A stretch of 45,933 nt of DNA. Source: a virus. The translations under genes and the position numbers were made by a program. The stretch is from the IMG/VR virus record IMGVR_UViG_3300045534_000075, positions 1 through 45,933 of that record. The stretch is one strand, 5' to 3'. The stretch's first letter is position 1; each line of letters begins with the position of its first letter. Of this stretch, positions 1 to 45,933 are shown piece after piece. The notes under the pieces are model-generated. The model saw nothing but the letters and a program-made list of their open reading frames with translations. It ran no database searches and had not been told where the DNA came from.

Positions 1-127
1 ACGACGCACGCGCCGGTAAGCGCGGTAGTAGTCACCAACAACGCAGGAAGCACGACCTTCGTACCCGGCACAGACTACACGATCGACGACTTCGGAAATA
101 TCACGGTGCTGAATTTCACCGCAATCG
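1..127. repeat. Left copy of the terminal direct repeat (assembly overlap)
   Basis: These 127 bases are identical to the last 127 bases of the window. The repeat lies inside the tail sheath coding sequence, and joining the two ends keeps that gene in frame. This fits the overlap an assembler leaves on a circular contig better than a biological terminal repeat, which would rarely sit inside a structural gene. Confidence 0.95.
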
Positions 128-1101
128 CCGAAGGTAGTACAATCAAATGCACCTACACGCGCCTTAACACCGCATCTATCACGCCGTCCGTAATTATCGG
201 GACAATTTCCGGCACCGGCGCGCGTTCCGGATTCAAGGCGCTGGCATTGTCTTACAGTACGTTCGGTTACACCCCGAAAATCCTTATCGCGCCGGGCTAC
301 TGCCAGGAATCTACCGGCGCTGTTGCCGCTGAAATGATAGCACAGGCGGACGCGCTAAAAGCGTTCGCAATCATTGACGCGCCGACAAATACCGACGTTG
401 ACGACGCAATTACGGGACGCGGGCCGACCGGCACAATACCCGGCTTCAAGACATCGAGCAAGCGCGTTATTCTCGCTTACCCGAACCTGAAAGTTTACGA
501 CGTGGCTACCGACGCCGTGCAAGTTCGCCCGTACTCGCAGTTTCTTGCGGGCGTCATCGCGGCTACCGACCTGGCAGAGGGCTATTGGATTTCCCCCTCC
601 AATCACGAAATTAAAGGCGTTACCGGCCCCGAACGGATTATCACGGCCGCGATAAACGACGCATCTACCGACGCCAACGCGCTAAACGAGGTCGGCGTAG
701 TAACGCTGTTCAATTCGTTTGGCACCGGCTTACGCGTGTGGGGCAACCGTTCGGCTTCTTGGCCAACAAACACCGCGCCGGATAATTTCATACCCGTTCG
801 CCGCGTGGCTGACATCCTACACGAATCCGTTGAATACGCGATGTTACCGTTTATTGACCGGCCTATCAATCAGGGTACTATTGACAGCATCCGAGAAACC
901 GTGAACGCGTTTATCCGCACGCTGATCCAGCGCGGGGCGCTTGTGGACGGCAAATGCATCTACAACAAAGACAAAAACCCGCCGACGCAATTAGCCCTCG
1001 GCCAACTGGTTTTTGACATTGAATTTTTGCCGCCAACACCCGCCGAACGGATCACGTTTGAGTCGTTCATTGACATTAACCTTTTCCGTAACCTGGCATA
1101 A
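1..1101 (+). CDS. Contractile tail sheath protein (C-terminal 366 residues; gene continues from 45483)
   Basis: This is the main part of the tail sheath subunit, which polymerises around the tail tube and contracts on infection (P2 gpFI / Mu gpL class). The reading frame is open from base 1. Joined to 45483-45806 (108 codons) it gives one 474-residue protein, a normal sheath length. The C-terminal region, with segments such as GLRVWGNRS, FIPVRRVADIL and the final FIDINLF, is typical of the conserved sheath core. The tail tube gene follows 12 bases after the stop, the usual order in P2-like tails. The GTG at 106 is internal and is not a start. Confidence 0.95.
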   Translation, partial: TTHAPVSAVVVTNNAGSTTFVPGTDYTIDDFGNITVLNFTAIAEGSTIKCTYTRLNTASITPSVIIGTISGTGARSGFKALALSYSTFGYTPKILIAPGYCQESTGAVAAEMIAQADALKAFAIIDAPTNTDVDDAITGRGPTGTIPGFKTSSKRVILAYPNLKVYDVATDAVQVRPYSQFLAGVIAATDLAEGYWISPSNHEIKGVTGPERIITAAINDASTDANALNEVGVVTLFNSFGTGLRVWGNRSASWPTNTAPDNFIPVRRVADILHESVEYAMLPFIDRPINQGTIDSIRETVNAFIRTLIQRGALVDGKCIYNKDKNPPTQLALGQLVFDIEFLPPTPAERITFESFIDINLFRNLA

Positions 1102-1113
1102 ATAACCTGACAA

Positions 1114-1632
1114 ATGAGCATACAAATTAATAGGCTAACCAACGCCAACGTGTACGTTGACGGCGTTAATATGATTGGGCGCGCGGAAGAGGTCACGCTG
1201 CCAACTGTCGCGCACAAAATGGTAGAGCATAAAGCGCTCGGCATGGTGGGGCTTACAGAATTTTTTGCCGGCATTGACAAATTGGAGGCAAAAATCAAAT
1301 GGAACTCCTTCTACCCGGACGCCATGAAGAAAAGCGCGAATCCGGTGCAGTCCGTCAAATTGCAGGTGCGCTCCAGCCTCGAAGTTTACACCGCCGAAGG
1401 CCGGATTGAGGAGCAGCCGGTAGTGTGTTTCATGACCTGCCAATACAAAGGTTTTCCGCTTGGTAACTTCAAACAGCACGACAACGTCGAACTGGAATCT
1501 AACCTGGCAGTCTATTCCTGCCGGCTGGAAATCAACGGCGAAGAAATCGTTGAAATTGACGTGCTGGCAAACATCTACAAAGTCGCGGGCGCTGACATCC
1601 TTGCGCAATACCGTAACAACTTAGGTATCTGA
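1114..1632 (+). CDS. Major tail tube protein
   Basis: The 172-residue product matches the P2 gpFII-like tube family: an N-terminal segment with NANVYVDGVN, a GLTEFFAGIDKLEAKIKW core, and a C-terminal stretch ending in DILAQYRNNLGI. It forms the inner tube through which DNA passes. It sits directly after the sheath gene and before the tail assembly chaperone pair, as in P2-like phages. The ATG at 1114 is the first in-frame start after the sheath stop. Family assignment is from recognised sequence character and gene order. Confidence 0.93.
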   Translation: MSIQINRLTNANVYVDGVNMIGRAEEVTLPTVAHKMVEHKALGMVGLTEFFAGIDKLEAKIKWNSFYPDAMKKSANPVQSVKLQVRSSLEVYTAEGRIEEQPVVCFMTCQYKGFPLGNFKQHDNVELESNLAVYSCRLEINGEEIVEIDVLANIYKVAGADILAQYRNNLGI

Positions 1633-1645
1633 TGAAATCGAATAC

Positions 1646-1673
1646 AGTCCGGCGGCGTAAAAACCGCCGGACT
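1646..1673. other. Perfect 10-bp hairpin between tube and chaperone genes
   Basis: Two perfect 10-base arms (AGTCCGGCGG and its complement) enclose an 8-base loop. It lies 14 bases after the tube stop and 25 bases before the chaperone start. No T-run follows, so it is not a clear rho-independent terminator. A role in mRNA stability, or in keeping the abundant tube separate from the low-level chaperone, is possible. Confidence 0.7.
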
Positions 1674-1697
1674 ACCTTAAACACAAACACGCATACA

Positions 1698-1958
1698 ATG
1701 GCACAAATAACAGAAATTACCCTGCCTTCCGGGGCGGTGGCAACCATCGAACTCGGAAAAGGCCTGCACGTTCGCAAGGCGCAAAAAATGAGCGAGGGCG
1801 ATACGTCCCTCTACATGAACTGCATGATGAGCCTGCTGGTTACCGTGGACGGGCAACGGCTTGTACCGGAGGCGTTCGACGATATGGCGGCAAATGACTA
1901 TATCGAACTCCTCTCCAAAATGACGGAAATAAATTTTACGTCAGCCCAAAACAAATGA
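1698..1958 (+). CDS. Tail assembly chaperone, upstream frame (P2 gpE-like)
   Basis: This 86-residue protein between tube and tape measure occupies the place of the P2 E / Mu gp41 tail assembly chaperone, which binds the tape measure protein during tail assembly. It begins MAQITEITLPSG and has a compact acidic C-terminal half. The frame is open from 1632, but the first 22 codons run through the 10-bp hairpin and look non-coding, so the ATG at 1698 is preferred. A canonical slippery heptamer six codons before the stop suggests that a fraction of ribosomes shift -1 and make a 127-residue fusion with the next frame. Confidence 0.85.
   Translation: MAQITEITLPSGAVATIELGKGLHVRKAQKMSEGDTSLYMNCMMSLLVTVDGQRLVPEAFDDMAANDYIELLSKMTEINFTSAQNK
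1931..1937 (+). promoter_or_regulatory. Candidate -1 ribosomal frameshift site
   Basis: AAATTTT is read A AAT TTT in the upstream chaperone frame, the canonical X XXY YYZ pattern. A -1 slip continues as TAC GTC AGC... straight into the downstream GpE-like frame with no intervening stop. The product would have 80 residues from the first frame plus 47 from the second. Programmed frameshifting at this gene pair is established for P2, lambda and many other tailed phages. Confidence 0.75.
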
Positions 1959-2080
1959 TGTTTCTCGCTCATTTTTCCGGCTGGCAGTACAGCGAATTGA
2001 TGGAAATGAGCAGCGCGGAGATCTTTTTTTGGGCGGTGGAGGCGCAAAAACTCCACACGGAAATGAATAAAACAGACTAA
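1955..2080 (+). CDS. Tail assembly chaperone, downstream frame (P2 GpE/E'-like)
   Basis: This 41-codon frame encodes a peptide with HFSGWQYSELMEMSSAEIFFW, closely resembling the short P2 GpE family pattern (W..SEL..MSL.EL..W). It lies in the -1 frame relative to the preceding chaperone and is entered either by frameshift at 1931-1937 or by reinitiation at the overlapping ATGA (ATG at 1955, tandem ATG at 1958). The tape measure gene starts 7 bases after its stop. It is most likely made as the C-terminal part of the frameshift fusion rather than alone. Confidence 0.8.
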   Translation: MMFLAHFSGWQYSELMEMSSAEIFFWAVEAQKLHTEMNKTD

Positions 2081-2086
2081 CCCACA

Positions 2087-4120
2087 ATGCAACGCGCACT
2101 TGAAGTAGCGGTAATACTATCGGCGACCGACCGCATGACCCGCGTGGTCAATACGGCGACGGCCAACGTAGTATCGAAGCTTCAAAAAATGGAGAACGCA
2201 TCCCGCAAAGTTTCGGAGCGTTCTTTGTCCGTTGCGCGTGACGCCGGGGCGGTCGGTTTGGCTGTTGGCGCGGCGCTGGCAATCCCGATTAAGCAGGCCG
2301 CCGAATTTGAGACCGGAATGGCGAACGTGCGCAAGGTTGTTGACGGCCTGGCAGACCCGGCGGCGCTTAACGCGTTCTCGCAGCAAATCCTGGCACTTTC
2401 GCGCGAAATTCCCCTGCCAATTAACCAACTGCAGGAACTTGTAGCAGCGGGTGGGCGCATGGGTATCCCGCGCGATCAACTTATCCAATACACCCGCGAA
2501 GTCGCCAAAATGGCTATGGCGTTTGACGCCGCACCGGGCGAAATCGGCGAGCAAATGGGGAAGTTGGCGACGGTGTTCAATATCCCGATTGCGGAAATAG
2601 GACGCCTCGGTGACGCAATCAATTACCTCGACGATAACACGACCGCACGCGGCACGGACATTATAGACGTGATGCGGCGCGTGGGCGGTACGGCGCAGCA
2701 GGTCGGACTGGCAGCCCCGAACGTCGCGGCGCTTGCTACTACGTTCCTATCCCTCGGATCGAGCGCGGAGGTATCGGCCACGGCGTCGAACGCGTTAATC
2801 CGCGAACTCGCAATCGCGCAACAACAGCCCGCACGTTTTCAGCGCGGCCTTGCGGCGCTTGGTGTTAGCGCCGCCGAACTCCAAAAGAACATGGCGATTA
2901 ACCCGCAAAATACGATACTTGACGTATTGAACCGGATTAACGCTTTGCCGGCGCAAAAGAAGGTCGGCGTAACGACCCAACTGTTCGGCAAAGAATACGG
3001 CGACGACATCGCGCGTCTGTCGGGCGGCATCGCGTCGTACCGCAAACAACTGGAACTGCTTAACGACCCGAAACTAAGCGGTTCAATGCAACGCGAATTT
3101 GCAATCCGGCAACAGACCGCCAACGCGCAAATGCAGATTTTTCAGAACAACATCCGCGAAGTTGGTATCGAATTTGGTACGACCCTGCTACCAATGTTGA
3201 ACGACGCGATTAAGGCGCTACGGCCTATAATTATGGACGTAAGCAGGTGGATACGCGAAAATCAAAAACTTGTTGCGGGCATCGGCGCGGCGCTTGCTGT
3301 TTTTGCCGGATTTAGCCTGGCATTGTCCGGCGTTATGGCGGTAGTCGGCGGCGTGGCGCGCGCGGTAGAGGTAGGTATGTTTGTTTTTCAGAACCTGAGT
3401 AAGGGGGTAGGGCTGGTAGTTAAGGTGTTCAATATTTTGCGCCTGGTCGTACTTGCTAACCCCGTGCTGGCAATCATTACCGCCATCGGCCTGGCTGTGT
3501 TTATCATTTACAAAAACTGGAATACCATCGGCCCGTGGTTCGCCAAACTTTGGGAGGGCGTCAAAAAAATATTCTGGAAACTTTGGGAATGGTTAAAATA
3601 CTTTTTCCTGAATTTCACCCTTTACGGGCTGATTATCAAACACTGGGGCGACATTACAAAAATAGCATCCCGCTTTTACAACGCCGGGGTGGGCATCGTT
3701 AAGGCGCTATGGAACGGCATAAAATCGCTGGCAATGAAGCCGGTGGAGGCTATCCGGGACGTAGTAACAAAGATGCGGGAATACCTGCCATTTTCACCCG
3801 CGAAGGTCGGGCCGTTCCGCGACCTGCACAAGGTTAAGATCGTGCAGACAATCGCCCAGGCAATCACACCCGCACCCCTTACCCGCGCTATGGGTGCTGT
3901 CGCCCGTGCGGCGGCGGACGTGTTAGCGCCTACCCCTGCAATGCAAACAGCCGGTGGCGGGGGCGGCATAACGGTGAATTTCCAGCCTAATATCACATGG
4001 CAGGGCGGGGTGACAGAGCAGAATAAAACCGACCTGCTGGCAATGTTGCGGCAATACGAAGGCGAACTGGTGAAAATGGTGGAATCCGCAATGGATCGCA
4101 AACAGCGCGCAAAATATTAA
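2087..4120 (+). CDS. Tail tape measure protein
   Basis: This 677-residue protein sets tail length and helps deliver DNA. The N-terminal two thirds match the TP901/phage minor tail family: an early hydrophobic segment (GAVGLAVGAALAIPI), then repeated alpha-helical blocks with LALSREIPLPINQLQEL and TREVAKMAMAF. Strongly hydrophobic segments at about residues 395-480 would form membrane-spanning helices on ejection. A YLPFSPAKVGPFRDL motif near residue 570 is typical of the C-terminal region of this family. The chaperone pair immediately upstream supports the call. At roughly 2 kb the gene predicts a tail of about 100 nm, using the general 1.5 angstrom per residue relation. Confidence 0.93.
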   Translation: MQRALEVAVILSATDRMTRVVNTATANVVSKLQKMENASRKVSERSLSVARDAGAVGLAVGAALAIPIKQAAEFETGMANVRKVVDGLADPAALNAFSQQILALSREIPLPINQLQELVAAGGRMGIPRDQLIQYTREVAKMAMAFDAAPGEIGEQMGKLATVFNIPIAEIGRLGDAINYLDDNTTARGTDIIDVMRRVGGTAQQVGLAAPNVAALATTFLSLGSSAEVSATASNALIRELAIAQQQPARFQRGLAALGVSAAELQKNMAINPQNTILDVLNRINALPAQKKVGVTTQLFGKEYGDDIARLSGGIASYRKQLELLNDPKLSGSMQREFAIRQQTANAQMQIFQNNIREVGIEFGTTLLPMLNDAIKALRPIIMDVSRWIRENQKLVAGIGAALAVFAGFSLALSGVMAVVGGVARAVEVGMFVFQNLSKGVGLVVKVFNILRLVVLANPVLAIITAIGLAVFIIYKNWNTIGPWFAKLWEGVKKIFWKLWEWLKYFFLNFTLYGLIIKHWGDITKIASRFYNAGVGIVKALWNGIKSLAMKPVEAIRDVVTKMREYLPFSPAKVGPFRDLHKVKIVQTIAQAITPAPLTRAMGAVARAAADVLAPTPAMQTAGGGGGITVNFQPNITWQGGVTEQNKTDLLAMLRQYEGELVKMVESAMDRKQRAKY

Positions 4121-4123
4121 ACC

Positions 4124-4408
4124 ATGCACATGAACCGGATTACAAACAACGCTAACCTGAAATTTCAGGCGCTCGACACTTTGCCGGGCGACGTGCAGCA
4201 GGTGTTAATTGCCGAAGGTCGCGTGTTCATGACTTACGCGCTCTTTGATGATAAACTATTTACCGGCACAATTATAACCCGCAAACCGGGCGACTGGCAG
4301 GAAGCCTGGCAACTTGCATACCAACGCGGATTCGATGAAACGGTGGAGGGGAATATCGTATCAATAGGCCGGGGCAATCCGGCGTATCCAAAACCCGTAA
4401 TGAACTAA
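4124..4408 (+). CDS. Small tail-operon protein of unknown function
   Basis: The 94-residue product is not one I recognise. It has no membrane segment or clear motif and is predicted soluble and mixed alpha/beta (TLPGDVQQVLIAEGRVFMTYALFDDKLFTG region). It starts 4 bases after the tape measure stop and overlaps the gpU-like start (TAATG), so it is translationally coupled within the tail operon and probably needed for tail or baseplate assembly. A second ATG at 4130 could be the real start, as the first two residues are not informative. Confidence 0.75.
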   Translation: MHMNRITNNANLKFQALDTLPGDVQQVLIAEGRVFMTYALFDDKLFTGTIITRKPGDWQEAWQLAYQRGFDETVEGNIVSIGRGNPAYPKPVMN

Positions 4409-5262
4409 TGTACCAATTAGGCGACATAAAATTCGAGGGTATTCGGGGGCTGGATAGCCTGAAAAAAACGCGGGAATCCGTGTACGCCGAACTGCCATTG
4501 ATCGGCGGCAAATCGCGTTTGCAGCGGACTGGCACGGCGCTGCAAACTTTGAGCATCGGTATATCCCTGCACGCCGCATTTACCGACCCGGCGGCGGACA
4601 TTGCAGCGCTCGACGCATACCGCGAATCCGGCGAAGTGCTGGCATTGATTACGGGCGAAGGTGAAGTAATCGGGGACTTCCTGGTATTGTCTATTGAAGA
4701 AACCGTAATACAGACGTCCGCTACCGGCCGGACACTATCCGCCGAATTGTCCGTCACGCTCAAAGAGCACTTCGACCCGAACCCGACGGCGACGCGCCAA
4801 AAATCCGCCGTGAACGCCGCGTTCGCGGTCGGCACGGATAAGGTCGTACCGGTGCGCCTGGTGCGCCCTGCAATCAATAATACCACCGTCGTATCGAACC
4901 GCGTACAAACGGGCGCGTCGGCTTCAGCATCCGCAATAACGCAGATACGACAATCAACGGCAACCCCGGCGCAGCAGGCGTCTGTATTTGTCCGGGCTAA
5001 GAACCTGCTGGAAACCGCAAAGACCGCATACGAGGGCGCGAAGGAACTAATAGATACCTATACAGATATAGCCGCAAAAGCCCCGCAATTATCCGCTGCC
5101 GTTGCTGCTGCAATCTCCAACGCGTCCGCATTGTCGGCGTTCCTGGCGTCCGGCGACCTTACGAACGCGCTTACCGGCTGCGATACCCTGGAGGCGTCTA
5201 TCGAAAACGTCGCAAACGCGGTGCGACCGCTAAACGCATACCTAATTACCCGCACGCCGTAA
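4408..5262 (+). CDS. Tail protein, P2 gpU-like with C-terminal extension
   Basis: Residues 1-130 resemble the P2 gpU family: MYQLGDIKF start, a LQRTGTALQTLSIGISLH segment and a DFLVLSIEETVIQT strand region. The gpU family is thought to act at tail completion. The protein is 284 residues, about twice the usual gpU length. The extra C-terminal half is alanine-rich and mostly helical (AKNLLETAKTAYEGAKELI). Its place between tape measure and gpX fits the P2 order. The start overlaps the preceding stop, implying coupling. Confidence 0.85.
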   Translation: MYQLGDIKFEGIRGLDSLKKTRESVYAELPLIGGKSRLQRTGTALQTLSIGISLHAAFTDPAADIAALDAYRESGEVLALITGEGEVIGDFLVLSIEETVIQTSATGRTLSAELSVTLKEHFDPNPTATRQKSAVNAAFAVGTDKVVPVRLVRPAINNTTVVSNRVQTGASASASAITQIRQSTATPAQQASVFVRAKNLLETAKTAYEGAKELIDTYTDIAAKAPQLSAAVAAAISNASALSAFLASGDLTNALTGCDTLEASIENVANAVRPLNAYLITRTP

Positions 5263-5480
5263 TGCCCTATACCGAATACATCACGAACGAGGGCGACCGC
5301 CTGGACACAATCGCCAACAAGGCATACGGCAACCCGTATGACTGGCAGCGCATTTTGTCGGCGAATCCGTCCCTACCCCTCCAGGACGTGTACGCCGCCG
5401 GCGTGCGCCTGTCTATTGAGATACAAGAGCAGGCCGACGTTGAACAATCCGTGAACCTGTTACCGCCCTGGAAAAGATGA
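5262..5480 (+). CDS. Tail protein X (LysM-like)
   Basis: This 72-residue protein is a phage tail X family member with a single LysM-type fold: EGDRLDTIANKAYGNPYDWQRILSANPSL, with the conserved W and N typical of LysM. In P2-like phages gpX lies next to gpU and helps assemble the hub at the baseplate. The ATG overlaps the gpU stop (TAATG) and the stop overlaps the gpD start (ATGA). Confidence 0.92.
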   Translation: MPYTEYITNEGDRLDTIANKAYGNPYDWQRILSANPSLPLQDVYAAGVRLSIEIQEQADVEQSVNLLPPWKR

Positions 5481-6454
5481 ACGCACGGCAAATCGCGTTT
5501 GAGGTGCTGTATAACAGCCGGAATATCACGACCGATATATCCCCTTTCATCACGTCCATATCTTACACAGATAAGACAGAAGGCGAATCGGATACAATAG
5601 AAATACAGGTTGACGATACGGACGGACTTTGGCGTGCGGACTGGTACCCGGCAAAAGGCGATACCCTCGAAGTTAAGATCGGATATACCGACCTGCTTTT
5701 GCCTTGCGGGAAATTTGAAATAGACGAAATAGAAATTTCAGGCGCGCCGGATACCGTGCGGATTATGGGACTGGCAACCGGCACGCAGCCCGCGCTGCGA
5801 ACGCGCAACAATTCAGCGCACGAAAATAAGACGCTGGCAGAAGTCGCAAATACCATTGCAGGCAAACACGGGCTAACAGTCCAAGGTACGATCGAGAACA
5901 TTCGAATCAACCGCGCGACGCAATACCGGGAAACGGATCTTGCGTTCCTGAAAAAAATATCATATAAGTACGGGCATATTTTCAGCATCCGGGGGAGCGC
6001 GCTAATTTTCCAGACGATATACGAAATAGAAGGCACGGACGGCGTGACTACAATAGACCGCACAGACCTAACCCGGTACAGCCTAAAGGATAAGACGTCG
6101 GAAACCTACAAGGCCGCCGAAGTCAAATACCACGACCCTGTCGAAAAGAAAGTCGTGACGCATACGGAAAACGCAACGGCAACGGATACGGCGGGCGATA
6201 CCCTGGTCATCCAGTGCAAGGCGGAAAATCCAACGCAGGCGCAATCGCAGGCGAAGGCAGCGCTTCACAGAGCCAACACGCGCCGACAATCTGGCAGCCT
6301 GTCAATGCCTGGCAATCCGCTTATTGTGTCGGGCAACAACTTCGAATTAACCGGGCTGGGGGTATTGTCCGGCAAATATCACATAGAAGAAAGCAGCCAC
6401 CAAATAAGCCGGGGCGGATACACGACCGACGCGACCGTTAAAAAAGTCGGATAG
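5477..6454 (+). CDS. Baseplate hub / late control protein D-like
   Basis: The 325-residue product belongs to the P2 gpD / T4 gp27 hub family. Evidence includes the N-terminal beta domain (ISPFITSISYTDKTEGESDTIEIQVDD), the LEVKIGY and KFEIDEIEIS strands, and the middle domain with YRETDLAFLKKISYKYGHIF, a strong marker of the family. It forms the trimeric hub joining tube and spike. Gene order X-D-V is as expected, but here the V gene is separated from D by 414 bases carrying tRNA-like sequences. Confidence 0.92.
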   Translation: MNARQIAFEVLYNSRNITTDISPFITSISYTDKTEGESDTIEIQVDDTDGLWRADWYPAKGDTLEVKIGYTDLLLPCGKFEIDEIEISGAPDTVRIMGLATGTQPALRTRNNSAHENKTLAEVANTIAGKHGLTVQGTIENIRINRATQYRETDLAFLKKISYKYGHIFSIRGSALIFQTIYEIEGTDGVTTIDRTDLTRYSLKDKTSETYKAAEVKYHDPVEKKVVTHTENATATDTAGDTLVIQCKAENPTQAQSQAKAALHRANTRRQSGSLSMPGNPLIVSGNNFELTGLGVLSGKYHIEESSHQISRGGYTTDATVKKVG

Positions 6455-6484
6455 GCGACAAAGTAAAAAATATTTGCGCGAATG

Positions 6485-6517
6485 TTTGGAAATTAAAAAC
6501 GGGTGCGCGTATATTTG
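6485..6517 (+). promoter_or_regulatory. Bacteroidota-type promoter for the tRNA block
   Basis: TTTG at 6485-6488 and TATATTTG at 6510-6517 are separated by 21 bases, the same spacing as the two promoter-like sites at 14338 and 16418. All three are followed by AGCCA. It lies just after the gpD stop and points at the tRNA-like genes, giving them a transcription start independent of the tail operon. Confidence 0.7.
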
Positions 6518-6556
6518 AGCCAACAAAGGACAGGAAAAGCGGGGCAACCCGCAAAC

Positions 6557-6628
6557 AACGGCGTAGTTCAAGTGTGAGAACCCCCGGCTGCTAACCGGGA
6601 AATGCGGGTTCAAATCCCGTCGCCGTGA
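6557..6628 (+). tRNA. tRNA-Ser(GCU)-like gene with a short variable loop
   Basis: The sequence folds as a cloverleaf. The acceptor is 6557-6563 with 6621-6627 (six pairs, mismatch at the end pair). The D stem is GTTC/GAAC (6566-6569, 6578-6581). The anticodon stem is CCCGG/CCGGG (6583-6587, 6595-6599) with loop CTGCTAA, anticodon GCT. A four-base variable loop follows, then a T stem with the canonical TTCAAAT loop (6609-6615). GCU should decode AGC/AGU serine, but bacterial serine tRNAs carry a long variable arm, which is absent here. The D loop also lacks the usual GG. CCA is not encoded. It is clearly tRNA-derived; its charging identity is uncertain. Confidence 0.75.
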
Positions 6629-6632
6629 CTAA

Positions 6633-6687
6633 GTTTGCAACTGGAAAGTATGCGAACCCCGACGCCGGACGGTATATTCCGGCAAAC
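6633..6687 (+). other. Structured spacer between the two tRNA-like genes
   Basis: GTTTGC (6633-6638) is complementary to GCAAAC (6682-6687), and GCCGGA (6664-6669) to TCCGGC (6678-6683), so most of the spacer can fold. GAACCCCG (6654-6661) is also complementary to CGGGGTTC in the T arm of the next element (6748-6755), so alternative pairing between the two is possible. There is no T-loop motif, so it is not called a third tRNA. Confidence 0.5.
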
Positions 6688-6688
6688 A

Positions 6689-6772
6689 GACCGAACGCAG
6701 CCGGCTGGGAAGCGGCACTCTAAACATACCTGGAGGACAGTTCTACACGGGGTTCAAATCCCCGTTCGGTCG
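6689..6772 (+). tRNA. tRNA-like element with intact acceptor and T arms, odd anticodon region
   Basis: The acceptor stem is perfect (GACCGAA 6689-6695 with TTCGGTC 6765-6771), and so is the T arm (CGGGG/CCCCG around TTCAAAT, 6748-6764). A D-like arm GCC/GGC (6700-6702, 6714-6716) has an 11-base loop containing GGG. The total of 84 bases is class II length. The anticodon arm does not fit a normal tRNA. The loop-like heptamer CTCTAAA (6718-6724) would present CUA (amber), but its flanks do not pair. The best hairpin instead is CTCTA/TGGAG with an 8-base AACATACC loop lacking U33. It may be a degenerate tRNA, a suppressor-like tRNA or a tRNA mimic. Confidence 0.6.
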
Positions 6773-6823
6773 CAGAAGCAAGTAGATTTTTTCATGGTCA
6801 CAGCCCCGCAAACGAGCGCGGCG

Positions 6824-6857
6824 AAGGGCGCACGCGGGATGTTTGCGCCCTTTTTTT
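6824..6857 (+). terminator. Rho-independent terminator of the tRNA block
   Basis: A perfect 9-bp stem (AAGGGCGCA 6824-6832 with TGCGCCCTT 6844-6852) is followed by a T-run to 6857. It closes the transcript begun at 6485 and sits 12 bases before the gpV start. Transcripts of the tail operon coming from gpD must also pass it, unless an anti-termination mechanism or a separate promoter serves gpV. Confidence 0.85.
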
Positions 6858-6868
6858 ATTCTAATGAT

Positions 6869-7390
6869 ATGCTGAAATTCGGGAATATATGCGACATAGA
6901 CGCGGCCAACGGGCTGGCACGCGTTCAATTCGATGACGACGGCGTGACGTCGGCGTGGCTTCCTATTGCTTTCCCAAATACGCTGCAAAATAAATACGTT
7001 TGGGCGTTCGACGTGAACGAACACGTCGCCTGTCTGATGGATGAGGACGCCGAAAACGGGGTAATTGTCGGGGCGATATATTCAAAAGCAGAACAGCCCG
7101 ACGACGGCGACGCGGATAAGGTGCGGGTAGTTTTCAGCGATGGGGCGTCCGTCGAATACGACCGGGCGGCGTCTAAGTTGGCGGTGAAAGTTGGGACTAC
7201 CGAACTCGAAGTGACAGAGGACGGTTTCACGGTGAAACGCGGAACGGAAACGCTGAAGGCAATTTTGACCGACTTAATAAACGCAATACTGGCAGAAACG
7301 CACCCGACCGGTACCGGGCCGTCCGGGACGCCGATAAATGCGGCGACATATACGGCTATAAAAAATCGTATTCCTAACCTTTTCGAATAA
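6869..7390 (+). CDS. Baseplate spike / assembly protein V
   Basis: The 173-residue protein matches the P2 gpV family. It has an N-terminal OB fold (FGNICDIDAANGLARVQFDDDGVTSAWLPI), a central VWAFDVNEHVACLMDE motif, and a C-terminal beta-helical spike tip (ASKLAVKVGTTELEVTEDGF). It forms the central membrane-piercing spike below the hub. The frame is open far upstream, but that part overlaps the tRNA-like element and terminator. The ATG at 6869 gives the expected family N terminus. The in-frame ATG at 6839 lies inside the terminator loop and is less likely. Confidence 0.9.
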   Translation: MLKFGNICDIDAANGLARVQFDDDGVTSAWLPIAFPNTLQNKYVWAFDVNEHVACLMDEDAENGVIVGAIYSKAEQPDDGDADKVRVVFSDGASVEYDRAASKLAVKVGTTELEVTEDGFTVKRGTETLKAILTDLINAILAETHPTGTGPSGTPINAATYTAIKNRIPNLFE

Positions 7391-7397
7391 TATTTAT

Positions 7398-7646
7398 ATG
7401 CAGGGACTTTTCAAAATCTACCACGACCCAAACTTTGCAGCCGCCGACATACAGCCGGAAAATACCGTACTGGTGCCAGGTACGGACGGCCGCGCATACC
7501 GGGATCAATGTCAATACGGAAGCCTTGGCCAACTGTCGGAGCATGCGGGGCTAATCCAGACCGGGGATGCCACATTGCGCGAAGCCGTGGACGCGTTTCG
7601 GGAAAACCGTTTGCCGCGATGGAAAGGCGACGTAAATAAATTCTAA
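7398..7646 (+). CDS. Hypothetical baseplate-region protein
   Basis: This 82-residue soluble protein, 7 bases after gpV, is not one I recognise. It is acidic to neutral, with FKIYHDPNFAAADIQPENTVLV at the start and a helical EHAGLIQTGDATLREAVDAFRENRLPRW section. Position between V and W suggests a baseplate or spike accessory role. A PAAR-type tip would be expected in this neighbourhood, but no PAAR motif is visible. Confidence 0.75.
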   Translation: MQGLFKIYHDPNFAAADIQPENTVLVPGTDGRAYRDQCQYGSLGQLSEHAGLIQTGDATLREAVDAFRENRLPRWKGDVNKF

Positions 7647-7651
7647 ATTCG

Positions 7652-7659
7652 TATCTTTG
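7652..7659 (+). promoter_or_regulatory. -7 element TATCTTTG directly before a start codon
   Basis: TATCTTTG is followed after four bases by the ATG at 7664. No TTTG lies at the expected upstream distance, so the -33 region is weak. If used, transcription would begin at or next to the start codon and give a leaderless mRNA for the gene at 7664. Confidence 0.5.
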
Positions 7660-7663
7660 TGCC

Positions 7664-7909
7664 ATGCCACTAAGCAAATCCGCGCTAAAGGCGACCGTAA
7701 AAACCGCGCTCGCTGCGAACATCACAAATACAAATAACTTTGACGGCGCAATAGACGCGCTGGCACAGGCTATTGCGGACGCCGTGGCAAAGGCTGTTGA
7801 CGATTACGTCAAGACGGCAACCGTTACGAATATTCCCGCCCTGGTATCCCCCGCCGGGGCGGTAACCGGCACAATTTCTACCACCATAACCGGAACAATA
7901 ACGCCGTGA
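7664..7909 (+). CDS. Small alanine-rich hypothetical protein
   Basis: The 81-residue product has a helical alanine-rich body (FDGAIDALAQAIADAVAKAV) and a C-terminal Thr/Gly beta-prone tail (AVTGTISTTITGTITP). Similar small proteins lie beside baseplate genes in other phages, but I cannot name a function. Its stop overlaps the GTG start of the gpW-like gene (GTGA), so it is coupled to baseplate synthesis. A promoter-like element lies directly upstream. Confidence 0.75.
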   Translation: MPLSKSALKATVKTALAANITNTNNFDGAIDALAQAIADAVAKAVDDYVKTATVTNIPALVSPAGAVTGTISTTITGTITP

Positions 7910-8409
7910 ACGTAAGCGATATAAAATCGGCTGACTGGTCTTTTTCTGTTTCTTCAATCGGCGAAGCGGTGGAGGGGGTAGCGGATATTAACCAATGTAT
8001 CGGGGTTATTATCGGCACGCAAAAAGGCAGCGACCCGTTCCGGCCGGATTTTGGTTCGGACGTTTGGGACTGGATAGATCGGCCGCTTGGTATTGCCATT
8101 CCGAATATGAAGCGGGCAATTATCGAAGCGGTTGCGCTATGGGAGCCGCGCGTAACGATCACCGGGATCGAATATGCATATCAAAATGCAGCGGGCGAAA
8201 ACGCGCCGGTGTATTCGGGCGCGCGGTTCAATATCTACTGGAAATTGAAACAGACGCAAACGACCGGCACGGCGGAGGTAACGCTCGGACTGTATGACGC
8301 AATCCAAAAAGCAGAACAAACGCAGCCGCCGCTTCCGCTGTTCATCACCCTATTGACTGAATCCGGGGACGTCGTGCAGACGGAAGCGGGCGAAAATATT
8401 GTAATATGA
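7906..8409 (+). CDS. Baseplate wedge protein W (gp25-like)
   Basis: The 167-residue protein belongs to the GPW/gp25 family. The diagnostic stretch GTQKGSDPFRPDFGSDVWDW near residue 38 is followed by IPNMKRAIIEAVALWEPRV. It is the small lysozyme-like-fold wedge subunit linked to sheath and gpJ. The start is GTG (7906) overlapping the previous stop. No suitable ATG exists nearby, and the encoded N terminus (NVSDIKSADWSF) looks complete. The C terminus is about 40 residues longer than the minimal family. Confidence 0.93.
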   Translation: MNVSDIKSADWSFSVSSIGEAVEGVADINQCIGVIIGTQKGSDPFRPDFGSDVWDWIDRPLGIAIPNMKRAIIEAVALWEPRVTITGIEYAYQNAAGENAPVYSGARFNIYWKLKQTQTTGTAEVTLGLYDAIQKAEQTQPPLPLFITLLTESGDVVQTEAGENIVI

Positions 8410-9509
8410 CAGAACCGGAATTCATAGAGCGCGACGGCGAAAAAATTGTGTCGGAACTTATCGCGACCTATCAAGATATTACCGGGCGCGTATTGCAGCC
8501 AGGGCAACCCGAACGGCTGCTAATCAATGCGTTTGCCTATCGGGAACTGCTTTTGCGGCAACAAATCCAAAACGCGGCGCTTCAAACGCTGGTGTCCTTT
8601 GCGTCCGCACCCGCGCTGGATTATTTGGGGGAACTTGTAGGCGTTCAACGTTTGGCAGCTTCGCCCGCGTCCTGCACGTTACGTTTTACTTTGATTGCCG
8701 GGCATGGCGGGGTAGTAATACCGACCGGTACGCGTGTTGCATCTTTGGACGGAAAAATTATTTTTCGCATTGTGGAGGCGGTGGATGTGAACACCGGCGT
8801 GAATACCGCCGACGTGCTGGCATTCGCTGACACGACCGGCACGGCGGGCAACGGATACGCCGCCGGGGAAATTTCGGAGATATTAGACCCGCAGCCGTTC
8901 CTGGTGTCGGCTGAAAATTTGGCGGCAACGTCGGGCGGATCTGATGAGGAGACGGACGCCGAATTGCGCGACCGGATTAAGTTAGCGCCGGAACAATTCA
9001 GCACGGCCGGATCGGTCGGCGCGTATCAGTTTCACGCGAAATCTGCCAGCCCTGCAATCTTGGATGTAGCGGTGACAAATCCGACTCCGGGCACTGTGAA
9101 TATTTACCCGCTTGCAGAGGGCGGGCTGCCTACCTCTTCTGCGATATTGAACTTGGTAGCGGCTGCCTGCAATGCGGAAAAGGTGCGGCCGCTTACGGAT
9201 ACGGTCGTGGTGTTGACGCCAACGCACGTTAACTATTCGATACACGTCCACCTTGCCTGCTACACTACCGCCAACACAACGGCGGTTATCGCGCAAGTTA
9301 CAGAGAACCTGACCAATTACGCGAATACGCGGGCGCAGCGGATCGGGCTGGACATTGTGCGGGCGCAAATTGTGGGACTTTGCATGGTGGACGGCGTGTA
9401 TAATGTCACGGTCGTGTCCCCGTCGGCGGACGTGGTAATTTCAGCAACGCAGGTACCTACCCGCACGGGTAGTTTACAGGTACAAGTAACAGATATTGTA
9501 AATGGCTAA
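8406..9509 (+). CDS. Baseplate wedge protein J
   Basis: The 367-residue protein is a P2 gpJ-like / Mu gp47-like baseplate protein. The N terminus has the family signature (LLINAFAYRELLLRQQIQNA, then APALDYLGELVGVQRL). The middle contains GTRVASLDG, ETDAELRDRIKLAPEQFSTAGSVGAYQFHA and the final region VPTRTGSLQVQV. It forms wedges of the baseplate with W and I. It overlaps W by 4 bases and I by 8 bases. Confidence 0.95.
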   Translation: MTEPEFIERDGEKIVSELIATYQDITGRVLQPGQPERLLINAFAYRELLLRQQIQNAALQTLVSFASAPALDYLGELVGVQRLAASPASCTLRFTLIAGHGGVVIPTGTRVASLDGKIIFRIVEAVDVNTGVNTADVLAFADTTGTAGNGYAAGEISEILDPQPFLVSAENLAATSGGSDEETDAELRDRIKLAPEQFSTAGSVGAYQFHAKSASPAILDVAVTNPTPGTVNIYPLAEGGLPTSSAILNLVAAACNAEKVRPLTDTVVVLTPTHVNYSIHVHLACYTTANTTAVIAQVTENLTNYANTRAQRIGLDIVRAQIVGLCMVDGVYNVTVVSPSADVVISATQVPTRTGSLQVQVTDIVNG

Positions 9510-10221
9510 TATTACAGGAACGGGCATAGCGCACGCGCCGCACCTGGTAGCGTTCGACACGGCGGCGAAAATCCGGCTGGAGGGCATTGACCTTACGCCG
9601 CTGCTCATGTACGTTGTGGATACAGCGGACGTGGACGCATTGCCCTACCTGGCAGAGCAATTTCACGCGCTCGGGTTTGAGGGGTGGGCGCTAGCAGTTA
9701 CGGAGGCCGACAAACGGGCACTAATCAAGAAGGCGATCGAACTTCACCGGCACAAGGGCACGCCGTGGGCTATTCGTAACGCCGTGCGGGCGGTCGGGTT
9801 CGGGGAATGTGAGATAATTGAGGGGGTAGGGTTCGATTACAACGGCCAAAGTACATATAACGGTGCTTCGAATTACAACGGCGGCAATTGGGCAACATTC
9901 CGCGTAAAGGTGGAGATACCGAACACGCGGCCGGTGACGCTGGCAGAGTTTACGGCGCTGCGTTCGATGATCTTGGAATACAAAAACGCGCGTAGTGTGC
10001 TGGCAGATATTACGCTGGTGTTAGTTCTTGAAACGACGCACGACTTGCCGGAAGATCAACTTGATTTTTTGGCGGGCGATGCGGTAACGGATACGCTTAC
10101 AGGCGGGGCGGATTATGGAGGTGGCACGGCGTACAATGGCGCGGCGAACTACGACAAATCAAACGATCCCGGCACGATTACGATCGAAATTGGCGGGTTC
10201 GCAACAACGGAAAACTTCTAA
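9502..10221 (+). CDS. Tail protein I
   Basis: This 239-residue protein is in the P2 gpI family. Markers are LPYLAEQFHALGFEGWALA and the KKAIELHRHKGTPWAIRNAVRAVGF motif near residue 75, which is highly characteristic. It completes the baseplate wedge and connects to tail fibres. Two short repeats with YNG (YNGQSTYNGASNYNG near 113, and YGGGTAYNGAANYD near 205) are unusual additions. The start overlaps the end of J. Confidence 0.92.
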   Translation: MANITGTGIAHAPHLVAFDTAAKIRLEGIDLTPLLMYVVDTADVDALPYLAEQFHALGFEGWALAVTEADKRALIKKAIELHRHKGTPWAIRNAVRAVGFGECEIIEGVGFDYNGQSTYNGASNYNGGNWATFRVKVEIPNTRPVTLAEFTALRSMILEYKNARSVLADITLVLVLETTHDLPEDQLDFLAGDAVTDTLTGGADYGGGTAYNGAANYDKSNDPGTITIEIGGFATTENF

Positions 10222-10231
10222 AGAAAAATAG

Positions 10232-10681
10232 ATGCAAGAGGTACCACGAATAGACACAATAATCCCGCGCGGCATTTTTGAGATGCGCGTGTACGACGCC
10301 GACGGCTGTCTGCTGGAATCATACGAGGCGGACAATTTGATCGTAAACGGCGGACGGTCGGCTATCGCTTCGCTGATCGGCGCGGCGACGGCGACAAAGG
10401 ACGTAACGCAAATAGCGTTTGGAACGAACGGCTCTAATCCGGTGTTGACAGATACCGCAATTACCGGGGCGTTTACGAAGGCAGTCGGTACGGTATCGTA
10501 TCCGGCGACGGGACAGGTGCGCTTCGCCTGGTCGCTGGAAACAGGAGAAAGTAACGGCGTAACGATACGCGAATACGGGCTTTTGTGCCAGGATAACACC
10601 CTCTTCGCGCGTAAGGTGCGCGCGGATATCTCCAAAACTTCCGACGTGCGCCTGGAGGGCACGTGGACAATAATTTTCTAA
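10232..10681 (+). CDS. Probable tail fibre or baseplate accessory protein
   Basis: The 149-residue protein is predicted to be all-beta (FEMRVYDADGCLLESYEADNLIVNGGRSAIASLIGAA near the N terminus; GTVSYPATGQVRFAWSLETGES in the middle). The pattern resembles the fibre-associated region found after gpI in many phages, but I cannot assign a specific family. It lies between gpI and the collar fibre gene, consistent with a fibre-attachment or proximal fibre role. Confidence 0.7.
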   Translation: MQEVPRIDTIIPRGIFEMRVYDADGCLLESYEADNLIVNGGRSAIASLIGAATATKDVTQIAFGTNGSNPVLTDTAITGAFTKAVGTVSYPATGQVRFAWSLETGESNGVTIREYGLLCQDNTLFARKVRADISKTSDVRLEGTWTIIF

Positions 10682-10683
10682 CA

Positions 10684-11556
10684 ATGGCAAATCTAACAGA
10701 ATCCGCAATTTTTGAAGCCGGGATATATCAACTTGAAACGACCGACCCCGTCCTGGGCGGGGCGTCCGGCATCGCCAACACGCAGGCCAAACAGTTAGCA
10801 AACCGCACAACGTGGATTAAGGAAAAACTTGACTTGTTGGGGTTCGGCACAACGGGCGTACCGCAATACACGGGCAACCTAAACGCGCTTACTACGTCGG
10901 GCTGGTGGTACGCCACAACGGCCACGACAAACAGGCCTACGGGGGCGTCTGAGGGTTTTTTCAATGTAGTGCAATATGCGGCATTGGGGTACTCTTTTCA
11001 GGTATTCCACGACATTACGGCGGATCGTTCCTGGACGCGACGGATATTGGACGGGCCGGTATTTTCGCCTTGGTCTGAAATTGCGCGCGTTTCGACGGTG
11101 ACGAGCCTGAATGATCAATTGATCGGATCGGTGGCGGCGTTCGCAGCAAATACAGCGCCGACGGGGTGGTTCAAGGCGAACGGTGCGGCGGTAAGTCGGA
11201 GCCTGTATTCGGCTCTGTTTGCGAAAATTGGTACGACGTTTGGGGCGGGCAACGGTTCGACGACGTTCAATTTGCCGGACTTGCGCGGCGAATTTGTGCG
11301 CGGGTGGGATGACGGGCGCGGGGTGGATACCGGGCGCGCGTTTGGATCGGCGCAAAGTGCCAGCGTAGATAGCGGCGGGGTGCAACTTCGCGAGGCGGCA
11401 AATAATTATTTGCCGGGCGGAAACGTGACCGGCGACGCGCTTGCGTACTTTGGGAATGCGGACGTAGCGACGTATGGCACGGCGGCAACGTACTTTGGGG
11501 GCACGGAAACGCGCCCGCGCAACGTGGCGCTGTTGTATTGTATCAAGTGGCAATAA
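10684..11556 (+). CDS. Tail fibre with tail-collar domain
   Basis: The 290-residue protein has an N-terminal segment typical of fibre proteins (ETTDPVLGGASGIANTQAKQLANRTTWIK), a middle domain with WWYATTATTNRPTG, and a C-terminal phage tail-collar domain at about 155-290. That domain includes GTTFGAGNGSTTFNLPDLRG, FVRGWDDGRG and the closing ETRPRNVALLYCIK. The tail-collar fold commonly forms fibre tips or attachment regions. The frame is open from 10663, but the ATG at 10684 (MANLTES) gives the usual N terminus and avoids overlapping the previous stop. Confidence 0.9.
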   Translation: MANLTESAIFEAGIYQLETTDPVLGGASGIANTQAKQLANRTTWIKEKLDLLGFGTTGVPQYTGNLNALTTSGWWYATTATTNRPTGASEGFFNVVQYAALGYSFQVFHDITADRSWTRRILDGPVFSPWSEIARVSTVTSLNDQLIGSVAAFAANTAPTGWFKANGAAVSRSLYSALFAKIGTTFGAGNGSTTFNLPDLRGEFVRGWDDGRGVDTGRAFGSAQSASVDSGGVQLREAANNYLPGGNVTGDALAYFGNADVATYGTAATYFGGTETRPRNVALLYCIKWQ

Positions 11557-11660
11557 TGAAGCGGAACGGCGGCAAGGAGCGGATGAACGGCGGAACGGCG
11601 CAACGGATGCGCAGTCGGCTGGCAGAGATATTTTTCACACGCATTATAAACATCACACAC

Positions 11661-12116
11661 ATGACAGACACAACAACGGCTGAAAACCAAACAGCCGACA
11701 CAACCGAAAAGCAGGTTTGCTACCTGTACGATCACAAGGGGCGGTACTACGGCTTCGATCACGCCGACCCCGACCCGATGCAGCCGGGCGAATATATTAT
11801 GCCGGAAAACGCGACAACGACCGCGCCGCCGGGCGCAACGCTCGACAAATGGCAAAACTATTTTTGGACGGGCAACAACTGGGAGGTGCGGTTTGACGAA
11901 GCGCTGAAAAACGCGGAAAAAATCCGATTCCGTAAGCATCGGGCGCTCGCTTTGGCGGCTTCCGATTGGACGCAATTACCCGACGCGCCGCTGGATTACC
12001 TCGAAGTATTGGCGTGGCGGCGCTACCGGCAGGAACTGCGCGACCTTCCTGCACAGGAGAATTTCCCAGACTGCGAATGGCCTGCGAAGCCGGGCGAAAA
12101 AACCGTGAAAGCATGA
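11661..12116 (+). CDS. Tail fibre assembly-like protein
   Basis: The 151-residue protein has a C-terminal pattern seen in caudovirus tail fibre assembly chaperones: WTQLPDAPLDYLEVLAWRRYRQELRDLP followed by FPDCEWPAKP. The N-terminal part contains YYGFDHADPDP and a WTGNNWEV strand. It follows the collar fibre gene and probably helps it fold or trimerise. The frame extends to 11538, but the upstream section overlaps the fibre gene and lacks coding character. The ATG at 11661 after a CACACAC leader is preferred. Confidence 0.85.
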   Translation: MTDTTTAENQTADTTEKQVCYLYDHKGRYYGFDHADPDPMQPGEYIMPENATTTAPPGATLDKWQNYFWTGNNWEVRFDEALKNAEKIRFRKHRALALAASDWTQLPDAPLDYLEVLAWRRYRQELRDLPAQENFPDCEWPAKPGEKTVKA

Positions 12117-12622
12117 TATTTCGGGAATCTATGGCAAGTTGCATTACGTCCGGATTCGGATATTGCAGTATGCCCGAATCTTACGCCGGAATTGTACGCA
12201 CGTCATACCCGGACTGGCAGGGGTGGCGGATTATTGACAATACAAAACGCAACGCCGATTTTACGGAGGCGCTGCGGGAAAATCGGGAACTGAAAAAGCA
12301 CGTCGAAACGTACTACCGGCGGCTGTATGACGACTTGAAAATAGAGCGCATCAATTACAACCCCCTGGCATTAGAACTGTTTGAAGGAGGCGCGAAATTG
12401 GGGCGACGCTTGGCGGTGCGGATGCTGGAGGACGCGGTAAATATCGTGACGGTGGATTTTCGGGAAAATTATCCGGTGCCAATTACGGGCGAAATGAGCG
12501 AACGACTGATCGAGCGCGTGAACGGGTGCGGAAACGAAGGGGTGCTGCTGAAAGCGTACACGATCTACTTAGGAGATCGGTATTTGAAAGACCCGCAATT
12601 TTTCCGGCTTTGGATTGAATGA
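12113..12622 (+). CDS. Glycoside hydrolase family 108-like protein, catalytic motif altered
   Basis: Residues about 20-45 (ESYAGIVRTSYPDWQGWRIID) and the C-terminal part (LALELFEGGAKLG; then YTIYLGDRYLKDPQFFRLWIE) resemble GH108 muramidases and their C-terminal peptidoglycan-binding region. In that family the N terminus carries an E-G-G-Y motif whose Glu is catalytic. Here the equivalent stretch reads GFGYC and the Glu is missing. The product is 169 residues. The start overlaps the upstream stop (ATGA). It may be a degenerate lysin or a tail-associated wall-binding protein. The ORF open from 11966 is not the start, because that portion overlaps the previous gene. Confidence 0.7.
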   Translation: MIFRESMASCITSGFGYCSMPESYAGIVRTSYPDWQGWRIIDNTKRNADFTEALRENRELKKHVETYYRRLYDDLKIERINYNPLALELFEGGAKLGRRLAVRMLEDAVNIVTVDFRENYPVPITGEMSERLIERVNGCGNEGVLLKAYTIYLGDRYLKDPQFFRLWIE

Positions 12623-12624
12623 AA

Positions 12625-12658
12625 AAAAAATGCCCGACCGCTTGGCCGGGCATTTTTT
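12625..12658. terminator. Bidirectional rho-independent terminator
   Basis: A perfect 12-bp stem (AAAAAATGCCCG with CGGGCATTTTTT) encloses a 10-base loop. A-run and T-run flanks let it work on both strands. It lies between the end of the + strand tail operon (12622) and the end of the converging recT-like gene (12660). Confidence 0.92.
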
Positions 12659-12659
12659 G

Positions 12660-13385
12660 TTAGATGAGGTCGGGTTCCGTTGGCGGTTCGGAGGGTTCCG
12701 CGTCCTGGTGTTCGGCGTCCTGGTGTTCGGCGTCCGGTTCCGGCAATTTGTCGGAAAATTTGCCGGAAATTTGCGCGTTCAAACCGGATACGAAATCCGG
12801 CGCGGCGGGTTTCGGGCGGCTGGAAATCTCAGTGTATTCCACGTCGTAGGCTTCTTCTACCGTGTGCAATCCCATCGCAACCTCCGGGGCGTAGAGCCGG
12901 GAAAAGAACGCGGCGGCGCGGTAACGCAGCATTAGATCGGGCATGGTTTGCCACTTGGAGCCGGTCTTATTGTACCATCCCTCCTTTTTTGCCATCGCGA
13001 TTGACACGGGCGGACCCTCCAATAGTTCGCCGGTAGCCAAATCTTTTGCGACGGCGACGCATTGACGACCGTCACCTTCGCCGGTGACTTGAAAGCGTAA
13101 CGGGCTGAATTTGCCCGACGTGTTGACGGCGGCGATCAAATAGGTTGCGCTCCAGGAAGGGCGACCGTGGATAATGTGAAGATTTTGCATTACCATAAGC
13201 GGGCTGGTACCGACCCGGTTAGCCATTTCCAGGGCGACTAAGCAGTTTGCGACATTACCCTGGTAGTCCTTTGGAATCATGGACGTGCTGGATAGCATTT
13301 TCGCTACCCGTTGCGCCTGATCGAAGGCGTCGCCGTTTGAATAGACGGACGGGGCGGTGGATATTTTTACAAGTTCTTTTGACAT
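12660..13385 (-). CDS. recT: RecT-like single-strand annealing protein
   Basis: The 241-residue protein matches the RecT family: MANRVGTSPLMVMQNLHIIHGRPSWSA near residue 55, then a WQTMPDLMLRYRAAAFFSRLYAPE segment. It anneals complementary single strands, working with the exonuclease encoded just upstream on the same strand. The C-terminal tail carries a short acidic tandem repeat (DAEHQ, DAEHQ, DAEPSE), likely flexible and protein-binding. It is transcribed toward the tail operon and ends at a shared terminator. Confidence 0.92.
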   Translation of the reverse strand: MSKELVKISTAPSVYSNGDAFDQAQRVAKMLSSTSMIPKDYQGNVANCLVALEMANRVGTSPLMVMQNLHIIHGRPSWSATYLIAAVNTSGKFSPLRFQVTGEGDGRQCVAVAKDLATGELLEGPPVSIAMAKKEGWYNKTGSKWQTMPDLMLRYRAAAFFSRLYAPEVAMGLHTVEEAYDVEYTEISSRPKPAAPDFVSGLNAQISGKFSDKLPEPDAEHQDAEHQDAEPSEPPTEPDLI

Positions 13386-13411
13386 GAAATTCGTTATTGT
13401 TGGGTGAAAAA

Positions 13412-14260
13412 TTAAATTTGTTTGAAAATATATTCCGGTATTTTCAGCGGCTCAATTTGATCTGAGTACCCCGGCCAAACGCCGGTTTGCAGGCATTCGG
13501 CGTAGGTTTGCAGGTTGCGCATGTAGGCGGCATGTCCCAGTTCGATCGTTCGCGGTTCGGCATAATAACAGGCGACGGCGAACGGGTATTCCTTTTCCAC
13601 TACAAGAAAAATAAACGCCTTCGGGTAGTTGCCCGTGGCGAAGTAAAATCCGTCCGAGTAAAACGCGGCCTGCACGTGGTAACGGTATGACAATGCCGAA
13701 CGTCCGAACGCGTCCGGACTTGCGTCGGTCGTGGTTTTCAGATCGAGCAGGAAGCCGTCGGAACTAATCCAGTCCGGGCGGCACTTGCAGGCGGTCCCGG
13801 TTTCGGGTTCGTCGAACAGGATCGTTTTTTCCGCTTCACCGTCGGACAGTAACAGGTGCGTGGCTGCGAAGTCGTGGATAGATTCACACATCCGGGCGGC
13901 GCGGTCGTAATCATCGGCTTCAACAACCGTGCGGCCGTTGGTTTGTGTATTAAACGCGTCCCACCACTCTGTCGCCGCCAATGTTTCGGGGCTGGGTTTT
14001 TTTGCATTGATCTGCAACGCCGAAGGGCGGCGCGGCGCGTCGGCGGGGACGATAACGTACTGTTCGTCTAATAAGTGCGGCTGCAAAAGTACGTCGTTTG
14101 TAATTGACCCGATAATGAACGCCTTTTTCCTAGGTTCGGGCGGTCGGTTCGGATTTAGGTACTTCGCCCAATAGTGATAGGGCGAACGGTTAATCACGTC
14201 GAGGCCGGATTTACTAATCCGGCTGGTGTCGGCGTGGTAATTGTCGCGAGTGTCGGACAT
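13412..14260 (-). CDS. RecE/exonuclease VIII-like nuclease (DUF3799, PD-(D/E)XK)
   Basis: This 282-residue nuclease has the PD-(D/E)XK core: RPDW (Asp about 163), LLDLKTT (Asp 173, Lys 175) and QAAFY (197-201), all typical of DUF3799/RecE-type exonucleases. It resects double-stranded ends to give strands for RecT. The usual G-x-x-H motif near the N terminus reads GSITND here, with N in place of H. The ATG at 14260 follows the divergent promoter region. The frame stays open another 58 codons upstream, but that part runs into the promoter and is AT-rich. The recT-like gene follows after 26 bases. Confidence 0.9.
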   Translation of the reverse strand: MSDTRDNYHADTSRISKSGLDVINRSPYHYWAKYLNPNRPPEPRKKAFIIGSITNDVLLQPHLLDEQYVIVPADAPRRPSALQINAKKPSPETLAATEWWDAFNTQTNGRTVVEADDYDRAARMCESIHDFAATHLLLSDGEAEKTILFDEPETGTACKCRPDWISSDGFLLDLKTTTDASPDAFGRSALSYRYHVQAAFYSDGFYFATGNYPKAFIFLVVEKEYPFAVACYYAEPRTIELGHAAYMRNLQTYAECLQTGVWPGYSDQIEPLKIPEYIFKQI

Positions 14261-14304
14261 AATAGTGTGTGTTTGGTGGCGTGTGTGCCTGGTGAATGAT
14301 GCGA

Positions 14305-14312
14305 CAAAGATA
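14305..14312 (-). promoter_or_regulatory. -7 element TATCTTTG for the exonuclease-recT operon
   Basis: On the - strand this reads TATCTTTG, 44 bases before the exonuclease start. A clear TTTG is not present upstream; an AT-rich TTTACC sequence stands near the -33 position. It is back to back with the + strand promoter at 14338, so the two operons share a control region of about 60 bases. Confidence 0.6.
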
Positions 14313-14337
14313 GGCGAAAAAAATAAATTTAGGTAAA

Positions 14338-14370
14338 TTTGCGTAAAATAAATTTTTTGGCGTATCTTTG
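14338..14370 (+). promoter_or_regulatory. Early promoter, Bacteroidota type
   Basis: TTTG (14338-14341) and TATCTTTG (14363-14370) are spaced by 21 bases. The element is preceded by TTAGGTAAATTTGC, which recurs at the promoter at 16418, and is followed by AGCCAT in both. It drives the + strand early genes starting at 14403, leaving a leader of about 30 bases. Confidence 0.8.
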
Positions 14371-14402
14371 AGCCATAATAATAACGCATAAAAATTTTAG
14401 CC

Positions 14403-14573
14403 ATGACAGAACAACTTATCCAAACCGTTACCAACCGCGCAAACGAAATGCTTAAAAACTCGGAGATTGCAAAAATCTATAACGCAATGCCGACTAAAGA
14501 CGCGGCGCAAGCGTGGTTAATTAAAGCCGCTATCGCTACCTTGATAACACCTGTAAACGAGCGGACTAAATGA
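14403..14573 (+). CDS. Small early protein, unknown
   Basis: This 56-residue, mainly helical protein (MTEQLIQTVTNRANEM...) is the first gene after the early promoter. It has no recognisable motif. Its stop overlaps the next start (ATGA). The promoter position and coupled downstream gene support it as real. Confidence 0.75.
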   Translation: MTEQLIQTVTNRANEMLKNSEIAKIYNAMPTKDAAQAWLIKAAIATLITPVNERTK

Positions 14574-14782
14574 AATTAGGAATCCTAAAACGTAAATCGC
14601 AAGTCGTCTGCCTGCACTGCCGGAAAAAACGGCAGCGCACGGCGGAGGTTTGGGTAACGGCGGGCGAAATTGACGCCGCTATGGAATTGTTAGACAAAAA
14701 AATTAGGCAGCCTTACACCTGCAAGAAATGCAGGGATAAGGAGGCGGAGGGAGAAACAACGCACGCAATAAAATGGATATAA
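14570..14782 (+). CDS. Small zinc-ribbon-like protein
   Basis: The 70-residue basic protein has two Cys pairs, CLHC (residues 14-17) and CKKC (51-54), spaced as in a small zinc ribbon, with a helical linker between. This suggests binding of nucleic acid or protein. It lies in a tight early cluster and overlaps the HTH gene downstream by 10 bases. It might be an early regulator; no family is recognised. Confidence 0.75.
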   Translation: MKLGILKRKSQVVCLHCRKKRQRTAEVWVTAGEIDAAMELLDKKIRQPYTCKKCRDKEAEGETTHAIKWI

Positions 14783-15000
14783 TTCAGGAACTCAAAACCG
14801 CCTGCAAAGAAGCAGGCACAAACTTAACCGAACTATGCCGCGAAGCCGGGGTGGATCGTTCGGTAGTCGAACGGTGGAAAAACAAGCCGCCGAAATCGTT
14901 TGAAACGCTTATCCGGCTTAATACCGCATTATCGAAGTTAAAGCACAATCGCCATGATTCTACGAGCGTACCAAACGAAAGCGGTGCAGGCAATCCGTGA
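14773..15000 (+). CDS. Small helix-turn-helix protein
   Basis: Residues 1-55 of this 75-residue protein form a Cro/XRE-like helix-turn-helix (ELKTACKEAGTNLTELCREAGVDRSVVERWKN). It may act on the divergent promoters just upstream. The C-terminal 20 residues are low complexity and lie over the start of the helicase gene, with which it overlaps by 47 bases in another frame. Confidence 0.8.
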   Translation: MDIIQELKTACKEAGTNLTELCREAGVDRSVVERWKNKPPKSFETLIRLNTALSKLKHNRHDSTSVPNESGAGNP

Positions 15001-16399
15001 CGCTTACGCGTCGGGTTATCGCGCGCCGTTGCTCTGTCTGCCAACGGGCGGGGGTAAGACTGTTATTTTTTCGCACATCGCCGCCAACAGCAGCGCTCGG
15101 GGTAAGCGCGTGCTTATCCTGGTGCACCGGATTGAACTATTGAGGCAAACGGCGGCTGCGCTGAAACGCGCCGGGATAAATCCGGGGCTGATTAACCCGG
15201 CATATACGCCGAATTATCGCGCCGGGGTGCAGGTCGCAATGGTGCAGACAATGGCGAAGCGGACGCACTATTTCCAGAAAATGCCGTTCGACTTGATTAT
15301 CACAGACGAAGCGCATCACGTTGTAAGTAAGACGTACCGGGATATTTTGGCGGCGTTTCCAGGTGCGTATCAGTTGGGGGTAACTGCTACGCCGGTGCGC
15401 GGGGATGGTAAGGGGCTGGGGGTGACGGCTGGAGGCGTGTACGATACACTGATTATGGGGCCGACGGTGGCGGAACTGATCGAGGGCGGGTACCTGGTGA
15501 AGCCTGCAATTTACGTTCCGCGTGATCGGGTGGATCTGTCCGGCGTGCGGTCGCGGATGGGGGACTACGATAAACAGGAACTCGAAGCGCGGATGGATAA
15601 GCCAACAATTACCGGCAACGCGGTCGAACACTACCGGCGCGCGCTGGACGGTTTGCCGGCGGTTGCTTTTTGCGTGTCCGTGAAACACGCGCAACACGTC
15701 GCGGCCGAATTCCAGGCGGCTGGTTACCGGTCGTATGCGGTGGATGGCAACATGGAGGACGCACAGCGCGCCGGGGTGTTGAACGGGCTGGCGACCGGTG
15801 CGGTGCAGGTGGTAACGTCTTGCGACATAATAAGCGAGGGCACGGATATTCCTGCAATCGCCGGGGCAATACTTTTGCGGCCGACGCAATCAACCGGGCT
15901 ATACCTTCAACAGGTCGGGCGGGCGCTACGTCCTATGGCGGGCAAAGAACGCGCGGTAATACTTGACCACGTCGGCAACGTGCTAAAGCACGGTTTGCCG
16001 GATGAGGATCGGGACTGGTCACTCGAGGGCGAACCGGCAAAGAAGAAAAAGAAAACAGAAGAACCCGACGTGCGGGTGCGCATGTGCGTATCGTGCTACG
16101 CTGTTTTTTCGCCGGGAGCATCCGAATGCCCGCAATGCGGGGTGGCGGTTCCGGCAAAGGCGCGCAAAGTCCAGGAAACGGAGGGCGAACTGCGGGAAAT
16201 TACCGCCGAAGATCGGGTGAACATTGCCCGCGCACAAAAAAAGGAGGTTGGAAAGGCGCGGACTCTTGAGGAACTGGAGCGCATCGAAAAGGAGCGCGGG
16301 TATAAGCGCGGGTGGGCGAATTATGTGTACAATGCGCGGCACGGGCGGGCGGATTTTGCGGTAAAATCGGGTGGAAATGTCGGGAAGGTGACAGAGTGA
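14954..16399 (+). CDS. DEAD/DEAH-box helicase with C-terminal zinc ribbon
   Basis: The 481-residue superfamily 2 helicase shows all the main motifs: PTGGGKT (30-36), DEAHH (118-122), TATP (144-147) and QQVGRALRP (319-327). A lysine-rich linker (about 362-368) leads to a zinc ribbon with Cys 378, 381, 392 and 395. It resembles phage recombination/replication helicases of the UvsW/RadD type. The ATG at 14954 lies within the HTH gene, but the RAYQTKAV N terminus is typical of the Q-motif region, so the overlap seems genuine. Confidence 0.92.
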   Translation: MILRAYQTKAVQAIRDAYASGYRAPLLCLPTGGGKTVIFSHIAANSSARGKRVLILVHRIELLRQTAAALKRAGINPGLINPAYTPNYRAGVQVAMVQTMAKRTHYFQKMPFDLIITDEAHHVVSKTYRDILAAFPGAYQLGVTATPVRGDGKGLGVTAGGVYDTLIMGPTVAELIEGGYLVKPAIYVPRDRVDLSGVRSRMGDYDKQELEARMDKPTITGNAVEHYRRALDGLPAVAFCVSVKHAQHVAAEFQAAGYRSYAVDGNMEDAQRAGVLNGLATGAVQVVTSCDIISEGTDIPAIAGAILLRPTQSTGLYLQQVGRALRPMAGKERAVILDHVGNVLKHGLPDEDRDWSLEGEPAKKKKKTEEPDVRVRMCVSCYAVFSPGASECPQCGVAVPAKARKVQETEGELREITAEDRVNIARAQKKEVGKARTLEELERIEKERGYKRGWANYVYNARHGRADFAVKSGGNVGKVTE

Positions 16400-16417
16400 A
16401 AAAAATAATTAGGTAAA

Positions 16418-16450
16418 TTTGCATAAATAAAAAAACCGGCTGTATCTTTG
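16418..16450 (+). promoter_or_regulatory. Second early promoter
   Basis: TTTG (16418-16421) and TATCTTTG (16443-16450) are spaced by 21 bases. The upstream block TTAGGTAAATTTGC and the downstream AGCCATTAT match the promoter at 14338. It lies in the 84-base gap after the helicase gene and drives the genes from 16484, leaving a leader that ends in a T-run before ACCATG. Confidence 0.8.
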
Positions 16451-16483
16451 AGCCATTATTCACACACACAAATTTTTTTTACC

Positions 16484-16738
16484 ATGACAAATTCTTTATC
16501 CATGCTGGATCAAATCCACAGCCTCGAACGCCGATTGGCTATTATGGACGCCGCCGGCCACGAACTGGAGATCGCGCTGTTCGGCAACGGCGGCAAGCTG
16601 ATTGATGAGTTCTCGGGCGAGGACGTCCCGCAATTTTGCACGGATTTTTGGGCGGCTTACCGGCAATCGCTTACGGATTCGCTGGCGTTTCTCAAAAACG
16701 AATACCAAACCATTTCGCAAAACCTAAACAGCCTCTAA
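16484..16738 (+). CDS. Small early protein, unknown
   Basis: The 84-residue helical protein (MLDQIHSLERRLAIMDAAGHELEIALFG) is the first gene of the second early unit. It is acidic, with a possible coiled coil at residues 5-30. The frame is open from 16448, but that start lies within the promoter; the ATG at 16484 follows the recurring leader AATTTTTTTTACC. The stop overlaps the SSB start, so it is coupled to SSB. No family is recognised. Confidence 0.75.
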   Translation: MTNSLSMLDQIHSLERRLAIMDAAGHELEIALFGNGGKLIDEFSGEDVPQFCTDFWAAYRQSLTDSLAFLKNEYQTISQNLNSL

Positions 16739-17199
16739 TGATCAATCAAGTAACTCTTATCGGGCGCCTCGGCAACGACGCCGAAGTCCGAACTATCGAA
16801 TCAGGCGTAAAATTTGGGCGCTTTTCGCTGGCTACTTCCGAGTCCTGGAAAAACCAGGCGGGGGAATGGCAGGAGCAGACCGAATGGCACAATATAACGG
16901 CATGGCGGGAACTGGCAGGCCGTTTGGATGGGCTGAAAAAGGGGGCGTTGGTGTACGTCACCGGAAAAATCACATACCGCAAATACAAAGACAAAGACGG
17001 CGTAGAGCGCACCGCCTGCGATATTGTCGCTTCCGTTGTGCGACGCTTGGAAAAGTCCGACGCGCGGGCAGAATCCGGCACGCAAATGAAGGGCAATGTC
17101 GAGGGCATGCCTTGGGTGGCGGTGCCCTCAACGCCGGAAATGAAGCCGGTGGCTGCGGGGGTGAAGCCGGTTGATGATGATGATCCGCTTCCGTTTTAA
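16738..17199 (+). CDS. ssb: Single-stranded DNA-binding protein
   Basis: The 153-residue SSB has the N-terminal OB fold signature (INQVTLIGRLGNDAEVR), a WHNITAWRELA strand pair, and a conserved C-terminal acidic tip DDDDPLPF that binds partner proteins. It coats single strands during replication and RecT-type recombination. The ATG at 16738 overlaps the preceding stop. The frame is open from 16636, but that part overlaps the previous gene. Confidence 0.96.
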   Translation: MINQVTLIGRLGNDAEVRTIESGVKFGRFSLATSESWKNQAGEWQEQTEWHNITAWRELAGRLDGLKKGALVYVTGKITYRKYKDKDGVERTACDIVASVVRRLEKSDARAESGTQMKGNVEGMPWVAVPSTPEMKPVAAGVKPVDDDDPLPF

Positions 17200-17220
17200 T
17201 TACATCAAAAACACACTTTT

Positions 17221-18588
17221 ATGACCTATCAAGAATTTATAGAGGGTAAAAAACATTCCGCGTCTAATTATGGTATCGAGCCGGTTTTTATGCCGGACAT
17301 GCTTTTCGATTATCAAAAGCACGTTACCGAATACGCCGTGAAAAAAGGCCGGTGTGCGGTGTTTTTGGACACGGGGTTAGGTAAGACCGCGATAGAATTG
17401 ACTATCGCGCAAAACTACGTCCAACACACAAATAAGCCGGTTCTGGTTATTACGCCGCTTGCAGTTGCTTTCCAGTTTATCAAGGAGGCGGCAAAGTTCG
17501 GCATCGGGGATATTGAGTACAGCAAGGACGGATCGTACCGCTCTAAGATTGTTGTTTGCAACTATGAGCGGCTGGAAAAATTTAATAGCGCGGATTTTGA
17601 CTGCGTTATCCTTGACGAAAGCAGTATTCTTAAAAACTTTGATGGCGCGATAAAGGCGCAAATCACATCTTTTATAAAGCGCGTAAAATATCGGTACCTG
17701 TTCACGGCTACGCCTTCGCCTAACGACTTTGTAGAACTTGGCACAAGTTCGGAGGCGCTTGGATACCTTGGATATACCGACATGCTGACAAAGTTCTTCA
17801 AAAATAATGAGGACACAATTAGTCCGCAAAACATCGGTACCGAATGGATTTTGAAGGGGCACGCAAAGGATGCTTTTTTTCAATGGGTATCCGGGTGGTC
17901 AATAAGTATGCGCAAGCCGTCGGACCTTGGATTTAGTGACGAAAGGCATATTTTGCCGGAACTGATTATAAATTACCATGCCGTTAAAAATGAGAAAAAC
18001 ATGGTAATAAACGGGCAGATACTGATGTTTAACATGGTAGCTCAAAGGCTGCCAGAAGTTAGGCAGGAGCAAAAGGACACGATAGAAAAAAGGTGCCAGG
18101 TAGCCGTCGAACTTGCAGCGCCGCACCAAACGTCGGTATATTGGACTAACTTCAACGACGAGGCCGACCTGTTGGAGGAATTAGACCCGAACGCAATGCA
18201 GATCAAAGGCAGTATGTCTATTGACCAAAAAGAAGAACTGCTTTTAAATTTTTTTCAGGGCGATATTAAAAAGTTAATCACTAAGCCGAAAATTACCGCC
18301 TTTGGCTTAAACTGGCAACATTGCGCGCATACCGTGTATTTTCCGACCTTTTCTTACGAGCAGTACTATCAGGCTATCCGGCGTTTTTACCGGTTCGGGC
18401 AAACAAAAAACGTTGTTGTAGATATGGTTTATAGCGACGGTCAAAAACGGGTTTTGGATTCTTTGCTGGCAAAGTCTGAAAAAGCAAATAACCTATTTTC
18501 GCGACTAAATGAGAACGTAAATAAGTCTTACGATATAAAAACAAAAGGCTTCGACAAAGAAATTTTATTACCTTCATTTTTAAAGTAA
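17221..18588 (+). CDS. SNF2-like DNA helicase/translocase
   Basis: The 455-residue superfamily 2 ATPase has motifs DTGLGKT (50-56), DESS in place of DEAH (132-135), TATPSPND (162-169) and a C-terminal QAIRRFYRFGQ motif VI, which together mark the SNF2-like branch. Its codons are visibly more A/T-rich than those of the flanking SSB and lysozyme-like genes, as are those of the methyltransferase 7 bases downstream. The pair therefore looks like one imported cassette. SNF2 helicase plus methylase pairs occur in many phages, possibly for modification or anti-restriction; this is not shown here. Confidence 0.9.
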   Translation: MTYQEFIEGKKHSASNYGIEPVFMPDMLFDYQKHVTEYAVKKGRCAVFLDTGLGKTAIELTIAQNYVQHTNKPVLVITPLAVAFQFIKEAAKFGIGDIEYSKDGSYRSKIVVCNYERLEKFNSADFDCVILDESSILKNFDGAIKAQITSFIKRVKYRYLFTATPSPNDFVELGTSSEALGYLGYTDMLTKFFKNNEDTISPQNIGTEWILKGHAKDAFFQWVSGWSISMRKPSDLGFSDERHILPELIINYHAVKNEKNMVINGQILMFNMVAQRLPEVRQEQKDTIEKRCQVAVELAAPHQTSVYWTNFNDEADLLEELDPNAMQIKGSMSIDQKEELLLNFFQGDIKKLITKPKITAFGLNWQHCAHTVYFPTFSYEQYYQAIRRFYRFGQTKNVVVDMVYSDGQKRVLDSLLAKSEKANNLFSRLNENVNKSYDIKTKGFDKEILLPSFLK

Positions 18589-18594
18589 ATTACC

Positions 18595-19575
18595 ATGATT
18601 AAGGAGCAAGTAGTAACAAATGAGTATGCAATTTACAACTCGGATTGCATGTTTGTATTGCCGACTTTGCCGGACGCGTCTATTGACTTATCCGTTTATA
18701 GTCCGCCATTTGCGGGGCTTTACAATTATTCCAGCCACGAAAATGACTTTTCAAACTGCGAATCAAAAGAGCAATTTTTGCAGCAATACGAATTTTTGAT
18801 CGCTGAAATTGCGCGGGTAACAAAACCGGGGCGAATTTCCGCCGTGCATTGCACGGACGTAATAGACACAAAGACGGGGCATCTTTGGGACTTCCCGCAC
18901 GAAATTATCCGGATACATGAAAAGTACGGTATGAACTATCGGAACAAAATTACCATATGGAAAGAGCCGCTTAAAGTGCGGATGCGGACAATGGTGCGTA
19001 GTTTGATGCATAAACTAATCGTAGAGGATTCTACCGAATGCTTTACCGCCATGCCGGACTACCTTTTGATCTTCAAAAAGAAGGGGGAAAACGCGGTACC
19101 GGTTACGCATGAACGCGGGTTATCCGAATACTTTGGGGAAACCCCGATTTTGCCAGCAATGACCGAAAAATACGGAACATTTGAGGATCTGAAAAAGAAG
19201 TACGCCGGGCACGATGACCCGAAAACAAACAAACTATCTCACATTATCTGGCAGCGCTACGCATCGTCTGTTTGGGATGACATTCGCATTGATAACGTTT
19301 TGCCCTTTCGTGATGGAAAAGACGAAGACGATGAAAAGCACGTCCACCCGCTACAACTTGACGTTATTGACCGGATCGTAGAACTGTATAGCAACCCCGG
19401 CGAAACCGTGCTTACGCCTTTCATGGGTGTAGGTTCCGAGGTCTATTCCCCTGTATCAATGGGGCGCAAGGCTATCGGGGTAGAACTGAAAGACAGTTAT
19501 TTCAAGCAGGCGGTTGCGAACCTGAAAGAAGCCGACAAGCGCTTCGTAAAATTCAAGCAACCGGAATTATTTTAA
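18595..19575 (+). CDS. DNA methyltransferase (N4-cytosine/N6-adenine, beta-type order)
   Basis: The 326-residue enzyme has catalytic motif IV SPPF (36-39) near the N terminus and the SAM-binding motif I PFMGVGSE (275-282) near the C terminus, the beta-group order. SPPF favours N4-cytosine or N6-adenine methylation. No target-recognition specificity can be read. It follows the SNF2-like helicase by 7 bases and shares its A/T-rich codon use. No restriction endonuclease is adjacent, so it likely protects phage DNA. Confidence 0.92.
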   Translation: MIKEQVVTNEYAIYNSDCMFVLPTLPDASIDLSVYSPPFAGLYNYSSHENDFSNCESKEQFLQQYEFLIAEIARVTKPGRISAVHCTDVIDTKTGHLWDFPHEIIRIHEKYGMNYRNKITIWKEPLKVRMRTMVRSLMHKLIVEDSTECFTAMPDYLLIFKKKGENAVPVTHERGLSEYFGETPILPAMTEKYGTFEDLKKKYAGHDDPKTNKLSHIIWQRYASSVWDDIRIDNVLPFRDGKDEDDEKHVHPLQLDVIDRIVELYSNPGETVLTPFMGVGSEVYSPVSMGRKAIGVELKDSYFKQAVANLKEADKRFVKFKQPELF

Positions 19576-19581
19576 TGAACA

Positions 19582-19605
19582 GCCGGCCGCGTGGGTGCGG
19601 CCGGC
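19582..19605. other. Strong GC hairpin before the lysozyme-like gene
   Basis: A perfect 9-bp stem GCCGGCCGC/GCGGCCGGC with a 6-base loop lies 7 bases after the methyltransferase stop. It is followed by GCAAATTTTG rather than a clean T-run, so it could be a weak terminator or mRNA-protecting stem separating the helicase-methylase cassette from downstream genes. Confidence 0.6.
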
Positions 19606-19619
19606 GCAAATTTTGAAAC

Positions 19620-20387
19620 ATGAACGAAAATTTACGCGGTTGGCTGACCGCTTCGATATTAGGTTGCGGGCTGTACTTTGTTACCCGACCGGAAAAGAAA
19701 CCCGAACCTTTGCAGCCGGAAATCTACGCGGTGCCCGAATACGAAGGACTGCTGGATACCGACCCGGCGGAAGTTGCCCCGCCTGTTATGCAGGTAACGC
19801 AGGCGTCTGTTGCGCCTGCAAAACGGAATGATACCTGGCATACCGAATCCGGCGCGGTAAATTACTTTCGAATTGTGATGCTGGAAACGAAACGCAGGGA
19901 GGCGCTTGGACGCGCCGGGCGGGAACTGGAGCGGTACAAAGACGGCGATACCTGGGCGATTGGATACGGGAATCATATTAAGTATTTGTCGGCTGCATGG
20001 AAACGCACAATCAAAAGGCAGGGCTACCGCGTTACCGAACAGCAGGCGCGGTCGCTTATGTATGAAACGTTCCACAATCTTGAACAGCAGGTGAAAAGCG
20101 ACCTTCCGCACCTGAATCCCCGCCAACGTTGGGCGGTTAAGTCCCTGGCTTTTAATTGGGGATACGGCAACGTCAAACGGTCGGGACTTTGGCGGCATCT
20201 GAAAGCCGGGGCGAAGGGTAAGAACGTTGCGGCGGCATGGATGCGCACGCAGGTGGCGACGGGTAATCACCGGACTTCGCGGCGGATGGAGGTGGCGCTT
20301 TGGAACGGCGACGACGCGGCGGTGTTGAAGGTTGGGAAAAATGCTTATAATGCCCTGAAAGCGCGGGGCGATTTTGAACACTACTAA
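19620..20387 (+). CDS. Lysozyme-like protein (GH24 fold) with membrane anchor; catalytic residues altered
   Basis: Residues 6-21 (RGWLTASILGCGLYFV) form an N-terminal signal anchor; ILGC could also be a lipobox. Residues 30-75 are a proline-rich linker. Residues 82-255 match the T4-lysozyme/GH24 fold: ERYKDGD, IGYGNH, then AFNWGYGNVKRSGLWRHLKAG. In GH24 the catalytic Glu lies nine residues before the Asp of YKD and a Thr precedes IGYG. Here those positions are Ala 99 and Ala 113. It may be an inactive homologue, a lysin with a rearranged site, or a non-lysis wall protein. It is far from the other lysis candidates at 27.4-28.9 kb. Confidence 0.8.
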   Translation: MNENLRGWLTASILGCGLYFVTRPEKKPEPLQPEIYAVPEYEGLLDTDPAEVAPPVMQVTQASVAPAKRNDTWHTESGAVNYFRIVMLETKRREALGRAGRELERYKDGDTWAIGYGNHIKYLSAAWKRTIKRQGYRVTEQQARSLMYETFHNLEQQVKSDLPHLNPRQRWAVKSLAFNWGYGNVKRSGLWRHLKAGAKGKNVAAAWMRTQVATGNHRTSRRMEVALWNGDDAAVLKVGKNAYNALKARGDFEHY

Positions 20388-20398
20388 AATTTTTCGGT

Positions 20399-20608
20399 AT
20401 GGAACAGAAAAACGAAACACGTTACCCCTGGCACGCCGCGCCGGATTGGGCTAACTACGCGGTAACGGATTGGGATGGGACGCGCTGGTGGTGCGAGCAT
20501 AGGCCGGTTGCGGCAAAAATCGAATGGCGGATTTTATCGGGGCGTTACGCGCAAATTTTCGACCCTTGCAGCGACTTTGATCAATCCCTTGAAACCCGCC
20601 CACAATAA
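20399..20608 (+). CDS. Small Trp-rich early protein, unknown
   Basis: The 69-residue product is rich in aromatic residues (YPWHAAPDWANYAVTDWDGTRWWCEHRP). No family is recognised. It begins 11 bases after the lysozyme-like stop with the A/T-rich leader AAAATTTTTCGGT. It is part of a string of small genes that are probably accessory early functions. Confidence 0.7.
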   Translation: MEQKNETRYPWHAAPDWANYAVTDWDGTRWWCEHRPVAAKIEWRILSGRYAQIFDPCSDFDQSLETRPQ

Positions 20609-20633
20609 TTTTTTAACCTTTTAATTTTAGATT

Positions 20634-20840
20634 ATGGCTAATTTTGTTACATGGATTACCGCTGAACAGCCGCCGGAAAAACCCGGCTTCTACCTAATAA
20701 CCATAATCCGGGAAAACGGGATACCCTTTTGCGGGTACGGATTCTGGGACGGTGAGGACTGGTTGACCGCTTCGAAAAAGTTTTTACTCGATTTTGAAAT
20801 AACCGCCTGGGCGTACAAACCAATACCGTACAATGGGTAA
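20634..20840 (+). CDS. DUF551-like small protein
   Basis: The 68-residue protein has the layout of DUF551: WITAEQPPEKPGFYLI at the start, YGFWDGEDW in the middle and ITAWAYKPIP at the end. Such proteins are common in phages, with no known role. Its stop overlaps the next gene start by 8 bases. The start follows the A/T-rich leader TTTTAATTTTAGATT. Confidence 0.75.
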   Translation: MANFVTWITAEQPPEKPGFYLITIIRENGIPFCGYGFWDGEDWLTASKKFLLDFEITAWAYKPIPYNG

Positions 20841-21039
20841 GGAAAATTACGACGTCCTAAAGGCCGCTACGCGCCGCTTCGCCGACAAGGTAAGGGAAAT
20901 GCGACAATGGCAAAAAACCTACTATACCGCGCCCAAAGAAAGCGAGGAAAAGCAGCGGGCGCTGGGTATGAAGCGGAAACTTGAAGCGGAAGTGGACGCG
21001 GTGGTGGCGAAAATAAATCAGGTTATCGACACATTATGA
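20833..21039 (+). CDS. Small coiled-coil protein, unknown
   Basis: The 68-residue charged helical protein (ATRRFADKVREMRQWQKTYY, KQRALGMKRKLEAEVDAVVAK) probably forms a coiled coil. It overlaps the DUF551-like gene upstream and the small membrane protein downstream (ATGA). No function is recognised. Confidence 0.7.
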   Translation: MGKENYDVLKAATRRFADKVREMRQWQKTYYTAPKESEEKQRALGMKRKLEAEVDAVVAKINQVIDTL

Positions 21040-21191
21040 AAAGATTTATCGAGATTTACAACCGCGTAATTGACGTAAAATTTAGGCCGCTTGGTTGGTA
21101 CGTTATCGCCTGCACTGTGATAATGACGGCCAAAATAGCGCGCTGGATATGGGACGTACTTTGGTACGCTTTTGACACTTTCACAATTTAA
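21036..21191 (+). CDS. Small single-span membrane protein
   Basis: The 51-codon ORF encodes a peptide with one predicted membrane segment (WYVIACTVIMTAKIARWIW, about residues 21-39) after a basic N terminus. It is coupled to the upstream gene by ATGA overlap. It is short, but the coupling and clean hydrophobic pattern favour a real gene. Function unknown. Confidence 0.6.
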   Translation: MKRFIEIYNRVIDVKFRPLGWYVIACTVIMTAKIARWIWDVLWYAFDTFTI

Positions 21192-21202
21192 ATTTTTGTA
21201 TC

Positions 21203-21298
21203 ATGTTTCACAAAATCAAAGACCCGGAAACGCAAGGCAACGCGCGTTTTATTTTTTGGGTGCTGTTTATCGGCTCTATTGTACTTTTGCTACTATGA
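21203..21298 (+). CDS. Very small membrane peptide
   Basis: The 31-residue ORF has a charged N-terminal half and one C-terminal membrane segment (FIFWVLFIGSIVLLLL). Its stop overlaps the metallophosphoesterase start (ATGA), and a TTTTTGTATC leader lies before the ATG. It could assist lysis or membrane functions, or serve only for translational coupling. No homologue is recognised. Confidence 0.55.
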   Translation: MFHKIKDPETQGNARFIFWVLFIGSIVLLLL

Positions 21299-22134
21299 AA
21301 GTAAAAAAACTAAAACCTTATACGCTCGAAGTTCGGGTAAATTATCAGTACGGAGAATGGGAGCAGCGGGTTCTTCTTTTGTCGGACTTGCATATTGACA
21401 ACCCGAAATGCAACCGGGCGCTGCTAATCCGGCACCTGGAACAGGCGAAGGCAGCGGGCGCGCCGGTGATGATTTTCGGAGATCTGTTTTGCGCAATGCA
21501 GGGCAAATACGACAAACGCGCCAACAAGTCAGCGCTTCGACCCGAACATCAAGTAAACAACTACCTGGACGCGCTTATCAAAACAACCGCCGAATTTTTC
21601 GCGCCGTACAAGGGACTGATAAAATTCATCACGCCTGGCAACCATGAAACCGCGATTTTAGGCCGTCACGAAACCGACCTTACCGCACGCCTGGCAGAGG
21701 CTTTGGGCTGCGAACGGGGCACCTATTCGGGGTGGGTTCTTTGGCGGTTCGAGTACGGCAAAGAGTATGGCGGGAAAATCCGCACAATCCCGATGTCGTA
21801 CCACCACGGGTACGGCGGCGGCGGGCCGGTAACAAAGGACGTGATACAAACAAGCCGAAAGGCTGTGTATTTGCCGGATGCGAAGATCGTTGTTTCGGGA
21901 CACACGCATGACAGGTGGATATTTCCGATAAGCCGGGCGCGACTAAAAGACAATGGAGAGCAGGTAGCGGATGAACAACTGCATATCAAATTAGGCACCT
22001 ACAAAGACGAATACACGGTCGGAGAAGGGTGGGCGATTGAGAAGGGTATGCCGCCAAAGCCTTTAGGGGGCGCGTGGCTGGTTTTCCGGGCGGTTCGGCA
22101 TGGTATTGATTATTCGGCGGAATTGTGCAGGTAG
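21295..22134 (+). CDS. Calcineurin-like metallophosphoesterase
   Basis: The 279-residue enzyme shows the metallophosphoesterase metal ligands in order: SDLH (30-33), FGDLF (61-65), GNHE (115-118), YHHG (169-172) and GHTHD (202-206). Substrates of such phage enzymes vary (nucleic acid 2',3'-cyclic phosphates, nucleotides, or DNA as in SbcD/Mre11), and the substrate is not evident here. No SbcC/Rad50-like partner is nearby. The ATG at 21295 overlaps the previous stop. The frame opens earlier at a TTG, but that region encodes the small peptide in another frame. Confidence 0.88.
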   Translation: MKVKKLKPYTLEVRVNYQYGEWEQRVLLLSDLHIDNPKCNRALLIRHLEQAKAAGAPVMIFGDLFCAMQGKYDKRANKSALRPEHQVNNYLDALIKTTAEFFAPYKGLIKFITPGNHETAILGRHETDLTARLAEALGCERGTYSGWVLWRFEYGKEYGGKIRTIPMSYHHGYGGGGPVTKDVIQTSRKAVYLPDAKIVVSGHTHDRWIFPISRARLKDNGEQVADEQLHIKLGTYKDEYTVGEGWAIEKGMPPKPLGGAWLVFRAVRHGIDYSAELCR

Positions 22135-22140
22135 TTACCT

Positions 22141-22160
22141 TTTTCGTGACGTCACGAAAA
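22141..22160. promoter_or_regulatory. 20-bp perfect palindrome, operator-like
   Basis: TTTTCGTGAC and its exact reverse complement abut to make a perfect 20-bp palindrome centred on GACGTC. It lies in the 72-base gap between the metallophosphoesterase stop and the dNMP kinase start, so it is well placed as an operator for a dimeric repressor, or as an mRNA stem. No -7 element is clear nearby. Confidence 0.6.
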
Positions 22161-22206
22161 TTATACCGGCAAAAGGAAATTAAAACACAAACACAAATTT
22201 TTTATT

Positions 22207-22761
22207 ATGATTTTAGGTATAACAGGCAAAGCCGGCCACGGGAAAAACACCGTCGCCGAAATTCTCAAAGAGGCATGCCCCGCGATGGACTGGCAGCGGG
22301 TGGCATTTGGGAACGCGTTAAAAAATGTTTTTTGGGCGCTTACAGGTACGGTTCCGATTGATACGACGGACTGGAAACACAAATACCTGCCTGAATGGGG
22401 TATGACGCGCCGGGAAATGTTGCAGCGGATCGGTACGGACTGTTTGCGCAATCATTTTGACCCGGATATTTGGGTGAAGGCGCTGTTTTCCCAGATGGAG
22501 CCGGGGAAAAATTACGTTATTACGGACGTCCGATTTAAGAACGAAGTGGCGAAAATTGAAGAGATGGGCGGTAAGGTCGTGCGGGTTATCCGGCACGGGT
22601 ACGATAATGGATTGCCTCCACACCAAAGCGAAACCGACCTTGATAATATGTATTTTGACACGATCCACAACGCTACGCATTCCATGAATTTTCTGCAGGA
22701 ACAGGTGTTTGCCATGGCGCGTGCGCAGGGGTGGACGGATAAGCGGGAGGGGTGGGTATGA
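22207..22761 (+). CDS. Deoxynucleoside monophosphate kinase
   Basis: The 184-residue protein resembles T4 gp1-type dNMP kinase: P-loop GKAGHGKNT (7-15), RREMLQRIGTDCLRNHFDPDIW, and the characteristic ITDVRFKNE with following VVRVIRH. It phosphorylates dNMPs for phage DNA synthesis. Phages with modified bases sometimes need such a kinase, but no base-modifying gene is seen. Its leader (CAAATTTTTTATT) matches other early genes. The stop overlaps the next start (ATGA). Confidence 0.9.
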   Translation: MILGITGKAGHGKNTVAEILKEACPAMDWQRVAFGNALKNVFWALTGTVPIDTTDWKHKYLPEWGMTRREMLQRIGTDCLRNHFDPDIWVKALFSQMEPGKNYVITDVRFKNEVAKIEEMGGKVVRVIRHGYDNGLPPHQSETDLDNMYFDTIHNATHSMNFLQEQVFAMARAQGWTDKREGWV

Positions 22762-23411
22762 AAAAATTTATCTTAGGCGACTGCATGAACCCCGAATACG
22801 GGCTACCTTCCTATCCGGATAAGTTTTTTGATTTGGCGGTGGTTGATCCGCCGTATGGGATAGGTTTTGACGGACAAAGACAATCCACATCTAAGCACGG
22901 AGGGCGGCGATATATTGAGTTTAAGGGATGGGATAACAAAAGGCCGGGAATTGACTATTTTCAAGAGTTAAGGCGCGTTTCAAAAAATCAAATAATATGG
23001 GGCGCTAATTTTTTTACGGAATACCTATCGCCTTCGATGGGCTGGATTTTTTGGGACAAAGGCCAGAGGATATGTAATTCTGATGGAGAACTTGCATATA
23101 CTTCTTTTAACAGGGCTTTACGTGTTGCGGAATTAAACCGTGTTTATATTCAAGATAACGGCGGCGGCTTTCACCCAACCCAAAAGCCAGTAAGACTCTA
23201 CCGTTGGCTGCTCGAAAATTACGCCAAACCCGGCGACCTTATTCTTGATACACACGTTGGCAGCGCATCCAGTTTGATTGCCTGCGAATCTTTGGGCTTC
23301 AATTATGTGGGTTTTGAGATTGACGCGGATTATTACGAGGCTGCAAAGAAGCGGATGGAAAAGGGAATACAGTCTAATTTATTTGCACACGGAACCCCGA
23401 CTAATCCATGA
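22758..23411 (+). CDS. DNA N6-adenine methyltransferase-like protein
   Basis: The 217-residue enzyme has motif IV DPPYG (30-34), the HPTQKP motif (139-144) and the SAM-binding motif DTHVGSAS (164-171), the usual layout of small phage adenine/N4 methylases. It starts at ATG 22758 overlapping the kinase stop; a GTG at 22752 is also in frame. Codon use is more A/T-rich than in the neighbours, suggesting recent acquisition. It is the second methyltransferase of this genome. Its recognition site is unknown. Confidence 0.92.
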   Translation: MKKFILGDCMNPEYGLPSYPDKFFDLAVVDPPYGIGFDGQRQSTSKHGGRRYIEFKGWDNKRPGIDYFQELRRVSKNQIIWGANFFTEYLSPSMGWIFWDKGQRICNSDGELAYTSFNRALRVAELNRVYIQDNGGGFHPTQKPVRLYRWLLENYAKPGDLILDTHVGSASSLIACESLGFNYVGFEIDADYYEAAKKRMEKGIQSNLFAHGTPTNP

Positions 23412-23809
23412 CCGAATCAAACCTCCTACGCCAAATCCTGCTCACTATCTCCAAACGCCTACCCAACGTCCGCCTGTTCCGTAACAACGTCGGCGTAGGG
23501 TGGGCGGGCAAATTGGTTAATATTTCCGCTTTGAATGTTACCGCAATTCAGAACGCGCGACCTTTACGCGCCGGACTTTGCGAGGGTTCCAGCGATCTGA
23601 TCGGGTGGACGTCCATAGAGATTACGCCGGAAATGTTAGGGCGAAAGGTGGCGGTTTTTACGGCGGTAGAGGTAAAGAAGCCGGGCGGTAAGGCGACGGC
23701 TGAACAGTTGAATTTTTTGCAGCGGGTTAAGGACGCCGGGGGGATTGCGGTTTTGGGGTTTGATGAAGAGCAGACGGTGGGGGATATTCGGCGGATGGGT
23801 GGGGGGTAA
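23408..23809 (+). CDS. VRR-NUC domain nuclease
   Basis: The 133-residue protein matches stand-alone VRR-NUC proteins of phages: FRNNVGVGWAG near the N terminus, CEGSSDLIGW, and the AVEVKKPGGKATAEQLNFLQRV active-site block (the E-x-K of the PD-(D/E)XK fold). Such enzymes are predicted to cut branched DNA such as Holliday junctions and to act in replication or packaging. It overlaps the methyltransferase by 4 bases. Confidence 0.92.
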   Translation: MTESNLLRQILLTISKRLPNVRLFRNNVGVGWAGKLVNISALNVTAIQNARPLRAGLCEGSSDLIGWTSIEITPEMLGRKVAVFTAVEVKKPGGKATAEQLNFLQRVKDAGGIAVLGFDEEQTVGDIRRMGGG

Positions 23810-23838
23810 TTTTTTCAAACACACTAATTTTTTTTACC

Positions 23839-26490
23839 ATGAAACAGGACATTACAACCCTGAAACAACGCGTTAACATCGTGGACGTAATCGAAAAACG
23901 CGTCACGCTCAAAAAGAAAGCCGGGGAATACGTTGGGTTATGTCCGTTTCACGCGGACACGAAAGCGTCCTTGCAGGTCAATGAGAAAAAACAGGTATTT
24001 GCGTGCTTTGCGTGCGGGAAATCCGGCGACGTGCTGGACTTCCTGGTGGAGATGGGGGCGACGTTCCAGGAGGCGGTCGCGGAAATTTCCGGCGGTGAAA
24101 TGAATTTGCACATGCCGGAAAAACGCACGATTGAGAAACGTACGCAGGCGGTCGCATGGACGCAAATTTCACCGGCACCGGCGCCGGGGCAAATAGTCCA
24201 TTATCGGCACGGCGCGCCGGTCGGCGTCTGGCAATACACGCAGGCGGACGGGGCGTTAATCGGGCTGATATGCCGGTTCGATACGCCGGACGGCAAACAG
24301 GTATTGCCGTACACATACCGGACGGACGGCACGCGTAAGGAATGGCGCTGGCAGGGGTTCGAAATCCCGCGTCCGGTGTTTAATCTGCATCGTTTGGCGC
24401 AACGGACGGAGGCGACGGTGTTAGTTGTGGAGGGCGAAAAGGCGGCCACGGCGGCGTCTGTATTGTTGCCGCATGTTGTTGTGACGTGCTGGCAGGGCGG
24501 CGCAAAGGCAATCAAGAACACCGATTGGACGCCGTTATACGGGCGGAAGGTTGTGCTTTGGCCGGATAATGACGCGCCGGGGACGGCTGCAATGCTGGAG
24601 ATAGCCGGCCTGTTGAAGCATCATTGCGAGGTAGTGAAATGGATACCATGCCCGCAAAACGCGCCGGAAAAATGGGACGTGGCTGACGCTACCTGGACGC
24701 CGGATGAAGCGCTGGCATATGTCCGGGCGAATATTACAACGCCGCCGGATGGTGGGGCGGCTGATCGGGCGGAACGGGTGGAGGCGGAATATTACCCGCC
24801 CGAACCCGTCGCCCAGGAACCCGGCGCGCCTGTAAATTTCGAATATAACCCGCCGCCGCCTGACTTTGGGGCGGACGCGCCCGAAATTCGAGAAGAGCCG
24901 TTTAAGGTGTTGGGGTTCTTCAAACAGGAAGACCAAACCGTTTACGCGTTTTTTTCGGAGTTGCAGCACCAGGTGCACATTTTTAAGCCGTCAAGTTTGA
25001 CGGCGGCAAACCTGCTATTACTTGCGCCGCTGGATTTTTGGCAGACGTTTTTCCCAAAACCAAAATCAAAATCTTTCGACGTGGAAACGGCCATGAACTG
25101 GTTAATGCGCTGCGGGGATTCGGCGGGCATATATTCGCCGACAAACACGCGGGGTAGAGGTGCTTGGATGGACGCCGGGCGGGTGGTAATTCACCACGGG
25201 GACGGGCTGGTGGTGGACGGCGCGCCGGTGAAGTTGGGCGGGATAGAAACGCGGTACATGTACGAGGCTTCCGCGCCGCTGTCGTTTCCGGTTGAGAATC
25301 CTTTGCAAAACAGAGAGGCGAACAGGTTAATGGAGGTGATGGGGCTGATAAATTGGGAGCGGCCGGTGAACGCGCATCTTTTGGCAGGATGGTGCGTGAT
25401 TGCCCCGATATGCGGTGCGCTTCGATGGAGGCCGCACGTTTGGATCACGGGCGCGGCGGGTACGGGTAAGTCGTGGGTATTCAATTCGATTGTCCGGCGT
25501 TTGTTGGGGCGCAACGTGTTAGCTGTGCAATCGGAAACATCCGAGGCGGGAATCCGGCAAACGATCCGAAACGACGCGCTTCCGATTGTTTTTGACGAAG
25601 CCGAGGGCGAAGATAAGCGCGCGCGCGAACGCATGGAATCGGTACTATCTCTTATGCGGGCTTCGTCTGCCGAAGACGGCGGCGTTATGCTGAAAGGTAG
25701 CGCGGGCGGGCGTGCGCAAACGTACCAGATACGATCGTGCTTTGCGTTCGCGTCTATCGGGGTGCAGATTACGCATCAATCCGACCGGGGGCGCGTAACC
25801 ATCCTGGCACTCACAAAACCCGCTGAAGCGACGCGAGCGGAACGTTGGGAACGGTTGAAAATCCTGCACAGGCAGGTGATTACGCCGGATTTTGTGAAGC
25901 GCTTGCAGGCGCGCACGGTGTCTTTGATGCCCGTGATTTTGGCGAACGCGGATACGTTTGCCGAAGCCGTCGCGTTTGAACTTGGAGAGCAGCGCGCCGG
26001 GGATCAATTAGGGGCGCTGCTGGCAGGGGCTTATAGTCTGTATTCGGGCAACCGGATAACTTTCGATGAGGCTGTGCGGTGGGTGAAAAATCAGAATTGG
26101 GAAGAGGAACGCAGCCTGGATACGTCGCGGGATGAACTGGTTTTGCTGTCGCGGATAATGGACATTGTTTTGCGGGTGGACGCGGTAAACCTTGACCGGA
26201 CGGTCGGGGAACTGCTAATAATTGCGACGTGTGAGGTGTTTGATGAGACGATTAGTAGCAAGGTTGCCCTGGACAGGCTTATGCGCATCGGAATTAAGGC
26301 GGAAAACGATCATTTCCTAATTTCGCAGTCGCACACGGCTATCCTGAAAGCCGTCGAAAATACGGCGTGGGCAAAATCAATCGGCCGGACGCTGTTACGG
26401 ATCGAAGGGGCGCAAGCGGTGGGTTCCTGCAGGTTCGGGCCGGGGCATACATCGCGGGCGGTGCGGTTGCCTGTTGCCCTGCTGAAATGA
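23839..26490 (+). CDS. DNA primase-helicase
   Basis: The 883-residue protein joins three parts. Residues 30-70 form a CHC2 zinc finger (Cys 35, His 38, Cys 56, Cys 59). Residues about 190-250 form a Toprim domain (VVEGEK, then WPDNDAPG). Residues about 495-880 form an ATPase region with Walker A GAAGTGKS (538-545) and Walker B VFDEAE (584-589), like phage DUF927/primase-associated helicases. A proline-rich linker (about 300-345) separates the halves. It primes and unwinds DNA at the phage origin. No polymerase gene is seen, so it probably recruits the host replicase. The leader AATTTTTTTTACC matches that of the gene at 16484. Confidence 0.93.
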   Translation: MKQDITTLKQRVNIVDVIEKRVTLKKKAGEYVGLCPFHADTKASLQVNEKKQVFACFACGKSGDVLDFLVEMGATFQEAVAEISGGEMNLHMPEKRTIEKRTQAVAWTQISPAPAPGQIVHYRHGAPVGVWQYTQADGALIGLICRFDTPDGKQVLPYTYRTDGTRKEWRWQGFEIPRPVFNLHRLAQRTEATVLVVEGEKAATAASVLLPHVVVTCWQGGAKAIKNTDWTPLYGRKVVLWPDNDAPGTAAMLEIAGLLKHHCEVVKWIPCPQNAPEKWDVADATWTPDEALAYVRANITTPPDGGAADRAERVEAEYYPPEPVAQEPGAPVNFEYNPPPPDFGADAPEIREEPFKVLGFFKQEDQTVYAFFSELQHQVHIFKPSSLTAANLLLLAPLDFWQTFFPKPKSKSFDVETAMNWLMRCGDSAGIYSPTNTRGRGAWMDAGRVVIHHGDGLVVDGAPVKLGGIETRYMYEASAPLSFPVENPLQNREANRLMEVMGLINWERPVNAHLLAGWCVIAPICGALRWRPHVWITGAAGTGKSWVFNSIVRRLLGRNVLAVQSETSEAGIRQTIRNDALPIVFDEAEGEDKRARERMESVLSLMRASSAEDGGVMLKGSAGGRAQTYQIRSCFAFASIGVQITHQSDRGRVTILALTKPAEATRAERWERLKILHRQVITPDFVKRLQARTVSLMPVILANADTFAEAVAFELGEQRAGDQLGALLAGAYSLYSGNRITFDEAVRWVKNQNWEEERSLDTSRDELVLLSRIMDIVLRVDAVNLDRTVGELLIIATCEVFDETISSKVALDRLMRIGIKAENDHFLISQSHTAILKAVENTAWAKSIGRTLLRIEGAQAVGSCRFGPGHTSRAVRLPVALLK

Positions 26491-26491
26491 G

Positions 26492-26523
26492 AAACGCCGG
26501 CTTTTGTGGCCGGCGTTTTTTTT
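26492..26523. terminator. Rho-independent terminator after the primase gene
   Basis: A 10-bp stem (AAACGCCGGC/GCCGGCGTTT) with a 7-base loop is followed by T's to 26523. It ends the early + strand operon directly after the primase stop. The A/T symmetry lets it also end the converging - strand gene at 26522. Confidence 0.9.
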
Positions 26524-26668
26524 ATTGTTCGAAGTATAACCGCAGGGCTTCCGTGATTATTTTGGAGCGGTTGCGCTGGGTTTTCGCGTGATGTTCGGGC
26601 GTTAGGGTAATTGCTACCTTGACGCGTTTTTCGGAGGCGGGGATGGTGGGGCGGCCTTTTTTGTTCAT
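26522..26668 (-). CDS. Ribbon-helix-helix DNA-binding protein
   Basis: The 48-residue ORF has the Arc/CopG layout: basic N terminus (NKKGRPTIP), a beta strand KRVKVAITLTP, then helices ending in RSKIITEALRLYFEQ. Such dimers repress transcription by inserting a beta sheet into DNA. It is the last gene of a three-gene - strand set whose promoter faces the lysis cassette, so it could control that region. It was too short to be listed among larger ORFs and rests on the motif alone. Confidence 0.8.
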   Translation of the reverse strand: MNKKGRPTIPASEKRVKVAITLTPEHHAKTQRNRSKIITEALRLYFEQ

Positions 26669-26669
26669 G

Positions 26670-26894
26670 TTACCCGAATTTAATATGACAATCCCCGCCT
26701 AAAGCGGCGGATATTTTTTCCCTATTTGCAGCGTAATCTTCAGGAGCGCAGGTAAGAATTAGGTTCATTCGCGCCTCTTTTTTGGAAATTGCAGCAACAT
26801 CGGGAGGTAATACAAAGATTCCGTTTGTTTCAACTGCATCTGGAAATTTCAAAACATCTGGCACGTCTGCGTGCACTACAAAATTGTAAGTCAT
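26670..26894 (-). CDS. Small hypothetical protein
   Basis: The 74-residue acidic soluble protein (MTYNFVVHADVPDVLKFPDAVETNGIFVLPP) has no recognised motif. It lies 1 base before the ribbon-helix-helix gene, in the same - strand unit, and follows an A/T-rich leader with a T-run before the ATG, as other genes here do. Confidence 0.7.
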   Translation of the reverse strand: MTYNFVVHADVPDVLKFPDAVETNGIFVLPPDVAAISKKEARMNLILTCAPEDYAANREKISAALGGDCHIKFG

Positions 26895-26923
26895 AGTAAT
26901 AAAATTTAAAAAAGTTTGGTATT

Positions 26924-26950
26924 CCCCCGCCGTTTAGCGCCGGGCGGGGG
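26924..26950. other. GC hairpin between two minus-strand genes
   Basis: Perfect 8-base arms CCCCCGCC and GGCGGGGG enclose 11 bases. On the - strand it follows the gene at 26966-27205 and is followed by AATACC, then a T-run further on, so it may be a partial terminator lowering expression of the two downstream genes. Confidence 0.6.
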
Positions 26951-26965
26951 TTGCGGCGTGGGTTT

Positions 26966-27205
26966 TTAGCGCAGCATTTCGGCTGCGTATTCAATCTCTT
27001 CGTTACTCAATCGAAGCGCTAACAGTTCGGCCTGCTGGTCAATGTCAAGGCGCTCGTTATTTTCATTCCATTGTTGGCGGTGCGTCACCGCGTTTGCGAT
27101 CGTTCCGGCAGTTCCCGTGTTGGTTCTGCGGATGCGCATTTCGACGGCGCCTGCTTGTTGCGCCTCAATTATGAGATTTTTTGCGATTGATTGTGCGTTT
27201 GTCAT
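26966..27205 (-). CDS. Small hypothetical protein
   Basis: The 79-residue helical protein is first in the - strand unit (QSIAKNLIIEAQQAGAVEMRIRRTN; C-terminal DQQAELLALRLSNEEIEYAAEMLR). It has no known motif. A good promoter (27248-27278) and an A/T-rich leader lie upstream. Confidence 0.7.
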   Translation of the reverse strand: MTNAQSIAKNLIIEAQQAGAVEMRIRRTNTGTAGTIANAVTHRQQWNENNERLDIDQQAELLALRLSNEEIEYAAEMLR

Positions 27206-27247
27206 GGCTGAAAATTTTTAAGTGTGTGTGTGTTGCTTTTGATAGTA

Positions 27248-27278
27248 CAAAGATACGACGGGTTTTCTATTTTGTCAA
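27248..27278 (-). promoter_or_regulatory. Promoter of the minus-strand regulatory unit
   Basis: On the - strand, TTGACA (27278-27273) and TATCTTTG (27255-27248) are separated by 17 bases. This combines a sigma70-like upstream hexamer with the Bacteroidota -7 element. It lies 42 bases before the start at 27205. Confidence 0.7.
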
Positions 27279-27308
27279 TACTTTTAATAAACTTTTTTTC
27301 AAAAAATA

Positions 27309-27338
27309 TAACGAACGTCGAATCCGTTTAACGAACGT
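27309..27338. repeat. Direct repeat TAACGAACGT x2, operator-like
   Basis: TAACGAACGT occurs at 27309-27318 and 27329-27338, exactly 20 bases apart (two helical turns). The pair lies between the - strand promoter and the lysis cassette. It is a good candidate operator for one of the small DNA-binding proteins, for example the ribbon-helix-helix protein encoded nearby. Confidence 0.6.
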
Positions 27339-27400
27339 AAAATATTAACCGTTTCAAATACCCAAAAAACCCGAACTTTGCGGCGTGTGTTTGGTGTTTG

Positions 27401-27431
27401 CCCCGCGTTCGGGTTCGGACGCGGGGTTTTT
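27401..27431 (+). terminator. Leader terminator upstream of the lysis cassette
   Basis: An 8-bp stem CCCCGCGT/ACGCGGGG with a 10-base loop is followed by TTTTT and ends 8 bases before the first lysis gene. No + strand gene lies upstream until the primase terminator, so it would stop transcripts entering the cassette. A promoter-like GAACTTTG lies at 27373-27380, before it. This looks like an attenuator. Confidence 0.75.
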
Positions 27432-27439
27432 CAAAGAAA

Positions 27440-27649
27440 ATGGAAACAATCGCAGAAAAAAATTTCACGCTTAACTTGCGGGAGTTCGTGTACGCACTTA
27501 CTCTCGCTGTTGCTCTTTTGGGTCAATGGTATAGCAATAAGGCCGCGCTAAACGAGGCGTTTTTGAACTTAAAGGCGGAACAATCCCTGTTGCGTTTGGA
27601 GGTAACGGTATTAAAGGCGCAAATTGAAGAACTAAAACGCGCCAAATAG
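27440..27649 (+). CDS. Holin-like small membrane protein
   Basis: The 69-residue protein has one hydrophobic segment (about residues 13-29, VYALTLAVALLGQWYSN) followed by a charged coiled coil (LNLKAEQSLLRLEVTVLKAQIEELKRAK). This shape fits a small holin or a membrane partner. The ATG at 27440 follows the leader terminator; the frame opens earlier only at a TTG inside that leader. It is first in a three-gene set with spanin- and endolysin-like genes. Confidence 0.65.
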   Translation: METIAEKNFTLNLREFVYALTLAVALLGQWYSNKAALNEAFLNLKAEQSLLRLEVTVLKAQIEELKRAK

Positions 27650-27662
27650 GCGCTACAAACGT

Positions 27663-28190
27663 ATGGAGATCAACTACACGACGCCGGTTATTTTTGCGCT
27701 TGCTTTCGGGCTACACGGCTGTTTTTTGCAAAAGAAAATCGCAGAAGACATGCAGGCGCATTCGGTATTGGTTGACAGTATTCTGTCGGACTTTGAGGCG
27801 GCAAAAATTGCTGTTGAATTGCCGGATGTGTTGGATCGGGTGGCGGGCGAATACCGGGCAACGGCGGGGGAATACGGGACGGCGGGAGATACGGCGGCTA
27901 TAAATACCCTGCTGGCATCCTTTGCCCTGTCTGAAATCCAGGGCGCAAAAGAGATTGATACAGGCCGGCAAATTATCCGAATCCGGGCGAAGGAGCGGGA
28001 CGGGCGGACGGTGATAGACCTGGAGGCGTTCGCGAAACCGTCGGGAACTTCGCAGGCGGCATCCATCCGCAAACCCGCTAATTTTGCCCCACAATCAAAC
28101 GAAACCAAAACACCCCTACAAATACTACTGCTTATAATTGCGGCGCTTGGGGCGGCTGCTAAGGCGCTGGAAACGTGGCTAAATAAATAA
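27663..28190 (+). CDS. Possible unimolecular spanin-like membrane protein
   Basis: The 175-residue protein has a hydrophobic N terminus ending in LHGC (residues 17-20), a possible lipobox, a charged mostly helical/beta middle, and a C-terminal membrane segment (LQILLLIIAALGAAAKAL, about 152-169) before a short tail. N-terminal lipidation plus a C-terminal span is the architecture of single-protein spanins (T1 gp11 type), which join the two membranes in the last lysis step. The n-region lacks the usual Lys/Arg, so lipidation is uncertain. It lies between holin- and endolysin-like genes. Confidence 0.55.
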   Translation: MEINYTTPVIFALAFGLHGCFLQKKIAEDMQAHSVLVDSILSDFEAAKIAVELPDVLDRVAGEYRATAGEYGTAGDTAAINTLLASFALSEIQGAKEIDTGRQIIRIRAKERDGRTVIDLEAFAKPSGTSQAASIRKPANFAPQSNETKTPLQILLLIIAALGAAAKALETWLNK

Positions 28191-28192
28191 AC

Positions 28193-28897
28193 ATGGCAAA
28201 ACAAACGCACAAAATCTTTGAGCGATTCCAGGGCGGTAGCGCCGGGGCAACGCCGAACGCCGGGGCAACCTTCGCGGATCGGATTATCCGGCAAATGCAA
28301 TCCAAAAAATACCATATCGCCCGCAATCCGGGGGAGGTTAATATCGTGTACCTGGAGGGCGCGGACGCGGACGGCAAACCAAACGCCGACGCGGCCGACG
28401 GCTGGAACGATCGGCGTATCGTGATCGTATTCCAGGGTGGCGCGCCCGTAATCATTCACAACGCGCAGGCAACAACGGAGCCGGGCGTGTTGGCCACAAA
28501 CAGCGAAGGGGCGCGCCGTCGGGGAGGTGTTGCGCGGGTGCAGTTCGGGCAGTTTGCCGTTTGGCAGGTCGGGTACCACAATGAACGGCGCAACGGGCGA
28601 TTGCATCCGGCTTTAGTGCAACGCCGGCCGCTAAAAGTCCACCGCGACGCAAACAGGGACGGGAAACGCACGGGCGACGCGCTGGATTTTGCGTTCGGAA
28701 TCAATCAGCACAGCACGCGCCCGAATGTGTTACCGGCGCGGGTGGATAATTGGTCGGAGGGGTGTTTAGTTGGCCGGTCGTGGATTGAACACGAACAATT
28801 TATGGCGCTGGTAAAAGCCGACCCGCGATTTAAGGCGGATGCGGGGTATTTTTTTCATACGGCTATCATTCCGGCAAAGGAGGTTTGGAGCGTCTGA
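28193..28897 (+). CDS. L,D-transpeptidase-like protein, probable endolysin
   Basis: The 234-residue protein lacks a signal peptide. Its middle has conserved-looking segments (TTEPGVLATNSEGARRRGGVA; GQFAVWQVGYHN; HPALVQRRPLKVHRD) and an acidic DANRDGKRTGD loop like a calcium site. It ends with INQHS (His 173) and WSEGCLVG (Ser 188, Cys 191), resembling the His/Ser-x-Gly-Cys active site of YkuD-type L,D-transpeptidases and related peptidases. In a lysis cassette this suggests peptidoglycan cleavage. The family is inferred from the motif only. Confidence 0.65.
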   Translation: MAKQTHKIFERFQGGSAGATPNAGATFADRIIRQMQSKKYHIARNPGEVNIVYLEGADADGKPNADAADGWNDRRIVIVFQGGAPVIIHNAQATTEPGVLATNSEGARRRGGVARVQFGQFAVWQVGYHNERRNGRLHPALVQRRPLKVHRDANRDGKRTGDALDFAFGINQHSTRPNVLPARVDNWSEGCLVGRSWIEHEQFMALVKADPRFKADAGYFFHTAIIPAKEVWSV

Positions 28898-29025
28898 CTG
28901 ATCGGCGGGGCGGGTAATCGGAGCCGCCAAAAAAAAATTCTTCCTGCTGTTACCGAATCCAGGCGCAAAATCGGCGCTTACGGTGATCGGATTTTCGGAA
29001 ACGTTGAAAAATGTAAACCGAAATT

Positions 29026-29058
29026 TAGCCTCGCTTTTCGGAGCGGGGCTATTTTTTT
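29026..29058 (+). terminator. Rho-independent terminator after the lysis cassette
   Basis: A 9-bp stem (TAGCCTCGC/GCGGGGCTA, one T-G wobble) with an 8-base loop is followed by seven T's. It lies 128 bases after the endolysin-like stop and closes the lysis operon. Confidence 0.88.
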
Positions 29059-29140
29059 ACCCTTTTTTGGGTAGAAAAGTGTAAACAGGATTTTTGCGGT
29101 TTACGTTTTTTCGGCGTTTTTTCTACCCTAATTTGGGTAG
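29058..29140. repeat. Two copies of the palindrome TACCC-N6-GGGTA
   Basis: TACCC-N6-GGGTA lies at 29058-29073 and again, extended to CTACCC-N6-GGGTAG, at 29123-29140. Each is a dyad fit for a dimeric protein. They sit at the left edge of the GTTTACAC array. A related AACCCAAAAGGGGTAA lies at 29603-29618 next to the late promoter. Confidence 0.7.
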
Positions 29141-29591
29141 ATATATTACGTTTTGTTGTCATATTACGACTATTTTAGCGCGTATCTTGTTTATTTACAG
29201 CGTTTTACAACGAAAAAACGGCGTTTTTTGGCTTCGTTTACACTTAAAACGATGTTAATCAATAAGATACACTTTAAAAAAACGCTTTCGTTTACACTCG
29301 TTTACACCTAAAGCGCTGAGTATCAATTGTAAACGGTGTAAACAGGAAAAATAGATATATACACATACATACATACACATACATACATACATATAAATAC
29401 AGGCATAGAGTTATACATGGGGATATATTTCTTATTATTTCTGTTTACAAATAGATATATATATAATAAGAGATTGAAAGTCAGCAAGTTAAGTGTAAAC
29501 GAGAGTCTGTTTACACTCGTTTACACCTTTTGTTAAGTATTTGATTTATAGGGCTTTAAGTGTAAACAAGATTTTTTAGACTTGTTTACAC
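29079..29591. repeat. Iteron-like array of GTTTACAC (10 exact copies)
   Basis: GTTTACAC occurs at 29236, 29290, 29300, 29509, 29519 and 29584, and its complement GTGTAAAC at 29079, 29336, 29493 and 29560. Looser copies lie at 29012, 29327 and 29443. The 20-mer GTTTACACTCGTTTACACCT is present twice (29290-29309, 29509-29528). Two inverted pairs make long palindromes: 9-base arms around 29500/29509 and 11-base arms at 29560-29570/29581-29591. The region is AT-rich and non-coding. It could be a replication origin or an activator/repressor array for late transcription. Confidence 0.85.
29361..29394. repeat. CATA microsatellite
   Basis: A run of ACAT/ACATAC units about 34 bases long lies inside the GTTTACAC array. 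It is flanked by two copies of AAATAGATATATA (29348, 29449). The run is easily melted or bent and may serve as an unwinding element if the array is an origin. Confidence 0.7.
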
Positions 29592-29615
29592 CTGCCTGAA
29601 TTAACCCAAAAGGGG

Positions 29616-29623
29616 TAATTTTG
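29616..29623 (+). promoter_or_regulatory. -7 element of the first late promoter
   Basis: TAATTTTG lies 5 bases before the ATG at 29629. No TTTG stands at the -33 position; instead a GTTTACAC copy (29584-29591) abuts it. This suggests an activator-dependent promoter with an almost leaderless mRNA. Confidence 0.6.
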
Positions 29624-29628
29624 CGGGC

Positions 29629-30234
29629 ATGATCGAAATATCCGTACAAAAAGCCATTAAAGACGCGAAGCGGGAATTTGCCGACCTTTCGGCGTACAAT
29701 ATTAAGCGCGGGGTGTCGAACGCGATTAACCATACCTTAGGCGTAAGCAAGACCCTAGTTCGGCGAAGTATCCAAGGGCAATATAAAATCCGGGCAAAGG
29801 AATTGAACAAGGCGATGCGCATACAGCGCGCAAGCGCAAGGCAGCCCGCGCAATATGGTATGCTGATTGCAAAAGGCAGCCCGCTTCCTCTTATCGGGTT
29901 TGGGGCAAGGCAGGTAAAGCGCGGGGTTTCCGTAAACGTGCTTAGCGGTCGCACGGTCATTAAGAAAGCCTTTATCGGTTCCATGCGAACGGGGTATCGC
30001 GGCGTATTTGCCCGTGGTACTTATTCTGGCGGTGAATTTCAATTCAGGACAAAACGAATACGCAAAACAGGATCGGACATTCCCATTACGGAATTGAAAA
30101 CGGTATCCATTCCAAAGGCTTTAGGAAACAGCGTCGTGATCAAGCACCTTACCGAAAAAATCAACACGCATTTTCCCGGCCGTCTAACGCATGAACTTAT
30201 GCGGCTGCGCACGTCGGTAGGCGACGGCGTGTAA
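29629..30234 (+). CDS. Minor tail protein Z-like
   Basis: The 201-residue basic protein resembles the lambda gpZ minor tail family: helical N terminus (KAIKDAKREFADLSAYNIKRGVSNAINHTLG), then a RQPAQYGMLIAKGSPLPLIGF segment and C-terminal HLTEKINTHFPGRLTHELMRL. gpZ acts at tail completion. It is the first late gene, separated from the packaging genes by 211 bases of non-coding DNA, an unusual place for a tail protein. Confidence 0.75.
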   Translation: MIEISVQKAIKDAKREFADLSAYNIKRGVSNAINHTLGVSKTLVRRSIQGQYKIRAKELNKAMRIQRASARQPAQYGMLIAKGSPLPLIGFGARQVKRGVSVNVLSGRTVIKKAFIGSMRTGYRGVFARGTYSGGEFQFRTKRIRKTGSDIPITELKTVSIPKALGNSVVIKHLTEKINTHFPGRLTHELMRLRTSVGDGV

Positions 30235-30445
30235 AGTCGTTTGTAGGGCAACGTGGCGCGAACGGTGGGGCTTGTGCGATGCGGATTGTTGCGCCGGGGG
30301 TAGGGGGTTTAGGTTCTCCCTGTCCTGGATGGTTTGCGCGGCCCTGACGCCCGAAATCTCGCCAGCCAGACCTTCCCCCGCTTCGGTCGCGTAAAATCCG
30401 CCTGCCGGATATTTACAATCCCAAAAACCGCCGTATCTTTGCCGC
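30235..30445. other. Non-coding GC-rich gap before the terminase genes
   Basis: No good ORF is present on either strand. It contains G-rich runs (GGGGGTAGGGGG at 30296-30307) and a near dyad (GGCGCGAAC at 30255 with GTTGCGCC at 30289). DNA just upstream of the small terminase gene often holds the cos or pac site, so this is the best candidate packaging region. That is inference from position. Confidence 0.5.
30434..30441 (+). promoter_or_regulatory. -7 element directly before the small terminase gene
   Basis: TATCTTTG is followed after four bases by ATG at 30446, so transcription would start at or beside the start codon. TTTACA at 30412-30417 stands upstream at roughly -33, though not the usual TTTG. 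Confidence 0.6.
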
Positions 30446-30991
30446 ATGGAAGAAAAAATAAGTATTAGAAAATTTGCCAAACAGTTGGGCATCGCGGAAA
30501 CTTCAATCCGCAAAGCCATTGAATCCGAACGCATTGTAAAGGGGGTGGTAAAAGACGAATCAGGCCGCCCGTGGATTTTGCCGGACGTCGCAAAAGCCGA
30601 ATACCTGAACACGCACGACCCGGACTATAAACGCCGGCCGGAGATTTACGAAAAGTTGAAACAGGAGGCCGGCAAAGAAGAAACCAACACCCCATCGCCG
30701 ACCGGGCAAAGCACCGCCGAACTCAAAAGGATGCTATCCGAAATCCGCGTACAAAAAGAATCCATCGAACTGCGAAAAGCAAAAGGCGAACTGGTGGACA
30801 AAAAGAAAGTTTACGCGCAACTTTTCACGATGGGACAGGAAATGCGCGCAACATTCCAGGCAATACCCGACCGCGTGATTGATTCAATCCTGGCAGCCAA
30901 AGACCGGAACGAAGCGCACAACATTTTGAGCCTAGCAATTTCCGAGGCACTTACGCAACTGGCGGAAATCCAAAAAAGGGACATTACATGA
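30446..30991 (+). CDS. Terminase small subunit
   Basis: The 181-residue protein has an N-terminal helix-turn-helix (ISIRKFAKQLGIAETSIRKAIES), as in lambda Nu1-like and DUF1441 small terminases, and a C-terminal helical part (AELKRMLSEIRVQKESIELRKAKGELVDKKKV) that would oligomerise and bind the large subunit. It recognises the packaging site. It overlaps the large terminase start by 4 bases. Confidence 0.88.
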   Translation: MEEKISIRKFAKQLGIAETSIRKAIESERIVKGVVKDESGRPWILPDVAKAEYLNTHDPDYKRRPEIYEKLKQEAGKEETNTPSPTGQSTAELKRMLSEIRVQKESIELRKAKGELVDKKKVYAQLFTMGQEMRATFQAIPDRVIDSILAAKDRNEAHNILSLAISEALTQLAEIQKRDIT

Positions 30992-32832
30992 AGCCGTTTG
31001 ATCTGCTCAAAGGATTTTGCGACGGCCTGAAACCGGAGCCGATGTTGAAAGTCAGCGAGTGGGCGGACCGTCACCGCTTCCTCTCCTCCACCGCATCGAG
31101 CGAGCCGGGACTTTGGCGCACCGCCCGCACGCCTTACCTTCGCGAAATCCTGGACAAACTATCCGCCAACGACCCGGCGCAAAAAATTATCGTAATGAAG
31201 GGCGCGCAACTCGGATTTACGGAGGCGGGCTGCAACTGGATCGGCTATGTGATAGACGTAGCGCCGGGGCCGATGCTGGCTGTTATGCCCACAGACGAAA
31301 CCGTAAAGCGCAATTCAAAAATGCGCATCGCTCCAATGATCGAAGCCACGCCGCGGCTTCGCGAAAAAATCGCGCCCGTTCGCAGTCGTGACGGGGATAA
31401 CAGCACATCCCAAAAATCTTTCCCCGGCGGCGTGCTGGCAATGACCGGGGCAAATAGCGCGGTCGGCTTACGCTCCATGCCGGTGCGTTACCTTTTTCTT
31501 GATGAGGTGGACGCCTACCCAAACGACCTGGACGGCGAAGGTTCGCCCGTCGAACTGGCAATGGCGCGAACCCGCACGTTTGCGCGCCGGAAAATCTACA
31601 TTGTCAGCACGCCGGTCACGCAGGGTTCTTCAATAGTCGAGCGCGAATTTGCGGCAACCGACCAACGCTATTTTCAAGTCCCGTGCCCGCATTGCGGCGC
31701 ACTTCAAAAATTAGTATGGGAGCAGGTGCGCTGGCAGACGGGCGACCCGAATAGCGCCTATTACGAGTGCGGGCATTGTTTCGAACCAATACAGGAGCGC
31801 TTCAAACCCGCCATGCTGGAAGCCGGGCACTGGATATGCGACGCGCCGGAAAATGAGGACGGGCGGACGTATGGGTATCATATTAACTCGCTGTATTCCC
31901 CTTACGGCTGGTATTCCTGGGCGGATGCCGTGCGGGACTGGGAGGACGCTCAAAAGGACGTGAACCGGCTAAAGGCATTCACTAACACCGTGCTAGGGCT
32001 ACCCTGGGAGGAAACGGGCGAAGTGCCAGCCTGGGAAATGCTATACAACCGCCGGGAAAATTACCAAATCGGCAAACCGACAAAAGACGTTGTACTGCTT
32101 ACCGCCGGGGTGGACATCCAAAAAGACCGCATCGAACTTGAGATTGTCGGATGGGGTAAGGGTAAGCGTTCCTGGTCAATAGACTACCGCGTACTGATCG
32201 GCGACACGTCCGACCGGGACGTGTGGAATCAATTAGCCCGCATTGTCGGCGAATCCTGGGAGCGCGAAGACGGCGCGCTGTTGCCCCTTTCGCGCATGTG
32301 CATTGACAGCGGATATAACACGACGCACGTGTACGACTTTTGCCGCCGGTTCGATCCGTCGCGGGTGGTACCCACAAAAGGCCAGGACAAACAGCCGGTT
32401 ATGGTAAGCACCCCGCGCGCGGTGGATCGGCAGCGCAACGGTAAACCCGTAGGCGTGTTGGGGCTGTATAACGTCGGCGTTTCCATTATTAAGTCCGAAC
32501 TCTACGGCTGGCTAAAACTCCACAAGGGCGAAGGCGCGGCCGCGCCGCCGGGCTTTTGCCACTTCCCCGAATACGGCGCAAACTACTTCAAGGGGCTGGC
32601 GTCCGAACGCCTGCAAAAAAAGATAATCAAGGGCTACCCGGTATGGGAATGGCATAAGGTGTACGACCGTAACGAACCCCTTGACTGTCGGGTGTACGCC
32701 CGCGCCGCTGCCTGCCTTGTAGGTATTGACCGTTGGGATGATCAACACTTCGACGCGTTTCAATCCGGCTATCAAAAAAAGCAGACGGACGCGCCGCAAA
32801 CAATCCAGCGCCGGAAATCGGATTTTTGGTAA
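30988..32832 (+). CDS. Terminase large subunit (lambda gpA family)
   Basis: The 614-residue packaging motor belongs to the gpA family. It has a Walker A-like KGAQLGFTE (71-79), Walker B YLFLDEVD (168-175), a zinc ribbon CPHC/CGHC (233-236, 261-264), and the nuclease domain starting GVDIQKD (374-380) whose Asp 376 would bind metal. ATP drives DNA translocation, and the nuclease makes the genome ends. The gpA family usually cuts at cos sites, which would give cohesive ends. It overlaps the small subunit gene by 4 bases. Confidence 0.96.
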   Translation: MKPFDLLKGFCDGLKPEPMLKVSEWADRHRFLSSTASSEPGLWRTARTPYLREILDKLSANDPAQKIIVMKGAQLGFTEAGCNWIGYVIDVAPGPMLAVMPTDETVKRNSKMRIAPMIEATPRLREKIAPVRSRDGDNSTSQKSFPGGVLAMTGANSAVGLRSMPVRYLFLDEVDAYPNDLDGEGSPVELAMARTRTFARRKIYIVSTPVTQGSSIVEREFAATDQRYFQVPCPHCGALQKLVWEQVRWQTGDPNSAYYECGHCFEPIQERFKPAMLEAGHWICDAPENEDGRTYGYHINSLYSPYGWYSWADAVRDWEDAQKDVNRLKAFTNTVLGLPWEETGEVPAWEMLYNRRENYQIGKPTKDVVLLTAGVDIQKDRIELEIVGWGKGKRSWSIDYRVLIGDTSDRDVWNQLARIVGESWEREDGALLPLSRMCIDSGYNTTHVYDFCRRFDPSRVVPTKGQDKQPVMVSTPRAVDRQRNGKPVGVLGLYNVGVSIIKSELYGWLKLHKGEGAAAPPGFCHFPEYGANYFKGLASERLQKKIIKGYPVWEWHKVYDRNEPLDCRVYARAAACLVGIDRWDDQHFDAFQSGYQKKQTDAPQTIQRRKSDFW

Positions 32833-32870
32833 AAACGCTGCATGCTGGTTACAGGCGGCGTTTTTCTTTT
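32831..32870 (+). terminator. Possible terminator after the large terminase gene
   Basis: AAAAACGC (32831-32838) pairs with GCGTTTTT (32858-32865), followed by CTTTT, with a 19-base loop that can fold further. It is followed by a new -7 element, so transcription may be reset before the gpW gene. Confidence 0.55.
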
Positions 32871-32896
32871 TTATATTTTTTTGCGGAAAAAAATAA

Positions 32897-32904
32897 TAAC
32901 TTTG
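32897..32904 (+). promoter_or_regulatory. -7 element before the gpW-like gene
   Basis: TAACTTTG lies four bases before the ATG at 32909, repeating the near-leaderless arrangement. No TTTG stands at the right distance upstream. Confidence 0.5.
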
Positions 32905-32908
32905 CGCC

Positions 32909-33118
32909 ATGTTCACACTTGAGCAATACACCACACTGAAAGCCGCTATCGCGCAAGGGGCGAAGGTCGTGCAATACGCGGATAAGCGGGTAGAGTACCG
33001 AAGCCTTGAAGAGATGCTTTCCCTGCTGGCACGCATGGAACAGGAACTCGGTATCGGTTCCGGCGCTCCGACATTCCAGGGCGCGCGCCGTGTTGGTCAA
33101 TACGATAAGGGCTTATGA
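32909..33118 (+). CDS. gpW-like head-tail joining protein
   Basis: The 69-residue protein matches lambda gpW family size and pattern: two helices (LEQYTTLKAAIAQGA; SLEEMLSLLARMEQELG) around a short beta hairpin (KVVQYADKRVEYRS). It binds the portal ring at head completion. It lies between terminase and portal as in lambda-type phages and overlaps the portal start by 4 bases. Confidence 0.88.
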   Translation: MFTLEQYTTLKAAIAQGAKVVQYADKRVEYRSLEEMLSLLARMEQELGIGSGAPTFQGARRVGQYDKGL

Positions 33119-34593
33119 ATATTCTCGACCGGATAATATCTTTTTTGTCCCCCGAAGCCGGGGCGCGTCGTGCGCGTGCGCGGGCGGTGGAGGGTATTAT
33201 CGGAGAACGCAAATACGACGGCGCAAGTAAGGGGCGGCGCAATCCGCGCAGCAACCCCTCCACCTCCGCAAATACCGAAATTTCAGCGGCCGCGCGCGAC
33301 CTGCGCAACAATCACCGGGATATGGTGCGTAACAACCCCTACGCGAAAAAAGCCGTTTCGGTTATCGCCGCCAACGTTGTAGGCACCGGTATCAAACCCG
33401 GCATCCAGGCATCGGGCAGCCGCGCAATGCGGGCAACAAAAACCGCATGGAAAATGTGGGCGGATACAACTGCCTGCGACTGGGAAGGCCGCAAAACCTT
33501 TGCAGGCATCCAACGCCTGGTAACTCAATCCGTCGCCGAATCCGGCGAAGTATTTGTCCGCGCACGCCGGGCAAACGCGCCGGGCAACGTGCCCCTAAAA
33601 TTGCAGGTACTGGAAGCGGATTTTTTGGATACCGCCAAAGACGGAATCAGCACTCCGAACGGCGGGTACATTATGCAGGGTATCGAATTTGACGCCGCCG
33701 GGCAACGGGTGGCGTATTGGATGTTTGACCACCACCCGGGCGAAAACCGCCTGTATCGCAGCCTTACATCCGCGCCTATCCCCGCCGACGAAATCGCGCA
33801 CATCTACTACGAAGATCGACCCGGTCAAATTCGTGGGATACCTTTCGGCGCGTCCGCCATGTTGCGCCTTCGCGACTTCGATGAATATGAAGACGCGCAA
33901 CTAATCCGCCAAAAAATCGCCGCCTGTTTTGCGGCGTTCGTAACGGATAACAAAGACCCGCTACCGGGCGAAGTTAACCCCGGCTCCTACCCGATCGAAC
34001 GAGTAGAACCCGGCATGATCGAATACCTGTCACCCGGCAAACAGGTTACCTTCGGCAACCCTCCACCCGCCGACGGGTACAACGATTACAGCCGCCGCGT
34101 ATTGCAGGGCGTCGCCGCCGGTTACGGCATTACATACGAAGCGCTTACCGGCGACCTGTCGAACGTCAATTTTTCCAGCGGCCGTATGGGCTGGATTGAA
34201 ATGGGGCGAATGATAGCGGACTGGCAGGAACTTATGCTGGTGCCCCAACTTTGCGACCGCGTTTTTTCCTGGTTTCAATCCGCCGGAACCGTTGCGGGGC
34301 TGGTAAACGGCACGGCGTCTGCAACCTGGACGCCGCCCGCGCGTATGATGATAGACCCGGTTAAGGAAACAAAGGGGCTATCCGAGCAGGTGCGTAACGG
34401 GTTCATATCATGGCAGGAGGCCGTTCGCCAAATGGGTTACGACCCGGATATGACCGCTGAAGAACTGGCACAGGATTACGCAAAGTTTGACGCGTCTAAC
34501 TTCCTGCTAGCTTGCGACCCGCGATACGACCCAAACCGGGCGCAACCCGCCGAACCGCCAGACGACCCAAACGACGACCCCGGCGACACGTAA
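33115..34593 (+). CDS. Portal protein (lambda gpB family)
   Basis: The 492-residue protein is a lambda-type portal: DLRNNHRDMVRNNPYAKKAV near residue 64, VSVIAANVVGTGIKP, and a central MLRLRDFDEYEDAQLIRQKIAACFAAFV helix region. The C-terminal half includes YEALTGDLSNVNFSSGRMGWIEM, highly typical of the family. It forms the dodecameric ring for DNA passage. The acidic end (PDDPNDDPGDT) is unstructured. It overlaps gpW by 4 bases. Confidence 0.95.
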   Translation: MNILDRIISFLSPEAGARRARARAVEGIIGERKYDGASKGRRNPRSNPSTSANTEISAAARDLRNNHRDMVRNNPYAKKAVSVIAANVVGTGIKPGIQASGSRAMRATKTAWKMWADTTACDWEGRKTFAGIQRLVTQSVAESGEVFVRARRANAPGNVPLKLQVLEADFLDTAKDGISTPNGGYIMQGIEFDAAGQRVAYWMFDHHPGENRLYRSLTSAPIPADEIAHIYYEDRPGQIRGIPFGASAMLRLRDFDEYEDAQLIRQKIAACFAAFVTDNKDPLPGEVNPGSYPIERVEPGMIEYLSPGKQVTFGNPPPADGYNDYSRRVLQGVAAGYGITYEALTGDLSNVNFSSGRMGWIEMGRMIADWQELMLVPQLCDRVFSWFQSAGTVAGLVNGTASATWTPPARMMIDPVKETKGLSEQVRNGFISWQEAVRQMGYDPDMTAEELAQDYAKFDASNFLLACDPRYDPNRAQPAEPPDDPNDDPGDT

Positions 34594-34630
34594 ACCCAAA
34601 CGAAAATAAAAATAATTCGGAAAAAGTCCG

Positions 34631-34638
34631 TAATATTG
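34631..34638 (+). promoter_or_regulatory. Possible -7 element before the capsid gene
   Basis: TAATATTG lies 11 bases before the ATG at 34649, in the 55-base gap after the portal gene. It matches TAnnTTTG at all but one fixed position. Extra transcription here would suit the highly expressed capsid gene. Confidence 0.4.
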
Positions 34639-34648
34639 CAGCGAAAAA

Positions 34649-36619
34649 ATGAATCAAGAAAATAACAACCCGCAAAGTATGCAGCGCGACGAACCCGGCA
34701 ACCAAATCCGGGCAATTTTCACGCCGGATACCATGAACGACGCCGAACGCACGGTGGAGGTAGTATTTGGAACCGACGAACCGGTGATGATGAACACCTT
34801 TGCCGGGCCTGTTCTCGAATCCCTGTCTTTCAGCGGCACCGCCGTTCGCATGGATCGGCTGAACAACGGCGCGCCCTTGCTGGATAACCACAACCGCTTT
34901 GGGTCAATTACCGAATCCGTGATTGGTGTTGTAGAAAAAGCCTGGACGGACGGGAAACGCGGGTACGCAAAAGTCCGCTTTTCCAAATCCAACAAAGGCG
35001 AGCGCGCTATGCAGGAGGTAAAGGACGGAATTATCCGTAACGTGTCTGTTGGGTATTCTGTGCAAAAATACGAACGCGAAAAACCAAAGAACCCAAACGA
35101 ACCGGAACTTTTCCGGGCAATCGAATGGACACCCCACGAAATAAGCCTTGTATCAGTTCCGGCGGATAAAAACGCCGGGGTACGGGCGCAAATCACAAAT
35201 ATTAACAACGCAACAACAATGAACGAAAACAACACGCCGGACGTACCGGCAACCCCTGTTCCGGCTGTTGCCCCGTTGAATCCTGATCAAGTGCGTAGCG
35301 AAGCCATCCAGGCTGAACGCGCCCGCGTCACCGGGATTCAGGACGCCGTTCGCGCCGCTAAACTACCGGGCGAATTCGGGGCTAAACTCATTGCCGACGG
35401 CACAACGCTCGACAATGCCCGCGCGCTTATCATTGAAGAGTGGGCTAAGCAGGCCGCGCAACCGACGCACAGCCAAAACCCGGCCGCATCCGCATCCGTC
35501 GGAGCCGACCGCGAAGCCGAAGGACGCCGCGAAGCCGTATCGGATTATCTGTTTCTGCGCGCCGAACCTACTTTGGCCGGCAAAGAAGTAAAAGACGACC
35601 GCCGCCGCGCCGCCGAACAGTACCGCGGGCTTTCCCTGCTGGACATCGCCCGCCAAAGCCTTGAGCGCGCCGGTGTCAGCACGTCCGGCATGGACAAAAT
35701 GGAACTCGTAAAACGTTCGATCACATCCAGCACCTCGGATTTTCCTGTCCTGCTGGAAGGCACGAACCGCCGCGTCCTGCTGGCTTCTTACGAAAATGCA
35801 GGCGACATGTGGCGGCGCTTTTGCGCTGTTGGATCGGTCGGCGACTTCCGCGAATACAAGCGCTTGCGTACCGGTTCGTTTTCGAACCTTGACGCGCTCC
35901 AGGAAAACGGCAACTACAAAACAAAAGCCATCCCCGACGGCGAAGCGGAAAAGATAAGCGCCACGACAAAGGGTAACACGATCAACGTGTCCCGCAAAAT
36001 GATCGTGAACGACGACCTTTCCGCCTTTACCCGCCTGGCTGCTATGCTCGGACGCGCGGCCGCACGTTCGATCGAAAGCGACGTGTTTGCCCTGTTTGCC
36101 CTGAATAGCGGCAACGGCCCGACAATGGGCGACGGCAACCCGCTGTTCCATTCCAGCCACGGCAACATCGCAGCCACCGCCGCAAAACCGACGGTTGACG
36201 CTTTCGACGCCGCCCGCGTTCAAATGGCAATCCAGCGCGACCCGTCCGGCAACGACTTTCTCGACCTTCGCCCTGCCTTGTGGCTCGGCCCGATCGGCAT
36301 CGGTGGCCTGGCACGCGTAACAAACGAAAACCAATACAACCCGGACGTAACCAACAAGTTTCAGGTAGCCAATCAGGTGCGCGGACTTGTGGGCGATGTA
36401 ATTGACAGCCCGCGCCTTTCTGGCACGGCCTGGTACATGCTGGCAAACCCCGCCGATGAACCCGTGTTTGAAGTTGCCTTCCTGGACGGTGTGCAAACCC
36501 CGTACCTTGAGCAAGACGAACCGTTCGACGTGGACGGCATCCGTTGGAAAATCCGCCTGGACTACGGCGTCGGCGCAATCGGCTGGCGCGGTATTGTTCG
36601 CAACGCAGGCACGGCCTAA
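34649..36619 (+). CDS. Prohead protease - major capsid protein fusion
   Basis: The 656-residue protein joins two functions. Residues about 25-185 match the HK97 prohead protease fold (PLLDNHNRFG with the catalytic-type His, then IIRNVSVGY with a Ser, and WTPHEISLVSVPAD). Residues about 345-656 match the Mu gpT-like major head subunit (RSITSSTSDFPVLLEGT, YKRLRTGSFSNLDAL, NVSRKMIVNDDLSAFTRL, LRPALWLGP). The linker, residues 190-340, is helical and could serve as scaffold. Protease self-cleavage would release the capsid protein. An in-frame ATG at 35219 after an ACAACAAC stretch could start a shorter scaffold-capsid product. Confidence 0.92.
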   Translation: MNQENNNPQSMQRDEPGNQIRAIFTPDTMNDAERTVEVVFGTDEPVMMNTFAGPVLESLSFSGTAVRMDRLNNGAPLLDNHNRFGSITESVIGVVEKAWTDGKRGYAKVRFSKSNKGERAMQEVKDGIIRNVSVGYSVQKYEREKPKNPNEPELFRAIEWTPHEISLVSVPADKNAGVRAQITNINNATTMNENNTPDVPATPVPAVAPLNPDQVRSEAIQAERARVTGIQDAVRAAKLPGEFGAKLIADGTTLDNARALIIEEWAKQAAQPTHSQNPAASASVGADREAEGRREAVSDYLFLRAEPTLAGKEVKDDRRRAAEQYRGLSLLDIARQSLERAGVSTSGMDKMELVKRSITSSTSDFPVLLEGTNRRVLLASYENAGDMWRRFCAVGSVGDFREYKRLRTGSFSNLDALQENGNYKTKAIPDGEAEKISATTKGNTINVSRKMIVNDDLSAFTRLAAMLGRAAARSIESDVFALFALNSGNGPTMGDGNPLFHSSHGNIAATAAKPTVDAFDAARVQMAIQRDPSGNDFLDLRPALWLGPIGIGGLARVTNENQYNPDVTNKFQVANQVRGLVGDVIDSPRLSGTAWYMLANPADEPVFEVAFLDGVQTPYLEQDEPFDVDGIRWKIRLDYGVGAIGWRGIVRNAGTA

Positions 36620-36638
36620 ACTATCAAATGAAAACAAC

Positions 36639-36659
36639 GGGGGCGGGTAATCCGCTCCC
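36639..36659. other. Hairpin between capsid and decoration genes
   Basis: GGGGGCGG (36639-36646) pairs with CCGCTCCC (36652-36659), one G-T wobble, over a 5-base loop. No T-run follows. It may protect the capsid mRNA 3' end or lower readthrough. Confidence 0.5.
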
Positions 36660-36688
36660 ACCTTTCAAAAATTAAAAAAGTCAAAAAA

Positions 36689-37060
36689 ATGGCACAAAAT
36701 CATATACACCCCGGCGGCACGATTGAGGTGACCCTGGGTAGCGGCGAAACCGCCTTAAAGGTCGGTGACGGCCGTCTGGTGGGTTCCATGTTCGGCGTGA
36801 TCCTGTCGCTCACTCGTGCAGGCCAAACCGTGTTTTCAAACCAGGCATCCGCACAGGGCGACATCGCTGTTATCTCCCTCCAAGGGGTGTACGCAGTCAA
36901 AAAAACGAATCCCCTCGTGATCAACTTGGGCGACAAATTGTACTGGGACAATACCGCAAAGGAACTCAACAAGACCAATACGAACACCTTTGTAGGCTAC
37001 GCCTATGCAGCCGCCGCCAACACCGACGGCACGGTTCAAATCAAACTGCAAACCGCCTAA
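36689..37060 (+). CDS. DUF2190 capsid decoration protein
   Basis: The 123-residue beta-rich protein matches DUF2190: HPGGTIEVTLGSGETALKVGDG at the start, DIAVISLQGVYAVKKTN and LGDKLYWDNTAKELNKTN in the middle, and FVGYAYAAAANTDGTVQIKL at the end. Such proteins decorate the capsid surface. The start follows an A-rich leader (AAAAAAGTCAAAAAA), suggesting strong translation. Confidence 0.88.
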   Translation: MAQNHIHPGGTIEVTLGSGETALKVGDGRLVGSMFGVILSLTRAGQTVFSNQASAQGDIAVISLQGVYAVKKTNPLVINLGDKLYWDNTAKELNKTNTNTFVGYAYAAAANTDGTVQIKLQTA

Positions 37061-37066
37061 ACGCTA

Positions 37067-37420
37067 ATGCCGTCCAACTTCGATACCATGCAGGCGGGGG
37101 TATTCGAGCAGGCTAAAACCCTGTTCGGATATGCCGCCGCATGGGTATCGGTGGACGGTTCGGCATCTTGGACTGGCAACGTCCTGTTCAAGAACCCAAA
37201 CGAAACATACCGGCCGGGGGGTACTTTCCAATACGACCCGTACCGTTACGAAATGGAATATAAGGCAGGGGACTTCCCCGGCTTGCTGGAACGCGTCGAA
37301 AGTCGCGGCAACCCGGAAACCGTTACCGTTGACGGAAAAGAATACCACGTCCGCGATATAACGGCGGACTTCGATGGCAAAACCTATCGCGCAACACTTC
37401 AACCCGTCGCCGACCTGTGA
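37067..37420 (+). CDS. Probable head-tail joining protein
   Basis: The 117-residue beta-rich protein (ASWTGNVLFKNPNETYRPGGTFQYDP; VTVDGKEYHVRDITADFDGKTY) resembles the gpFII-like head-tail attachment fold in size and position after the decoration gene. I cannot assign the exact family. Its stop overlaps the GTG start of the next gene (GTGA). Confidence 0.7.
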   Translation: MPSNFDTMQAGVFEQAKTLFGYAAAWVSVDGSASWTGNVLFKNPNETYRPGGTFQYDPYRYEMEYKAGDFPGLLERVESRGNPETVTVDGKEYHVRDITADFDGKTYRATLQPVADL

Positions 37421-38586
37421 ATTATGCGAAACTTGAAGATTCAATCATTCAACGCCTGGAGCCGTTGCGCGCTTTGGGGTTTGAAGTTGTTGCCCTGCCG
37501 GATCGTGACAGCGAATACGAGCGGCCGTTCAAATTCGGGCGCGTCACGGTAGCCTACAAAAATAGCATTTTCTCGGAGGACGGCCACAACCCGAAGCCGA
37601 CGATTTTCAGCACGAACGAGATCGTGCAAAAGGAAACCGCCGAACTGGAAATCATAATTCAGGCGCGCGTACTTCGCACGGACAAAGGCGTGCACTGGCT
37701 CAAACAAGCCGTTACAAAGCAACTTGTAGGCCACATGCCGGATTCCTGGGGGCGCTTATACATCCGCGAATATCGGTTTGTTGAGCATGCCGACGGGATA
37801 TTTACGTATGCGCTTACCCTGTTTACTTCCGGGCTTGTAGTACAACACAACGACCCGGAAATTTTGCCTATACTTCAACAGGTTACCGTCCTGCTCGGTA
37901 CCGACCCGGCGAACGTAATCAGTGCGGCCAGCGAACTCGCATCCGGCGCAACCGACCCGGACGCCGGGCTGTACAATACAACGCCGGGGCATTCGTTCAG
38001 TATCAAATACGAATTTTTCGATCCGTCCGGCACGCCGACAAACCTAACCGGCTATTCCTTCCGGTGGGCGCTCAAAAAGTTCGTAACCGACCCCGTACCT
38101 CTTGCATTGAAAACCCCGACGGCATCCGGTAACGTAGTGATCGGCGGGATCGGTGCAATTGAAAATATCTTTGCGCCGGGGACATACAAGGCGATTTTAG
38201 AGGTAATTAACCCCTCGCTTGTAGTCGAACAGGAGATTTTGTACACGGTCACAAGTTCCGCGATTACAGCACAAGAGGGCGGCGCGTACGTATTCCAGAC
38301 GGGCGTATCTTTCGCGCTGAAATACGAATTTTTCACGCCCGCCGGAACGCCTGCAAACTTTGCAGGATATACGTTCAACTGGGCGCTCAAAGCATCGGCA
38401 ACAAGTCCGGCGCTGCTTACAAAAACCCCGCAGGCGGCTGCAAACGTCGTATTTGCGACCGTTTCACCGGCTGAAAATAATTTCACGCCGAACACCTACC
38501 TGTCTATTTTGGAGGTAATCAACCCCGAAGGTTTGATTGAGCAGGAAATTATCAGTCAAGTTATCATTGAACCGCAGTATATTTGA
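37417..38586 (+). CDS. Mu gp37-like tail terminator with two C-terminal Ig-like repeats
   Basis: Residues 1-145 resemble the Mu gp37 family, probable tail terminator or completion proteins (IIQRLEPLRALGFEVVALPD; LYIREYRFVEHADGIFTYAL). Residues 188-290 and 298-389 are two copies of an all-beta domain (FSIKYEFFDPSGTPTNLTGYSF and FALKYEFFTPAGTPANFAGYTF; LEVINPS..VEQEI and LEVINPEGLIEQEI). Added beta domains on a head-tail protein are unusual and would be displayed at the virion neck. The start is GTG, overlapping the previous stop. Confidence 0.75.
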   Translation: MNYAKLEDSIIQRLEPLRALGFEVVALPDRDSEYERPFKFGRVTVAYKNSIFSEDGHNPKPTIFSTNEIVQKETAELEIIIQARVLRTDKGVHWLKQAVTKQLVGHMPDSWGRLYIREYRFVEHADGIFTYALTLFTSGLVVQHNDPEILPILQQVTVLLGTDPANVISAASELASGATDPDAGLYNTTPGHSFSIKYEFFDPSGTPTNLTGYSFRWALKKFVTDPVPLALKTPTASGNVVIGGIGAIENIFAPGTYKAILEVINPSLVVEQEILYTVTSSAITAQEGGAYVFQTGVSFALKYEFFTPAGTPANFAGYTFNWALKASATSPALLTKTPQAAANVVFATVSPAENNFTPNTYLSILEVINPEGLIEQEIISQVIIEPQYI

Positions 38587-38592
38587 GCCGCC

Positions 38593-39135
38593 ATGTCAAA
38601 CACGAATAAAGCACGCGTAATCGTTACCCCCGCCTTACCCGGTGCGCCTGGTGCGTCCGGTCGGGAAGTGGAACTGCGCACGAACGCAACGCACGTGCAA
38701 TGGCGCTACGCGGGCGCGCTGACTTGGACGGACTTAATACCCCTTGAAGAATTGCAGGGGCCGCAAGGCGAACCGGGACCACCCGGCGGCGCGGTAGTAG
38801 AGTATCCGGCGGCGCAAAACCTATCCGCCGGGCGTCTTGTTATTCTTGACGGCGGCGGCGTTCGGTATTTCCAGCCCGCAACCCCCGCGCATGCAGGCCG
38901 GGCACTCGGTATTACCAAAACCTCCGGCACGACCGGGCAAACGGTGCAAATCCAAATCGCCGGCATCCTATCCGACCCGGCATTTTCTTTTACCCCGGAC
39001 GCAATCGTATATTCCCGCGCCGACGGCGAACTATTTTCCACCCCATCCGGCACGGGACTTGTTCAATTTGTCGGCACCGCATTGACCGCAAACAGCATAA
39101 ATATTAGCATTGATTCACCACTAATTCGAATATAA
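38593..39135 (+). CDS. Decoration- or fibre-like protein with collagen-like motif
   Basis: The 180-residue protein has a beta N-terminal part (VELRTNATHVQWRYAG), a short collagen-like run GPQGEPGPPGG (about 56-66), and a DUF2190-like beta domain (AGRLVILDGGGVRYF; ALGITKTSGTTGQTVQIQI; ending SIDSPLIRI). Gly-X-Y repeats in phages often form trimeric stalks. The C-terminal part resembles the next gene, implying duplication. It is probably a capsid or neck fibre. Confidence 0.7.
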   Translation: MSNTNKARVIVTPALPGAPGASGREVELRTNATHVQWRYAGALTWTDLIPLEELQGPQGEPGPPGGAVVEYPAAQNLSAGRLVILDGGGVRYFQPATPAHAGRALGITKTSGTTGQTVQIQIAGILSDPAFSFTPDAIVYSRADGELFSTPSGTGLVQFVGTALTANSINISIDSPLIRI

Positions 39136-39136
39136 C

Positions 39137-39640
39137 ATGGCAAAGTATTTACGGATCGGTACAACCGGTCTTCCAACCGAAGAGGCAACAGTCCTTAACA
39201 GCGCGGGCGCCGGCAGCGCAGGCCTTATCCCCGAACTCGACTCAACCGGCCGCCTTACAAACTCCGTTATGCCGGTCGGCATCGGCGCGGACGTGAAAAC
39301 CGCTAACGCGGGCGAAGGGCTTAGCGCCGGAAACCTGGTCTATATCAGCGCTGCCGGCACGGTGTTCAAGGCCGACGCAAATGCGGTTGACAAGGCCGCA
39401 ATTGGTTTTGTCCTGGCATCCAGCGCGTCCGGCGCATCGGCTACGGTGTACTTCGAAGGCACGATCACCGGCCTCACCGGCTTAACGGCCGGCACGCGGT
39501 ATTTTCTTTCGGATACGGCAACGGGCGGCGTAACAGCCACTCTCCCAACCGGCGTGGGCGACATCGTTCAACTTGTCGGCACGGCTATTTCTGCTACCGA
39601 ATTGTCATTTGAGCCGCAAACGCCACTTGTTCGCGCGTAA
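39137..39640 (+). CDS. Decoration-like protein with shared LPTE N terminus
   Basis: The 167-residue protein has an N-terminal RIGTTGLPTEE motif also found at the start of the large adhesin downstream (KIGSTGLPTEA), so both may attach to the same virion site. The remainder is a DUF2190-like beta domain (AGNLVYISAAGTVFKADANA; GFVLASSASGASATVYF; ending FEPQTPLVRA), similar to the previous gene. It is probably an attachment or decoration protein. Confidence 0.7.
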   Translation: MAKYLRIGTTGLPTEEATVLNSAGAGSAGLIPELDSTGRLTNSVMPVGIGADVKTANAGEGLSAGNLVYISAAGTVFKADANAVDKAAIGFVLASSASGASATVYFEGTITGLTGLTAGTRYFLSDTATGGVTATLPTGVGDIVQLVGTAISATELSFEPQTPLVRA

Positions 39641-39664
39641 TTTTTCAGACCAAAACACACAACT

Positions 39665-42600
39665 ATGCCGGATATTCTACCCCTCAAAATAGGCAGCACA
39701 GGGCTACCGACCGAAGCGCAAACAAACGATACTATCTCCCCGGTAATAGCGCCGGGGAGTACATCGGTCGGCACGGGCGCGAACTGGCAAACCGGAACAA
39801 TAGGCTCCGGATTATGGGCGTCCGTCTGCTACGGCAACGGCTTATTTGTTGCCGTTACCTTCGACGGGGCATCGCCTGTATCAGTCAGCCGCGACGGCGT
39901 GAACTGGCAGGCGGTAACCGCGCACGCCGGATCGTGGTTTTCCGTCTGCTACGGTAACGGCCTGTTTGTTGCGGTGGCATACGAATTCACTAACACCGTA
40001 ATGACGTCGCCGGACGGATTCAACTGGACGGTACGTACCTCACCCGCCGGCGCATGGGTGGCGGTAACATATGGCAACGGCCTGTTTGTTTCCACAAGTA
40101 CGGGCGGCGCTAACAGTATTATGACGTCACCCGACGGCATAACCTGGACGGCGCGAACCGCTCCGTTTGTGGGTGAATTTTACGGCGTCACGTACGGCAA
40201 CCGCCTATTCGTTGCGGTATCAAGTTCAGGCACAAATCGCGCCATAACTTCGCCCGACGGCATAACCTGGACAACCCGCACAACTCCATCCGAAGCCTGG
40301 TACCGCGTCACATACGGCAACGGCCTATTCGTGGCGGTAGCGTCATCCAGCACAACCCACCAAGTAATGACGTCACCCGACGGCATCACATGGACGGGAC
40401 ACACAACGCAATCCGCTACTACGCACCTGGATGTATGCTATGGTAACGGCCTATACGCAATATGCTCTTCATTCGGCACAAATCGGATACACACGTCGCC
40501 TAACGGCATCACATGGACGCCGCAAACGTCCGCACCTTCGGAGGAGTGGAATGGTATCACATACGGCAACGGCATATTCGTAACCGTCGGCGGCACCGGC
40601 GCGCGGGTAATGAAATCCGGGAAACACCTGGAAAATATCCAACTTGAAACAAAAGGCAGCGGTTCGGGTGGTTCGGTATCTGTCACGGCACGCCTATCCG
40701 GCAACGGTACATCTGGATCACCCCTCGACATCGCCCAACAGGGCGCGACAAACGGGCAGGTACTGAAATGGAACAGTACCGCGTCGGCATGGCAACCCGC
40801 AAACGATACCGGGCTGACAGCCGTCACCGTTTCGGCACGGCTGACAGGTAACGGCACAGCGGGTTCCGCGCTGGATATTGCACAGAACGGCGCAACAAAC
40901 GGGCAGGTACTAAAATGGAATAACGCCGCGTCCGCATGGCAACCCGCCGACGATTCAGGGCTAACCGGATCGCTTACCACGTCGTTTATACCTCGCTCAA
41001 CCGGTGTTAGCACGCTCGGAAATTCGCTGTTATCCGATAATACCGTTATTGTTTCGGCGGGCGGTTCGGCTGGCTTTCGGCTTCCAAACGGCACGACGGC
41101 TGAAAGGCAGGTAACGCCGCTTTCGGGGACAATGCGGTATAATACTACTAATGGGGTGTTTGAATACTACAATGCGGACGCCTGGGAAACGCCGCTGCTT
41201 TCGGCTACGGGGACGGGGCTTGGTACAGCGGGAAATGTGTTTTTTGCGGACGCGAATGGGAAGGCGGCGGGGTCGAGCGATTTGATTTGGGACGCGACTA
41301 ATAATAGGCTGGGGGCGGGGATTGCTACACCTGAAGCTGTTATCCACACGAGATTGTCTGCAACAGGAGCAGGTATTTTTGTTGAAAATTATGCAGCGAC
41401 TCCGAGTATTATTTATCGCAGGGCTAATGGGACTATACCAAGCCCTTCTGCCGTTACAAATGATAATATACTTGGTTCGTTTAACTGGCGCGGCCATAAT
41501 GGATCTGGCTTTACAACCACCTCAGCTGCAACCATACAGGTTAGGGCTGCAGAAAACTGGACAACAACCGCGAACGGAACTAAATATACTTTCCAAATAA
41601 CAAAAAACGGAACAACAACCCTATCTACTGCACTTGAAATTTCTGACAATAGTTTTGTAAAATTTAGCGGCACCCTCGGTCGCAACGCGCCCACCACAGT
41701 AACCGGAAATTATACAGTAGCCGACGGCGTAACATGGCTAATTGTCAACAACGCATCCGCGCAAACCCAAATTACCCTACCCGATGCAACCGCGTGGAGT
41801 GGCCGCGAACTGATAATCAAAACCATCCAGGCGCAATCGGTAATATCCAATGCATCCAACGTGCGGCCAATAGGCGGCGAAACCCCTGGCACGGCGATAC
41901 TGCCAGCGATTGCGGGTTCGTGGGCCACCCTGGTATCGAACGGCACAAACTGGACGATCACGCAGACCGGACAGGAGCCGACTGCGGGCGGGGGTGGCGG
42001 GTTTACGCCACAGGTGAATGAATACACAACCGCTGGCACGTCATCGCTTAATATTCCTGCGGGCGCTACTATGATTGAGATTGTTTGTATTGGTGCAGGT
42101 GGTGGTGGTGGTTCGGGCCGGCAGGGAGATAATGGCACTAACAGATTTGGCGGCGGCGGCGGGGCTGGCGGCGCTTGGTCTATGGCTACTATTCGCGCGT
42201 CTAATGTTACCGGCCCGCTCTCAGTTGTTGTTGGCGCTGGGGGTGCAGGTGGAGCAGCAAGAACTACTACTAATACAGATGGATTAAGCGGATCAAGTGG
42301 CGGAGAAAGCAGGGTTCAGACAAATACAAGCGCGGTAATTTGCTTTGCGAGTGGAGCTGCCGGCGGCGGCGGCGGCACGGCAGCCTCTGGCAATAATGTA
42401 TCCGCTGGTATTAATTTGGGCGATTTTCCTTCAAGCGCTTCAGGCGGTGGGCAATCCGCGTCCGGGCAAACCCCTGCCGGGTCGCTTGCAAAACAAGCTT
42501 CTGGCGGTGGCGGTGGTGGCGGGCTAAATACATCCAACACGGAGTCTAATGGCGGCGATGGAGGAAGTTATCAATGGCGAACAATATCTCAATCTAACCA

Positions 42601-42835
42601 AGGCACAACAACCATAGGCCCCAACGCCACAGCCGGCGGCGCGCCAACGCAAGGCCAAATTGTAGGCGGCGGCGGTGGCGGCGGCGGCGCATCAAAGGCA
42701 GCGGCAGCAAGCGGCAACGGGGGCAACGGCACGCGCGGCGGCGGTGGTGGCGGCGGTGGTGCATCTGCAAACGGATTCAATTCCGGTGCTGGCGGCGCTG
42801 GCGGCGCGGGCTATGTCCGCGTGACATTCTACTAA
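39665..42835 (+). CDS. Large adhesin: seven propeller-like repeats, fibre domains and polyglycine tail
   Basis: The 1056-residue protein has several parts. Residues 1-20 carry the shared IGSTGLPTE motif. Residues about 35-320 hold seven repeats of about 40 residues with YGNGLFVAV and SPDGITWT, consistent with a seven-bladed beta-propeller. Residues about 335-430 hold two copies of a GNGTSGSPLDIAQ...GQVLKWN unit common in tail fibres. The fibre/spike region to about 780 is more A/T-rich at DNA level (41.3-41.65 kb). From about 800 to the end runs a glycine-rich domain with many GGGGG runs, ending GYVRVTFY. Polyglycine domains occur in T4-like gp38 adhesins. It is probably a receptor-binding protein. 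Confidence 0.85.
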   Translation: MPDILPLKIGSTGLPTEAQTNDTISPVIAPGSTSVGTGANWQTGTIGSGLWASVCYGNGLFVAVTFDGASPVSVSRDGVNWQAVTAHAGSWFSVCYGNGLFVAVAYEFTNTVMTSPDGFNWTVRTSPAGAWVAVTYGNGLFVSTSTGGANSIMTSPDGITWTARTAPFVGEFYGVTYGNRLFVAVSSSGTNRAITSPDGITWTTRTTPSEAWYRVTYGNGLFVAVASSSTTHQVMTSPDGITWTGHTTQSATTHLDVCYGNGLYAICSSFGTNRIHTSPNGITWTPQTSAPSEEWNGITYGNGIFVTVGGTGARVMKSGKHLENIQLETKGSGSGGSVSVTARLSGNGTSGSPLDIAQQGATNGQVLKWNSTASAWQPANDTGLTAVTVSARLTGNGTAGSALDIAQNGATNGQVLKWNNAASAWQPADDSGLTGSLTTSFIPRSTGVSTLGNSLLSDNTVIVSAGGSAGFRLPNGTTAERQVTPLSGTMRYNTTNGVFEYYNADAWETPLLSATGTGLGTAGNVFFADANGKAAGSSDLIWDATNNRLGAGIATPEAVIHTRLSATGAGIFVENYAATPSIIYRRANGTIPSPSAVTNDNILGSFNWRGHNGSGFTTTSAATIQVRAAENWTTTANGTKYTFQITKNGTTTLSTALEISDNSFVKFSGTLGRNAPTTVTGNYTVADGVTWLIVNNASAQTQITLPDATAWSGRELIIKTIQAQSVISNASNVRPIGGETPGTAILPAIAGSWATLVSNGTNWTITQTGQEPTAGGGGGFTPQVNEYTTAGTSSLNIPAGATMIEIVCIGAGGGGGSGRQGDNGTNRFGGGGGAGGAWSMATIRASNVTGPLSVVVGAGGAGGAARTTTNTDGLSGSSGGESRVQTNTSAVICFASGAAGGGGGTAASGNNVSAGINLGDFPSSASGGGQSASGQTPAGSLAKQASGGGGGGGLNTSNTESNGGDGGSYQWRTISQSNQGTTTIGPNATAGGAPTQGQIVGGGGGGGGASKAAAASGNGGNGTRGGGGGGGGASANGFNSGAGGAGGAGYVRVTFY

Positions 42836-42852
42836 TCAAAAAAATATATACT

Positions 42853-43287
42853 ATGCCACGTTTTGAGAAAACAAATCTTACCCGCTCAACCAACCTTCGC
42901 AATGCTATGCAGGCGAAGGGGTATGACACAAACATACAAATCGGCCAAAAATTCTACGAACCCGACGGCACGCTGCACGTCGCGGTTGCGGAAGTGGACG
43001 GCTTTCTGGTTAGTATCACGTCCGCCACGACCTTCACCGAACTTTTTCAGCCGGGAGAAGATCTTATCCGCTGCTTTGTAATTACCGAATTAGAGGCGTG
43101 GACGTTCCGTAATATCAATCTGGAATCTTCCAACGGCGAACGCCTACAAAATGCAAATTGGCGCTACCGAATCACAGCGGGCGGCGTGGATTACTTCGGC
43201 ACGGCCAACAACCTTACAAACGCGCTGGCTGAATGTCTGGTGAATGTTCTCAACTCATCGAATACTGAAATACTTCGCACGCAATAA
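42853..43287 (+). CDS. Hypothetical protein between two adhesin genes
   Basis: The 144-residue protein (TRSTNLRNAMQAKGYDTNIQIGQKFYEPDGTLHVAV; FRNINLESSNGERLQ) has no recognised family. Its start follows an A/T-rich leader, and its stop overlaps the next adhesin start (TAATG). Its position suggests an adhesin connector or assembly factor. Confidence 0.7.
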   Translation: MPRFEKTNLTRSTNLRNAMQAKGYDTNIQIGQKFYEPDGTLHVAVAEVDGFLVSITSATTFTELFQPGEDLIRCFVITELEAWTFRNINLESSNGERLQNANWRYRITAGGVDYFGTANNLTNALAECLVNVLNSSNTEILRTQ

Positions 43288-44555
43288 TGCCCAATATCAA
43301 AATATCCGAACTTACCGCCGGCCAGGACATCGCAGCCGAAATCCAGTTCCCCGGATCGTTGGGCAGCCAAACGTTCAAATACAGCGCGGCGCAAATCGCG
43401 GCGTATGCAGGCGGTAATACAACGCTATCCGGCGACGTGGACGGCACGCCATCTGCTTCGCAGGTAGTGGCACTTCGCGGGCAACCGCTGTCCACAACCG
43501 CGCCGGTAAACGGCCAAATCCTGAAATGGAACGGCACAGCGTGGGCACCTTCAAACGAAGTATCAACCACCACCGGCGGCGACCTATCCGGCAACATATC
43601 CGCTGCAACCGTTATCCGCTTGCAGGGGCGCACGCTGACATCCACGGAGCCTACTCTTGGACAGGTAATTCGCTGGAATGGTGCGGCGTGGGCTCCCGCT
43701 ACCCCTGCTTTTGTGGCGCAAACTTTCGTGTACGACGTTGCCAGTACCGACACGCAACTGAACGTTCCGGCGGGCGCTACTATCGTGGATATTGTTTGCG
43801 TAGGCGCGGGCGGTGGTGGTGGCGGCGGTTCTCGAATGACAGCCGGATCAACGCGTTCCGGCGGCGGTGGCGGTGCGTCCGGCGGCGTTTCGATCGGCAC
43901 GTTCCCGCTGTCTGAATTGGGCAACCCGACGACCTTGTTTGTCACGGTCGGAGCGGGTGGCACTGCTGGCGCGGGCGCAACCGCGAACGGATCGGGCAAC
44001 GCGGGCGGCAACGGCGGCGAATCCAATGTCAAACGCACGTCCACGGCAACCGCTAACAGGTTCATCCGGGCGAATGGCGGAAATGGCGGATCGGCCGGCG
44101 CTGTTGCGTCTTCATCCGCAGGCGGCACGACCTCTACCGGCGGCGCGATGTTTCAGAATGTTGCGGGCGGTAGCGGAAACAGTACAGCCGGATCAACTGT
44201 CGCGTCTGTTGCCTACGCGGTAGTTCCGACCGGCGGCGGCGGTGGCGGCGGGCTAAATTCAACTAACACGCCGGCTAACGGGGGCACTGCAACAAGCGGA
44301 TACTACACGCTTGCGAACGCGGGGCAGGGTGGACTTGTTGGCGATGTAAACGGCGGAAGCGGCTTTGTGGTAACCGGCGCGTTTGCGGGCGGTGGCGGTG
44401 GCGGTGGTGCATCTGCTACCTCCACAAACAGCGGCAACGGCGGCGGCGGCGTTCGTGGCGGCGGTGGCGGTGGCGGCGCTGCTGGTCAAGACCCTAACAA
44501 CGGAGGTAACGGCGGTGCTGGCGGTGCTGGCTACGTCCGCGTAATTTTCTACTAA
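43287..44555 (+). CDS. Second polyglycine adhesin
   Basis: The 422-residue protein has an N-terminal SELTAGQDIAAEIQFPG segment and two tail-fibre units with GQILKWNGTAWAP (about 74) and GQVIRWNGAAWAP (about 130). A large glycine-rich domain runs from about 170 to the end, with GAGGGGGGG, many GGNGG runs and a final GYVRVIFY. That last domain is a paralogue of the end of the 1056-residue adhesin, so the phage carries two versions. Two variants may allow recognition of different receptors. Confidence 0.85.
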   Translation: MPNIKISELTAGQDIAAEIQFPGSLGSQTFKYSAAQIAAYAGGNTTLSGDVDGTPSASQVVALRGQPLSTTAPVNGQILKWNGTAWAPSNEVSTTTGGDLSGNISAATVIRLQGRTLTSTEPTLGQVIRWNGAAWAPATPAFVAQTFVYDVASTDTQLNVPAGATIVDIVCVGAGGGGGGGSRMTAGSTRSGGGGGASGGVSIGTFPLSELGNPTTLFVTVGAGGTAGAGATANGSGNAGGNGGESNVKRTSTATANRFIRANGGNGGSAGAVASSSAGGTTSTGGAMFQNVAGGSGNSTAGSTVASVAYAVVPTGGGGGGGLNSTNTPANGGTATSGYYTLANAGQGGLVGDVNGGSGFVVTGAFAGGGGGGGASATSTNSGNGGGGVRGGGGGGGAAGQDPNNGGNGGAGGAGYVRVIFY

Positions 44556-44573
44556 TGAAATATTTTTTCCGAT

Positions 44574-44681
44574 ATGCGTTTTTATTTTTGGTCTGCAATA
44601 TTTTTTCTCTTAATTTTGCCCGTCGCGCTGCTTTCCTGGGTGACGCTGTCGGCTGCTGAAAAAATGAACGATGCAAGATAA
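44574..44681 (+). CDS. Small membrane peptide
   Basis: The 35-residue ORF has one membrane segment (WSAIFFLLILPVALLSWVT) and a charged C terminus. Its stop overlaps the next start. A competing frame from the ATG at 44555 is less coherent. Function unknown. Confidence 0.55.
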   Translation: MRFYFWSAIFFLLILPVALLSWVTLSAAEKMNDAR

Positions 44682-44877
44682 CAGCCCCCTAAACGACCTG
44701 GCAGAAATAATAGGAATGAAGGCCGCTAAAACGGCACTTGAATCCTTATACGTCATCGCAGAGCGTCACCGGGGTGAACACCCGAACGCGCGCGCGGTGT
44801 TGTATTTTGAGCCGAACACGGAGGCAAAGTGGGCGAAGGCGATAACGCGCGACCGGATAGACGAAACAGAGGAATAA
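44671..44877 (+). CDS. Small hypothetical protein
   Basis: The 68-residue acidic helical protein (LNDLAEIIGMKAAKTALESLYVIAERHRGEHP) has no family I recognise. It overlaps the upstream membrane peptide by 11 bases. Confidence 0.65.
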   Translation: MQDNSPLNDLAEIIGMKAAKTALESLYVIAERHRGEHPNARAVLYFEPNTEAKWAKAITRDRIDETEE

Positions 44878-44903
44878 CACACACAATAAAAACACTCGCA
44901 CAC

Positions 44904-45182
44904 ATGGAAAAGACAATCCAACTCGAACCCGAACAAGCCGCCGACGTGCGCCTGTTTGTCGGCATGTACAACAGCACCGCCGAAAAGGCCGCGAAACTTG
45001 AAGAAGAGTACCGCACAGTTGCGGACACAATGAGCAACCTCATGGAGAAAATAAACAGCATCCTGAAGGCTGCATCCGAAGCCGGCGGGCTTGACCTGAC
45101 AAAAGAAATCCAACTGTCGGAAACGTGCGACGCGCTTACGGGTGAATCAATCGAACCCGCCGACGCTGAACCCGCCGAATAA
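44904..45182 (+). CDS. Small coiled-coil protein
   Basis: The 92-residue acidic protein has a probable coiled coil (about 28-60, STAEKAAKLEEEYRTVADTM) and ends in a proline/acid tail ADAEPAE. The ATG at 44904 follows a CACACA leader; the frame opens earlier at 44829 but overlaps the previous gene. Function unknown. Just after it, CCGAATAACACCGCC occurs twice (45175, 45194). Confidence 0.7.
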   Translation: MEKTIQLEPEQAADVRLFVGMYNSTAEKAAKLEEEYRTVADTMSNLMEKINSILKAASEAGGLDLTKEIQLSETCDALTGESIEPADAEPAE

Positions 45183-45272
45183 CACCGCCAACCCCGAATA
45201 ACACCGCCGAATAAAAAACCCCAAAAAACCAAATAAAACCCGTAACTTCGCGGCGTAAAAAACAAATTGAAA

Positions 45273-45461
45273 ATGAACGAAATTATCAGAAAGAATTGGT
45301 TTACCACCCTGGTTGGCGTCCTGCTTATCGCGGGCGCGCTGGGTGATGCCGCTGTTTGCGTAGTCAAAGGCGGTTCGTTTTTTGACTGCATTCAGGCTGC
45401 ATGGGTGCAAATTCTCGCAGCAATCGGATTTATCGGCGCAAAAGACGCCGAATCAAAGTAA
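45273..45461 (+). CDS. Small membrane protein, possibly holin-like
   Basis: The 62-residue protein has two hydrophobic segments (about 11-32 and 41-55: TTLVGVLLIAGALGDAAVCV; AWVQILAAIGFIGAKD) and short charged ends. This shape occurs in small phage holins and membrane proteins. It lies next to the sheath gene rather than in the lysis cassette. The preferred ATG is 45273. Confidence 0.65.
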   Translation: MNEIIRKNWFTTLVGVLLIAGALGDAAVCVVKGGSFFDCIQAAWVQILAAIGFIGAKDAESK

Positions 45462-45482
45462 CAAATAAAAACAAAAAACAAT

Positions 45483-45933
45483 ATGCCCGCATCCTATCTG
45501 CACGGCGTCGAGACGATCGAAATCCAAAAAGGCGCGCGCCCTGTCCAGGTCGTTAAGTCTGCGGTGATCGGCATCGTTGGCATCGCGCCAAAAGGCCCCG
45601 TAAACCAACTAACGCAAATCCTGAACCCCGCCGACGCTGCTACAACTTTTGGCAGCGAATTGCCGGGATTCTCTATCCCGCAGGCCTTATCCGCAATCTA
45701 TGCGCAAGGCGCGGGTACGTGCGTCGTGGTCAATATCTTCGACCCGGCTACCATGACATCCCCGGTAGCGGCGGAAACAAAGACCGTCACAAACGGGAAA
45801 GCAAAAACGACGCACGCGCCGGTAAGCGCGGTAGTAGTCACCAACAACGCAGGAAGCACGACCTTCGTACCCGGCACAGACTACACGATCGACGACTTCG
45901 GAAATATCACGGTGCTGAATTTCACCGCAATCG
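45483..45933 (+). CDS. Contractile tail sheath protein (N-terminal part; continues at base 1)
   Basis: This holds the start of the sheath gene: MPASYLHGVETIEIQKGARP, then SAVIGIVGIAPKGPVNQLTQI, a strong marker of the sheath N terminus, and the PGTDYTIDD region. It runs to the end of the window, and its last 127 bases repeat bases 1-127. Across the join the full product is 474 residues. Confidence 0.95.
   Translation, partial: MPASYLHGVETIEIQKGARPVQVVKSAVIGIVGIAPKGPVNQLTQILNPADAATTFGSELPGFSIPQALSAIYAQGAGTCVVVNIFDPATMTSPVAAETKTVTNGKAKTTHAPVSAVVVTNNAGSTTFVPGTDYTIDDFGNITVLNFTAI
45807..45933. repeat. Right copy of the terminal direct repeat (assembly overlap)
   Basis: These bases are identical to 1-127. 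See the left copy: together they show the molecule was assembled as a circle. Confidence 0.95.

Follow-up and report, generated by a model that had tools for sequence, protein, structure and literature searches.

A noncoding repeat array between the lysis and packaging genes of a contractile-tailed phage is in all likelihood its replication origin, of the kind opened by a self-loading initiator helicase and read here by the phage's own primase-helicase. The DNA analyzed, hereafter the window, is the whole of the IMG/VR virus contig IMGVR_UViG_3300045534_000075 (45,933 bp), which carries a 127-bp direct terminal repeat and is therefore probably a complete genome of ~45.8 kb, either circularly assembled or terminally redundant. 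The array is composed of two arms of sites around a low-GC core, keeps its slot among syntenic relatives, and recurs with other motifs beside homologues of a primase-helicase whose modeled fold matches that of known initiators.

Genomic setting of the repeat array

The encoded genes identify the phage as contractile-tailed (lambda gpA-type terminase, capsid-protease fusion, tail sheath) and further include an SSB, a RecT-like protein, helicases, methyltransferases, a VRR nuclease, and the 883-aa primase-helicase. The features considered below, in window coordinates, are:

23839-26490, plus strand: 883-aa CHC2 zinc-finger/Toprim (DUF6371) primase fused to an AAA+ helicase, the proposed initiator
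28193-28897, plus strand: gene bordering the array on the left, weakly matching an endolysin family (match search)
29011-29086, minus strand: two outlying repeat copies (29011, one mismatch; 29079, exact), not conserved in the relative L067
29026-29058, plus strand: intrinsic terminator of the upstream (lysis) unit, a stem at 29026-29051 plus a T tract
29236-29343, no strand: left arm, sites 29236+, 29290+, 29300+, 29327- (one mismatch), and 29336-
29344-29442, no strand: central core, 26% GC, a candidate unwinding element that holds the conserved block CATGGGGATATATTT
29355-29395, no strand: 41-nt alternating purine-pyrimidine tract including the CATA repeat, the longest in the genome (shuffle maximum 24)
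29443-29591, no strand: right arm, sites 29443+ (one mismatch), 29493-, 29509+, 29519+, 29560-, and 29584+
29616-29623, plus strand: TAATTTTG, a promoter-like element of the Bacteroidota -7 type (TAnnTTTG) beside the gpZ start codon, from sequence
29629-30234, plus strand: gpZ-like minor tail or neck gene, first right of the array, marking the conserved slot (match search)

We take TAnnTTTG to be the Bacteroidota -7 consensus and assigned the element at 29616-29623 by its likeness to it; L067 has TATCTTTG at the equivalent place. These elements before gpZ suggest a Bacteroidota host. No convincing gene was found in the gap that the array occupies, no Rfam match to an RNA element between positions 26000 and 30000 of the window, and no excess of sigma-70 promoters.

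Elsewhere in the window, a strong terminator-like hairpin lies directly 3' of the primase (26492-26518), and the next ~0.9 kb contains small minus-strand ORFs; in relatives, the equivalent stretch is occupied by their arrays. A second array directly after the window's own primase was looked for, and none was found. Two direct repeats containing TAACGAACGT lie upstream of the lysis unit (27309-27343) and may be an operator, and a lone GTTTACA (14552-14558) lies just upstream of a small gene at 14570.

A two-arm array of short sites

An earlier reading of these letters, made without database searches (the sequence-only reading), had described ten exact copies of one 8-mer within 513 bases. The copies of GTTTACAC are at 29079, 29236, 29290, 29300, 29336, 29493, 29509, 29519, 29560, and 29584, a cluster spanning 29079-29591, and their number far exceeds the shuffle maxima: the whole window has 11 copies against 1.39 expected and at most five in 100 shuffles, and no 8-mer was counted more than five times in 500 dinucleotide shuffles of 28898-29628. 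The near copies reported beside the exact ones are at 29011, 29327, and 29443, each with one mismatch, giving 13 sites in total. Also borne out were the tandem pairs at a 10-bp step (29290/29300 and 29509/29519), the duplicated 20-mer (GTTTACACTCGTTTACACCT, at 29290 and 29509), the two boxes (AAATAGATATATA, at 29349 and 29449), and the CATA microsatellite, which runs from 29363 to 29401 and belongs to the longer alternating tract listed above. Both TACCC-N6-GGGTA dyads are present as well (29058-29073 and 29124-29139); the first overlaps the tail of the terminator, and the stretch containing the two has no similar counterpart in L067. Long inverted repeats are real too; among them, I1 and I2 pair the left arm with the right, and the arms are partial mirror images of each other.

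The copies at 29011 and 29079 are not conserved in L067, and for this reason they are probably not essential and the functional array is probably 29236-29591. We rejected a DnaA-box origin: the sites do not fit the TTWTNCACA box, the motif here being GTTTACAC, and where related arrays have imperfect copies, the GTTTAC half is retained and the last base varies, unlike in DnaA boxes.

Conservation of the slot upstream of gpZ

The nearest relatives, contigs L067 and L004 (TerL 79%), carry six exact and several near copies of GTTTACAC in the same slot. Between 29320 and 29591, identity to L067 is 95% at site bases and 63% at the remaining ones; the left arm gives no base-by-base alignment with L067. 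G015 (TerL 54%, primase 43%) has seven copies of TGTTACC directly upstream of gpZ, and G012 (TerL 60%, primase 50%) has TGTTACA/TGTAACG-like sites and the repeat CCGTCAACAAAA there, its sites occupying the most AT-rich 250 bp of that genome. The expectation of conserved clusters upstream of gpZ was thus borne out for the arrays, with exact GTTTACAC confined to the closest relatives (L067/L004). Syntenic relatives devoid of repeats had been named as the refuting case; L067, G015, and G012 all keep arrays, and it is the motif that changes. The short motif thus turns over quickly, and layout and slot are kept.

The primase-helicase as candidate initiator

No gene had been recognized as an initiator by the sequence-only reading, which was mistaken: the fold of the 883-aa primase-helicase matches those of initiator helicases. 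When its AlphaFold model (mean pLDDT 87.6) was searched against the PDB by Foldseek, the best matches included SCCmec Cch (5dgk; E 2.8e-9, probability 1.0), the SaPI5 primase-helicase (7ola, 7pds), and D5-type helicases. The TM-scores of these matches are modest, and no DUF927 was among the hits listed at E<=1 in a sequence search; we therefore claim that the helicase, as modeled, resembles the SaPI/SCCmec initiators in fold and function, and do not claim family membership.

The proposed reader of the sites is the C-terminal domain (about residues 765-883), with a predicted beta hairpin at 859-878; this region, hairpin included, is among the more variable parts within the window's primase family. 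Motif classes share helicase tail residues, an association confounded by descent. A residue-to-base code (R before F with TGT motifs, Y with TCT) was not adopted, being suggestive only and drawn from few sequences related by descent. The C-terminal domain alone, when used in a fold search, returned only insignificant matches; those to forkhead domains, which read GTAAACA, were taken as coincidence.

Arrays beside homologous primases in other phages

Scanning IMG/VR with the pattern GTTTACACNNGTTTACAC returned 48 contigs, most of which have clusters of 3-11 copies, and in many families these adjoin a primase or helicase gene. The replicases beside them differ (PrimPol-DUF3987, Toprim/RecA-type helicase, VapE-like helicase), and the C-termini of two further helicase types next to GTTTACAC arrays match helix-turn-helix or winged-helix domains. 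The loci with unrelated replicases were found with the GTTTACAC pattern, so the 8-mer that they share is partly selected by the search.

Because the GTTTACACNNGTTTACAC pattern search was biased, we also scanned in reverse, taking 78 environmental loci with homologues of the window primase and searching within 3 kb of each primase for clusters of any 7-mer in mixed orientation. Such an array, with at least seven copies (shuffle maxima 3-6), was present at 22 of the 78 loci, in all 22 cases 3' of the primase and mostly within ~130 bp of its stop, as against none within 3 kb of 42 TerL genes in the same scan (Fisher p = 3e-5). Nineteen of the array-bearing primases were compared and fell into 14 clusters at 75% identity. 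Their motifs include CGTTACA, CGTAACA, TGTAACA, GGTAACA, GTTACCA, CGTGACA, CGTGAGA, GTCCGCA, CGCTGAC, GTTGCAA, and others, and the layout that recurs across loci has two arms, pairs 8-12 bp apart, and a core of ~85-170 bp. Three arrays of different motif agree with the window in 6 of its 11 site positions (null maximum 5, 200 draws each); full conservation of the site geometry was rejected, with only 3 of 18 primase-linked arrays matching, at the floor of the test. The other 56 of the 78 loci have no array of at least seven copies within 3 kb; when four relatives from this group were inspected over their whole length, three proved to have a more distant array, and the fourth (G012) has degenerate sites only.

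The same primase-helicase family occurs in Bdellovibrio phage phi1422, with 11 copies of GGTAACA directly after the primase, and in Acinetobacter phage Acjo_20, with nine copies of TGTAACA upstream of it; both arrays are two-armed, adjoin the primase, and are unannotated. KLER1-1 has the same primase, followed by a GCTTACA array. No array was detectable in Bordetella phages, whose primase is 38% identical. A literature search for the motif itself found nothing relevant.

Several further loci were recorded in these scans. In Synechococcus phage S-H1 (L202, 17652-17920), a CCGTTCGG/CCGTTAGG array lies at the end of a primase homologue and is a candidate cyanophage origin. Dense GTTTACAC arrays are present in Saprospiraceae and Prevotellaceae MAG contigs (L167, 32-129, and L195, 7036-7116). 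A Bacteroidetes MAG, AM3_bin-0905, contains a GGGTTTACACNNGTTTACACTTTTT...AAAAAGTGTAAACC element with GTTTACAC pairs in seven dispersed copies on seven contigs (L131, L137, L172, L179, L182, L185, and L188).

Probable exchange of the array together with the helicase tail

Lactobacillus contig L093, which has GTTTACAC, and phage PLE2, which has TGTAGACAC, share 97.8% identity across a 4.3-kb stretch that takes in the primase (99.6%). Their identity ends within the last ~20 helicase codons and resumes beyond the array; the array block differs in its entirety. Within 12881-13380 of L093 are two successive arrays, first GTTTACAC and then GTGGTCAC, with a remnant of a helicase C-terminal tail preceding the second; this double array looks like a captured intermediate in the replacement of an origin cassette. 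The simplest reading of the pair is that helicase tail and array were exchanged as a cassette, and relatives have changed their repeat motif, probably together with the tail end of the helicase. Along with the tail residues shared within motif classes, the pair indirectly supports site reading by the C-terminal domain. In effect it is a swap made by nature, through which recognition of the origin by its initiator can be tested directly.

An alternating purine-pyrimidine core

G012 (57 nt) and G015 (39 nt) have their genome-longest alternating purine-pyrimidine tract in the same place as the window does, with a different sequence; the core of L067 has no long tract of this kind. The longest alternating tract of the locus falls inside the array in 16 of 34 primase-linked arrays, with arrays making up 3% of the sequence (p ~1e-15), and in 11 of 26 after removal of near-duplicates (p ~1e-10), in a test that was post hoc, the pattern having been spotted first. 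Tracts extend up to 80 nt, also in GC-rich phages, and are sometimes GC-rich themselves; beyond mere AT-richness, the core may thus be a stretch that supercoiling drives to melt or to switch into Z-DNA. To our knowledge, an alternating purine-pyrimidine core has not been described for helicase-linked iteron origins; it suggests a supercoil-driven melting element that could work also in GC-rich genomes.

Alternative explanations

The array could be an origin bound by a host protein, or by another phage protein, in place of the primase-helicase. We consider this unlikely, though less so than the other alternatives: the same 8-mer occurs in phages with the unrelated replicases named above, and the seven dispersed GTTTACAC pair elements of AM3_bin-0905 belong to a Bacteroidota MAG. 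Against it, motifs differ among related phages with homologous primases, the L093/PLE2 swap includes the helicase tail, and the shared 8-mer reflects the search pattern.

Of the two explanations that the sequence-only reading had put forward, an iteron origin gained support from the slot, the arms, the primase linkage, and phage Sfi21 (below), and control of late genes by an operator array is left as an improbable alternative. In the latter case a phage regulator would bind the array cooperatively and turn on the packaging/late operon just downstream. TAnnTTTG stands just before gpZ in the window and in L067, in each case ~25 bp downstream of the nearest site, and an HTH gene (14773-15000) matches Cro/C1 families; but in most array-bearing relatives the array directly follows the primase and is unrelated to late genes, none of the 42 TerL genes has one nearby, and a motif that changes while the layout is kept suits an initiator better than a promoter system. 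An array with a dual role, the second in late transcription, is possible.

A turning point of GC skew near 29.3 kb had also been anticipated, and one exists at the array, with the polarity of a terminus rather than an origin (by the bacterial convention) and without a counterpart in relatives. At fourfold sites of same-strand genes, skew of +0.35 to +0.59 gives way precisely at the array to values near zero or negative, and a second sharp change occurs at 5477-6635 (5.5-6.6 kb), about half a genome away. Given this polarity, and with no step in L067, G012, G015, phi1422, KLER1-1, or Sfi21 (whose origin is annotated), skew was rejected as proof of an origin and given no weight for it. A replication terminus or partition site, with the skew maximum marking where forks meet, draws on these two changes, but it is highly improbable: the phages just named lack the step, which could stem from a mosaic origin of the two halves of the genome, and we know of no terminus with two-arm arrays beside primase-helicases.

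A packaging site (cos/pac) whose repeats are bound by the small terminase, as lambda gpNu1 binds the cosB R sites, was rejected on linkage as a very remote prospect: the array is ~850 bp upstream of a small terminase gene, one family of contigs from the pattern search (L085, L098, and others) has the array beside an F3-family gene that we read from its sequence as a small terminase, and the window's large terminase is lambda gpA-like, but the array adjoins the primase in most array-bearing relatives, none lies within 3 kb of the 42 related TerL genes, and in the L093/PLE2 pair the identity of the motif goes with the helicase tail.

Proposed mechanism and implications

In the origin reading that we favor, the C-terminal domain of the primase-helicase (23839-26490) would bind the GTTTACAC sites of both arms, and the helicase would load as rings on both sides of the core. 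The rings would melt the low-GC, alternating purine-pyrimidine core between the arms, after which the fused primase would prime the forks. Binding, melting, origin firing, and the placing of specificity in the helicase C-terminus are steps that we infer.

This reading would provide an origin and a candidate initiator for the large group of phages, most of them uncultured, that encode CHC2/Toprim primase-helicases. More speculatively, and with considerable doubt, environmental phages could share an origin class in which the alternating core is Z-DNA-prone and the motif and helicase tail form one exchanged cassette, the window's origin having moved away from its helicase. If the cassette reading is true, exchange would give phages a new replication compatibility or a way around origin-decoy resistance.

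Comparison with known origins

Streptococcus thermophilus phage Sfi21 has an annotated 302-bp origin (NC_000872, 34487-34784) directly after a D5-type helicase. Like the array in the window, it is helicase-linked and consists of noncoding short repeats in both orientations flanking an AT-rich core; unlike it, the motif is GTAACTA-like, the origin adjoins the helicase gene, and the helicase has a different Pfam set (Pox_D5/DUF5906), with the primase encoded as a separate gene rather than fused. The Rep proteins of SaPIs (SaPIbov1, SaPI5) and Cch/Cch2 of SCCmec are self-loading helicases, which the modeled window helicase resembles in fold (5dgk, 7ola/7pds). The C-terminal domain of SaPI Rep and SCCmec Cch2 binds iterons just downstream of its own gene (PMC7581432). 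The window differs in that its origin is not directly downstream of the helicase, its protein has no DUF927 sequence match, and this protein carries a DnaG-like CHC2/Toprim primase. For pRN1 Rep (orf904), an essential origin region lies 3' of the primase-helicase-winged helix gene (PMC4234260); there the origin is a ~100-bp stem-loop with no repeat array, and the primase is archaeo-eukaryotic. The arrays of phi1422 and Acjo_20 adjoin the primase and have the motifs GGTAACA and TGTAACA, unlike the window.

With SaPI/Sfi21-type origins the window has in common noncoding short repeats, a two-arm layout, and an encoded helicase with an initiator fold; it departs from them in adjacency, the array being 2.6 kb from the helicase gene. 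The origin of the window is thus most likely a variant of the SaPI/Sfi21 kind, displaced to a position between the lysis and packaging genes.
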